A stretch of DNA of 43,766 bases from Prochlorococcus sp. AG-670-O13 (GTDB taxonomy: Bacteria > Cyanobacteriota > Cyanobacteriia > PCC-6307 > Cyanobiaceae). The position numbers were made by a program, and so were the translations under genes. Shown piece by piece: positions 1 to 43,766 of the stretch. A model generated the notes under the pieces. That model was not told the origin of the DNA, did not search any database, and worked only from the letters and a program-made list of their open reading frames with translations. Location: contig QCTB01000006.1 in assembly GCA_003209055.1 (NCBI GenBank), positions 1 to 43,766 on the forward strand. The letters are read 5' to 3'. The first letter of the stretch is position 1; every line of letters begins with the position of its first letter.

Positions 1-1
1 A

Positions 2-664
2 AGTTCAAGTGGAGATTTTAATCTTGCGTTGAAACAATGGAATAAGTATTTGGAATTATTCCCTAATGATGCTGCTGCTTTTAGTAATAGGGGAAATGTA
101 AAACTTGTTATTGGTGATCCTCAAGGTTCAATAGATGATCAAGATACAGCTATTGATTTAGATCCTTATGAAGTCGATCCTTATATTAATAGAGGTATAG
201 CTGAAGAATCTCTTGGACTTTGGTTAAATGCAAAACAAGATTACTTATATGTCATCTCAAAAGAAAATGATAATTTTTCTGCATTATATAATTTCGCTAA
301 TGTTGAGGGTTCTTTGTCAAATTGGGAGAGTGCAAGGGATTTATTTTTTAAAGCTTCACAATCGAACCCGGGTTTTGCCATGGCACGATCAAGTATGGCT
401 TTGGCAGATTATCAGTTGGACAACATGGAAGAGTGTGAAAAAGAATTGAGAAAATTAATCAGACGTTATCCAACTTTTGCAGATGCAAGAGCAGCTTTGA
501 CAGCATTAGAATGGTCAAAAGGGATCTCTGGCGAAGCTGAAAGTAACTGGATTGCAGTTACTGAATTAGATCCTCGATATGCTGATGAGGAATGGTTAAC
601 AAATGTTCGAAGATGGCCTCCAAAACCAAGTAAAGATTTAATGAAATTTATAGCTCTTAAATAA
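2..664 (+). CDS. TPR-repeat protein, 5' partial
   Basis: The frame is open from the left edge, so the true start lies outside the window; the first in-frame start-like codon (TTG at 29) falls inside the first visible repeat and is probably not the start. The visible part is almost entirely tetratricopeptide repeats. These are helical pairs with the usual pattern of small and aromatic residues, for example the AFSNRGNVKL and DPYINRGIAE segments. TPR proteins are protein-protein scaffolds, and the partner cannot be told from sequence. No signal peptide can be judged because the N-terminus is missing. The stop is followed after only 3 bases by the amidohydrolase start at 668, so the two are probably co-transcribed. 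Confidence 0.85.
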   Translation, partial: SSSGDFNLALKQWNKYLELFPNDAAAFSNRGNVKLVIGDPQGSIDDQDTAIDLDPYEVDPYINRGIAEESLGLWLNAKQDYLYVISKENDNFSALYNFANVEGSLSNWESARDLFFKASQSNPGFAMARSSMALADYQLDNMEECEKELRKLIRRYPTFADARAALTALEWSKGISGEAESNWIAVTELDPRYADEEWLTNVRRWPPKPSKDLMKFIALK

Positions 665-667
665 TAA

Positions 668-1828
668 ATGGAAAGAGAGATATTGTTAAAAAAAATTGAT
701 TCATTCAATGATGAACTTATTAACATGAGAAGGCATATTCATTCTCATCCAGAATTAAGTGGATTAGAAAATCAAACGGCAATATTAATAAGTGGGTATT
801 TGAAAAATATTGGTTGGAGAGTCACTGAAGCTATTGGAAGGACAGGAGTTGTAGCAGATTTTGGGCCAAAAGATAAAGGGTTTATAGGTTTGAGAGTAGA
901 TATGGATGCCCTGCCAATATACGAGAATACTAATTTAAGTTTTTCTTCAAAAATTGATGGTGTTATGCATGCTTGTGGACATGATTTACATACATGTATT
1001 GGTTTGGGGGTGGCAAAAATTATTAAGGATTTAAAACTTCAATTTGGGACAAGAATAATTTTTCAACCCGCAGAAGAAATTGCTAGTGGAGCAAAGTGGA
1101 TGATTGATGATGGGGCAACTAAAGATTTAAAACAAATTTTGGGAGTGCATGTTTTCCCTGAATTATCAGTAGGAACTATAGGGATTAAGGAAGGCAGCTT
1201 AACAGCAGCAGCTGGAGAACTTTCAGTAGAAATAATAGGTAAATCAGGACATGGTGCTAGACCTCATGAAGGTGTGGATGCTATTTGGGCCGCATCCAAA
1301 GTTATTTCAGGTATACAAGAGGCAATAACAAGAAAATTGGATCCTTTAGATCCTGTCGTGATTACCTTTGGGAAAATAAATGGGGGAAATGCTTATAATA
1401 TTCTGGCTGAAAAGGTAAATTTAACTGGAACAATTAGATGCACAAACTTGCAATTGTTTAGGGATATTGGAGATTGGCTTGAATTTAATATTTGTTCTAT
1501 TGCAAATAGTTGTGGAGCAGAAGCTAAAGTAAAATTTAGAGAAATTGTACCGCCTGTAAATAATAATTTTGAAGTCAATAAGGTTTTAAGGGATTCTTCA
1601 ATTGGAATATTAGGTCATCAAAATGTTATTGAATTACAAAAACCATCCTTAGGAGCTGAAGATTTTGCTGAGTTTTTAAATGAAGTTCCTGGAGCAATGT
1701 TTAGGCTTGGTGTTTCTGGTGAGAAAGGTTGTGCTCCACTACATAGCTCAGAATTTAATCCAGATGAAAGAGCTATCAATATAGGAATTAAAGTAATAAC
1801 TGAAACCATAGTAAAATTAAATAATTAA
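668..1828 (+). CDS. M20-family amidohydrolase (N-acyl amino acid / hippurate hydrolase type)
   Basis: This 386-residue protein has the normal length for the M20D group of metal-dependent amidohydrolases, which split N-acyl or N-aryl amino acids. Metal-binding and catalytic segments are visible: the early HSHPELSG motif (residues 25-32), LRVDMDALP (75-83), HACGHD (101-106) and QPAEE (133-137), where the first Glu would be the general base. A lid/dimerisation domain follows from about 180 to 290, then a C-terminal metal ligand region around LHSSEFN. The family is cytoplasmic. The natural substrate cannot be read from the sequence, so labels such as IAA-amino acid hydrolase would be over-specific. 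It starts 3 bases after the TPR gene, which suggests one operon. Confidence 0.9.
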   Translation: MEREILLKKIDSFNDELINMRRHIHSHPELSGLENQTAILISGYLKNIGWRVTEAIGRTGVVADFGPKDKGFIGLRVDMDALPIYENTNLSFSSKIDGVMHACGHDLHTCIGLGVAKIIKDLKLQFGTRIIFQPAEEIASGAKWMIDDGATKDLKQILGVHVFPELSVGTIGIKEGSLTAAAGELSVEIIGKSGHGARPHEGVDAIWAASKVISGIQEAITRKLDPLDPVVITFGKINGGNAYNILAEKVNLTGTIRCTNLQLFRDIGDWLEFNICSIANSCGAEAKVKFREIVPPVNNNFEVNKVLRDSSIGILGHQNVIELQKPSLGAEDFAEFLNEVPGAMFRLGVSGEKGCAPLHSSEFNPDERAINIGIKVITETIVKLNN

Positions 1829-1846
1829 TTTGGTAAATTTATATAC

Positions 1847-2062
1847 ATGAAATTTGAAAAAGCTTATATATTCTCACTTGTGGCACCTTTCATGATTTTT
1901 TTATCAATCATAGGATTCATCTCAAGGAAAGAAAGTAAGAAGATCTTTTATTTGCCAATTGGTTTTATGGGAATTCTTATAATTGCGGAGAAAGAATTTA
2001 GTAGAGGTCAAAAGAGAAAAAAAATTTTAAATAAAATAAAATCTTATAAACAAACCAAATAA
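1847..2062 (+). CDS. Small two-helix membrane protein, unknown function
   Basis: This 71-residue protein has two hydrophobic stretches (about residues 8-24 and 35-46) separated by a short basic loop, and a strongly basic C-terminal tail rich in Lys and Arg. That pattern predicts a small inner- or thylakoid-membrane hairpin with the tail in the cytoplasm. It lies 18 bases after the amidohydrolase and on the same strand. It resembles short conserved membrane proteins (DUF3188-like) that I recall from marine picocyanobacteria, but that link is from memory only. I do not assign a function. Confidence 0.6.
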   Translation: MKFEKAYIFSLVAPFMIFLSIIGFISRKESKKIFYLPIGFMGILIIAEKEFSRGQKRKKILNKIKSYKQTK

Positions 2063-2130
2063 AAATATTTTCTATATTTTTCATTAATATATGATGACTA
2101 TTTTTTTAAAAAGAGCTATTTTTTAAATAA

Positions 2131-2211
2131 AGCTAGGGGTGCTAAGGAATTTTCTTAGCTGAGATCATACCCTTCGAACCTGAAACAGTTAAAACTGACG
2201 AAGGGAAGTGT
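2131..2211 (+). promoter_or_regulatory. TPP (THI-box) riboswitch
   Basis: The segment carries the conserved THI-box elements in order: AGGGGTGCT, then GCTGAGATCATACCC, then CGAACCTGA, a CAGTT/AACTG stem, and the closing CGAAGGGAAGTG. The spacing and order match the known thiamine-pyrophosphate aptamer. It ends 47 bases before the thiC start. In bacteria this class lowers expression of thiamine genes when TPP is abundant. The expression platform between 2212 and 2258 shows no obvious intrinsic terminator, so control of translation or an unusual platform is more likely. Confidence 0.95.
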
Positions 2212-2252
2212 TATTTTGATCGAACTCTACTAATAAACAATTTTAAATTTAA

Positions 2253-3629
<1,377 letters not shown>

Positions 3630-3636
3630 TCTTAAA

Positions 3637-5643
3637 CTATAAAATTTCTTTAGTCTTACTTACAACATTTTCAACAGTAAAGCCAAAATTAGTCATACAT
3701 TTGCCGCCAGGAGCTGAAGCTCCAAATCTATCCATAGTAATACAAATTCCATCAAGACCAATATATTTGTGCCATCCGAATGAATGTGCAGCTTCAACTA
3801 CAACTCTCTTCTTGACACTACTTGGCAAAATACTTTCTTTGTAAGAAGCTTCTTGTTCTTCAAATAGTTCTACGCAAGGCATAGAAATAACTCTAGTTTT
3901 CTTGCCTAAATTAGAGATTTCTTTACTTGCTTCAATGCAAAGGTTTAGTTCACTACCAGTACCAATAAATATTACATCAGGCGTCCCCTCACAATCAGAA
4001 ACTATATATCCACCTAATGCAACTTTCTCAATGGAGGTGTTCTCTTGATTTGGCATACCTTGTCTACTTAAGCAAAGGGCAGAAGGTCTTTTTCTATTTT
4101 CAATTGCTATCTTATAAGCACCACTTGTTTCATTACCATCTCCAGGTCTAAAAACAAGCATATTTGGCATCGCTCGAAGAGATGGGATAGTTTCAACAGG
4201 TTGATGTGTTGGACCATCTTCGCCTACCCCAATCGAATCATGTGTTAATACATAAATAACTCCTAACTCACTTAAAGCAGATAGCCTCATGGATCCCCTC
4301 ATATAGTCTGCAAAAACGAGAAAGGTTCCTCCATAAGGTATTAGTCCACTATCGTGATAAGCAATTCCATTTAATATTGCTGCCATAGCATGCTCTCTTA
4401 CACCAAAATGTAAATATCTCTTTTCTGGAGAATGTGCTTGAAATGATCCAGTTTCACCTTTTATATCTGTGTAATTAGAATGAGTTAAATCCGCAGATCC
4501 GCCAATTAATTCAGGGAGATTAGGCCCAAGAGCTCCTAAGCATATTTGTGAATGTTTTCTTGTCGCTAAACCCTTATCAGAAGGCGTATATGAAGGCAGT
4601 TCCGAATCCCATTTCTCTGGTAATTTACCTTCCATCATTCTTTTTAATTCGGCACCTTCAGTGGGATATAAGTTTAGATATTCTTTAAATTTTAAGTTCC
4701 ATTCTTTTTCAGATTCTTCACCCTTAGTAATAGCTTTTCTAAATTGAGTATAGACTTCTTCAGGTATTTCAAAAGGAGGATATTCCCAATTTAAAAACTC
4801 TCTTGTTAAGGAAGCTTCTTCTTCTCCAACTGCAGCTCCGTGAATACCTGCAGTATCAGACTTATTTGGAGAACCGTAACCTATTATTGTAGAAATTTTT
4901 ATTAAAGAAGGTTTATCTTTTACAGATTTAGCATTTTCAATAGCTTTTGTAATTCCCTGAACATCATGATTGCCATCTTCAACATGTTGCACATGCCATC
5001 CATATGCTTCATATCTCTTCAAAACATCTTCTGTAAATGAGACATCTGTACGTCCATCAATTGTAATTTGATTATCATCATACAGAGCAATTAATTTTCC
5101 AAGCTTAAGATGTCCAGCAAGGGAACATGCTTCAGATGCAATACCCTCTTGATTACAACCGTCGCCCATAATGACGTAAGTGTAATGATCAACAATTTCG
5201 CAATCTGGTTTGTTGAATTTAGCAGCTAAGTGGGTTTCTGCTATTGCTAAACCAACTGCATTAGAAATTCCAGCTCCTAATGGTCCTGCGGTAACTTCAA
5301 CCCCCTCAGTCTCGAATGTTTCTGGGTGTCCTGGTGTTTTAGATCCCCATTGTCTAAATTCTTTAATATCATCGATGGAAACTGATTTATATCCAGTCAG
5401 GTGTAAAAGAGAATATAACAACATACATCCATGGCCAGCAGATAATACAAACCTATCTCTATTAAACCACTTTGGATTATTGGGATTATGATTAAGAATA
5501 TTGTGCCATAATGCATAACCCATAGGAGCACAACCCATAGGTAAACCTGGATGCCCGCTATTAGATTTATTCACTGCATCTACAGCCAGCATTCTTATAC
5601 TATTAACACACAGTGATTCTAATGAAACAGATGCAGCGACCAT
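3637..5643 (-). CDS. tkt: Transketolase
   Basis: Transketolase is a thiamine-diphosphate enzyme that moves two-carbon ketol units in the Calvin cycle and the pentose phosphate pathway. The 668-residue length is standard. Visible markers include the N-terminal GHPGLPMG segment, the TPP/Mg site GDGCNQEG followed by a downstream DDNQITIDG, the central domain around GVREHAM, and the final domain. In a photoautotroph it is essential for regenerating ribulose bisphosphate. It faces thiC, the gene for making its cofactor's pyrimidine, but on the opposite strand, so this adjacency does not show shared control. fabF lies upstream with a 42-base gap. Confidence 0.98.
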
Positions 5644-5685
5644 TGTTTTAAATAAGATAATTTGGGAATACAGAATTGGTTTTCA

Positions 5686-6930
5686 TCAATCAAGCTTGCT
5701 AAAAGCTAAGCAAACATTGTGACCACCAAAGCCGAATGAATTAGAAAGAGCAACTCTTATTTGAGCATCTCTTGCATTATTTGGTACATAATCAAGATCA
5801 CAATCTGGATCAGGATTGACGTAGTTAATTGTAGGAGGGATAAAATTATGTGTCAAAGAAAGAATACAAGCTACTGCTTCTATACCTCCTGAACCCCCTA
5901 AGAGATGACCAGTCATCGACTTAGTAGAGCTTACAGGAATGAGGTAAGATCTGTCTTTAAATATGGACTTAATTGCAGAAGTTTCATTTTTGTCATTTGC
6001 TGCAGTACTGGTTCCGTGAGCATTTATGTAATCAACTTGATCGAGGTTAATTGAACCATCATCGAGAGCAAGCTTGATTGCTGCTGCTCCTCCAGTTCCT
6101 CCAGGAGAAGGCGAGGTAATGTGATGTGCATCACAAGTTGTTCCATAACCAATAATTTCCGCATAGATTCTTGCGTTTCTTTTTTTTGCATTTTCTAGGG
6201 TTTCTAAAACAAGAATTCCAGACCCTTCTCCTATTACAAAACCATCTCTTTCAGCATCAAAAGGTCTACTTGCAGTTTGAGGACTTTCATTTCTAAAAGA
6301 AAGAGCTTTAGCACTCGCAAAACCTGCTACTCCAAGAGGCGTAATACTGGCTTCGGCTCCTCCGCAAATCATCACATCTGCTTTTCCAAGTTGTAACAAT
6401 CTAAAAGAATCTCCGATAGCATTTGATCCTGCAGCACAGGCCGTAGAGACAGCAGAACTCGGCCCCTTTGCTCCCAGAGCAATAGCAGCAAGTCCTGTTG
6501 CCATATTGGGAATCATCATTGGAACTGTAAATGGACTTACTCTTTTAGGTCCTTTCTGACTCAAGATTTGAGCTTGAGTTTCCATTGTTAATAAGCCTCC
6601 CACCCCGGATCCAATAATTACTCCAATTCTTGATGCATTGGATTCATCTATTTCTAGTCCAGAATCACTAAATGCTTGTTTTGCCGCTATTACTCCAAAT
6701 TGTGAAAAGCGATCCCACCTTTTTGATTCTTTAGGTTCAATAAATTGTTCGAGTTGAAGACTTTTAACTTCTGCTGCAAATTTACAGGGATGCTCTTCAG
6801 GATTAAAAAGTGTAATACCTGACACCCCATTCACCCCTTTTTGTAGGCCGAGTAAATATTCATCAATGTTGTTACCAATTGGAGTTACGGCCCCGATACC
6901 GGTAATAACTACTCGATGGAAATTTGGCAT
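5686..6930 (-). CDS. fabF: 3-oxoacyl-[acyl-carrier-protein] synthase II (FabF)
   Basis: FabF is the condensing enzyme that elongates acyl-ACP with malonyl-ACP in type II fatty acid synthesis. The 414-residue protein starts with the usual VVITGIGAVTPIGN strand and turn. It carries the active-site cysteine in STACAAGSNA, the first catalytic histidine in NAHGTSTAANDKNE, and the second in KSMTGHLLGGSGG. The ending NSFGFGGHN is also characteristic. The gene lies 6 bases downstream of acpP on the same strand, the arrangement found in many bacteria, so both are probably translated from one message. Confidence 0.98.
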   Translation of the reverse strand: MPNFHRVVITGIGAVTPIGNNIDEYLLGLQKGVNGVSGITLFNPEEHPCKFAAEVKSLQLEQFIEPKESKRWDRFSQFGVIAAKQAFSDSGLEIDESNASRIGVIIGSGVGGLLTMETQAQILSQKGPKRVSPFTVPMMIPNMATGLAAIALGAKGPSSAVSTACAAGSNAIGDSFRLLQLGKADVMICGGAEASITPLGVAGFASAKALSFRNESPQTASRPFDAERDGFVIGEGSGILVLETLENAKKRNARIYAEIIGYGTTCDAHHITSPSPGGTGGAAAIKLALDDGSINLDQVDYINAHGTSTAANDKNETSAIKSIFKDRSYLIPVSSTKSMTGHLLGGSGGIEAVACILSLTHNFIPPTINYVNPDPDCDLDYVPNNARDAQIRVALSNSFGFGGHNVCLAFSKLD

Positions 6931-6936
6931 TCTAAA

Positions 6937-7179
6937 TTAACCTTTTTTTTCTTCGATGAATTTAACAGCATCTCCCACTGTTGCGATACCTTCAGCTGCT
7001 TCATCAGGGATCTCGATATCAAACGCCTCTTCGAGAGCCATTACTAGCTCTACAGTGTCAAGAGAGTCTGCACCTAAATCGTTCTGAAAGTTTGAATCGG
7101 ATTTTACTTCAGCAGATTCAACACTTAGTTGCTCAGAAACAATAGAGCAAACTTTTTGAAGGATTTCTTCTTGTGACAT
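6937..7179 (-). CDS. acpP: Acyl carrier protein
   Basis: This 80-residue acidic protein carries the growing acyl chain on a phosphopantetheine arm. The attachment serine is Ser39 in the motif [10 protein letters not shown]. Helix II and the acidic recognition surface ([11 protein letters not shown]) are intact, and the length is standard. It is the first gene of the acpP-fabF pair. Its promoter must lie in the 135-base gap shared with the divergent psaC gene. Confidence 0.98.
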
Positions 7180-7260
7180 AGTTTTATTAGATTTACTAAT
7201 TATCTATATGATTTTATGCCCTAGAGTTAACAAGAGTGAAGCATATCTTAATTTTTTTAA

Positions 7261-7560
<300 letters not shown>

Positions 7561-7641
7561 TCTTTATAGTGCAGTTCTAAGAGAGTCCATGTTTTATTAA
7601 ATAGTTAATTTTTTTCAATATAATTGAAAAAAATTATTAGT

Positions 7642-9537
7642 ATGTGTGGGATAGTTGCCGTCACTGGCTATAAAAAAGCATTACCATTACTAATCAATGG
7701 TTTGGAAAAACTCGAATATAGAGGATACGATTCTGCCGGAATAGCTGTAATAAATTCTGAAACAAAAAGTATAATCTGTAATAAGTCAGAGGGAAAACTA
7801 AAGAATCTTATAAATAATGTAAGTAATTTAAATATCCCCGGAACTGTAGGTATAGGGCATACGCGTTGGGCGACACATGGAAAACCAGAAGTTAAAAATG
7901 CACATCCTCATATTGATAATTCAGGAAAAGTTGCAGTTGTCCAAAATGGGATTATTGAAAATTACCAAGAATTAAAAACTAAGTTAGAAAAAGAGGGTAT
8001 TGTTTTTAACTCTGATACTGATACGGAAGTTATTCCACATTTAATCAAAAAGGAGTTATTTGCTTTGAATCAACTAAAGCTTGAAAATAATGGTTCGACT
8101 CTTTTAGTAGCAGTAAGAAATGTTATTTCTGATTTAGAAGGATCATACGCTTTAGCAGTTTTATGGTCTGAAGCTCCTGACTCTTTGGTAATAGCTAGGA
8201 GGCAAGCACCTTTAATAATTGGTTTAGGTGAAGGAGAATTTATATGTGCAAGTGATACGCCTGCAATAGCCAACTTTACAAATATAATTTTACCTTTGGA
8301 AGATGAGGAAATAGCTCTTTTAACCCCTTTAGGGATAGAAATTTATGACTCAAATAATGAGAGACAATATCGTAACCCAATTCCTTTACAAGTTTCAGAA
8401 CAAGTAATAGACAAAAAAGATTATAGGCATTACATGTTGAAGGAAATATATGATCAGCCTGATACTGCTAAATGCTGGCTAGAAAAATATTTAATTAAAA
8501 ATTCTAAGACTGGTCAATATCAAATTAATTATTCCTTTGATACAAATTTTTTTGAATCCATTGAAAGAATAGAAATTGTTGCATGTGGAACGAGTAAGCA
8601 TGCAGCTATGGTAGGTAGTTTTTTGTTGGAACAATTTTCAGGTATACCTACGAATGTTTTTTATGCAAGTGAATTTAGATACTCACCACCACCATTACTT
8701 CCAAATACATTAACAATAGGAGTTACTCAATCTGGAGAAACAGCTGATACTATCGCGGCCATGAATATGGAAATAAATAGGAGGTCCTCAATGAGAGATA
8801 GCCAATATAAACCGAATTTAGTTGCGATTACAAACAGAGTGGATAGCTCAATCGGGAGACAAATCCCAAATATAATTGATATTGGAGCTGGAATAGAAAT
8901 TGGAGTTGCAGCTACTAAAACATTTTTTGCCCAACTTCTCTCTTTTTATGGATTAGCTATTAAATTTGCTCAAATAAAAGGTAGTCAAAATAATGATAAA
9001 GTTAACGAATTAATTTCTGAACTAACTAAATTACCTCCACTAATTGAAGAACTTTTAGAAAAACACAATAAAACCTCTGAGAAACTTGCCCATGATTTTT
9101 TTAATATTAAAGATGTCATTTTCTTGGGAAGAGGTATAAATTATCCTATTGCACTTGAAGGAGCTTTGAAATTAAAGGAAATTAGTTACATTCATGCTGC
9201 AGGTTATCCTGCTGGTGAAATGAAACATGGACCAATAGCTTTATTAGATAAGAAAGTACCAGTAATTTCTATAGCTACTCCAGGAGAAGTGTTTGATAAA
9301 GTTATTAGTAATGCTCAAGAAGCAAAAGCCAGAGATTCTTATTTGATCGGAGTAGCTCCAGAATGTAAAGGGACTGAGATTTTTGATTATTTAATGGTAA
9401 TACCCTCTACAAATGAGTGGATTTCGCCTCTGCTTGCGACTATCCCCCTTCAATTATTGAGTTATCACATTGCTGCACATAGAGGCCTTGATGTTGACCA
9501 ACCTAGAAATCTTGCCAAAAGTGTAACTGTCGAATGA
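7642..9537 (+). CDS. glmS: Glutamine-fructose-6-phosphate aminotransferase (isomerizing)
   Basis: GlmS makes glucosamine-6-phosphate from fructose-6-phosphate and glutamine, the first step toward UDP-GlcNAc, peptidoglycan and amino sugars. I place the start at the ATG giving MCGIVAVTGY, because the nucleophile must be the Cys exposed after Met removal; an in-frame TTG 18 bases upstream would bury it. The 631-residue product has an N-terminal glutaminase domain (to about residue 225, with the RGYDSAG and HTRWATHG segments). Two SIS sugar-isomerase domains follow, with ACGTSKHA and SQSGETADT in the first. It ends with the typical LAKSVTVE tail. It borders an amino-sugar-consuming surface glycan cluster. 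Confidence 0.98.
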   Translation: MCGIVAVTGYKKALPLLINGLEKLEYRGYDSAGIAVINSETKSIICNKSEGKLKNLINNVSNLNIPGTVGIGHTRWATHGKPEVKNAHPHIDNSGKVAVVQNGIIENYQELKTKLEKEGIVFNSDTDTEVIPHLIKKELFALNQLKLENNGSTLLVAVRNVISDLEGSYALAVLWSEAPDSLVIARRQAPLIIGLGEGEFICASDTPAIANFTNIILPLEDEEIALLTPLGIEIYDSNNERQYRNPIPLQVSEQVIDKKDYRHYMLKEIYDQPDTAKCWLEKYLIKNSKTGQYQINYSFDTNFFESIERIEIVACGTSKHAAMVGSFLLEQFSGIPTNVFYASEFRYSPPPLLPNTLTIGVTQSGETADTIAAMNMEINRRSSMRDSQYKPNLVAITNRVDSSIGRQIPNIIDIGAGIEIGVAATKTFFAQLLSFYGLAIKFAQIKGSQNNDKVNELISELTKLPPLIEELLEKHNKTSEKLAHDFFNIKDVIFLGRGINYPIALEGALKLKEISYIHAAGYPAGEMKHGPIALLDKKVPVISIATPGEVFDKVISNAQEAKARDSYLIGVAPECKGTEIFDYLMVIPSTNEWISPLLATIPLQLLSYHIAAHRGLDVDQPRNLAKSVTVE

Positions 9538-9560
9538 AAAGAATTGAATATTTTATTTGA

Positions 9561-9591
9561 AAAATTTATCTCTTTTTATTTTTAGAGATTT
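9561..9591. terminator. Weak hairpin between convergent genes
   Basis: A six-base stem (ATCTCT at 9568-9573 with AGAGAT at 9584-9589) around an AT-only loop lies between the convergent ends of glmS and the first glycan-cluster gene. It could act as a weak terminator for either strand, but the stem is short and AT-rich. Confidence 0.3.
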
Positions 9592-10855
9592 AAGAATATT
9601 CTTTAAGATTACAGTAATTTATTAATAGTTGAGTAAGGGGAATTCCTTCCTTTAATGTTTTTTTTCTTATAAACATTTCTTTTGATAATTCTTCTCCCTG
9701 TTGGATGATTGAAATTTCCTCAGAATCTCCTAGCATCCATGATTCTTCATTTTTTCTTCCAGAAAGATTTAAAACACAACTTACAAATCCGTTAGATTGT
9801 TCTTTACAAACTTTAATGGCTCCTGAAAATGCTGAAACAAATCCATCATATTGATAAGCAGTTTCTGATATTGATGATTGATTTTTTTTGATCATGTTAA
9901 TTTTAATTTTATGTTGTTTGAGTTTTCTTTCAAGAATATTGGGCCATTGAAGCTCTTCAGAAGTTCGAGGATGTAATCTGACATCGATTTCATAGATTTT
10001 TAAGTTTTTAATCAAAAATTCTGCAATAAAAACCCAATTCTCAATTTCTACTTTTGTTAATTCAATGTCATCTGCACTCATTATAAAAAGTACTTTTTTA
10101 GTTTTTTTGTTTTCTACTTTTTTTATAAGTAATGGCATTTTCACATTGTGATAAATAGATCCTCCGCCAATTTTATTTTTTAGGATGTTAAGTTCATTAA
10201 TTGATCTACACAATACAAAATCAGCTCTACCTGATGAAAAATTAAACCGATCATTTTGATTAATTGGAAAGAATCCATATCCCATTAATGAAGGATAAAA
10301 AAAATTATGTTTGCTTTGAAAAAAAAGTTTTTCCAGATCATTTTTTATTTTGTTAATTATTACTTTAATTATTGAACTAATATTTTTATTCCTTTTTTTT
10401 AATTGAATATTTTTTTTTGGAAATATATCTTTTTTATTAGATCTTTGAATTGAATAATTTTTCAATAAGGATTGATGGAGTACACAAGTTTGTAATACTC
10501 CAACTTTAATCTTTTGCTGGGTTGCAAATTTAATTAGATAACGATCTAAGGTAGTGAAGTCACTGGTAGAAATTATTAAATTTATTTTTTTGGTTTTTAG
10601 GCTATTTAATAAATCTGCAAATTTCAAATGACTTTTAATGCCATTTGGCAAGTCAAGTAATTTAAATGAAAAATTATTATTCTTGGAAAGTTTTTTAATT
10701 AAACAAAAAAATGAATTTGATAAACCATAATTTTCTTGTAAGAAAGTAATTTTTATATCTCTTTTTAATAATTCATAGATCAGTGCTAAATAATGATCAT
10801 TTAAATTATAACCAGCACCATTTTTTAAACAAATATGTAGATTATTTTTTTGCAT
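9590..10855 (-). CDS. Probable surface-glycan transferase-like protein, unassigned
   Basis: This 421-residue protein is the last gene of a minus-strand run of four, 8 bases after the CMP-sugar synthetase. It has a two-lobed pattern of alternating strands and helices. The N-terminal half resembles a Rossmann-like lobe with TFLQENYG and LIISTSDFTT strands. The second half contains KKVLFIMSADD and a segment DVRLHPRTSEELQWP that recalls the HPR-containing regions of capsule and sialic-acid transferase-like families. That likeness and its position point to transfer of the activated sugar, but no diagnostic motif is certain. There are no clear membrane spans. Codon use is extremely AT-rich, like its neighbours. 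Function is inferred from context. Confidence 0.55.
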   Translation of the reverse strand: MQKNNLHICLKNGAGYNLNDHYLALIYELLKRDIKITFLQENYGLSNSFFCLIKKLSKNNNFSFKLLDLPNGIKSHLKFADLLNSLKTKKINLIISTSDFTTLDRYLIKFATQQKIKVGVLQTCVLHQSLLKNYSIQRSNKKDIFPKKNIQLKKRNKNISSIIKVIINKIKNDLEKLFFQSKHNFFYPSLMGYGFFPINQNDRFNFSSGRADFVLCRSINELNILKNKIGGGSIYHNVKMPLLIKKVENKKTKKVLFIMSADDIELTKVEIENWVFIAEFLIKNLKIYEIDVRLHPRTSEELQWPNILERKLKQHKIKINMIKKNQSSISETAYQYDGFVSAFSGAIKVCKEQSNGFVSCVLNLSGRKNEESWMLGDSEEISIIQQGEELSKEMFIRKKTLKEGIPLTQLLINYCNLKEYS

Positions 10856-10863
10856 TATAAGCT

Positions 10864-11559
10864 TTAATTTTTTTTGTATAGATGTTTATAAAACTCTTGT
10901 GCAATCAATAAATCAGATTCCTCGTCAATATCTATTGCTTTAAGAGGATTTAAAAAATAACCTTTTGATGAGCTTGTTAACCATAAATTTTCTTTCAAAA
11001 AGGTTTTTGTTCTTACCCATGCAATAGAACCGCAATCGCAAATTGTTTCTGGCATTTCTTGACTTCTTTTCCAGAACATCTCTGGGAAATGCATTTTAAG
11101 AAAATTATTTTTGCTTGTATACTGAGCACAAAAAACCGGTAAATTATACTTAGATACGGCTATAACTGAATTCGTATTATTATCAAGCATCCTAAACGAT
11201 TCTTGAATATCTTTAAAATCTCTTAAAGGTGAAGTAACCCATAGAAGGCAAAAAAAATCATAAGTTTGATTGTATTTTTCTTTATAATTCTTAATTACGA
11301 ATCTGCAAACATCATTAAGATCGCTATTGTCTTGGCAAAATTCTGGAGGTCTTTCAAATAGAACTTTTATAGAATTTTCTTCACAAATCTTGAGGATTTT
11401 TTCGCTGTCTGTAGAAATATGTATTTCATCAAATAAATTAGATTTTAAAGCCGCTTCATATGTATAAAGAAACATAGGTTTCCCATGAAAATTAATATGA
11501 TTTTTATTTTTTAATCTTTTTGATCCTTTCCTAGCGGGAATAATTGCTAATTTCTTCAT
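10864..11559 (-). CDS. CMP-sugar (acylneuraminate-type) cytidylyltransferase
   Basis: The 231-residue protein opens with the nucleotide-binding signature IPARKGSKRLKNKN, characteristic of NeuA/PseF-type synthetases, which form CMP-activated nonulosonic acids from CTP. The length matches the catalytic domain alone. Further family features are the HISTDSEKI strand-turn and the late IDIDEESDL segment, which supplies acidic metal ligands. It lies 6 bases after the acetyltransferase gene and 8 before the putative transferase. In context it should activate the product of the NeuB-like enzyme at 14952-15788. Whether the sugar is legionaminic, pseudaminic or another acid cannot be decided from this protein. 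Confidence 0.85.
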   Translation of the reverse strand: MKKLAIIPARKGSKRLKNKNHINFHGKPMFLYTYEAALKSNLFDEIHISTDSEKILKICEENSIKVLFERPPEFCQDNSDLNDVCRFVIKNYKEKYNQTYDFFCLLWVTSPLRDFKDIQESFRMLDNNTNSVIAVSKYNLPVFCAQYTSKNNFLKMHFPEMFWKRSQEMPETICDCGSIAWVRTKTFLKENLWLTSSSKGYFLNPLKAIDIDEESDLLIAQEFYKHLYKKN

Positions 11560-11565
11560 GATTTT

Positions 11566-12297
11566 TTATTTAGAATTTAACCACAGATGCATTGTGGTGA
11601 TTTTTCTTCTTATTTGGAAATTAGAAGATAAGTATAACTTTTGTGCTCCAATATTTCTATTTTGAGTTTTAACCTTTATTTTAATGAAATTATTTTTTTT
11701 AATGTAAATAATTAGATTTTTCAGCATAAGTTTCCCAAAACCATTTTGGAAGTATTTAGGATTGACTCCGAATAAACCAATTTTGCATTCTTCTGAACAG
11801 ATTTTTTTAAGGCTTGAAAAAGCAATTATATTTTTTTCTTTAGTAATACCAATAATTTCATCATCAAATTCACCATTTATAGATTTGTTAAACCATTCTA
11901 GATACATTTTATCTGCAAGTTTAGAATCGAAATTTTTGTCAAAATAGTACTTACTCTTATTAAAGAATTTTGTCGAAAAGCTTCTAAAAGAAATGGTATG
12001 TATATTTGATAGTTTTTCAAAATAATAAGGTTCCTTAATATTTATGATATCTTGATCTTTTAAATTTTTATCGTTTAAACAAATATCATATTCTAATCCA
12101 TCATCAACGTTAATGAAACCTAAATTCGATAAGTAATTTTCGAAAACTTTATCTTTTATATGAACTGATCTAATTAGGGTTTTTTTTTGAAAGTTTTTCA
12201 AAATATCTTCTAGATTCTTATTTTTCAAGTCTTGTTTTTCTAATAAATAAATATCAAAGCCAAAAAATCTAGACTCCCATAAGCAATATTTAATCAT
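11566..12297 (-). CDS. GNAT-family N-acetyltransferase
   Basis: This 243-residue protein has a C-terminal GNAT fold. The segment GLFGVNPKYFQNGFGKLMLKNL matches the acetyl-CoA pyrophosphate-binding motif (V-x-P-x-x-x-x-x-G-x-G), and KTQNRNIGAQKLYLSSNF matches the closing N-x-x-A-x-x-L-Y motif. The N-terminal half (to about 120) is divergent. Its start overlaps the end of the PseG-like gene by 4 bases, so translation is probably coupled. By position it is expected to acetylate an amino group on the 4-amino sugar precursor, the role PseH plays in pseudaminic acid synthesis. The substrate is inferred, not shown. Confidence 0.75.
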   Translation of the reverse strand: MIKYCLWESRFFGFDIYLLEKQDLKNKNLEDILKNFQKKTLIRSVHIKDKVFENYLSNLGFINVDDGLEYDICLNDKNLKDQDIINIKEPYYFEKLSNIHTISFRSFSTKFFNKSKYYFDKNFDSKLADKMYLEWFNKSINGEFDDEIIGITKEKNIIAFSSLKKICSEECKIGLFGVNPKYFQNGFGKLMLKNLIIYIKKNNFIKIKVKTQNRNIGAQKLYLSSNFQIRRKITTMHLWLNSK

Positions 12298-13397
12298 CTA
12301 TTTTTTAAAAGATTATTTAATAAAAAGGTAATTCTCTTAGTTCCATGTCCATCAATTTTACCTTTACAATTAAGTTTTATTTGATTTCTAATATTTGAAT
12401 TTTTGATTAATAATGAGAAACGTTCATAAAGTTCATTTTCAGAAAAATTTATAATATTAGAAACTAAACAAACTAAACCTTCTTTCTCTAATTTCTGAAG
12501 AGTTTTTAATTGATGTTCATATTGTGGTAAACCTATAGATGGAACACATCTTGCAATTGTATCAAATATAGTTAATCCACCATTTACTATTGCTAAATCA
12601 GACTCAGCCATTAGTTGATAGAAATTTTTAGGTTTAGAATAAAAAAAAATGTTATTATCTGAAATTTTATTCAAGTCGTCAATTTTTAATTTATTTTCTC
12701 TTATTTTTATAAAATCTAATTGCCCAATTAGTCTATATTCAAAACCTCTAGATCCATCACATATATTTTTTTCTATCATTTTTAAAATTTTTTCGAGATA
12801 TCCAAAATGATCATAACCACCAAAAGAAGCAAAAATTTTGAATTTATTATCTGAATTTGTTTTACTTTTTAATTTTGCGGAAATATTATCTTCATCAATT
12901 ACTAAGTATTTATATCCAGTCAAAATGTTTTTTTTAAATTTTATAGGATCTAATATTGCATTTATTGATAAGTTAGCTTCTATTGCACCAGATCCTTGAT
13001 CATCTAGAGTTAAAACTTTATTACCTTTAAACCTTAGATTTTTAATAAATTTTGCCTCGGTTTTTAATCTATCTAAAATTATTACACCATGACAATGTTC
13101 TGATAATGTTTCACTTTCAATTTTCGAATTAGGTATTAAAAAATTATCTTCTGTACAAACTGCTCTAAATTTAGATTCATTTATAGTTTTGAAACCTAAG
13201 GAAAACGGACCATCTTTCCTAGTAGCAAATATTATTTCATCTTTACAGCATATATTTTCTTTTATCAATGATTTAGCAATTAATAAACATCTTGATACAT
13301 GCCCAGTGCCTATTTCTGGTATATTTCCTGCATCACATCTGAAAATAAATTTTGTCTTCAAGAAATTAAAAAGTAGATTAAGAACGCTAAATAACAA
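12294..13397 (-). CDS. PseG-like UDP-sugar hydrolase
   Basis: The N-terminal segment FRCDAGNIPEIGTGHVSRCL carries the G-x-GH-x-x-RC signature of PseG, which removes UDP from a 2,4-diacetamido trideoxyhexose and so feeds the synthase step. The fold is GT-B-like, with a later FASFGGYDH strand-turn and the glycine-rich VNGGLTIFDT segment that binds the nucleotide in related proteins. At 367 residues it is longer than many PseG proteins. The start at 13397 is TTG with no obvious ribosome site; initiation a little further in, nearer the FRCD segment, is also possible. It heads the run PseG-like, GNAT, CMP-synthetase, transferase. A 30-bp perfect palindrome lies just upstream. Confidence 0.75.
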   Translation of the reverse strand: MLFSVLNLLFNFLKTKFIFRCDAGNIPEIGTGHVSRCLLIAKSLIKENICCKDEIIFATRKDGPFSLGFKTINESKFRAVCTEDNFLIPNSKIESETLSEHCHGVIILDRLKTEAKFIKNLRFKGNKVLTLDDQGSGAIEANLSINAILDPIKFKKNILTGYKYLVIDEDNISAKLKSKTNSDNKFKIFASFGGYDHFGYLEKILKMIEKNICDGSRGFEYRLIGQLDFIKIRENKLKIDDLNKISDNNIFFYSKPKNFYQLMAESDLAIVNGGLTIFDTIARCVPSIGLPQYEHQLKTLQKLEKEGLVCLVSNIINFSENELYERFSLLIKNSNIRNQIKLNCKGKIDGHGTKRITFLLNNLLKNR

Positions 13398-13402
13398 TCT
13401 GA

Positions 13403-13432
13403 AAAAGTTTAAAAAAATTTTTTTAAACTTTT
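13403..13432. repeat. 30-bp perfect AT palindrome
   Basis: AAAAGTTTAAAAAAA is followed directly by its exact reverse complement, giving a loopless 15+15 palindrome. It lies in the 206-base divergent gap between the PseG-like gene and the class III aminotransferase, 5 bases before the TTG assigned to the former. It could be an operator or a cruciform-forming site. A chance origin in AT-rich DNA is less likely because two GC pairs are matched. Confidence 0.7.
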
Positions 13433-13603
13433 ATAACTATAAACAATAATATCTTTTTATATTTATATTTTTTATAGTTTTGGTTTAAGTATATTATTGT
13501 TAGCAATCTATTGAAGATTTTTGTTGGCTTAATATCAATTTGATAAAATTTAAAAATTTTTTATTATAATTTATAAATTAATTAGAGCTAAAAGAGGTAA
13601 TAA

Positions 13604-14908
13604 ATGTTTAAAGGTCAAAAACTTTGGAAACGAGCAAAACGTGTTATCCCAGGTGGTAATATGCTGCTCTCCAAGAGAAGTGAAATGTTTTTGCCAGATA
13701 AATGGCCATCTTATTATTCCAAAGCTAAAGGTTGCAGGGTGTGGGATCTTGATGGTCAAGAATTAATTGATATGTCAATAATGGGTATTGGGACTAACTT
13801 ACTCGGTTATGGCAATGAAGAAGTTGATTCTGCTGTAACTAAAACTGTATTGGCTGGCAATATGAGCACTCTTAATTGTCCTGAAGAAGTTTTGCTTGCT
13901 GAAAGATTAGTAGAATTACATCCTTGGTCTGATATGGCGAGATTTGCAAGAAGCGGCGGGGAAGCTAACTCTATTGCAATAAGGATAGCTAGAGCGGCAA
14001 CAGGAAGAGATAAAGTGGCTATTTGTGGTTATCATGGTTGGCATGATTGGTATCTTGCAACTAACTTAAGAAATTCTTCAGGTCTTGAAACTCATCTTCT
14101 ACCAGGGTTAGAACCTAAAGGAGTTCCCAAGGGACTTGCTGGGAGCGTTAAACCTTTTGATTTTAATTGTTTTGATCAGTTGGAAGACATAGTTTCTCAA
14201 AATGAATTAGCTGCAGTCAAAATGGAAGTCCAGAGAAGCAACCCCCCAGAAAAAGGTTTCTTAGAAAAAGTTCGTGATCTCTGTACAAAAAAAGGAATAG
14301 TTCTAATTTTTGATGAATGTACTTCTGGTTTTAGAGAGACTTTTGGCGGCTTGCATTTGAAGTATGGAATTAATCCAGATATGGCGATGTTTGGAAAAGC
14401 TCTTGGTAATGGTTATGCAATATCGGCTGTCATTGGGCGCCGCTCAGTTATGGAAGCAGCCCAAAGCACATTTATTAGTAGCACTTTTTGGACAGAGAGG
14501 ATTGGTCCAACAGCTGCATTAAAAACATTAGAAATTATGGAAAAAATTCGAAGCTGGGAGATAATCACTTCTACTGGTCTTAAATTGCGTAAAAATTGGC
14601 AGCAATTAGCAGATAAACATAAGATTGAAATTATTCATAATGGATTACCTGCCTTAGCTGGATTTACAATACAAGGCCAGGATTCTCTAAAGTATAAAAC
14701 TTTAATTACACAAGAGATGCTTAAACATGGCTATTTAGCTGCAACAAGTTGTTATGTTTCAGTAGCCCATACAAATAAAGAAATATATCCTTATTTAGAT
14801 TTACTTGATAAAATTTTTGAATTAATTGCAAAATGTCAAAACGAAAATTCTATAGATGAATATTTAAAATCACCAGTGTGTCATTCTGGATTCCAGAGGT
14901 TGAATTGA
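13604..14908 (+). CDS. Class III aminotransferase (glutamate-1-semialdehyde aminomutase-like)
   Basis: The 434-residue PLP enzyme belongs to aminotransferase class III. It has the family layout of GSA 2,1-aminomutase: FARSGGEANSIAIRIAR near residues 110-126, the PLP-stacking VAICGYHGWHDWY segment, FDEC in the Asp position, and the Schiff-base lysine in MAMFGKALGNGYAISAV. It is not likely to be the housekeeping HemL, because it sits in a surface-sugar cluster. Transfer of an amino group to a keto sugar or an amino-acid decoration is more plausible. It is the only plus-strand gene in the cluster and its codons look less AT-biased than those around it, which suggests a separate arrival. A good AGAGGT ribosome site precedes the ATG. 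Confidence 0.85.
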   Translation: MFKGQKLWKRAKRVIPGGNMLLSKRSEMFLPDKWPSYYSKAKGCRVWDLDGQELIDMSIMGIGTNLLGYGNEEVDSAVTKTVLAGNMSTLNCPEEVLLAERLVELHPWSDMARFARSGGEANSIAIRIARAATGRDKVAICGYHGWHDWYLATNLRNSSGLETHLLPGLEPKGVPKGLAGSVKPFDFNCFDQLEDIVSQNELAAVKMEVQRSNPPEKGFLEKVRDLCTKKGIVLIFDECTSGFRETFGGLHLKYGINPDMAMFGKALGNGYAISAVIGRRSVMEAAQSTFISSTFWTERIGPTAALKTLEIMEKIRSWEIITSTGLKLRKNWQQLADKHKIEIIHNGLPALAGFTIQGQDSLKYKTLITQEMLKHGYLAATSCYVSVAHTNKEIYPYLDLLDKIFELIAKCQNENSIDEYLKSPVCHSGFQRLN

Positions 14909-14951
14909 TAAATTATTTAAATATTTAAAATATATCTTAAGATAATTATGT

Positions 14952-15788
14952 TTAAATGCTCTTCCTTTTGTACTGCAAGAAATCAGATTCTGCATTGCTA
15001 ATACAAACTTTTTCTTCACCTAAAATTTCTTCTGCTTTTTGAACATTTTCTATTATTTTTTTTAGCATTATTGGATCAGCTGAAAGTTTATGATCTGGAC
15101 CTTCTTCTTCACAATCTAAAGTAAAATGTTTTTCGATTATTGTTGCACCTGCAAAAATAGAAAAAACAGGAACGGACCAGCCAATAGTATGATCTGAATA
15201 TCCAACAGGACCATTAAAAAAACTTCTAAGAGCTTTTATTGAGGCCAAATTAGCCATATTTTCAGGGGCTGGATAAGATGAAATACAGTGCAGCAAAGCT
15301 AGTTTGTTATCTATTGTTTCTTTATCAAAGATAGAAAGTGATTGTTTTAATTCATTTTCATTTGTCATTCCAGTTGACATTATTATTTGTTTATTTAGCG
15401 ATGATATGGATCTAATGAGCTTGAAATTTGTAACATCGAAACTCGCAATTTTTATAAATTTACAATCAGTTTGTCCAAGAAATTGGACTGATTCTTCATC
15501 AAAAGGAGTACTGAAAATTTCAATACCTAGATCCTGTCCAAATTTAAAAAGATTATTTTGCTGATCAAAATTAAGTTCGCATTTTTTTAGTACTTCATAT
15601 ATTGGCGAATCTTTAGATGCTCGTTTTTCAGTAATATATGTTTGAAGTTTGACGGCTGATGCACCACAGTCATGTGCCTTTTCAATTAAAAGCTTTGCTT
15701 TGTCAATATCTCCGTTGTGGTTAATTCCAATTTCTGCAATTATTAAAGTTTTTGTTTTTGCATTTCTAGATTTGTGAAAGTTAAACAT
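14952..15788 (-). CDS. NeuB/PseI-type nonulosonic acid synthase, lacking the SAF domain
   Basis: This enzyme family condenses phosphoenolpyruvate with a six-carbon amino sugar to make a nine-carbon acid. The TIM-barrel signature is clear: AEIGINHNGD near residue 18, AVKLQTYITE, FSTPFDEESV, MSTGMTNENEL, HCISSYPAP, GYSDHTIGWSVP and IEKHFTLD. Normal members are about 340-350 residues and end in an antifreeze-like SAF domain that helps bind the sugar across the dimer. This one stops at 278 residues, at FLQYKRKSI, just where the linker to that domain begins. No SAF coding remains downstream, because the convergent aminotransferase ends 43 bases away. It is the third gene of a minus-strand run. Confidence 0.88.
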   Translation of the reverse strand: MFNFHKSRNAKTKTLIIAEIGINHNGDIDKAKLLIEKAHDCGASAVKLQTYITEKRASKDSPIYEVLKKCELNFDQQNNLFKFGQDLGIEIFSTPFDEESVQFLGQTDCKFIKIASFDVTNFKLIRSISSLNKQIIMSTGMTNENELKQSLSIFDKETIDNKLALLHCISSYPAPENMANLASIKALRSFFNGPVGYSDHTIGWSVPVFSIFAGATIIEKHFTLDCEEEGPDHKLSADPIMLKKIIENVQKAEEILGEEKVCISNAESDFLQYKRKSI

Positions 15789-15811
15789 TGTAAGAATTTT
15801 GTTTTAGTTTT

Positions 15812-16591
15812 TTACCAGCAACTCATACCCCCATCAACTATCAATGTTGTTCCATTTATATAAGATGCATCTTTTGAGAGAAGAAATAGTATAGGTTTTA
15901 CAACTTCTTCTGTTTCGCCCATTCTTTTTAATGGAACTCTTGAAGAGTACTCTTTAATGAAATCCTTACTTTGTGGATGTTTGGGATTGAATATCCCTCC
16001 TGGGGCAACAGCATTGATCCTTGTATTGAATCCATCATGTATGGAATTTGCAGCGAAGTATTTTGTCATTTGAATTATACCTGCTTTTGTTGCTCCATAA
16101 ATTTCTGAGTTTCTTCTTTTTAAATTTTTATAAATTCTAGGGTCTGGAGATATTAAGCCATAATGTGAAGCAACATTTACTATTACTGAATTTATGTTTT
16201 GTGATTTTGCAGCTTTTAAAAATTCTGAAATACAATAAAAAGTACCTTTTAAGTTTACATTCATTGTGAGGTCTATTTCTTCTGCACTTCTTTCAAACCA
16301 TGGTGAAAAAATACTTGCTCCTGCATTATTAACCTGCATTGTAATTTTACCAAATTTTTCAATTCCTTTTTGGATAGAATCTTTCACTTCGTTTTGATTT
16401 GCAATATCTATTTGAGAGATTAGAAACCGTGATTCGGGATATTCTAAACTTTTTTTGTAATCTTCTAAATTTTTTATGCAATTATCTACCAGGATTACAT
16501 TTGCTCCATATTCTAAAAATTTCCGAGTTAAAAGACTACCTATTTGTCCTGCGGCACCTGTTATGTAAATAATTTCATTCTTGAATTCCAC
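15812..16591 (-). CDS. Short-chain dehydrogenase/reductase
   Basis: This 259-residue classical SDR has the NAD(P)-binding TGAAGQIG near the N-terminus, NNAG at about residue 88, a catalytic serine followed by YGATKAG (the YxxxK motif, in the SEIYGATKAGIIQMTK segment), and the closing INGTTLIVDGGMSCW. Acidic residues after the second strand (VDNC) suggest NAD(H) preference, but this is only a hint. Its stop is directly adjacent to the aminotransferase gene at 16592 and it is 23 bases from the synthase gene, so the three form an operon. It resembles the reductases of flagellin or legionaminic acid clusters (PtmA-type). The exact substrate is unknown. Confidence 0.85.
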   Translation of the reverse strand: MEFKNEIIYITGAAGQIGSLLTRKFLEYGANVILVDNCIKNLEDYKKSLEYPESRFLISQIDIANQNEVKDSIQKGIEKFGKITMQVNNAGASIFSPWFERSAEEIDLTMNVNLKGTFYCISEFLKAAKSQNINSVIVNVASHYGLISPDPRIYKNLKRRNSEIYGATKAGIIQMTKYFAANSIHDGFNTRINAVAPGGIFNPKHPQSKDFIKEYSSRVPLKRMGETEEVVKPILFLLSKDASYINGTTLIVDGGMSCW

Positions 16592-17761
16592 TTAAAATTT
16601 AGATTTCTGTTTTTCTACTACAAAACTTAAAACTTTTTCAATAACATAGTCAACTGAACTTAATTCAAGACCATAATAAAGTGGAAGACGTACTAATCTG
16701 TCGCTATAAATTGAAGAATTTGGACATAAGTTTAATTCTTTAGTTCTTTTTTCTGTTTGTAAAACGATAGGAGCATTATGTAATGGAACATAATGCGAAA
16801 TTGCCTCTATTCCAAGATCTTCCATATATTTTAGAAAAGACTTCGTGGTTTCGAAACTAGGAAAAATCATATGAAATGCATGATAAGCATGAGTATAATT
16901 ATGGGGTTTACTAGGTAAGGTAATATCATTTTCTTCTGCCCACTCTGATAGGGCATTTAAATAACGCATCCAAATTATTTTTCTACCCATTTGAATTTTG
17001 TTAGAGTTTAATAATTGTTTCTTTAATATTCCTGCAGAAATTTCTGACATGAGATAACTAGAACCCAAATCAATCCATTCATATTTTTTAATTTTCCCTG
17101 ATTTGAAATTAAATCTATTGGTTCCTTTTTCTCTGACTACTCTTGCTCTATCAAGAAATCTATCATTGTTAACTATAAGTGCACCTCCTTCTCCACAACT
17201 TATATTCTTAGTGCCATGAAAACTCAATGTCGAAAAATCTCCAAAACTGCCTAACTGTTTTTGGTTCATTGATCCAAAGAAGCCATGAGCATTATCTTCT
17301 ATAACAATTAAATTATTTTCTTTTGCGATATTCATTATTTTTTCCATTTTGCAGCCTAATCCTCCATAGTGAACGACGACTATTGCTTTTGTATTAGGTG
17401 TAATTAAATTTTCAATACTTTGCGGGTCTATATTCATTGTTGGGATTTCACTATCTGCAAAAATAATTTTTGCTCCCTGCATCATAAATGCTGATGCTGT
17501 AGAGCAAAATGTAAAGCTTGGAACAATTATTTCATCATCTTTATTGAGGTCTAATAAAATAGCGATTATTTCTAGTGCATGAGTGCAAGAAGAAGTTAAT
17601 AGGATTCCAGCAGCATCGTCGAACTGATCTTGTAAAATTGACTCCACTTCTCTTGTAAGAGTGCCATCACCAAAAGTGAGCCCGCTTTTTATTGCTTGCT
17701 CTACGTAAATGAGGTCATCTCCTAATAATGGAGCCTTATTAAAACGTATTTTTCTTTGCAT
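16592..17761 (-). CDS. DegT/DnrJ/EryC1 aminotransferase, WecE (RffA)-like
   Basis: The 389-residue protein is a PLP-dependent sugar aminotransferase of the DegT/StrS family. It has the N-terminal GDGTLTREVE segment, the LLTSSCTHALE substrate/PLP site, EDNAHGFFG for the Asp that holds the pyridine nitrogen, and the Schiff-base lysine in LSFHGTKNISCGEGGAL. The FHGTKN context is closer to WecE-type 4-keto-6-deoxy-hexose transaminases than to PseC. It is the first gene of the operon with the SDR and the synthase. It would provide the 4-amino group of the precursor, or make a 4-amino-4,6-dideoxy sugar for another part of the glycan. Confidence 0.88.
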   Translation of the reverse strand: MQRKIRFNKAPLLGDDLIYVEQAIKSGLTFGDGTLTREVESILQDQFDDAAGILLTSSCTHALEIIAILLDLNKDDEIIVPSFTFCSTASAFMMQGAKIIFADSEIPTMNIDPQSIENLITPNTKAIVVVHYGGLGCKMEKIMNIAKENNLIVIEDNAHGFFGSMNQKQLGSFGDFSTLSFHGTKNISCGEGGALIVNNDRFLDRARVVREKGTNRFNFKSGKIKKYEWIDLGSSYLMSEISAGILKKQLLNSNKIQMGRKIIWMRYLNALSEWAEENDITLPSKPHNYTHAYHAFHMIFPSFETTKSFLKYMEDLGIEAISHYVPLHNAPIVLQTEKRTKELNLCPNSSIYSDRLVRLPLYYGLELSSVDYVIEKVLSFVVEKQKSKF

Positions 17762-17919
17762 TTTTATCTAGCTCACACTTTATTAAATTCAAGATTGGGT
17801 GAAAGCAATCTATATTATATAACTCAATATGTCTTGCTCATTTCAGGGATGTCAATAATTTTATATCTTTGAGAAAAATTTCTCATAGTTAAAAATTTAT
17901 AGTTGAAATTTGTCAGTTT

Positions 17920-18447
17920 TCAGAGATTCAAAAGTCCTGGAGGTGGGTTTAATGTTATCCAACCTTCATTAATATTGATAGTAGGTATGATTTCTTCAAC
18001 AAAAGGTATTAAAACCTTTTTACCATTTATCAGTTCTATTTCCAATAAATCATTTCCACTATTTATGAGATTAATTACATAACCAATCTTTTCATTATTT
18101 TTATCACTTTTTACTTCCAGTCCTACAAGATCTAATAAATGATATTCGCCATCTGATAAATTTGGCCTGTCTTTTATTGAAACATACATTCTTTTCCCAG
18201 AAAGTTTATTAGCTTCATTCCTAGTATTTATCCCTTTTAAAGAAACAATATAAACTTCCTTACCAGGTACTTTTCTTCCTTTAACTAATTCAATTTCTTG
18301 AAGTATTTCATTAATTTCTATCCACCTTAATCCAGACTTAGTAAATCTTTCTTCAAAATCACTCAAAGGCTTTATTTTTAATTCCCCTTTAATGCCATGC
18401 GGAGAAGTTAATTCTCCTACTAGTAACCATTCTTCAAGATTTATCAT
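17920..18447 (-). CDS. rimM: Ribosome maturation factor RimM
   Basis: RimM binds ribosomal protein S19 and helps mature the 30S head. The 175-residue length is normal. The N-terminal barrel begins with LLVGELTSPHGIKGELKIKPLSDF, the family hallmark, and the C-terminal PRC-barrel includes YHLLDLVGLEV, SGNDLLEIE and VLIPFVEEIIP. It is divergent from ndhS with only 37 bases between start codons, so the promoters must overlap. A 158-base gap separates it from the sugar cluster, marking the edge of the return to core genes. Confidence 0.95.
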   Translation of the reverse strand: MINLEEWLLVGELTSPHGIKGELKIKPLSDFEERFTKSGLRWIEINEILQEIELVKGRKVPGKEVYIVSLKGINTRNEANKLSGKRMYVSIKDRPNLSDGEYHLLDLVGLEVKSDKNNEKIGYVINLINSGNDLLEIELINGKKVLIPFVEEIIPTININEGWITLNPPPGLLNL

Positions 18448-18484
18448 ATTATGTATTTATTATTGTAAGAGTTCTTTAATTTTC

Positions 18485-18670
18485 ATGCACACTCTAAGGA
18501 GACCGATTTTACCTGGATCAGTTGTCATAGTAAAAGATAAATCTTCTATATATAGGGGTTATAAGGGATTTGTTCAGAGAGTAACAAAAAATAAAGCGGC
18601 TGTTCTATTTGAGGGTGGAAATTGGGATAAACTTATAGCTTTTAAATTAACTAGTTTAGAGTTAATTTAA
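18485..18670 (+). CDS. ndhS: NDH-1 complex subunit NdhS (SH3-like)
   Basis: NdhS is the small SH3-fold subunit of the cyanobacterial photosynthetic NDH-1 complex that helps dock ferredoxin. I set the start at the ATG at 18485, giving 61 residues; the frame is open further upstream, but that part runs antisense through rimM. The core ILPGSVVIVKDKSSIYRGY and the FVQRVTKNKAAVLFEGGNWD segment, ending in KLTSLEL, match my recollection of NdhS from other cyanobacteria closely in order and length. It is divergent from rimM and convergent with rnc (4 bases between stops). Confidence 0.88.
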   Translation: MHTLRRPILPGSVVIVKDKSSIYRGYKGFVQRVTKNKAAVLFEGGNWDKLIAFKLTSLELI

Positions 18671-18674
18671 AAGT

Positions 18675-19415
18675 TTATTTTTTTAAAATGTTTTCTATGA
18701 CAATAATAGCTGCCTTTTTCTCTGCTTTTTTGTGCGATTGACCAAATGATGAAGCCTTTTTCTTTCCATTTATAAATATTTCACAACAAAATCTTTTAGG
18801 ATCACCATGATTTTTTGAGATTTCTAAAATTTTATAAACTGGTAAACTATACCCTTTTTCTTGACACCATTCTTGCAATGCTGATTTTGCATTAAATTTA
18901 TATGGAGCCTTTAAGAATAATTCTGCATCTTTTTCCCAATACCTATTCAGCCAAAGGTTTACTTCTTCAATTGAATTAAAACACTTATAAATAGCTCCTA
19001 TTAATGCTTCAGTGGACTCTGCAAGAATTGTATTTTTTGAACTTTTATCCCCCAATGCTTTAGGCCCTTGAATTATTACTTGTTCTATATTTATTTTCTC
19101 CCCTAATCGACTTAACCATTCATCACTCACTATTTGTGATCTTAATTCTGAACTTTTACCAACATTTAAATTATTGAATGTTTTATTTATAAAATCTGAT
19201 GCTGATAATCGAAGAACAGCATCTCCAAAGAATTCTAATTTTTCATAATTAACTTTTTTGTTTGCAGAAGAGTGGGTTAAGGCTTCATTAAAAGTATTAA
19301 TGATAACTTTGTCTTTTGTTTTTAAAACTTCGCAAAATCTTTTTGATTTAATATTTAATGACTTTAAAAATTTAATGATTTGTTCAATTCTATTATTATC
19401 AATTGAATTTGCCAT
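18675..19415 (-). CDS. rnc: Ribonuclease III
   Basis: RNase III cuts double-stranded RNA, including the rRNA precursor. The 246-residue protein has the catalytic signature in KLEFFGDAVLRLSASDFI (acidic residues binding magnesium), the second acidic site in ILAESTEALIGAIY, and a C-terminal double-stranded-RNA-binding domain from about residue 170, ending with the SHKKAEKKAA segment. It lies directly downstream of the RNase P RNA gene on the same strand, so two RNA-processing genes are neighbours. Length and motifs are normal. Confidence 0.95.
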   Translation of the reverse strand: MANSIDNNRIEQIIKFLKSLNIKSKRFCEVLKTKDKVIINTFNEALTHSSANKKVNYEKLEFFGDAVLRLSASDFINKTFNNLNVGKSSELRSQIVSDEWLSRLGEKINIEQVIIQGPKALGDKSSKNTILAESTEALIGAIYKCFNSIEEVNLWLNRYWEKDAELFLKAPYKFNAKSALQEWCQEKGYSLPVYKILEISKNHGDPKRFCCEIFINGKKKASSFGQSHKKAEKKAAIIVIENILKK

Positions 19416-19441
19416 ATCTATAATATTTTTTTATTAATTTA

Positions 19442-19815
19442 GAAAGCAGGTCATAAGCCGGGTTCTGTTCATCTTAATAAAGATGGGCAATCATCTATCT
19501 AGGACTGGAATTGCTTCACAGCCTCAAGCGGCACCTAGAAGTAGATTTTTAATGGTCATAAATCTACTAAGCCTTGCACCCAGCCGGGGTTTACCTAGCC
19601 AACACTTCTCAATGTTGCTGGTGCGCTCTTACCGCACCCTTGCACCCTTACCATACAAGTGTATTAGGCGGTATGTTTCTGTGGCACTATCCTCACGGTT
19701 ACCCGCACTGGGAATTACCCAGCAAGCCTGACCATATGGGAGCCCGGACTTTCCTCAAAAAAGTTATATTTTGGAAACAAAATAAAACTTTTTTGCGATT
19801 GCCTCTCCTGCTTTC
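19442..19815 (-). ncRNA. rnpB: RNase P RNA (bacterial type A)
   Basis: On the minus strand the region begins with GAAAGCAGGAGAGGCAATCGC and continues to the universally conserved GAGGAAAGTCCGGGCTCC. It ends with AGAACCCGGCTTATGACCTGC. The first and last bases pair to form helix P1 (GAAAGCAGG with CCTGCTTTC). These are the signature elements of bacterial RNase P RNA, which matures the 5' ends of tRNAs. Ends are estimated from P1 pairing. It lies upstream of rnc and is divergent from tRNA-Arg. Confidence 0.96.
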
Positions 19816-19853
19816 ATTTAGCATAATGCTAAATACGTTAAAAAACATCTACT

Positions 19854-19927
<74 letters not shown>

Positions 19928-20006
19928 TTAAAGTTAATAAACTATATGTAGTATGTGTGCACATATGCGACTCTCTAGCTAGCGTGTAATTAGTAATTAT
20001 GCTTTT

Positions 20007-20339
20007 ATGGCTAAGCTGCACGATATGCGTTTAAAGCTCTTAATTCAGCAAGAGCATGAACGAATTTCCAAATCCTCACCTAGTGAATTAGATCTCTCAA
20101 TAGTTCAAGCAAGATGTTTATGTTGGCTTTCTTTATTAGCAGAGGCTCATGAAGATCAAGCAAATGATGCTGAAAAGAGATGTGATGCTGAACAAGCAAT
20201 GGGATGGTTTGCGGATTCTATGAGATTAAGAGATGTCATTACTCTCGTTAGTAGTATAGAAATACCTTTACCTGAAAGCCCAGACTCTCTTGATGAAAAT
20301 GACGAATTATTGGATGGTCCTACAATTTTGCCTAAATAG
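20007..20339 (+). CDS. Conserved-looking hypothetical protein
   Basis: This 110-residue protein appears mostly helical, rich in Leu, Ala and acidic residues in the first 85 residues, with a Pro/Asp/Glu-rich acidic tail (PESPDSLDENDELLDGP). There is no signal peptide or membrane segment, so it is likely soluble. It lies 79 bases after tRNA-Arg and is followed by another small acidic protein gene on the same strand. I do not recognise a named domain. The coherent codon use and the context argue that it is a real gene. Confidence 0.65.
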   Translation: MAKLHDMRLKLLIQQEHERISKSSPSELDLSIVQARCLCWLSLLAEAHEDQANDAEKRCDAEQAMGWFADSMRLRDVITLVSSIEIPLPESPDSLDENDELLDGPTILPK

Positions 20340-20370
20340 TGCAATGATATAACAAGAGTTATTTATTCTT

Positions 20371-20826
20371 TTGCAAGAAGAACCATGTCAATGCCCTGAT
20401 TGTCAAAGATTTTATAAGGAGCATGATCGTTTATTGAGAGAATTCCCTACTTTTAAACAGCAACAGGAATTAAATTGGGCATCTATCCAATCTTTTAGAA
20501 CACTTTGCAGTAAAGTTACTGAAGAATTACAAAATCAATTATCAAAAAAACATATTGCAGGCAGTTCAATTGAAGATGATCAACATATGTCTGATTTAGA
20601 AATTGCGGATGCAATAAATGAACTAGAAAATGTTAATGCTTATTTGTATTCGATTGAAGCTTTGATGGAGAGAATTTTTGATATTAAAGTTTCTGAAAAT
20701 GTTGAAGTAAAATTTAGAGAAATTTCACAAAAACTAGCTCCTGATCCACTGAATATAGATAGATTAATATTAAATAGATTATTTCATCAAACACCTGATT
20801 TACCTGATAAGAATAACCTTAAGTAG
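20371..20826 (+). CDS. Hypothetical protein with N-terminal Cys cluster
   Basis: The 151-residue protein begins at a TTG codon, 31 bases after the previous stop; no in-frame ATG is available nearby, and a CAAGAG sequence 12 bases upstream could serve as a ribosome site. The N-terminus contains CQCPDCQRF, three closely spaced cysteines that could bind a metal, followed by a long helical region with probable coiled-coil character (about 30-130). The last 8 bases overlap the end of glgP on the other strand. Function is unknown. It may form an operon with the 110-residue protein before it. Confidence 0.65.
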   Translation: MQEEPCQCPDCQRFYKEHDRLLREFPTFKQQQELNWASIQSFRTLCSKVTEELQNQLSKKHIAGSSIEDDQHMSDLEIADAINELENVNAYLYSIEALMERIFDIKVSENVEVKFREISQKLAPDPLNIDRLILNRLFHQTPDLPDKNNLK

Positions 20827-23365
20827 TTATTTCTTCAATATCACATGTAATTTCAACTGGCATGGGTGACACTTTCCAAATAGATTCGCAATATTCTCTA
20901 ATCGATCTGTCTGAAGAAAAATATCCTGATCTTGCAGTATTTAATAGAGCCATTTTATTCCATGCTTTTTTGTTATTCCAACAGTTACTTACTTCATCTT
21001 GTTTATTTAAATAGTCTTCGAAATCAGCCATCACAAAAAATGGATCATATCCAGTCAAGCTGGATAATAAAGGCTTGAATAATTCTTTGTCTCCATTACT
21101 AAAATGACCTATTTCGATTAAACGAATTACTTCTTTTAATTCTGGACATTTGTCAATGAAAGTCTTTGGAGAGTAGCCATTATTTTTTAAGTTCATTATT
21201 TCACTTTCGGTCTTTCCGAAAAGGAAGAAGTTTTCTTTTTTGACAAGATCTCTTAGCTCAACATTTGCACCATCAAGAGTACCTATAGTTAAAGCTCCAT
21301 TCATTGCAAATTTCATATTTCCTGTACCTGAAGCTTCTTTACCTGCAGTGGAAATTTGCTCAGAAAGATCTGTTGCTGGATAGACAATTTCTCCAAGTTT
21401 GACATTATAGTCAGGTAAGAAAACTACTCTTAAAAGACCTTCCATATCAGGGTCCGAATTCACAACATCTGCAATACCATTAATAAATCGGATCATTAAT
21501 TTAGCCATAAAATAACCCGGGGCAGCTTTGCCTCCAAAAATAACTGTCCTAGGTGCTTTATAGTTACTTGTTCCATTTTTAATTCTTAAATACTGAGCAA
21601 TAATTTGCAGAGCATTTAGATGTTGTCTTTTGTATTGATGAATCCTTTTAACTTGTACGTCAAAAAGACTTGAAGGATCAACAAGTATTCCTGTTTTAGT
21701 ATGTATATAGCTAGCTAACTTCCGTTTTCCAATTAATTTAGTTTCCTCGAATTTTTGAAGGAAATTTACATCATCTTTTTTCTTTTCTAATTTTTTGAGT
21801 AGTTCCATATTTGTTATCCAATTTGGACCTACCTCTTTTTCTAACAAACTTGACAAAGATGGATTTGCTAAGGCCACCCACCTTCTTGGGGTTACTCCAT
21901 TAGTTACATTTGTAAATTTTTCAGGCCATAATTCTGCAAATTCTGGAAGAAGTTGTCTTTTAATCAGATCAGAGTGAAGTGCAGCAACACCATTTATATG
22001 ATGAGCACCAATAGTTGCTAGATGAGCCATCCTTACAGACTTAGAGCCTTCTTCGTCAATTATCGATAATTTTTGTAGAATTTTTACATCACCAGGGTAA
22101 CGAAGTCTTAATTGCTGTAAAAATCTCCAATTTATTTCGTAAATAATTTCTAAATGACGAGGAAGTAAATCACTAAATAGACTTAAATCCCATTTCTCCA
22201 ACGCTTCAGGAAGTAAAGTATGGTTTGTATATGCTACCGATGATGTGGTTATAGTCCATGCTTTGTCCCAACTTACTTGATACTGATCAATTAACAGTCT
22301 CATTAGTTCTGCAACTGCAATTGCGGGATGAGTATCATTTAATTGAACTGTCCAGTGTTGAGCAAATTCTGTTATTGGAATAGACCTTTTTTCAAGACTT
22401 CTCAACATATCCTGTAAAGAGCAACTGACAAAGAAATGTTGTTGTTTAAGTCTTAATCTTCTACCTTCATCAGTTCCATCATTGGGATACAGAACTTTTG
22501 ATAAGGTTTCAGAAGCGACTTTTTCTTCAACTGCACCATAATAATCACCAATATTGAAAGCATAAAAATCAAAACTTTCTGTTGCATCAGCCCTCCATAA
22601 TCTTAATCTGTCACATGTATTTACTCTGTAGCCTAATACTGGAACATCATGAGGAACACCAATAGCATGTTCTGAAGGCACCCATCTTGATCGGTATTTA
22701 CCTTTGTCATCTCTATAACTTTCAGTTCTTCCCCCAAATCCAACAAAACATGATTCATCCGGTTGAGGTAATTCCCATGGCCAACCACCTTTAAGCCATT
22801 TATCAGTAACCTCAACTTGCCAACCATCTCGTATTAACTGATTAAATATTCCGAATTCATATCTAATTCCATAACCAACTGCAGGAACTTGTAAGGAAGC
22901 TAAAGATTCCATGTAACATGCTGCAAGTCTCCCAAGACCACCATTACCTAGTCCAGGCTCTTCTTCTACTTCAAGAATCGTTGATAATGATTCTATACCA
23001 AACCTTTTTAAAGCATCTTCAGCTTCTTGCGTTATCCCAAGATTCAGTAAATTATTACTTAATTGGGGTCCGATTAGAAATTCTGCTGAAAGGTAAGCAA
23101 CAGTTTTTTGAGGTTTTTTTCGTATTACTTCTTGACTAGCTAAATATCTTGTCATTAATCTATCTTTAACTGCGTAACTCAGAGCCATATATAAGTCATG
23201 AGGACTAGCAGAAGTGGCTAATTTACCAATTGTAAAAAACAAATGCGCTGTCATGCCTTTAAAAAGCGCATCAGAATCCATACCAGCCTTCTCAGGATCT
23301 AGATAACAGCCCGGAGTTGGCAAACGTAAATCAAAAGGTTCGTTGGAGTTCATTGGATTTAACAT
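20819..23365 (-). CDS. glgP: Glycogen phosphorylase
   Basis: GlgP cleaves alpha-1,4-glucan with phosphate to give glucose-1-phosphate, mobilising the glycogen stored in daytime. The 848-residue length is standard. Visible markers include EEEPGLGNGGLGRLAACYMESLA, the NDTHPAIAVAELMR segment, PRRWVALANP, and the PLP site around EASGTGNMKFAMNGALTIGTLDGANVE, in which the lysine carries the cofactor. The call start gives MLNPMNSNEPF; the second Met, five residues in, is an equal candidate. The regulatory N-terminus of animal enzymes is absent, as expected for bacteria. Its 3' end overlaps the convergent hypothetical gene by 8 bases. Confidence 0.97.
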   Translation of the reverse strand: MLNPMNSNEPFDLRLPTPGCYLDPEKAGMDSDALFKGMTAHLFFTIGKLATSASPHDLYMALSYAVKDRLMTRYLASQEVIRKKPQKTVAYLSAEFLIGPQLSNNLLNLGITQEAEDALKRFGIESLSTILEVEEEPGLGNGGLGRLAACYMESLASLQVPAVGYGIRYEFGIFNQLIRDGWQVEVTDKWLKGGWPWELPQPDESCFVGFGGRTESYRDDKGKYRSRWVPSEHAIGVPHDVPVLGYRVNTCDRLRLWRADATESFDFYAFNIGDYYGAVEEKVASETLSKVLYPNDGTDEGRRLRLKQQHFFVSCSLQDMLRSLEKRSIPITEFAQHWTVQLNDTHPAIAVAELMRLLIDQYQVSWDKAWTITTSSVAYTNHTLLPEALEKWDLSLFSDLLPRHLEIIYEINWRFLQQLRLRYPGDVKILQKLSIIDEEGSKSVRMAHLATIGAHHINGVAALHSDLIKRQLLPEFAELWPEKFTNVTNGVTPRRWVALANPSLSSLLEKEVGPNWITNMELLKKLEKKKDDVNFLQKFEETKLIGKRKLASYIHTKTGILVDPSSLFDVQVKRIHQYKRQHLNALQIIAQYLRIKNGTSNYKAPRTVIFGGKAAPGYFMAKLMIRFINGIADVVNSDPDMEGLLRVVFLPDYNVKLGEIVYPATDLSEQISTAGKEASGTGNMKFAMNGALTIGTLDGANVELRDLVKKENFFLFGKTESEIMNLKNNGYSPKTFIDKCPELKEVIRLIEIGHFSNGDKELFKPLLSSLTGYDPFFVMADFEDYLNKQDEVSNCWNNKKAWNKMALLNTARSGYFSSDRSIREYCESIWKVSPMPVEITCDIEEITT

Positions 23366-23518
23366 ATATATGACAATAGCCAGTTTTTTTATAAATTCTT
23401 TGTTGTAACTTCAGATCCACACTTGTTGAGTATTTTTGCTTTTTTTTACATACTTCGTAAAGTGGGCCCTCCATAAACTATCTTCCAATTAGATAGTATA
23501 ATTTCCCACGCATTTAAA

Positions 23519-24886
23519 ATGTATCCTTTACTTGCTGAATTAAGTGCACATGATTTAGAAGTGGCAGAGACTCTCATTGGAGTCATAAGATTTCTTTTGA
23601 TATTTTTAGCTGCCAGAGCATTAGCGGAAGTGTTAGTAAGACTGAGTTTGCCTACAATTGTTGGCGAACTTTTGGCAGGAGTTGTTATTGGAGCATCTGG
23701 CTTCCATTTGCTAATACCACCCTCAGCTCACACAGAATTAAATCAAGGATTAATAAATATAATAAGTTCCTTAGCATCTATACCTCCAGAAGTTGTTCCT
23801 GAGGTTTATTTTGAGAGTTTTCCTTCTCTACAAGCAGTCGCAACACTTGGGTTGTACGCTCTTCTGTTCTTAACAGGATTAGAAAGTGAATTAGAAGAAT
23901 TAGTTGCAGTTGGAGCTCAAGCTTTTACAGTCGCTATGGCAGGTGTGATTTTGCCTTTTGCTTTTGGTACTTTTGGATTAATGTTTATTTTCCAGGTGGA
24001 TTTAATTCCTGCAGTTTTTGCAGGAGCATCAATGACGGCTACAAGTATAGGTATTACAGCAAGTGTTTTTGGGGAATTAGGTTATTTGAAAACTAGGGAG
24101 GGTCAAATAGTAATTGGTGCTGCAGTTCTAGATGATATTTTAGGCATTGTTATACTCGCAGTTGTTGTTGCTCTTGCTGCAGGAGGATCCTTAGAAATCG
24201 CTCCCATAGTCAAATTAGTTGCTGCAGCTGTTGTATTTGTTATTGCTGCTATTGCATTAAGTCGAACTGCAGCCCCTGGATTTGATTGGCTTCTTGATAG
24301 GTTGAAAGCACCGGGAGCTGTAGTTGTAGCATCTTTTGTGATACTTGTTTTATGCTGTTTTGTAGCTACAGCTATAGGACTTGAAGCAGCCTTAGGTGCA
24401 TTTGCGGCTGGTTTAATTCTTAGTAGTTCTAAAAATAATCATGCAATTCAACAATCAGTTTTGCCATTGGTTTCATTATTTGCAACTATCTTTTTCGTAT
24501 TGGTAGGCGCTGGAATGGATTTATCAGTTATTAACCCATTAGATCCTTCAAGTAGATCTGCACTTGTAGTTGCAGGATTTTTATTAGTTGTAGCAATTAT
24601 TGGAAAAATTGCTGCTGGATGGGTTTTTTCAAGTGATAAGCCAACAAATAGATTAGTTGTTGGCTTAGGAATGATGCCTAGAGGAGAAGTCGGGTTGATT
24701 TTTCTTGGTTTAGGTACAAGCGCGAAGCTTTTAACTCCCTCTCTTGAAGCGGCAATTTTACTAATGGTAATTGGTACAACATTCCTAGCTCCTGTTCTTT
24801 TAAGAATAGTTTTAAAAGATAAGCCCCCTGGTGGTGATAATAAAATTTCAGATGATGTTGCAGCTGATCCAGTAGGTCTTCTTTAA
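23519..24886 (+). CDS. CPA2-family Na+/H+ (or K+/H+) antiporter, NapA/KefB-like
   Basis: The 455-residue protein has about 12 hydrophobic segments and the CPA2 fold. The early LPTIVGELLAGVVIGASG segment, the LFLTGLESELEEL motif, and the GAAVLDDILGIVIL segment are typical; the paired Asp residues there correspond to the ion-binding site of NapA-type exchangers. A second core helix, AAIGLEAALGAFAAGLILS, and the late GMMPRGEVGLIFLGLG are also present. There is no C-terminal RCK domain, so it is the short antiporter form. It probably exchanges monovalent cations for protons in the plasma membrane. The ion cannot be settled by sequence alone. Confidence 0.9.
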   Translation: MYPLLAELSAHDLEVAETLIGVIRFLLIFLAARALAEVLVRLSLPTIVGELLAGVVIGASGFHLLIPPSAHTELNQGLINIISSLASIPPEVVPEVYFESFPSLQAVATLGLYALLFLTGLESELEELVAVGAQAFTVAMAGVILPFAFGTFGLMFIFQVDLIPAVFAGASMTATSIGITASVFGELGYLKTREGQIVIGAAVLDDILGIVILAVVVALAAGGSLEIAPIVKLVAAAVVFVIAAIALSRTAAPGFDWLLDRLKAPGAVVVASFVILVLCCFVATAIGLEAALGAFAAGLILSSSKNNHAIQQSVLPLVSLFATIFFVLVGAGMDLSVINPLDPSSRSALVVAGFLLVVAIIGKIAAGWVFSSDKPTNRLVVGLGMMPRGEVGLIFLGLGTSAKLLTPSLEAAILLMVIGTTFLAPVLLRIVLKDKPPGGDNKISDDVAADPVGLL

Positions 24887-24927
24887 GAAATAATTTTATT
24901 AGAATTATTAAAATAGGATTTTAATAA

Positions 24928-25827
24928 ATGGAAAAAACAGTTCCAATAGATAGTGATGTTAATTATGACTGGAATTTTTTAAATTACCCAATACATACTG
25001 TTTCAGCTAAGCCAGAACATACCTCAAAAGATTGTGCAATTTTATTAATTCATGGTTTTGGTGCTTCTACGGATCATTGGAGATTTAATATACCTATTTT
25101 GAGCAAAAAATATGAAGTTCACGCAATGGATCTATTGGGTTTTGGAAAAAGTCCTAAGCCTCAGGATGTTGAATACTCAGGATCTTTATGGAAAGATCAG
25201 GTTGTAGCTTACGTAAAAGAGAAAATAAGAAAACCTACAATTGTTGTTGGGAATTCATTAGGTGGCTATGCAGTATTAGCAGCTGGTTCAGAGTTGAATG
25301 AACTTTGTGCAGGTGTCATATTACTCAATGCTGCTGGATACTTTAGTGAAGAAAAATCTATTAAAAAGAATATGTTGCAAACTTCAATTGAAACCGTTGC
25401 AGGAATATTTTTGAAAAATGTTGTTCTTCAACGTTTGATATTTGAGAATATGAGAAATCCAAAAAATATTAAAAAAACTTTGAATCAGGTTTATGTTAAT
25501 AAAAAAAATGTTGATGAATTTTTAGTTGAATCTATAAGAAGGCCTTCGCTAGATTATGGAGCATTTAATGTTTTTAAAAGTGTATTTAACCCTTCAGGTC
25601 CTCAGGGATTACCTTTAGATAAGTTATTCGCGAAACTAGATTCACCATTATTGCTGCTCTGGGGAGGCAAAGATCCATGGATGAATACCCCTAAAAAAAG
25701 AAATCTATATAAAAAATTTACTCCAAAGGATACAAAGGAAATTATTCTAGATGCTGGACATTGTCCTCATGATGAAATACCTGATTTAGTTAATCAGCAT
25801 ATTTTGGATTGGGTTGATTCTCTTTAA
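24928..25827 (+). CDS. Alpha/beta-fold hydrolase
   Basis: The 299-residue protein shows a complete alpha/beta hydrolase triad. The oxyanion segment is LIHGFGASTDHWR, the nucleophile elbow GNSLGGYAV holds the serine, the acid lies in LLLWGGKDPWM, and the histidine is in DAGHCPHDE. There is no signal peptide. A lid region of about 70 residues lies between the elbow and the acid. Related cyanobacterial proteins are often annotated as hydrolases or chlorophyll-ester-like hydrolases, but no substrate can be given here. It lies 41 bases after the antiporter gene and 9 before the epimerase-like gene, so it may be in one operon. Confidence 0.88.
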   Translation: MEKTVPIDSDVNYDWNFLNYPIHTVSAKPEHTSKDCAILLIHGFGASTDHWRFNIPILSKKYEVHAMDLLGFGKSPKPQDVEYSGSLWKDQVVAYVKEKIRKPTIVVGNSLGGYAVLAAGSELNELCAGVILLNAAGYFSEEKSIKKNMLQTSIETVAGIFLKNVVLQRLIFENMRNPKNIKKTLNQVYVNKKNVDEFLVESIRRPSLDYGAFNVFKSVFNPSGPQGLPLDKLFAKLDSPLLLLWGGKDPWMNTPKKRNLYKKFTPKDTKEIILDAGHCPHDEIPDLVNQHILDWVDSL

Positions 25828-25836
25828 GTAATAATT

Positions 25837-26688
25837 GTGCAAATTAAATTATTTAATAAGGAAAAAGGAATTTATATCTTTCAATTAGATCAAAATAACT
25901 ATATAAAATTTTGCCCAAAAAGAGGCGGAGTTATCACAAATTGGGTTTCAGATGGTAATGAAATACTTTATTTCGATGAAAAAAGATTTATGAACAATAC
26001 AAAAAGTATTAGAGGTGGTATTCCAATTCTATTTCCAATTTGTGGAAGTATAAATGCCCCAAGTTCAGTATTTGGAAAAGATTACTTGCAGTTAATGCAA
26101 CATGGCTTTGCTAGAGATTTGCATTGGCAATACTGCTTAAACGATAGTGATAAATCTTTATGTTTATTTTTAAATGAATCTAAAACAACAAAAAAATATT
26201 ATCCTTTTGATTTTGAGTTGAGGATAGAGGTTAACTTGAAGATTAATTGTTTGGAATTTGAAATTACAATCTTCAACAAAACAGAAATTACAATGCCAAT
26301 AAATTTTGGAATGCATCCTTATTTTAATGTTTCAGATTTAAAAAATATAGATTTTATTGATAATCCAATTAATTGTCAGAATCAAGAAATGAATATTTTA
26401 AGTAATACTTCGGAAGAATTAAAAAATATTAATTTAGGAGTTGATCTACTTATGTATACCTCAGGTAAAAGTATCTTTCGAGATAAAGTCTTAAAAAGAC
26501 AGGTAACTTTAAATCATCCATATCCTTTTGATCTCGGTGTTATTTGGAGTGACCCTCCTAGAAAAATGATATGTCTTGAACCTTGGAGTAGTCCTAGAAA
26601 TTCTTTTGTTGATGGAATCAGAAACATTATGATTCCTTCAAATGATAGTCAAAAATTTAGTGCTTCAATACAAATTAAATCTCTTTGA
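25837..26688 (+). CDS. Aldose 1-epimerase (galactose mutarotase)-like protein
   Basis: The 283-residue protein begins at GTG, 9 bases after the hydrolase stop. It has the beta-sandwich pattern of the galactose mutarotase superfamily: RGGVITNWVSDGNEILYFD at the N-terminus, GGIPILFPICG with the substrate-binding basic residues just before, MQHGFARDLHW carrying one catalytic His, and FGMHPYFNV carrying the second. The late CLEPWSSPRNSF segment holds the Glu used as base. It is closer to the D-hexose-6-phosphate epimerase-like branch than to classical GalM. The substrate is probably a sugar or sugar phosphate. Confidence 0.85.
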   Translation: MQIKLFNKEKGIYIFQLDQNNYIKFCPKRGGVITNWVSDGNEILYFDEKRFMNNTKSIRGGIPILFPICGSINAPSSVFGKDYLQLMQHGFARDLHWQYCLNDSDKSLCLFLNESKTTKKYYPFDFELRIEVNLKINCLEFEITIFNKTEITMPINFGMHPYFNVSDLKNIDFIDNPINCQNQEMNILSNTSEELKNINLGVDLLMYTSGKSIFRDKVLKRQVTLNHPYPFDLGVIWSDPPRKMICLEPWSSPRNSFVDGIRNIMIPSNDSQKFSASIQIKSL

Positions 26689-26704
26689 TGATTAAGCAAT
26701 ACTT

Positions 26705-28054
26705 ATGAAATTTGTTGTTATTGATGATGATCCAACAGGCTCTCAAACTGTACATGATTGCTTATTACTTCTTAAGTGGGATTATTCAACATTAATTAAA
26801 GGTTTTGAATCTGAATCTAATCTATTTTTTATTTTGGCCAATACAAGGTCATTATCGGAAAATGATATGAAATTAACAATAGAAGAAATTTGTAAAAATC
26901 TTAAGGCCGTTTTAGCTTCTGAAGCTTATGGAGAAGAAATTATTTTTATAAGTAGAGGAGATTCTACTCTTCGGGGACATAACTTCTTAGAGCCTAGTGT
27001 CTTAAATAGTTGCTTAGGTCCTTTCGATGCTACTTTTCATATCCCAGCTTTTATAGAGGGCAATAGATTAACAATTAATGGATCACACTTTGTTGATAAA
27101 AGACCTATCCATCAAACAATTTTTGCAAGAGATACAATTTTTGGATACGAGACAAGTAATATCAAAAATCTTTTATTTCAGAAGAGTAAATCTCAGATAA
27201 ATTTAGATGATATTCAGAATCTTTTATTATCAGATCTTGAAATTCTTAATGATGAAGAAAATAACATTGTTTTTAAAACTCTCAAGAATTTGAAGAATAA
27301 TAAACATGTAATTGTTGATGTGGAAAATTATTCTCAACTTAAAAAGTTTTCTTTAATAATAAAAAAATTAACTAAACAAAAAAAATTTCTTTTTCGTACT
27401 GCAGCAAGTTTTATAAGTTCAATTTCTGAGAAAAAAAGCAATCCTCAGGATAAGATATTTTTTTCTAATTTAAGAATAAAAAATAAAGAAGCAAGTTTTC
27501 TTCCTGGACTAGTAATTGTTGGATCTTATGTGCAACTTTCAACATTACAATTAAAAAATTTATTAGAAATTAGTTTGTGCGAGCCAATTGAATTAGATGT
27601 TTTTGAATTCTTTAGAATTTCTTCATCACAGAATAATCAGAAGCAAAGAAATTTGTTTAAAAATAAATTTTTGAGAGAAATTAGATTTTCCTTTATCAAA
27701 GGAAAATCTCCTGTATTATTTACCTCAAGAAAATTTTTGTCCGTAGATTATTCCGAACAATTTAATTTCTATAATTCACTTGCTCTTTTTATTGCGGAAT
27801 TAGTAGAAGATTTGAAATATGAAATAGGATATTTGATTTCAAAAGGCGGAATAACAACAAATGTGATTATGAGTAATGGACTTAATGCAGAGTATGTTTA
27901 TCTTGAGGGACAAATTTCAACAGGTATTTCTGTAGTCACTCATAACCTAGAAAATGACCAAAAGCTTCCTATCGTTACACATCCTGGAAATATTGGCACT
28001 AAAGATTCACTAGCTAATATATGGAAAGTTTTGGAAAATAAAAATAATTTTTAA
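26705..28054 (+). CDS. DUF1537 / four-carbon acid sugar kinase family protein
   Basis: This 449-residue protein starts with VIDDDPTGSQTVHDC, the hallmark of the four-carbon acid sugar kinase N-terminal domain, and has the RGDSTLRGH segment that follows in the family. The C-terminal nucleotide-binding domain shows ISKGGITTNV and THPGNIGTKDSL. Characterised relatives phosphorylate threonate, erythronate or similar four-carbon acids. It lies 16 bases after the epimerase-like gene and is convergent with icd, with 2 bases between the stops. A role in salvaging damaged or short sugar acids is a reasonable inference but is not shown here. Confidence 0.85.
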   Translation: MKFVVIDDDPTGSQTVHDCLLLLKWDYSTLIKGFESESNLFFILANTRSLSENDMKLTIEEICKNLKAVLASEAYGEEIIFISRGDSTLRGHNFLEPSVLNSCLGPFDATFHIPAFIEGNRLTINGSHFVDKRPIHQTIFARDTIFGYETSNIKNLLFQKSKSQINLDDIQNLLLSDLEILNDEENNIVFKTLKNLKNNKHVIVDVENYSQLKKFSLIIKKLTKQKKFLFRTAASFISSISEKKSNPQDKIFFSNLRIKNKEASFLPGLVIVGSYVQLSTLQLKNLLEISLCEPIELDVFEFFRISSSQNNQKQRNLFKNKFLREIRFSFIKGKSPVLFTSRKFLSVDYSEQFNFYNSLALFIAELVEDLKYEIGYLISKGGITTNVIMSNGLNAEYVYLEGQISTGISVVTHNLENDQKLPIVTHPGNIGTKDSLANIWKVLENKNNF

Positions 28055-28056
28055 AA

Positions 28057-29481
28057 TTAAAAATTTGAAATAATTTCTTCAGCAAAACTGCTGCAGGACA
28101 AGGGCTCTACTTTGGGTTCCATTAAACGTGCCAGATCATAGGTGACTTTTTTTTGCTCTATTGCCTTACTTAAACCATTAGTAATTAAGTTAGCTGCTTC
28201 ATCCCAACCAAAATATTCAAGCATCATTACACCACTAAGAATTACTGAGCCTGGATTTATTTTATTTAAGCCTGCATGTTTTGGTGCAGTACCATGTGTT
28301 GCTTCGAAAATTGCCGCATTATCACCAATATTCGCACCAGGAGCCATACCTAGGCCACCCACTATTGCTGCAGCTGCATCAGAAACATAGTCTCCATTAA
28401 GGTTTAATGTTGCAAGAATTGAATATTCTTGAGGTCGAGTTTGAATTTGTTGAAATATACTGTCAGCTATCCGATCATCTATAAGAACAAGTTCTTTCCA
28501 TTTACCATCTCCATGGGAATGAGATATGGATGCAAGAACTTCTTTAATTTCTTCGCAAATAAATGCTTTTTTATTATTTGTAAGCTTGTCAAAACCTGGT
28601 TCGATTTTCCTAGCATTATTTTCAATTGTAATTCCTGGATTTTTCTGAATATTATCTAAAATCCAGCTTTCTCTTTCTGTAATGCAATCTTCTCTAAATT
28701 CATTTACGGCTAATTCATATCCCCAATCTCTAAAAGCACCTTCAGTGTATTTCATAATATTACCTTTATGTACAAGAGTTACATGCCTCTTTTCTCCAGA
28801 TAATCTTTTTGCATGCTCAATAGCCTTTCTAATATGCCTTTGGCTACCTAATTTACTTACTGGCTTTATTCCAATTCCAGATCCTTTTGGTATGGATCTA
28901 TTTTTTAAATTTTCACTATTTGGTATTACAACGTTATTTAAGTGATTAATTAATTCAAGACAATTATTATCCTCAGCTTCCCATTCAATTCCCATATAGA
29001 TATCCTCTGTATTTTCTCTATAAACAATAACGTCCAAATTCTGAGGGTTTTTATGAGGACTTGGAGTTCCTGAATAATATCTGCATGGTCTAACACAACT
29101 ATATAAATCAAAGATTTGTCTTAATGCAACATTAAGAGATCTAATACCTCCACCGATTGGAGTTGTTAAAGGACCTTTAATGGCTACCCCGAAGTGTTTA
29201 ATTGCATCAATGGTATCTTGAGGGAGATAGTTGTATGTTCCATAAAGTTCACAAGCTTCGTCTCCTGCATAGACTTTAAACCAATTAATTTTTCTTTCAT
29301 CTCCATAGCTTTTTTTAATCGCAGCATCAAGAACAATTTGAGTTGCTGGCCATATATCCACTCCAGTTCCATCACCCCTAATAAATGGGACAATTGGATT
29401 ATGAGGAACATTCGGCTTGCCTTGATTAAAAGTTATTATCTCGCCTTCGTTAGGTAAATTTAATTTTTCAAATTTTGGCAT
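28057..29481 (-). CDS. icd: Isocitrate dehydrogenase (NADP-dependent)
   Basis: Icd makes 2-oxoglutarate from isocitrate, the carbon skeleton for ammonia assimilation in cyanobacteria. The 474-residue protein has the active-site IKGPLTTPIGGGIRSLNVALRQ segment, where the serine and arginines bind isocitrate. It also has RENTEDIYMGIEWEAE, the KGNIMKYTEGAFRDW segment, and the cofactor site EATHGTAPKHAG, typical of NADP enzymes. An insertion compared with the E. coli enzyme (about 260-320) is expected for the cyanobacterial type. It stands alone on the minus strand with a 213-base upstream gap. Confidence 0.97.
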   Translation of the reverse strand: MPKFEKLNLPNEGEIITFNQGKPNVPHNPIVPFIRGDGTGVDIWPATQIVLDAAIKKSYGDERKINWFKVYAGDEACELYGTYNYLPQDTIDAIKHFGVAIKGPLTTPIGGGIRSLNVALRQIFDLYSCVRPCRYYSGTPSPHKNPQNLDVIVYRENTEDIYMGIEWEAEDNNCLELINHLNNVVIPNSENLKNRSIPKGSGIGIKPVSKLGSQRHIRKAIEHAKRLSGEKRHVTLVHKGNIMKYTEGAFRDWGYELAVNEFREDCITERESWILDNIQKNPGITIENNARKIEPGFDKLTNNKKAFICEEIKEVLASISHSHGDGKWKELVLIDDRIADSIFQQIQTRPQEYSILATLNLNGDYVSDAAAAIVGGLGMAPGANIGDNAAIFEATHGTAPKHAGLNKINPGSVILSGVMMLEYFGWDEAANLITNGLSKAIEQKKVTYDLARLMEPKVEPLSCSSFAEEIISNF

Positions 29482-29694
29482 AGCATTGTATTAGTTATTA
29501 AAGATAACTCATTGAAGCTCTATTTATTGTAATTTGCATTGAGTTATTTTCTTTAAAAGCTAGAAATTTATTATTCAAATGTGAATAGAGATTACCTTAT
29601 TGATCAGCATTTCAACATCTTTATTAAAAAAAAAGTAGTTAATAAGCAAGTTAAAGGAAATTATGTCATTTTTCTAAAAAACACTTAGCTATTT

Positions 29695-30132
29695 ATGAAT
29701 GCGAGTTCAAATGTAAGTAATGTTGAAATAGCTAATAAAATTGCTTCTACTGCGGCTTTATTTAGGAAATATTTCCCAGATGCTAGCGTAAATTTTAGTC
29801 CCTGGGAAAATACTAATAATGAATCCATGAATGATACTATTGACTTTGCCTTTCATTTTCCAGGTTGGAGTCCTCTTATTGAATGTAGGGCAATACTCTT
29901 ACAATTGAGAATTGAAGATGAGAATGACAACAATAACGGAGTCCCAAAATTGTTAGGAATAATAATGAGAGGGATGATTGTTCCCTCCGAGAGATGGAGA
30001 GTAGCCACTGTTGGAGAGTGGGAAATGACTGGTTCTCATTTACCTCAAAAGAAACAGAAAGATAATCTTTTTTTGGTTTGCAAAGAACTTTACAAGTTAT
30101 TCTCTACAACATCCGGTGGTAACAAAAATTAG
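29695..30132 (+). CDS. Hypothetical protein, probably soluble
   Basis: This 145-residue protein has no signal peptide or membrane segment. It starts with a short Asn/Ser-rich region and then an alpha-beta domain containing Trp-rich stretches (FSPWEN, FPGWSPLIECRAI, SERWRVATVGEWEMTGS). That pattern looks like a compact globular fold rather than a low-complexity protein. It lies 57 bases before the heme oxygenase gene on the same strand, but the gap could contain a promoter. I do not recognise the family. It is likely conserved among marine picocyanobacteria. Confidence 0.65.
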   Translation: MNASSNVSNVEIANKIASTAALFRKYFPDASVNFSPWENTNNESMNDTIDFAFHFPGWSPLIECRAILLQLRIEDENDNNNGVPKLLGIIMRGMIVPSERWRVATVGEWEMTGSHLPQKKQKDNLFLVCKELYKLFSTTSGGNKN

Positions 30133-30189
30133 CTGTTTTCTCTATTTTCCTTGTAGATTAAATACACATACAAAATAATTTCAAAATAA

Positions 30190-30900
30190 ATGGCAGTCGC
30201 TCTTGCAGGACAATTAAGAGAAGGGACAAAAAAATCCCATACTATGGCAGAAAATACTGGTTTTGTGGCTTGTTTTTTAAAAGGAGTTGTCGAAAAAAAA
30301 TCATATAGAAAATTAATTAGCGATTTATATTTTGTTTATGAGGCTATGGAAGAAGAAATTGAAAGATTAGTCCATGAGGAACATCCTGTAATAAAACCTA
30401 TTGGTTTTAAATCATTATTCAGGAAAGAAACACTTGAAAATGATCTTAAATTTTATTTTGGTAATAACTGGAAGAATGAAATTAAAATTTCTCAATCAGC
30501 AAAAGAATACGTTGAAAGAATCCGTGAGGTAGCAAAAAGTTCACCAGAGTTATTGGTTGGTCACCACTACACACGGTATATAGGCGATTTATCTGGTGGT
30601 CAAATTTTGAAAAGCATCGCTAAAAAAGCATTAAATTTACAGGGAAATAATGGTTTAAATTTTTACGAATTTGAATTAATTGCTGATGAAAAGAAATTTA
30701 AGGAAGAATATTCCCTTACTTTGAATAAACTACCAATAAATCAAACGACTGCTGATCAAATTATTGATGAAGCTAATCAAGCATTTACTTATAATATGAA
30801 AATGTTTAAGGAGCTTGAAGGAAACTTGATTGCTGTTTTAGGCAAGATTGTATTTAATTACATTACAAAAAAAGTTAGGAAGGGAAGTACTGAGACCTAG
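30190..30900 (+). CDS. ho1: Heme oxygenase (biliverdin-producing)
   Basis: Heme oxygenase opens the haem ring to biliverdin IX-alpha using ferredoxin, the first step in bilin synthesis. The 236-residue protein has the proximal histidine in [16 protein letters not shown] near residue 18 and the distal helix signature [17 protein letters not shown], whose glycines bend over the haem. The length matches cyanobacterial HO1. It is followed 5 bases later by the pebA-like gene and then the pebB-like gene, so the three form an operon leading to phycoerythrobilin. Confidence 0.97.
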
Positions 30901-30905
30901 TATTT

Positions 30906-31616
30906 ATGTTTGATTCATTAGTAGATTTCCTTAAAACTAATATTGATGAGTTAAACGGTCAGGAAGTTGAAATATCTAGCGAATTTAAAGAACATCATAA
31001 TAAAGATTCTAAATATATTATAAAAAATTGGCTTTTTTCAAGTCCAGAATATAGAAAGTGGCGAATAACTAAATTAGATGGAGGCAAAAAGCTGCAAGTC
31101 TTTAATACGGTGGCATATCCAAATTTTGATAGTGAATTGCCTATCCTAGGAGCTGATATTTTATGGTTTGGAACTTCTCAAAAACTATTAGCAATTCTCG
31201 ATTATCAACCCTTAATTCAAGAAAGTGAGTATCTCGAAAAATATTGTTCAAGTTTAGGTATTATTAAGAAAAGATATTCTGGATTTGATAATAATAAAAT
31301 GAAGAATATCTACGATTCAAAAAAGTATTTCTCCCCATGGGTAATTATATGTAGAGGAAATAAATTAAATCTTGATAGAGATTTAAACAAAATATTTCAT
31401 TCATTTGTTAGTAATTATTTGAATATTTATAAATTGAATCCTGTTAATGAATTTTTAAACTTAGAACAAATAAAGATCAATCAAATTAAATATGATAAGT
31501 ATAGTTTTGAAAAAGATCCTGCAGATAAATTGTTTAAAACTTTTTTTGGAGAAAAATGGACAACAAAATTTATTAATAATTTCCTTTTTACATTAAATAA
31601 TGAGATTATTCATTGA
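30906..31616 (+). CDS. pebA: 15,16-dihydrobiliverdin:ferredoxin oxidoreductase
   Basis: PebA reduces biliverdin at C15-C16 with electrons from ferredoxin. The 236-residue protein belongs to the ferredoxin-dependent bilin reductase family. The [25 protein letters not shown] segment is the core strand pair with the conserved acidic residue, and [11 protein letters not shown] is the second family block. The ending [15 protein letters not shown] is shared with PebB. Gene order (after ho1 and before a second reductase) and size fit PebA. Its TGA is directly followed by the ATG of the next gene, showing tight coupling of the two steps, which is consistent with substrate channelling known for this pair. 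Confidence 0.93.
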
Positions 31617-32378
31617 ATGTTAATACAAAATAGTATTTTTTATAGACCAGACTGGAAATGGCATAATTTTCTTAAATATTTAATAAATAATTTAAGTAAT
31701 TATAACTGTCTAGAAAAAATAATACCCTCTGAATACTCTTACAAAGATTCAACTTATGGTTCAAAAAAATCAAAAAAAAATGTGAATCTATTTACTTGGG
31801 GCGTAACGCATAAAAAAAGAATTCAATTTGCAAGAGCAGTTTGTATTAATAGTCCGAATTATTCTGTTTTAAATTTTTTAATTATTCCAAATACTATTTA
31901 TAACGTCCCATTTTTTGGAGTAGATTTTGTTTCTCTACCCAATAGTCATTTATTAGTACTAGATTTCCAGCCCTCATTAAAAATAGAACATCAATATAGT
32001 AATAAATTGTTAGAACAACTTTTAAAACTTAAAACTCGTTGTCATTCATCACTCCCATTAGCTGAAAAAATGTCTTCAGATGTAGCCAGATTTTTTTCTC
32101 CAGGATTAATCTGGTCAAAATTGCCAAAAGAAGAAAGTAGTGATTTTTTAATTGCTAATCAGCTTTATACTTCATTCACAGAATATTTAAAATTGTATTT
32201 GGAAATTCTTTTCGAAAGTCAGGAAGCTAATTTGGAGCTTCAAAAAGACTTAAAAAATGGTCAAAATAATTATTTAAAATATAGAAGAGACAACGATCCA
32301 GCCAGGCCAATGTTATCGAGTTTATTTGGTAAGGAATTTACTGAATCTTTAATTAAAGAAGTTTTATTTACTACTTAA
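31617..32378 (+). CDS. pebB: Phycoerythrobilin:ferredoxin oxidoreductase
   Basis: PebB completes the route from 15,16-dihydrobiliverdin to phycoerythrobilin. The 253-residue protein has the same family blocks as its neighbour. [23 protein letters not shown] carries the core strands and the acidic residue, [13 protein letters not shown] corresponds to the second block, and the C-terminal [20 protein letters not shown] segment matches the PebA/PebB ending. It starts immediately at the pebA stop. High-light Prochlorococcus have only a remnant phycoerythrin, so the pathway here serves a minor pigment or a signalling role; that is background knowledge and no phycobiliprotein gene is in this window. 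Confidence 0.92.
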
Positions 32379-32409
32379 ACGTCTTATAATTTTATAAATT
32401 TATAATTAT

Positions 32410-32883
32410 ATGAAAAAAATTTCTGTTCTTTTTGTATGTTTGGGAAACATTTGTAGGTCTCCTGCTGCAGAAGCTATTTTTATAGATTTACTTGAAAAAA
32501 AAGGATTAACCCATGGCTTTATTGTAGAATCTGCAGGAACTGGGAGATGGCATATAGGAAAAAAGGCTGACTCTAGAATGAGAATTGCGGCAGAAAGAAG
32601 AAATATAAAAATTTTAAGTAGGGCTCGTCAAATTACTAGAGAAGATTTTGAGAAATTTAACTATATTGTTGCGATGGACGATTCGAATTTTCGAAACATA
32701 CAAGATCTTAAGAATAGAACATCTTCAACAGATTTTTCATCAATTAAAAAAATACAAAATTTTAGATCAGTTTTCAATGAGCAAGAAGTACCTGATCCAT
32801 ATTTTGGAGGTGATGAGGGCTTTGATAATGTCCTTGATATTTTAGAAGACTCTGTGAGTGGATTCTTTGAAAGTATTTCTTGA
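32410..32883 (+). CDS. Low-molecular-weight protein-tyrosine phosphatase
   Basis: The P-loop CLGNICRSPAAE near the N-terminus gives the Cys and Arg of the C-x5-R phosphate-binding site. The general acid lies in the conserved DPYFGG near residue 130, so the catalytic set is complete. The 157-residue length is typical. Bacterial members act on tyrosine-phosphorylated proteins, often linked to exopolysaccharide export or stress, but a partner kinase is not visible here. It starts 31 bases after pebB and could share its transcript. It is convergent with panC/cmk (5 bases between the stops). Confidence 0.93.
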   Translation: MKKISVLFVCLGNICRSPAAEAIFIDLLEKKGLTHGFIVESAGTGRWHIGKKADSRMRIAAERRNIKILSRARQITREDFEKFNYIVAMDDSNFRNIQDLKNRTSSTDFSSIKKIQNFRSVFNEQEVPDPYFGGDEGFDNVLDILEDSVSGFFESIS

Positions 32884-32888
32884 ATTTA

Positions 32889-34418
32889 TTAGATCTGAAT
32901 CTCTTTGGGAATCTTATCATTATAAAGATCAATAACTTTATCTACTACCTCATTAATTGAATATCCATCGGTAATAATTTCAATTGCGTCATTTGCTTTT
33001 ATTAGAGGTGAAATTTCTCTATTAGAATCTTCAAAATCTCTTTTTTTTATAAGCTCTTTTAACTTATTTAGGTCTATATTTTGTGCGTCTTTACTTTGTT
33101 TATCAGACTTTCTTCTTTTTGCTCTTTCATCGATGCTTGCAGATAAAAATATTTTGAGTTCTGCATCAGGAAAAACAGTAGTTCCTATATCTCTACCCTC
33201 AGCTACAATTCCTCCTGATTCTCCAATTTTTCTTTGTTCTTCTACTAAGAATTTTCTTACTTCTTTGATTGAGGAAATTTTAGAAACTATGGAACTTATC
33301 TCTTGCGATCGAATTTCTTCAGTAACACAATAGTTATTAATAAAAACATCCTGATCTGAATTTTCATTAGACTTGAAGACAATAGATATATTTTTAAGGA
33401 TATTATTCAATTCTTTTTCTTTTTTATAATCAATATTTTCTTTTAATAAAAGCCAACTCAATGCCCTATACATTGCTCCAGTATCTAAATATAAAAGTTT
33501 AAGTTTCTTCGCTATCAACTTTGTAACAGTACTTTTGCCTGACCCGGCAGGCCCATCAATTGCAATAATTGGGCTTCTTTTCATTAGAAAAACGTGATCT
33601 ATTAATCTTGTCTCTCCACATCTTATCGCACCAGCCAGAATTGAAATATTATCCTCAACTTCTAATTTTTGAAGGGTATAAGGATGTAAATGTTCTAAAT
33701 ATTCAATTGAAATTTTTTCTGCTGTAAGCTTTTTAATTATTTCTTTTAAGTTAATCTTTTTTTCTTGTTTGAAATTATTTTTCGCTATTAATAACTCATT
33801 TGAAAAAAATCTAATTAATTTTCTTTCGTCTTTTGATAGACGTACATTACGAGAACTTAAAGGAATTCCATCAAAATCTCTCTGGGTGGGTATGGATTTA
33901 ATTTTTATATTTAATTCTTTTGTTAAAATAAGATTTTTTAATATTAAAAGTTGTTGCCAATCTTTTTCTCCTAAATAAAGATTTTTAGGCTTGATGAGAT
34001 TAAGTAATCTATAAACTACAGTACAAACGCCATCAAAATGTCCTATTCGATTTAATCCGCATAATGCCGAAGATAATTCTACAGAAGCTTTCAGGAACGA
34101 AATATTTTTTATATTCGCTGGATATATATCTTCAGTACAAGGGATGAAAATGGCATCTGCGCCATTTGAAAAGGATACTTTGATATCATTATCAATTGTT
34201 TTAGGATAATTCTCTAAATCTGACTTGTTATCAAATTGAAGTGGATTAATAAAAATACTTACTAAAACTAAATTGGAATCTTCACTTTTTGCTGTCGAAA
34301 TTATTTTTTGATGACCTTTATGAAGATTACCCATTGTTGGGATAAAGTTAATATCGCTTTTGAGGTTTTGTCGCCATTGGTAAAGTTCTTCTGTTTTTCT
34401 AATTATTATTTTTTTCAC
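32889..34418 (-). CDS. panC/cmk: Bifunctional pantothenate synthetase / cytidylate kinase
   Basis: This 509-residue fusion is typical of cyanobacteria. The first half (to about 275) is pantothenate synthetase, which joins pantoate and beta-alanine with ATP; it has FIPTMGNLHKGH with the ATP-binding histidines, FINPLQF, and YLGEKDWQQL. The second half is cytidylate kinase, which phosphorylates CMP and dCMP, beginning with IAIDGPAGSGKSTVTKLIAKKL and including YLDTGAMYRALSW and IVAEGRDIGTTVFPDAELK. The link between the two activities is unclear. No reading-frame break separates the halves. It is divergent from purM, with 97 bases between starts. Confidence 0.97.
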   Translation of the reverse strand: MKKIIIRKTEELYQWRQNLKSDINFIPTMGNLHKGHQKIISTAKSEDSNLVLVSIFINPLQFDNKSDLENYPKTIDNDIKVSFSNGADAIFIPCTEDIYPANIKNISFLKASVELSSALCGLNRIGHFDGVCTVVYRLLNLIKPKNLYLGEKDWQQLLILKNLILTKELNIKIKSIPTQRDFDGIPLSSRNVRLSKDERKLIRFFSNELLIAKNNFKQEKKINLKEIIKKLTAEKISIEYLEHLHPYTLQKLEVEDNISILAGAIRCGETRLIDHVFLMKRSPIIAIDGPAGSGKSTVTKLIAKKLKLLYLDTGAMYRALSWLLLKENIDYKKEKELNNILKNISIVFKSNENSDQDVFINNYCVTEEIRSQEISSIVSKISSIKEVRKFLVEEQRKIGESGGIVAEGRDIGTTVFPDAELKIFLSASIDERAKRRKSDKQSKDAQNIDLNKLKELIKKRDFEDSNREISPLIKANDAIEIITDGYSINEVVDKVIDLYNDKIPKEIQI

Positions 34419-34515
34419 GTTGTTTTAAAAAATAAATCTATTTAATAAATTTTTACTGGACAAAAGCAATCTACGGAGGAATATCTATATAAGAGAAGTC
34501 TATCATTTTTATTTT

Positions 34516-35559
34516 ATGGATTACAAAACATCAGGAGTTGATATAGAAGCAGGAAGAGAGTTTGTATCAGAAATCAAACAAGCTGTTGAGTCAACTCACT
34601 CATCTAATGTAATCGAAGGGATTGGAGGATTTGGTGGTCTTTTTAAAATACCCCTTGAGGGTTATGAAAAACCTGTCCTAGTGTCTGGCACTGACGGTGT
34701 TGGTACAAAATTGGAATTAGCTCAAAGTAAAAACTTTCATTTTGAAGTAGGTATAGATTTAGTAGCAATGTGTATGAACGATATAATTACAACTGGGGCA
34801 AAACCTCTTTTCTTTCTTGATTATATAGCTACTGGTAAGCTTGATAAAAATCAATTATTAGAGGTTGTTAAAGGTATTTCATATAGTTGTGGAGAAAATA
34901 ACTGCTCCTTACTTGGGGGAGAAACGGCAGAAATGCCAGGTTTTTACTCAAAAAATAAGTATGATTTAGCAGGATTTTGTGTCGGAATAGTTGACGAAGA
35001 AAAATTAATTAATGGCAAACAAATATGTGAAAATGACTTGATAATTGCATTACAAAGTAACGGTATACACAGCAATGGATTTAGTTTAATTAGAAAAATA
35101 ATTGAGAATAATAACCAAATTGATAAGCAATTTGAAAATATTTATAATTTGGATTTTTATGATCAGTTGTTAAAACCTACAAAAATTTATTTTAAAATTA
35201 TAAATCAAATTTTATCTCAGAATATAGAAATTAAGGGAATGTCTCATATAACAGGGGGAGGAATTCCTGAAAATTTGCCGAGATGTATGTCTTCTGATTT
35301 AATCCCTTACATAGATAGAAAATCTTGGAATATTCCGATCTTATTTGAATTTCTGAAGGATGTTGGTCAGATTCCTGAAAAAGATTTCTGGAATACTTTT
35401 AATCTGGGAGTTGGATTTTGTTTAATAATTGATAAGAAATTTAAAGATAAGATTTTAAATATTTGTGGTGCAAATGATATATCAAGTTGGGTCTTAGGGA
35501 AGGTTCTTAAGAAAGATAATTCAAGAGAGAATAAATTTTTGCCGGAAATAATAATTTAG
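34516..35559 (+). CDS. purM: Phosphoribosylformylglycinamidine cyclo-ligase (AIR synthetase)
   Basis: PurM closes the imidazole ring in de novo purine synthesis, using ATP to turn FGAM into AIR. The 347-residue protein begins with MDYKTSGVDIEAG, a family start. It contains GGFGGLFKIP, VSGTDGVGTKLELA, the GVDLVAMCMNDI-type segment (here GIDLVAMCMNDI), LLGGETAEMPGFY and SHITGGGIPENLPR. These are the ATP- and substrate-binding motifs of the PurM/PurL superfamily. AIR is also the starting material for ThiC, encoded elsewhere in this window. The size is normal. Confidence 0.97.
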   Translation: MDYKTSGVDIEAGREFVSEIKQAVESTHSSNVIEGIGGFGGLFKIPLEGYEKPVLVSGTDGVGTKLELAQSKNFHFEVGIDLVAMCMNDIITTGAKPLFFLDYIATGKLDKNQLLEVVKGISYSCGENNCSLLGGETAEMPGFYSKNKYDLAGFCVGIVDEEKLINGKQICENDLIIALQSNGIHSNGFSLIRKIIENNNQIDKQFENIYNLDFYDQLLKPTKIYFKIINQILSQNIEIKGMSHITGGGIPENLPRCMSSDLIPYIDRKSWNIPILFEFLKDVGQIPEKDFWNTFNLGVGFCLIIDKKFKDKILNICGANDISSWVLGKVLKKDNSRENKFLPEIII

Positions 35560-35694
35560 ATTTCTATATATAAACTTTTATTGAGAAATTAAAAATTAAA
35601 TTTATCTACACAAAAGAAAAAGTTAGGTGTAATATAATAAGATCACCGCCGAGTTATATCGGAGATTTAAGTAAGTAGATTTAACTTTAATTCA

Positions 35695-36330
35695 ATGCCC
35701 TTTGAAAATAATCAAAGAATTACACGTAGACGTAGTTCAGCAGGACCTACACCACCTAAAAGACCATTAGGTAATAATTCAGATTTTAATGGACGACAAA
35801 ATCAAGGACCCAGACCAACTTTTTTAACTTTAAGAGATCATGGAAAAGTTTTTGTTGCTGATCTACCAAATTTATCAGACGGACAATTAGCTCATATAAG
35901 TAAAGAAGCTAATGAGGTTTTAAATAGTCTTGAAAAAAGGTTAAATGACCTTGAGAATGAATCAAACTCTACAAATCCTGAAAATGATACTTTGATAAAA
36001 GCCTCTACTAAAAGAGATGTAACACTAAGATTTATAAAATCAATAGAAGAGGAACAAGATCATCGAAAGAATAATCCTGCTTTAAGAGATGCTGCTTCTG
36101 AATCATTACCAAGAACTTTTCTTGAGGTCGCAAGACATAGATTACCAGGGGCAACTTTTGATTCTCTTCTAAGAGAAGCTCTAGAGGCATGTGCTGTAGA
36201 TGAAAATCCTAAAGAAAGTGAAATTATTGATGAACCCAAAGATACTGTAAAAATTATGGATATACCCTCATCCAATACTAATCCTTCCCTCGTTGTAAGT
36301 ATCGACTCAGGTAAAAATAATAATAATTGA
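35695..36330 (+). CDS. Hypothetical protein with basic N-terminus and helical core
   Basis: The 211-residue protein has a basic Arg/Pro-rich N-terminal region (RRRSSAGPTPPKRP) that looks disordered. A central domain of about 100 residues follows, with predicted helices and the phrase RDHGKVFVADLPNLSDGQLAHI, and then an acidic tail. There is no signal peptide. The ADLPNLSDGQLAHISKEANEVLNSLEK region is probably a coiled coil. It is preceded by a 135-base gap containing a TATAAT-like box near 35,632 and a short CCGA/TCGG inverted repeat near 35,650. I do not recognise the family. The strong codon bias supports a real gene. Confidence 0.7.
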   Translation: MPFENNQRITRRRSSAGPTPPKRPLGNNSDFNGRQNQGPRPTFLTLRDHGKVFVADLPNLSDGQLAHISKEANEVLNSLEKRLNDLENESNSTNPENDTLIKASTKRDVTLRFIKSIEEEQDHRKNNPALRDAASESLPRTFLEVARHRLPGATFDSLLREALEACAVDENPKESEIIDEPKDTVKIMDIPSSNTNPSLVVSIDSGKNNNN

Positions 36331-36355
36331 AGTTTATGATTTCAACTTTGTCATA

Positions 36356-36493
36356 ATGAGCAATAAAACTAAAAACAAAAAAGAATCGCTGGTTTCTTTA
36401 AATAAAGAGAGGATTTTGTGTAATCACTGCAAAAGGACTGCTTCAAATGGGGTACGTTGTTTAGGCATATGTGTTGCTGATAATGACTATTAG
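36356..36493 (+). CDS. 45-residue Cys-rich small protein
   Basis: A short reading frame from ATG at 36356 to TAG at 36493 encodes 45 residues. The N-terminal third is Lys-rich. The C-terminal part contains CNHCKRTASNGVRCLGIC, four cysteines in a C-x2-C ... C-x3-C arrangement that would suit a small zinc ribbon. It begins 25 bases after the stop of the 211-residue protein and may be on the same transcript. The Cys spacing is unlikely by chance, so I regard it as real, but function is unknown. Confidence 0.6.
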   Translation: MSNKTKNKKESLVSLNKERILCNHCKRTASNGVRCLGICVADNDY

Positions 36494-36553
36494 AAAGATT
36501 AACTTTTGAAAATAATTAGTTCTCGATTTAGTTTCGTGAAAAAGAAATAGGTT

Positions 36554-36736
36554 TCAGTCGCAATAGATTAAACAATTCTGATTAGTTGGATTTTCAATAC
36601 ATTCTTGATCCCAGAAGTTTTTAAACTTTAAATGGACTTGCTCAAATTCTTTAGGAGTTACATTTAGATTTAATCCTGCAAAGTGAAATGTACTTAAGTA
36701 TTTTGTAATGATACTGAATTGATTGAATAATTTCAT
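36554..36736 (-). CDS. 60-residue small protein, Cys-containing C-terminus
   Basis: This short minus-strand protein has a helical middle (TPKEFEQVHLKFKNFWDQ) and a C-terminal ECIENPTNQNCLIYCD with three cysteines, a pattern that could form a disulphide or bind metal. I recall similar short proteins ending in a Cys-Asn-Pro-rich motif from marine picocyanobacteria, but cannot confirm this. No signal peptide is apparent. It lies alone at the border between the core genes and the gene-poor island edge. Confidence 0.5.
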   Translation of the reverse strand: MKLFNQFSIITKYLSTFHFAGLNLNVTPKEFEQVHLKFKNFWDQECIENPTNQNCLIYCD

Positions 36737-36918
36737 AAGTCATCCTACAGATTCACCTTAATTTTCCTCTTTTTAATTTTAGAAGCATAGAGTATTTTTA
36801 CTGATTAGTAGTTCTTTGAGTAAGTCATCACTATATTTTTTTATTTGAGAGGAGTAGAAAGAATCCAAGATTCAAAATAAACCTTCTACTTTATAGATAA
36901 TGTTTGTAGTACTAGAAT

Positions 36919-36950
36919 GGAGCAAATAAAAGCTCCTTGAGTTTTTTTAT
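36919..36950 (+). terminator. Possible intrinsic terminator without an obvious upstream gene
   Basis: GGAGC at 36919-36923 and GCTCC at 36932-36936 form a five-base GC-rich stem around an AT loop, followed by TTGAG and a run of seven T. No protein gene ends just upstream on the plus strand, so if real it may end a small RNA that starts after about 36,780. Confidence 0.4.
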
Positions 36951-37090
36951 TTAACTTCAGATATTTTGTTTTTCATATCTTCAATTTGATTGATCATTTC
37001 ATCTAACCATTTTGTATTATTCTCTGATCTTTTCAGAAAATATGATATCTTTGGTTGATTAATTTCTAGTGTTTCGAAATCTCCACTCAT
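36947..37090 (-). CDS. 47-residue small acidic/helical protein
   Basis: A frame running from ATG (complement of 37088-37090) to TAA (36947-36949) encodes MSGDFETLEINQPK... ending NKISEVK. The second half (about residues 18-47) is a charged amphipathic helix. A GGGGAA ribosome site lies 4 bases upstream of the ATG on the minus strand. The stop overlaps the T-run of the possible terminator at 36919-36950 on the other strand. No family is recognised. It could be chance, but the start context is good. Confidence 0.45.
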   Translation of the reverse strand: MSGDFETLEINQPKISYFLKRSENNTKWLDEMINQIEDMKNKISEVK

Positions 37091-37441
37091 AAATTTCCCC
37101 AAGTTTATAAATTTCTACTAATTTATCTATAGAATTTATCTTTATCCATAAGCAAAAAATACTAAAATTTGCTTTTTTTTATTAATTGAATTTTTCAATT
37201 CTTTTCTAAAGGGATGATCAAAAAAGTGATATTTCTATTTTGATAGTGTATTTAAACTATATTTATTGATCAGTTTAAAACTTTCCCAATGTATTGATAG
37301 GATAATAAAACTTTGTTTAAATCACCTTATTAATATTAGGGAAACTTATCTAAAAGTTTTAAAGAATGCGAATACGAAAATTTCTTAGATAAATTAAATT
37401 CTTGTTGGGCTTTACATCTTATATTTTCATTAATTTGAAAA

Positions 37442-37466
37442 AGGCAGCACCCAAATCCGAAGCGGG
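37442..37466 (-). repeat. Degenerate tRNA 3'-end fragment (outer att-like site)
   Basis: The minus strand reads CCCGCTTCGGATTTGGGTGC then TGCCT, with a T-loop TTCGGAT flanked by CCC/GGG and followed by a seven-base acceptor strand. It shares 20 of 25 bases with the fragment at 38188-38213. No D arm or anticodon arm is attached. This is what remains of the 3' half of a tRNA when an element integrates there. Confidence 0.6.
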
Positions 37467-37467
37467 T

Positions 37468-37578
37468 TTAAACTTCGCTAAGTTTGCTACAACTATTTTT
37501 CTTGTAAGTATTACCTGATTCATCTACGCCAATAACCCATTAGAATGAAGTAATGTAATTTAAAGGTATACTTTTCAT
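37468..37578 (-). pseudogene. Broken small reading frame, possible remnant
   Basis: Reading the minus strand from ATG at 37578 gives MKSIPLNYITSF, then TAA, then in the same frame WVIGVDESGNTYKK... ending SKLSEV and TAA. One base change in the internal stop would restore a continuous 36-residue protein whose second half looks like real coding sequence. It ends 1 base before the tRNA-like fragment. Support is weak because it is so short. Confidence 0.3.
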
Positions 37579-37871
37579 TCTTTGTATAAGATGAAAAATC
37601 TTCCTAAAAATTAAATAATCTTAGACCTAAATAATAGTTTTGGATTGCGTGTTTCATATCCCACAGATTTAAGAATGAAGAACTCTAAAAAACTCTTATT
37701 TGTTCAGTATTTAATGAGTATAATAAATTTTTTTATCATCCCTAATGCAGAATCAGAAACATGATCCTGTATATACAGTTGTAATGGTCAGTTAAAAAAA
37801 CTGGCCTAGGTCAAGAAAAGATAATATATTTAATTCAGAAAAAGCGGGAAATTATTAAATCATTAAAGAGG

Positions 37872-38003
37872 ATGAAAAGAAAACATTTATATAACTCTTA
37901 TGAATTTAGCCCAACATATTACGCAATAGTTTTGAAAAAGCAAACACTTGAAATCTATATGAGTGCGTTAGGTCTCAATGAAGGAAATGGTGAAATCTCC
38001 TGA
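37872..38003 (+). CDS. Doubtful 43-residue protein
   Basis: An ATG at 37872, directly preceded by AAAGAGG, opens a frame encoding MKRKHLYNSYEF... to ...NEGNGEIS with a TGA at 38001. The ribosome site is too close to the ATG to be ideal. The composition looks protein-like but nothing is recognised. It lies between the two tRNA-like fragments, so it would be cargo or a relic of the older insertion. Confidence 0.2.
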   Translation: MKRKHLYNSYEFSPTYYAIVLKKQTLEIYMSALGLNEGNGEIS

Positions 38004-38187
38004 CCATATTCAATTATCAATTAAATGTATAGGTAACCAGCTTATCCACTAAGAAAATATACTCAGAACTATGGCTGACTCACCTACCATTAATCTACTG
38101 CTTAAATCGCTTTGAAATTTAAAAACCGATTTGTAAAACTTAAAGTTTTGGAAAGGATTACAGAGAATATTGTAATCCTAATAATGA

Positions 38188-38213
38188 AGGCGGCACCCAG
38201 ATTCGAATGGGGG
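38188..38213 (-). repeat. tRNA 3'-end fragment beside integrase (att-like site)
   Basis: The minus strand reads CCCCCATTCGAATCTGGG followed by TGCCGCC and T. This is a T-loop TTCGAAT, the 3' side of a T stem (CTGGG), a seven-base acceptor strand TGCCGCC, and a discriminator T, so the parent tRNA would begin GGCGGCA. The T stem has lost its two inner pairs and the rest of the tRNA is absent. tRNA-Cys is my first guess for the parent, from memory. It lies 117 bp before the integrase gene. Confidence 0.75.
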
Positions 38214-38289
38214 ACTGTCTTACTAAAAGTATAGTATAACTGGGTTTTAGTATCCACATATAATGGACTGTCCTACTACTGTCCTACCG
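38212..38289. repeat. Direct repeats GGACTGTCYTACTA before the integrase
   Basis: GGACTGTCTTACTA occurs at 38212-38225 and GGACTGTCCTACTA at 38265-38278. A partial third copy, ACTGTCCTAC, starts at 38278, 11 bases after the matching part of the second. The first copy abuts the tRNA fragment and the last two lie at the integrase promoter. Such a layout is typical of arm-type sites bound by a tyrosine recombinase or its directionality factor. Confidence 0.6.
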
Positions 38290-38297
38290 TTTCATGC

Positions 38298-38303
38298 TAT
38301 AAT
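38298..38303 (+). promoter_or_regulatory. Likely -10 box of the integrase gene
   Basis: A TATAAT hexamer lies 26 bases before the ATG. The -35 position falls in the direct repeats (CTACTG is the nearest candidate, a poor match), so binding to the repeats could control integrase transcription. Confidence 0.45.
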
Positions 38304-38329
38304 AAGGGTAATATAACTAGAAATTTTCA

Positions 38330-39775
38330 ATGGGAGTCAGTCCAATTCGAGGAACCAAGTTACCTGATGATTGGACAACAATTCGCATCCAAGATTATTG
38401 GAATGTTAGAGGTCAAATTAGTGGAGATCTAAGACTAAGAAGAAGAAAAGATAGTCCTAATATTCAAGGAGAATTTTTACCACTACCAGAAGAAGATCCT
38501 CGACCTAATCAAGGCAGGGGTAACAATGGTAAACGTCTTACTATTAGAAATTCTTTACGGACAAGTGATCCATTTACTGCTGCTGAAAAAGCAGTTGAAT
38601 GGAATAAGCAAGTACTGAATAAAAATAAAATATTAGTTGAAGAAGGTGCAGATGATTCTGAGTTTAGTGTTGAAGCATATTTCCAGAAATGGTTTGCAGA
38701 GGAATCTAGAACTCGTGAGAAAGATACAACACAAAATTTTTCAAGATGGAGGAATGATAATCAATCATTTTGGGACTTGAATTTTGTTCAACCTACTTTT
38801 GATAGTGATGGAAATATATTGTATGACCCTAGTTGGATAAAGAAGCATATTAGTAAAGCAACTAAGAGGCATCTGAAAAATGTTGAGCAAAAAATTGAGA
38901 TAAGGGTAGTTGAAAAAACAAAAGGTAAAACAACAGGAACAGGAACAAAAGAACAGGCAAAAACACTTTGGAACAAACTTGTAGAAATTGCAGAATTAGA
39001 GATTGATGGACATGCCTTTCCTACTTTTCCTACATTTGATATTGATATAACACCAGAGTGTTCTCACCTTAGAGTCGAACAATTCAAAGCAGTATTGGAT
39101 TATATAATTTCTGCTTCTAATGGTGCATGTACGAAATCACTTACTGAAGATGAATACTATAATCTTCCACACAAATTCCAGAATGTATTGAGTACTAGGA
39201 ATTGGGTAGATCTATATGATGCTGTGATGGTTCAATGGTTCTTCTTTACAAGATCTCAAGACATGAAGAGGATCAAACCTGAAATGTTTTCAGTTGTAGA
39301 AGGTGATGAGGATAAAGTTATTTTTAGGATCAAAGGTAAAACAGGTCTGCTAAAAGAAAGTGAAAATTATAGGAATGGAGCAACATCAGTTGTCAGTAAA
39401 ATCCTGAAAAGAAAGGGAAATTTAGAATACTTAGTCTTTCCTGATGTAGATAGATCCACTCAGAAATCTGGTGTAGATAAGAAACTCAATCAGTTGCTAA
39501 AACATGCAATCAATGAAGTATGTCCCGAATATCGTGGCGATATGGATTGGACAATGATGAGGCATACGACATTTAGACTCACATTTGAGGAGGATGAGGA
39601 TCTTCAATCAGGAAAGAGACTTACGGAGTTTGCTAGAAATGCTCATACTTCTGTCGCTATGCTTGAAAAACATTATTTGAAACCACTTAGGGATGCTAAA
39701 GCAGCAAGTCAATCAAGAAAGAAAATTGGTCTAGGTGCATGGGGGAAGATGTACTTGAAAAAGAGAGTAAAATAG
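38330..39775 (+). CDS. Tyrosine recombinase (integrase)
   Basis: This 481-residue protein is a site-specific recombinase of the phage-integrase class. The C-terminal catalytic domain (from about 245) holds Arg308 in FFFTRSQDMKRI, Lys337 in RIKGKTGLL, Arg411 in TMMRHTTFRL, His439 in ARNAHTS and the nucleophile Tyr449 in EKHYLK. The usual box II histidine before Arg411 is Thr408, a known type of variation. The N-terminal 100 residues are basic and probably bind arm sites; a core-binding domain lies around 112-230. It lies next to a tRNA 3' fragment with direct repeats and reads away from it. This placement strongly supports an integrative element that targets a tRNA gene. Confidence 0.93.
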   Translation: MGVSPIRGTKLPDDWTTIRIQDYWNVRGQISGDLRLRRRKDSPNIQGEFLPLPEEDPRPNQGRGNNGKRLTIRNSLRTSDPFTAAEKAVEWNKQVLNKNKILVEEGADDSEFSVEAYFQKWFAEESRTREKDTTQNFSRWRNDNQSFWDLNFVQPTFDSDGNILYDPSWIKKHISKATKRHLKNVEQKIEIRVVEKTKGKTTGTGTKEQAKTLWNKLVEIAELEIDGHAFPTFPTFDIDITPECSHLRVEQFKAVLDYIISASNGACTKSLTEDEYYNLPHKFQNVLSTRNWVDLYDAVMVQWFFFTRSQDMKRIKPEMFSVVEGDEDKVIFRIKGKTGLLKESENYRNGATSVVSKILKRKGNLEYLVFPDVDRSTQKSGVDKKLNQLLKHAINEVCPEYRGDMDWTMMRHTTFRLTFEEDEDLQSGKRLTEFARNAHTSVAMLEKHYLKPLRDAKAASQSRKKIGLGAWGKMYLKKRVK

Positions 39776-39780
39776 AAAAA

Positions 39781-39843
39781 TTATAATAAGATAACTATCT
39801 GATCGTACCAAGAGCAAAGTTATAATAACATAGTGATACCAAG
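39781..39843. repeat. Short paired direct repeats between integrase and cargo operon
   Basis: TTATAATAA occurs at 39781-39789 and 39820-39828, and TACCAAG at 39806-39812 and 39837-39843. The spacings are 39 and 31 bases. They could be protein-binding sites or weak iteron-like repeats. They are short, so chance is possible. Confidence 0.35.
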
Positions 39844-39852
39844 CGATTTGGG

Positions 39853-39886
39853 TTGACAAGACAGTAAATATAGACTATAATATTTA
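39853..39886 (+). promoter_or_regulatory. Perfect-consensus sigma70 promoter with overlapping operator-like repeat
   Basis: TTGACA (39853-39858) and TATAAT (39876-39881) are both exact consensus with a 17-base spacer, the optimum. An inverted repeat TAAATAT-N8-ATATTTA (39865-39886) overlaps the -10 box, so a repressor bound there would block transcription. The predicted start near 39,888 leaves a leader of about 190 bases before the first gene at 40082. Confidence 0.85.
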
Positions 39887-40081
39887 CATCAGATAAAGGG
39901 TTTACGGAGGGATTCCACAGTCCTGTATTTGATAAGTTGTAAAAGCATCCGTGTTGAAGCATTCTTGCAGATCAACTAGAAGAATATTTGCAGTCTTCAA
40001 AGTAGAAATTCAATAAAAAATTAGTTTTATTCAAAAATTTACCAAGGAAACCTATGGAAACTTCAATGGGAGGGATAACTA
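39887..40081 (+). other. About 190-base untranslated leader of the cargo operon
   Basis: The segment follows the strong promoter. It contains GGAGGG near 39,905 without a gene after it, several short complementary stretches, and a 12-codon frame (40054-40092, METSMGGITNAL, preceded by AAGGAAA) whose end overlaps the start of the first gene. It could be a regulatory leader or a small RNA. No known RNA family is recognised. Confidence 0.4.
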
Positions 40082-40279
40082 ATGCCCTATAAGAATCCCT
40101 ATACTCTCAAATGCTCTTATGTAGATAGCAAAGGGTCTGTAATTGGAAACTGGGAAGAAGATCTTCCTAATCAAGAAGTCGCAGAAGAATTATTCATCAG
40201 ATTACGTAATACCTCGTATAATTTTGAATTTTGCTTTGATTCTGATGAAGATGGATCTCCTGAAGAGGAGGAAATCTAA
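40082..40279 (+). CDS. Small acidic protein, first gene of cargo operon
   Basis: The 65-residue protein starts at ATG 40082 behind a strong GGGAGGG ribosome site. The first part (YTLKCSYVDSKGSVIGNWEED) looks like a beta-hairpin-rich fold and the tail is very acidic (DSDEDGSPEEEE). Its TAA overlaps the next ATG by one base (TAATG), showing coupled translation. No family is recognised. The composition and position resemble early genes of phages and satellites, an inference only. Confidence 0.7.
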   Translation: MPYKNPYTLKCSYVDSKGSVIGNWEEDLPNQEVAEELFIRLRNTSYNFEFCFDSDEDGSPEEEEI

Positions 40280-40515
40280 TGGCGATATCTAATCACAAGA
40301 TTACAAATGGTTCTGGTGGAGATTCAACGTCATCAGGTGCAATGTCTAACCCCATGTACAGGAATGTTTGTGAAGGGTATTACATTCCAAACGACGAGAG
40401 AAAACACAGAAGGGCAGAGGAAAGAATGAGATGTAAGAGAAGAAGAGTGATGAAGAAATATGGAGACTCTAAACCAAGGGGGTTCATGTCAAAAACAAAG
40501 GAGGTAAGAAAATGA
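40279..40515 (+). CDS. Small basic protein, second gene of cargo operon
   Basis: This 78-residue protein has a Ser/Gly-rich start and a strongly basic second half (RKHRRAEERMRCKRRRVMKK), suggesting nucleic-acid binding or a disordered tail. A GAGGAGG ribosome site lies at the end of the previous gene. Its TGA overlaps the next gene's ATG by 4 bases (ATGA). The acidic first gene and basic second gene could form a complex, but this is speculation. No domain is recognised. Confidence 0.65.
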   Translation: MAISNHKITNGSGGDSTSSGAMSNPMYRNVCEGYYIPNDERKHRRAEERMRCKRRRVMKKYGDSKPRGFMSKTKEVRK

Positions 40516-40757
40516 ATGATCAATTTGAACAACCAGATTGGGATTATAAAGAATCCATCAAGTTTCAAAAGTTGCCTGACCGTCATGGTCAGCATTGGCA
40601 CCGTCTTGAGGTTAGATCTCTTGGTTTGAAGGGTTGGACGAGTCTTGGAATGTTCAATCAAACTATGATTGTTGATCTTTTGATGAATTGCCATGATGCT
40701 CTTGACGAGAACGAGGCAGTAGAGTCTTTAGAAAAGTTGTATCATCAAAAAACCTAG
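40512..40757 (+). CDS. Small hypothetical protein, third gene of cargo operon
   Basis: The 81-residue protein is preceded by AAAGGAGGT, an exact match to the anti-Shine-Dalgarno complement, 6 bases from the ATG. It appears to have a mixed alpha-beta fold (HWHRLEVRSLGLKGWTSLGMF, then a helix NQTMIVDLLMNCHDAL). There is no membrane segment. The reverse strand has a 104-residue hydrophobic frame here, which I reject as a shadow. No family is recognised. Confidence 0.7.
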   Translation: MNDQFEQPDWDYKESIKFQKLPDRHGQHWHRLEVRSLGLKGWTSLGMFNQTMIVDLLMNCHDALDENEAVESLEKLYHQKT

Positions 40758-41053
40758 TGTTTGCAATGGAAGCGCTTTGGAGTGGCGAATTTAGCGTGTT
40801 CCGCTTGTTTTATAAAAAGGTCTAAAAAAACATAGGTTTGCTGTCTAAGACGTTCAGTTATAGAGAGTGAAAATCTGGAAATTATAAATAGAGATATCTC
40901 ATAGTGATTGATTGGGAAGATACTAGTTTTGCATTTGGAAGATGCTTTGGGTACTGATCTTCAACACCATTCTCATCACGTTGAATAACCTTCAACCTAT
41001 TCCACAGGTGGGTGGTAGGAAGGAGGACTGACTAAAAAAACAAACTATGATCC
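40758..41053. other. Intergenic stretch within the element
   Basis: These 296 bases separate the first three small genes from the 231-residue protein. The stretch includes GGAAGGAGGACTGACTAA near 41,018-41,035, a strong ribosome-site sequence that is not at a usable distance from any ATG I accept. No clear promoter, hairpin terminator or gene was found. A regulatory or origin function is possible but not supported by a visible signal. Confidence 0.35.
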
Positions 41054-41749
41054 ATGTTTACTCAATCCAAGAAAGATCTCGCCGAGATCAGGAACTTCCT
41101 CATAACGGAGACTGACTTCTGTTCATACAAACCTAATTGGTTCATCAGCATAAGTTATCTTCAGGACTACTCAAGAGATCAACTCTTGAAATACCATAAA
41201 CGTCTAAATGATGTAATCCAAGACACATTCGACCCTTATGAAATGAATGTTATCTGTAAAGGATACTTTATAGAAAAGGGTAGTAAGAAACTAATAGAGC
41301 AAAGGGATCTAAAGGTTCTGAATACTATTAGTGATGTATATGAATATGACAAGGAGATGACACTAAAGGATGGTTCTTATGGTACCCATTTAGTTCTGAC
41401 TCTATATCCTTCAATCTTAGATAAACCTAATAAAAGGGTAAGAAAGTTATGGCAAACAATGTATTGGGACTTTGGAGGAAGACCACCTATGCACCTATTA
41501 GAAGAAGAGAATCGTGAGTTACTACTTGCTGAAACTCTTGAGTTTGTCATTAGGGACAGATGTCCTTCATTCATTGCGAATGGAGAGGATGCTATCCAAG
41601 TTGATCGTATAGATGACCGTAGGGTTTTCAAGGATACTGGTGAAAAAGGATGGAAGGGTGCTTTGCACTACTGCACTAAGCAGATCTTTTGCAAAGATCA
41701 GTTCCTAGAAGTCTTTGATGAAAAGAATTCAAATATATGTGTTGCCTAA
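41054..41749 (+). CDS. Unassigned 231-residue protein, weakly like HUH replication initiators
   Basis: The largest cargo protein of the element. The order of features recalls rolling-circle Rep proteins. A hydrophobic strand NWFISISYL (28-36) is in the place of motif I. A strand with THLVLTLYP (111-119) lies where HUH would be, but only His112 is present and the second His is missing. ALHYCTKQIF (203-212) has a Y-x-x-K (Tyr206, Lys209) preceded by acidic DRIDDRRVFKD. The match is incomplete and no helicase or primase domain is present. It could equally be a host-takeover or unknown protein. The ribosome site is weak at this ATG. Confidence in the gene is high and in the function low. Confidence 0.75.
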   Translation: MFTQSKKDLAEIRNFLITETDFCSYKPNWFISISYLQDYSRDQLLKYHKRLNDVIQDTFDPYEMNVICKGYFIEKGSKKLIEQRDLKVLNTISDVYEYDKEMTLKDGSYGTHLVLTLYPSILDKPNKRVRKLWQTMYWDFGGRPPMHLLEEENRELLLAETLEFVIRDRCPSFIANGEDAIQVDRIDDRRVFKDTGEKGWKGALHYCTKQIFCKDQFLEVFDEKNSNICVA

Positions 41750-41793
41750 ATTTTCCAAGATTTACTTATTATAAATTCTCAAAAATTTTCTCA

Positions 41794-41982
41794 ATGCAAA
41801 GAACTAAACAGCAAAAGTTATGTCTGAACGTATCCAGACGAAATAAAAAAATGATTGAAAAATTAGAAGTTTTGATGTTGGAAAAAAATTTATCAATGAC
41901 TGATACTGTCTTTCAAATAATCAAGAAAGAGTATGAGGCATTTGAATCTAAAAAACGTAATAGACAATTATTAGGAGTCTGA
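41794..41982 (+). CDS. Ribbon-helix-helix-like DNA-binding protein 1
   Basis: I place the start at ATG 41794 (62 residues); the frame also opens at 41737, overlapping the previous gene, but the extra 19 residues do not look like part of the fold. A short strand KLCLNVSRRN is followed by two helices (MIEKLEVLMLEKN and MTDTVFQIIKKEYEAFE), the ribbon-helix-helix plan of Arc/CopG regulators, which dimerise to bind operators. It may recognise the inverted repeat at 39865-39886. Its TGA overlaps the next ATG (TGATG). Confidence 0.6.
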   Translation: MQRTKQQKLCLNVSRRNKKMIEKLEVLMLEKNLSMTDTVFQIIKKEYEAFESKKRNRQLLGV

Positions 41983-42137
41983 TGTCTCAATCTAGTGTGT
42001 ATATCTCATCTACTGCAAAACAACAACTTAGAGAGATAGCAAGAAAACATTTCAAGAAAGAGTCTGAGATTTTAGAGCAGTTTATCTCTGATACTCATGA
42101 CAAGATGAAAAACTCATTCGGGAGGAAGATTCTATGA
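41982..42137 (+). CDS. Ribbon-helix-helix-like DNA-binding protein 2
   Basis: A 51-residue frame not recovered at usual length cut-offs. It starts in the overlap TGATG behind a GGAG ribosome site and ends in an ATGA overlap with the following gene. It again shows a strand (SSVYISSTA) and two helices (KQQLREIARKHF and ESEILEQFISDTHDKM), the same plan as the gene before, with no close sequence likeness. Two adjacent small DNA-binding proteins suggest regulation of the element or, less likely, antitoxin function without a visible toxin. Confidence 0.6.
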   Translation: MSQSSVYISSTAKQQLREIARKHFKKESEILEQFISDTHDKMKNSFGRKIL

Positions 42138-42412
42138 AAAAGAAAAAAATCAATGTCAAAAGACCTCGTAGTAAAAAGGGTGATGATAAACCTTTGAACG
42201 TATCAACCATGCAGGGTGATGCTGCTCCTGATACATCTCCTAACGAGATACATGTAGGTGGAAATCATCTTTATTATGAAGAAGAAAAAAAGAAGAAAAA
42301 TAAGAAAAAAAGAGAAATTTTGAAGGGGATGGATCTCCTCAAGAAACGTATAACATATGCTGACTTCCGACAAAAATCTAATGAAGTGAAGTATGGAAGA
42401 AATAGTATCTAA
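42134..42412 (+). CDS. Lys-rich hypothetical protein
   Basis: The 92-residue protein has Lys/Arg-rich runs at the N-terminus and middle, separated by a Pro/Asn/Asp-rich linker (MQGDAAPDTSPNEIHVGGN). It appears mostly disordered with nucleic-acid-binding potential. A GGGAGG ribosome site precedes the ATG. It overlaps the previous gene by 4 bases and the next by 20, so it is part of the same operon. No family is recognised. Confidence 0.6.
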   Translation: MKKKKINVKRPRSKKGDDKPLNVSTMQGDAAPDTSPNEIHVGGNHLYYEEEKKKKNKKKREILKGMDLLKKRITYADFRQKSNEVKYGRNSI

Positions 42413-42758
42413 TCGAGAATATACATGCTCATTCATCAAGCAAGATGACTTGGCATACGTTGCAAAGATCCGTAGATGGGAAACTCAAAAGTTTGAACCT
42501 GCACATGGATACGCTAGAAATCAGTTCATAGAGATGCTGAAGAGGAACTTCGATCTAAAAGTTGAACGAGATCAAGTGAAGGTGAAGATGGTGGTTCTGG
42601 TGGAGAAACCTCAAGGCAAACTCAATGCTACTCAAAGAAAGAGATGGCACAATATGCACTTTGAATGGATGAGTGTAGTGAAGAAGAAGGTAGTGGTTGA
42701 GGACTGTTGTCCTAGACATAAAACAGGTTGGATAACATACGATCCAGACGAAGAGTAA
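42393..42758 (+). CDS. 121-residue hypothetical protein, last gene of cargo operon
   Basis: The protein has an alpha-beta look: YTCSFIKQDDLAYVAKIRRWE, a helix QFIEMLKRNFDLKV, a strand KVKMVVLVEKP, and a Trp-containing region QRKRWHNMHFEWMSVV, followed by a strand pair ending in CCPRHKTGWITYDP. The two adjacent cysteines plus a nearby His could bind metal. It overlaps the previous gene by 20 bases, lacks a strong ribosome site, and ends 4 bases before the terminator hairpin. No named family is recognised. Confidence 0.65.
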   Translation: MEEIVSNREYTCSFIKQDDLAYVAKIRRWETQKFEPAHGYARNQFIEMLKRNFDLKVERDQVKVKMVVLVEKPQGKLNATQRKRWHNMHFEWMSVVKKKVVVEDCCPRHKTGWITYDPDEE

Positions 42759-42762
42759 GCAT

Positions 42763-42802
42763 AAAAAAAAGACTCACTTTTGGGCGGGGTGAGTCTTTTT
42801 TT
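42763..42802. terminator. Strong bidirectional intrinsic terminator
   Basis: AAAAAAAGACTCAC pairs perfectly with GTGAGTCTTTTTTT around an 11-base loop. The GC-containing core with A-run on one side and T-run on the other serves both strands. It lies between the convergent cargo operon (plus) and the recombinase operon (minus). Confidence 0.95.
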
Positions 42803-42811
42803 GTCCATGAT

Positions 42812-43009
42812 CTACTTACTATTATTTATGTCTTCAACTTTTACCGCTTCAAAGGATTCCTTATTCACTATCCTCATCTTGTAAGTGGGATATCTTGTAT
42901 GCCACCACTTATTTACTGCCATAGCAATCTGACTCTTAGGGTTGCCACATATGTGAACCCATAGAGTTTTATCACTTTCCCTTTTGTAGTGTTCCCAACT
43001 TGTACTCAT
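42812..43009 (-). CDS. 65-residue hypothetical protein, recombinase operon
   Basis: Last gene of the minus-strand operon. It has a Trp-rich helix-strand layout (LWVHICGNPKSQIAMAVNKWWHTRYP, then YKMRIVNKESFEAVKVEDI). Its ATG overlaps the TGA of the gene before by 4 bases. It could be a small accessory DNA-binding factor, for example a recombination directionality factor, but this rests on position alone. No signal peptide or membrane segment is visible. Confidence 0.6.
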   Translation of the reverse strand: MSTSWEHYKRESDKTLWVHICGNPKSQIAMAVNKWWHTRYPTYKMRIVNKESFEAVKVEDINNSK

Positions 43010-43149
43010 TGAATCATTGCCCAGATATTTCTCGCAGAGTCACCATACTTTGCTTTCATAATTCTAATTGCATGATGCTCTGATGCAGCATAGATATACG
43101 ATTCAGTTCTATATCCTTCGAGTAATGCAGATACTTTGAACTTTCTCAT
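43006..43149 (-). CDS. 47-residue hypothetical protein, recombinase operon
   Basis: This short frame (MRKFKVSALLEGYRTESYIYAA..., ending ARNIWAMIQ) lies exactly between the recombinase and the 65-residue gene, with 4-base ATGA overlaps at both ends. GAGGTG upstream of its ATG can act as a ribosome site. It has a strand pair followed by a helix (SEHHAIRIMKAKY). The two precise overlaps make it a convincing gene despite its size. Confidence 0.7.
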   Translation of the reverse strand: MRKFKVSALLEGYRTESYIYAASEHHAIRIMKAKYGDSARNIWAMIQ

Positions 43150-43766
43150 GCTGCCACCTCATATCTTTTGATTATTCTTCTAACCATTGATACGGTCATA
43201 CCCATTGAGCGAGCAATAGTACCATAACCAAGATCTTGAGATCTCATCTCCATAACTGTTTTTGCTTGGTCATTGGTATATCCATGTTTCCTTCCCCAAT
43301 GATTTCCTTTTGCACGATATAGTTCAGCACCTTCTTTGCATCTTCTATTGATATCTCGAAGATTCATCTCGGCACCGTAACCAAGAACTGCAATTATGAG
43401 TTTCACTATCTCAGGTGGAAATTGAGTAGTGTTCAATCTTCCATCAAGGGTAACGATATGACATCCTTTTTCTAAAAGTTTGGTTGTTTCTACAACCATC
43501 TCCACCATATTTCTTCCAAGTCTTGATAGATCATCAACATATAATATTTGACCTGATTCAATTTCTTCTAGACATTTAGATAATCCTTCCCTGTCTTTAT
43601 AAGATGATCTACCAGTTATATGATCCGAATAAATTTTGGAAACTCCAAGAGATTCCATCTTTATTTTTTGCCTTGTGAAGTCTTGTGTTGAGTGGGAACA
43701 GCGAAGATAAGCGATTTTGAGATTTCGGCAGGGGGTTTCAGCAGATTGAAACGCTAGTGTTTGTGG
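43146..43766 (-). CDS. Serine recombinase (resolvase/invertase type), runs off right edge
   Basis: The protein has the full resolvase plan when read beyond the first ATG (43658). The frame is open to the window edge and upstream of that ATG encodes LKIAYLRCSHSTQDFTRQ, which supplies the catalytic Ser of the Y-x-R-x-S motif and the nearby Gln. The part after the ATG gives ITGRSSYKDREGLSKCL, ILYVDDLSRLGRN with the two active-site arginines, and a C-terminal helix-turn-helix (GTIARSMGMTVSMVRRIIKRY). No ATG, GTG or TTG exists in frame between 43659 and 43766, so the true start is beyond the edge or unusual. It may invert or resolve DNA within the element. Confidence 0.85.
   Translation of the reverse strand, partial: PQTLAFQSAETPCRNLKIAYLRCSHSTQDFTRQKIKMESLGVSKIYSDHITGRSSYKDREGLSKCLEEIESGQILYVDDLSRLGRNMVEMVVETTKLLEKGCHIVTLDGRLNTTQFPPEIVKLIIAVLGYGAEMNLRDINRRCKEGAELYRAKGNHWGRKHGYTNDQAKTVMEMRSQDLGYGTIARSMGMTVSMVRRIIKRYEVAA
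43735..43752. repeat. Inverted repeat GTTTCA-N6-TGAAAC
   Basis: A perfect 6-base inverted repeat with a 6-base spacer lies just upstream of the segment encoding the conserved start of the serine recombinase domain. It may be an operator or a recombination half-site pair. Short, so moderate weight only. Confidence 0.35.

Follow-up and report, generated by a model that had tools for sequence, protein, structure and literature searches.

Related replication initiators and integrative elements

The HUH Rep proteins (PF01446, PF23343 and PF01719) carry, in this order, strand I, a strand with a Glu residue, a strand with the H-x-H motif and a helix with the Y-x-x-K motif. The protein considered here, called the focal protein, is encoded in a 43,766-nucleotide stretch of contig QCTB01000006.1 of Prochlorococcus sp. 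AG-670-O13 (the window) and shows the same order, the likeness of its Glu strand being to the gokushovirus Rep alignment, by eye. As in the HUH Reps, it is a small protein encoded beside its own non-coding block, and its models, of low confidence, are plait-like. Unlike the HUH Reps, the focal family has no significant sequence match, in a profile comparison that covers Rep_1 and the gokushovirus Rep; its first His is a Gly in four of six members, the middle residue of its H-x-H is Ser or Thr, and about 35 residues lie between the Glu and the H-x-H.

Other RCR initiators, described in passages of PMC13107129, rely on acidic residues and a Tyr. The same passages place a Y-x-x-K motif in Rep_trans and present Rep-Arvir, the RCR initiator of an integrating element, as unrecognizable by sequence, which is a precedent for the present case. 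The focal protein resembles these initiators of integrating elements in its Y-x-x-K (Rep_trans) and in being unrecognized by sequence (Rep-Arvir). However, both are described there with a TBP fold and an acidic metal site, while the focal family has an invariant His and two members with H-x-H.

Among integrative elements, the closest in setting is a picocyanobacterial element with the integrase cluster158946, which according to passages of PMC10187409 occupies tRNA-Cys or tRNA-Phe sites and often has a small serine recombinase nearby, and whose integrase also escaped profile annotation. The window element, compared with it by setting alone, has a tRNA-Cys remnant, a small serine recombinase and a recombinase-like protein that escapes profiles. 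These passages name no replication gene for the cluster158946 element, whereas the window element has a candidate initiator. Tycheposons and cryptic elements, as described in passages of PMC10872708 and PMC10187409, are similar in having a tyrosine recombinase, a tRNA site and a Prochlorococcus host; set apart by these descriptions, the elements considered here differ from tycheposons in their size of 4.4–5.5 kb, with no metabolic cargo recognized in them. PICMIs (in passages of PMC10803314) and VEIMEs (named in passages of PMC10187409), which are small marine phage satellites, share the small size, the integrase and the minimal gene set, a likeness drawn here from genes alone. No description of the focal-protein family was recognized in the literature searched, which did not include the original tycheposon paper.

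The focal gene and its homologs

The focal open reading frame starts with ATG, and its identification as a 231-residue coding sequence in the first-pass annotation, a reading of the letters without database searches, is borne out by selection on the protein. The window gene and its homolog in strain MIT 9314 differ at 75 nucleotides, 45 of them at third codon positions, with dN 0.063, dS 0.384 and dN/dS about 0.16, and thus the gene is translated and selected. Its product is a genuine conserved protein, central to a very small integrative element of Prochlorococcus.

Full-length homologs (E < 1e-95) are present in 6 of 266 genomes of the genus, namely the window genome, MIT 9314 and the genomes G382, G504, G483 and G594; the profile search of these 266 genomes gave matches in nine at E up to 1. 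The five homologs of the window protein all lie within one genus. A protein search with the window protein matched 3 of 400 genomes of the family, and a wider profile search of 400 family genomes, from 59 genera, found weak partial matches alone outside the genus. The most distant of the six proteins is 44% identical to that of the window, and identity between branches is 39–64%. The unrooted tree of the six consists of two branches, one with GTH and one with H-x-H in the His strand, each with 100/100 support, and the G594 branch is long.

Several weaker matches were rejected. Those in G515 and G555 fall in loci read by eye as other genes, and a Mesorhizobium match (L005) is antisense to a long open reading frame, a metal-transport ATPase by eye. 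A match in G389 (E 0.063) and six family-level profile matches (E 0.0097–0.085) were treated as chance, and 25 plasmid places found with the G382 protein were discarded, the best having E 0.1. The window protein has no match in phages or plasmids, while the G594 protein has two weak phage matches (E 3). Scans of viral contigs by short peptide patterns, which distant relatives may escape, found no relatives of the focal proteins, whether searched with the proteins or with their alignments, nor, in a scan of the same kind, of the 121-aa neighbor.

Gene content of the elements

The focal gene is the constant core of integrative elements of 4.4–5.5 kb. Together with the gene of about 62 residues that follows, it is present in all six elements, and that small gene varies to a similar degree. 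The 92–120-aa, 121-aa and convergent 47-aa genes are shared by five elements, the 51-aa gene by four, with an unrelated 52-aa open reading frame at that place in G382, and the serine recombinase with its adjoining 65-aa gene is found in the window, G382, G504 and G483. The G594 locus ends at a contig end after a 63-aa gene. No phage structural protein was recognized among the module proteins scanned.

Features of the window element and its surroundings (positions in the window)
Feature	Position	Strand	Remarks
Second tRNA-Cys 3' remnant	37442..37472	+	24/31 nt
tRNA-Cys(GCA) 3'-end remnant	38188..38207	+	20/20 nt (25/31); putative attachment-site half, left end of the element
481-aa protein, putative divergent tyrosine recombinase	38330..39775	+	C-terminal Arg, RHT and HY residues, by eye
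Promoter-like site, TTGACA-17-TATAAT	39853..39881	+	12/12 consensus positions (sigma-70-type)
Conserved non-coding block before the focal gene	40745..40905		May serve as origin, regulatory region or both
Focal gene, candidate Y-type nickase / replication initiator	41054..41749	+	231 aa; invariant E74, H112, Y206, K209
Small protein, about 62 aa from the conserved Met	41794..41982	+	CopG-like by eye only; Pfam matches sub-threshold and to other families
51-aa protein	41982..42137	+	Identical in G504 and G483; 67% in MIT 9314
92-aa module protein	42134..42412	+	99–120-aa homologs in four other elements
121-aa protein	42393..42758	+	86–99% identity in four other elements
Inverted repeat containing runs of A and T, where two genes converge	42763..42802		Terminator-like by eye; not in the terminator scan
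65-aa protein	42812..43009	-	79–89% identity, same place in G382, G504 and G483
47-aa protein	43009..43149	-	Conserved in four other elements (58–94%)
Serine recombinase	43146..43766	-	Resolvase, E 6.7e-23; frame still open at the contig end

The 121-aa protein of the window is 98–99% identical to those of G382, G504 and G483, and the focal proteins show only 39–64% identity between branches. Such divergence beside a nearly identical neighbor is as expected of a module that sets replicon specificity. In another comparison, the 51-aa and 121-aa proteins are 99–100% identical between the window (41982–42758) and locus L020 (9140–9937), while the focal proteins are about 61% identical; near-identical genes beside diverged focal genes suggest that modules were exchanged recently.

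A recombinase is visible in five of the six elements, and the complete elements carry recognized tyrosine integrases. In G382, G504 and G483 an AlpA/excisionase-like protein of 148–149 residues accompanies a 426-aa tyrosine integrase, recognized by NCBIfam (E 3e-15) and just short of the Pfam cut-off (26.6 of 27.1 bits). The 502-aa integrase of MIT 9314 matches Pfam with E 8.7e-5, below the cut-off at 22.8 of 27.1 bits. The 481-aa protein of the window matches no integrase in Pfam, PHROGs, NCBIfam, PDB or phages, its best Pfam match being ATP-grasp_4 (E 0.0017, 18.4 of 27 bits); the residues near its C-terminus, read by eye, and its place beside the tRNA remnant make it a candidate recombinase. 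No similarity is detectable between any two of the three recombinases (hhalign with single sequences, 0.3–0.5%). The same core thus stands beside three recombinases, two of them recognized and that of the window assigned by eye, at three kinds of site. The serine recombinase of the window is 42–43% identical to those of G382, G504 and G483.

Insertion sites

The elements of G382, G504 and G483 occupy tRNA-Ser(GCT). Each has a direct repeat of 18 nt, the copies of which lie 5457 or 5384 bp apart and agree at 18 of 18 positions in G382 and at 16 of 18 in G504 and G483. The comparison took in 17 of 20 loci, those from the same genus; in 11 of them the two G504 flanks meet at the repeat, representing the empty site, and in the other six the left G504 flank does not stand beside the tRNA. 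The left flank of G382 is different, and one locus (G423, L157) has this flank beside the tRNA. The sequence TCCCAACAACA occurs in five copies near the two ends of these three elements, two at one and three at the other, as arm-type sites of an integrase would lie.

The MIT 9314 element (L004 1298–5689) is placed at the 3' end of a gene for a flavodiiron-like protein with metallo-lactamase, flavodoxin and flavin-reductase domains, and not at a tRNA. Its flanks adjoin with an overlap of 20–23 nt in 14 of 20 loci; of the remaining loci, four contain other DNA and two are without the right flank. The element stands between two flavodiiron-like genes. An integrase, direct att repeats and an empty site, which define a site-specific element, are therefore all found for G382, G504 and G483 and for MIT 9314.

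In the window, the similarity to the host loci of relatives stops at 36.5–36.8 kb in 17 of 19 loci, the other two being short, and tRNA-Cys lies just downstream of this point in five of six relatives' loci scanned. The first 36 kb of the window contain no better match to tRNA-Cys than 18/31. A search of the window's own genome, which is 68% complete, with tRNA-Cys and its flank returned only the window remnant, so the right end of the element is missing and should lie beyond the contig end.

Sequence motifs of the focal protein

The succession of strand I, a His strand and Y-x-x-K noted in the first-pass annotation is present in full in the window protein: the hydrophobic strand WFISISYL (residues 29–36), the His strand YGTHLVLTL (residues 109–117) with H112, and Y206-C-T-K209. 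In the alignment, all six homologs share E74 (within YFIEKG), H112, Y206 and K209 without exception, and the acidic residues D21, D57, E74, D99, D106 and E150 are invariant as well.

The annotation had also reported that the second His of the motif is missing. One His of H-x-H is indeed absent from the window protein, but it is the other one. Two homologs, G382 (RHSHLMLSL) and G594 (RHTHALLSL), carry a His at the position of Gly110, and so the residue lacking in the window is the first His, which is present in the sister branch. The metal motif H-U-H (or H-U-Q) as such is not found: the sequence is HSH or HTH in these two, with Ser or Thr at the middle position where a bulky hydrophobic residue is usual, and GTH in the other four (window, MIT 9314, G504 and G483). 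The alignment of the GTH branch offers no clear candidate residue to replace the lost His. The Y-x-x-K motif is found in all six, and in the low-confidence model Y206 and K209 lie in helix 199–209, although the catalytic role remains putative.

The bare pattern H.H..Y..K, with 50–150 residues between its parts, is weak evidence alone, as shuffling (5000 times each) produces it in 377 cases for the G382 protein and in 239 for the G594 protein, and it also occurs in two non-focal proteins among 195 open reading frames of at least 150 residues from the compared loci. A tighter version, which asks for the hydrophobic strand, E-x-G, [HGQN]xH and YxxK and was written post hoc from the alignment, appears 2–24 times when each of five focal proteins is shuffled 5000 times, and in none of the non-focal frames among the 195, which include homologous host genes from many loci.

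Comparison with protein families

The window protein has no entry in Pfam, including its regulator families, or in NCBIfam; its two PHROGs matches are at chance level (E 0.05 and 0.23), and sequence searches of PDB gave no match below E 0.18. The sole Pfam match listed for the G382 protein is REP_ORF2-G2P (PF23343), over the HxH stretch, which is sub-threshold (E 0.076, 13.7 of 27.8 bits) and confined to this one of the six homologs. DUF6762, a family of unknown function, matches two of the six (best E 0.035), and Rep_trans matches none. PADLOC defense models gave no match for five proteins.

In profile–profile comparison the six-row family was aligned by hhalign to 71 gokushovirus Reps, retrieved with a PF23343 member as the query, and to seven Rep_1 sequences, from six loci (one of seven, the short L040, being dropped) and pUB110. 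The probabilities, 0.14% for Rep_1 and 0.15% for the gokushovirus Rep, do not exceed those for nine decoy families (0.1–1.0%) or for the reversed alignment (0.2% and 0.3%). The Rep_1 alignment places GTH on the HxH of Rep_1, without significance. No PF01719 (Rep_OBD) sequences were obtained from 146 genomes. With hhalign at decoy level and a sub-threshold Pfam match in one of six, membership in the HUH class is not established. The profile search proposed in the first-pass annotation thus gave no significant match to an HUH family in Pfam, PHROGs, NCBIfam or hhalign, and its other suggestion, that of a novel family, holds at the level of sequence within the protein-family, PDB, phage and plasmid searches made.

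Predicted fold

AlphaFold2 models were built from two close sequences alone, and their mean pLDDT is 44.4 (full length) and 48.4 (residues 25–215). The first model, at this low confidence, contains a strand (31–39), a helix (41–58), the His strand (109–117) and two helices (127–140 and 151–169), followed in the C-terminal part by strands 181–186 and 189–194 and helix 199–209 with Y206. Both models show a ferredoxin/RRM-like plait over residues of about 25–145. The predicted order, β1-α1-β(HxH)-α-β-α(Y-x-x-K), with pLDDT 44 and 48, follows that of the HUH Rep domain described in passages of PMC10833120 except for the second strand, which is expected near E74 (about 66–76) and absent from both models, the second having a helix at 83–96.

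Structure look-ups (VIA) returned common plaits, including ribosomal S6, with Z up to 6.3 and 6.5, an uninformative range. No HUH enzyme was seen among the best 50 matches listed for the first model; the HUH enzyme IS608 TnpA appears at rank 45 of the best 50 for the second (Z 4.3, rmsd 3.9, 75 aligned residues), tied with many unrelated plaits, and carries no weight as evidence of membership. Foldseek, with a viral structure library included, gave nothing at E 0.001 or better. The low-confidence models are compatible with an HUH fold. The structure prediction that the first-pass annotation had called for therefore yields a plait-like fold with an HUH-like order, but at a pLDDT below usable confidence; of the outcomes that would have counted against its reading, neither a clear match to another family nor a confident unrelated fold turned up.

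The upstream block and promoter-like sites

The conserved block upstream of the focal gene has 80 invariant columns of 162 in an alignment of four elements, with G483, a near copy of G504, and the divergent G594 left out. Its first bases overlap the end of the open reading frame 40512–40757. The block contains no conserved hairpin: the one seen in G504 and G382 has lost an arm in MIT 9314, and its window counterpart is weak. None of the folds is much better than those of shuffled sequences (z -0.4 to -1.9), and an origin with a hairpin is therefore not proposed. Two Rfam matches are both far below the gathering score. The sequence CTAGTGTTTG of the block recurs at the contig end (43754–43763) in the same orientation.

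A promoter-like site with 12/12 consensus positions, like that of the window, follows the integrase of MIT 9314 (L004 3092–3120), and none was found in the other four loci. The site thus stands after the recombinase in two elements, the recombinases of which have no detectable similarity. The promoter scan as a whole gave 12 sites against 19.5 expected in shuffles.

Proposed function and alternatives

The focal gene is kept while the recombinase changes, it diverges beside nearly identical neighbors, and it is accompanied by a conserved upstream block and, in the window and MIT 9314, by a promoter-like site; in this it behaves like a replicon initiator. This behavior and the motifs together make rolling-circle initiation after excision the best explanation. 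That the focal protein is a Y-type HUH-like nickase and the replication initiator of a 4.4–5.5 kb integrative element is accordingly favored here, with a confidence that does not rise above an even balance. The Rep identity raised in the first-pass annotation gains from H-x-H in two relatives, the HUH-like order and the empty sites, but it lacks a significant HUH profile match.

In the proposed mechanism, the focal protein, with an RRM/HUH-like fold, would bind the excised circle in or near the upstream non-coding block, and Tyr206 would cut one strand. The metal would be held by E74, H112 and, in the branch of G382 and G594, the additional His. The protein would stay on the 5' end, leaving a 3'-OH from which host enzymes could carry out rolling-circle replication. 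The G-T-H branch would represent a variant metal site kept active by selection and not a decayed gene; purifying selection is seen within this branch, between the window and MIT 9314.

The absence of a significant match to any nickase family, and a motif common enough to appear in hundreds of shuffles of the G382 protein, would also be expected if the protein cuts no DNA and is a regulator, a DNA-binding accessory or a helper-phage factor with a coincidental likeness. This is unlikely, though it deserves some weight: E74, H112, Y206 and K209 are conserved together, in the right order and in the right predicted secondary structure, the gene is the largest conserved one of the module apart from the recombinases, and no regulator or PADLOC defense model matches. 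The motif evidence serves equally well for a relaxase or another Y-type enzyme of the same fold that acts in transfer (mobilization or the start of packaging) instead of replication, for example by supplying single strands of DNA that spread through conjugation or inside phage particles. HUH relaxases are frequent in small integrative elements, and the lack of recognized phage structural proteins fits as well; however, no mobilization partner and no relaxase family match is found among the scanned proteins, and 231 residues leave little room for extra domains, which makes a transfer function improbable.

A non-HUH rolling-circle initiator of the Rep_trans or Rep-Arvir type, with an acidic metal site and an incidental HxH, would account for the six invariant acidic residues and for a first His that is dispensable in four of six homologs, and initiators with acidic residues and a Tyr are known (passages of PMC13107129). 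Against it stand the invariant H112 and the lack of a Rep_trans match in any homolog; the models look like a single ferredoxin plait but are too weak to count against a TBP fold. This explanation is judged a shade more improbable still than a transfer enzyme.

If the focal protein is the proposed nickase and initiator, it provides Prochlorococcus elements with a concrete means of multiplying once excised, helps to account for the persistence of elements of only 4–5 kb, and puts a replicon on offer for a genus with few genetic tools. It would also test whether an HUH-type site works with one His. A wider proposition, which is tentative and rather doubtful as a whole, is that of a previously unrecognized family of tyrosine nickases, with an active branch that is without the first His (G-x-H with help from Glu/Asp), driving the replication of certain Prochlorococcus integrative elements, among the smallest that are self-contained, as a module traded between unrelated integrases. 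Even without an enzymatic role, one core module with different recombinases and sites, and with clean empty sites, is a clear case of modular evolution of mobile elements.

Other features of the window

The two tRNA-Cys 3' remnants of the window are 746 bp apart. The outer one (37442–37472) was probably left by an additional, older insertion there, and the pair suggests tandem or successive insertions at one tRNA, with a decayed first element between them. Within the host region, positions 32889–34418 hold a single frame that joins pantoate ligase to cytidylate kinase.
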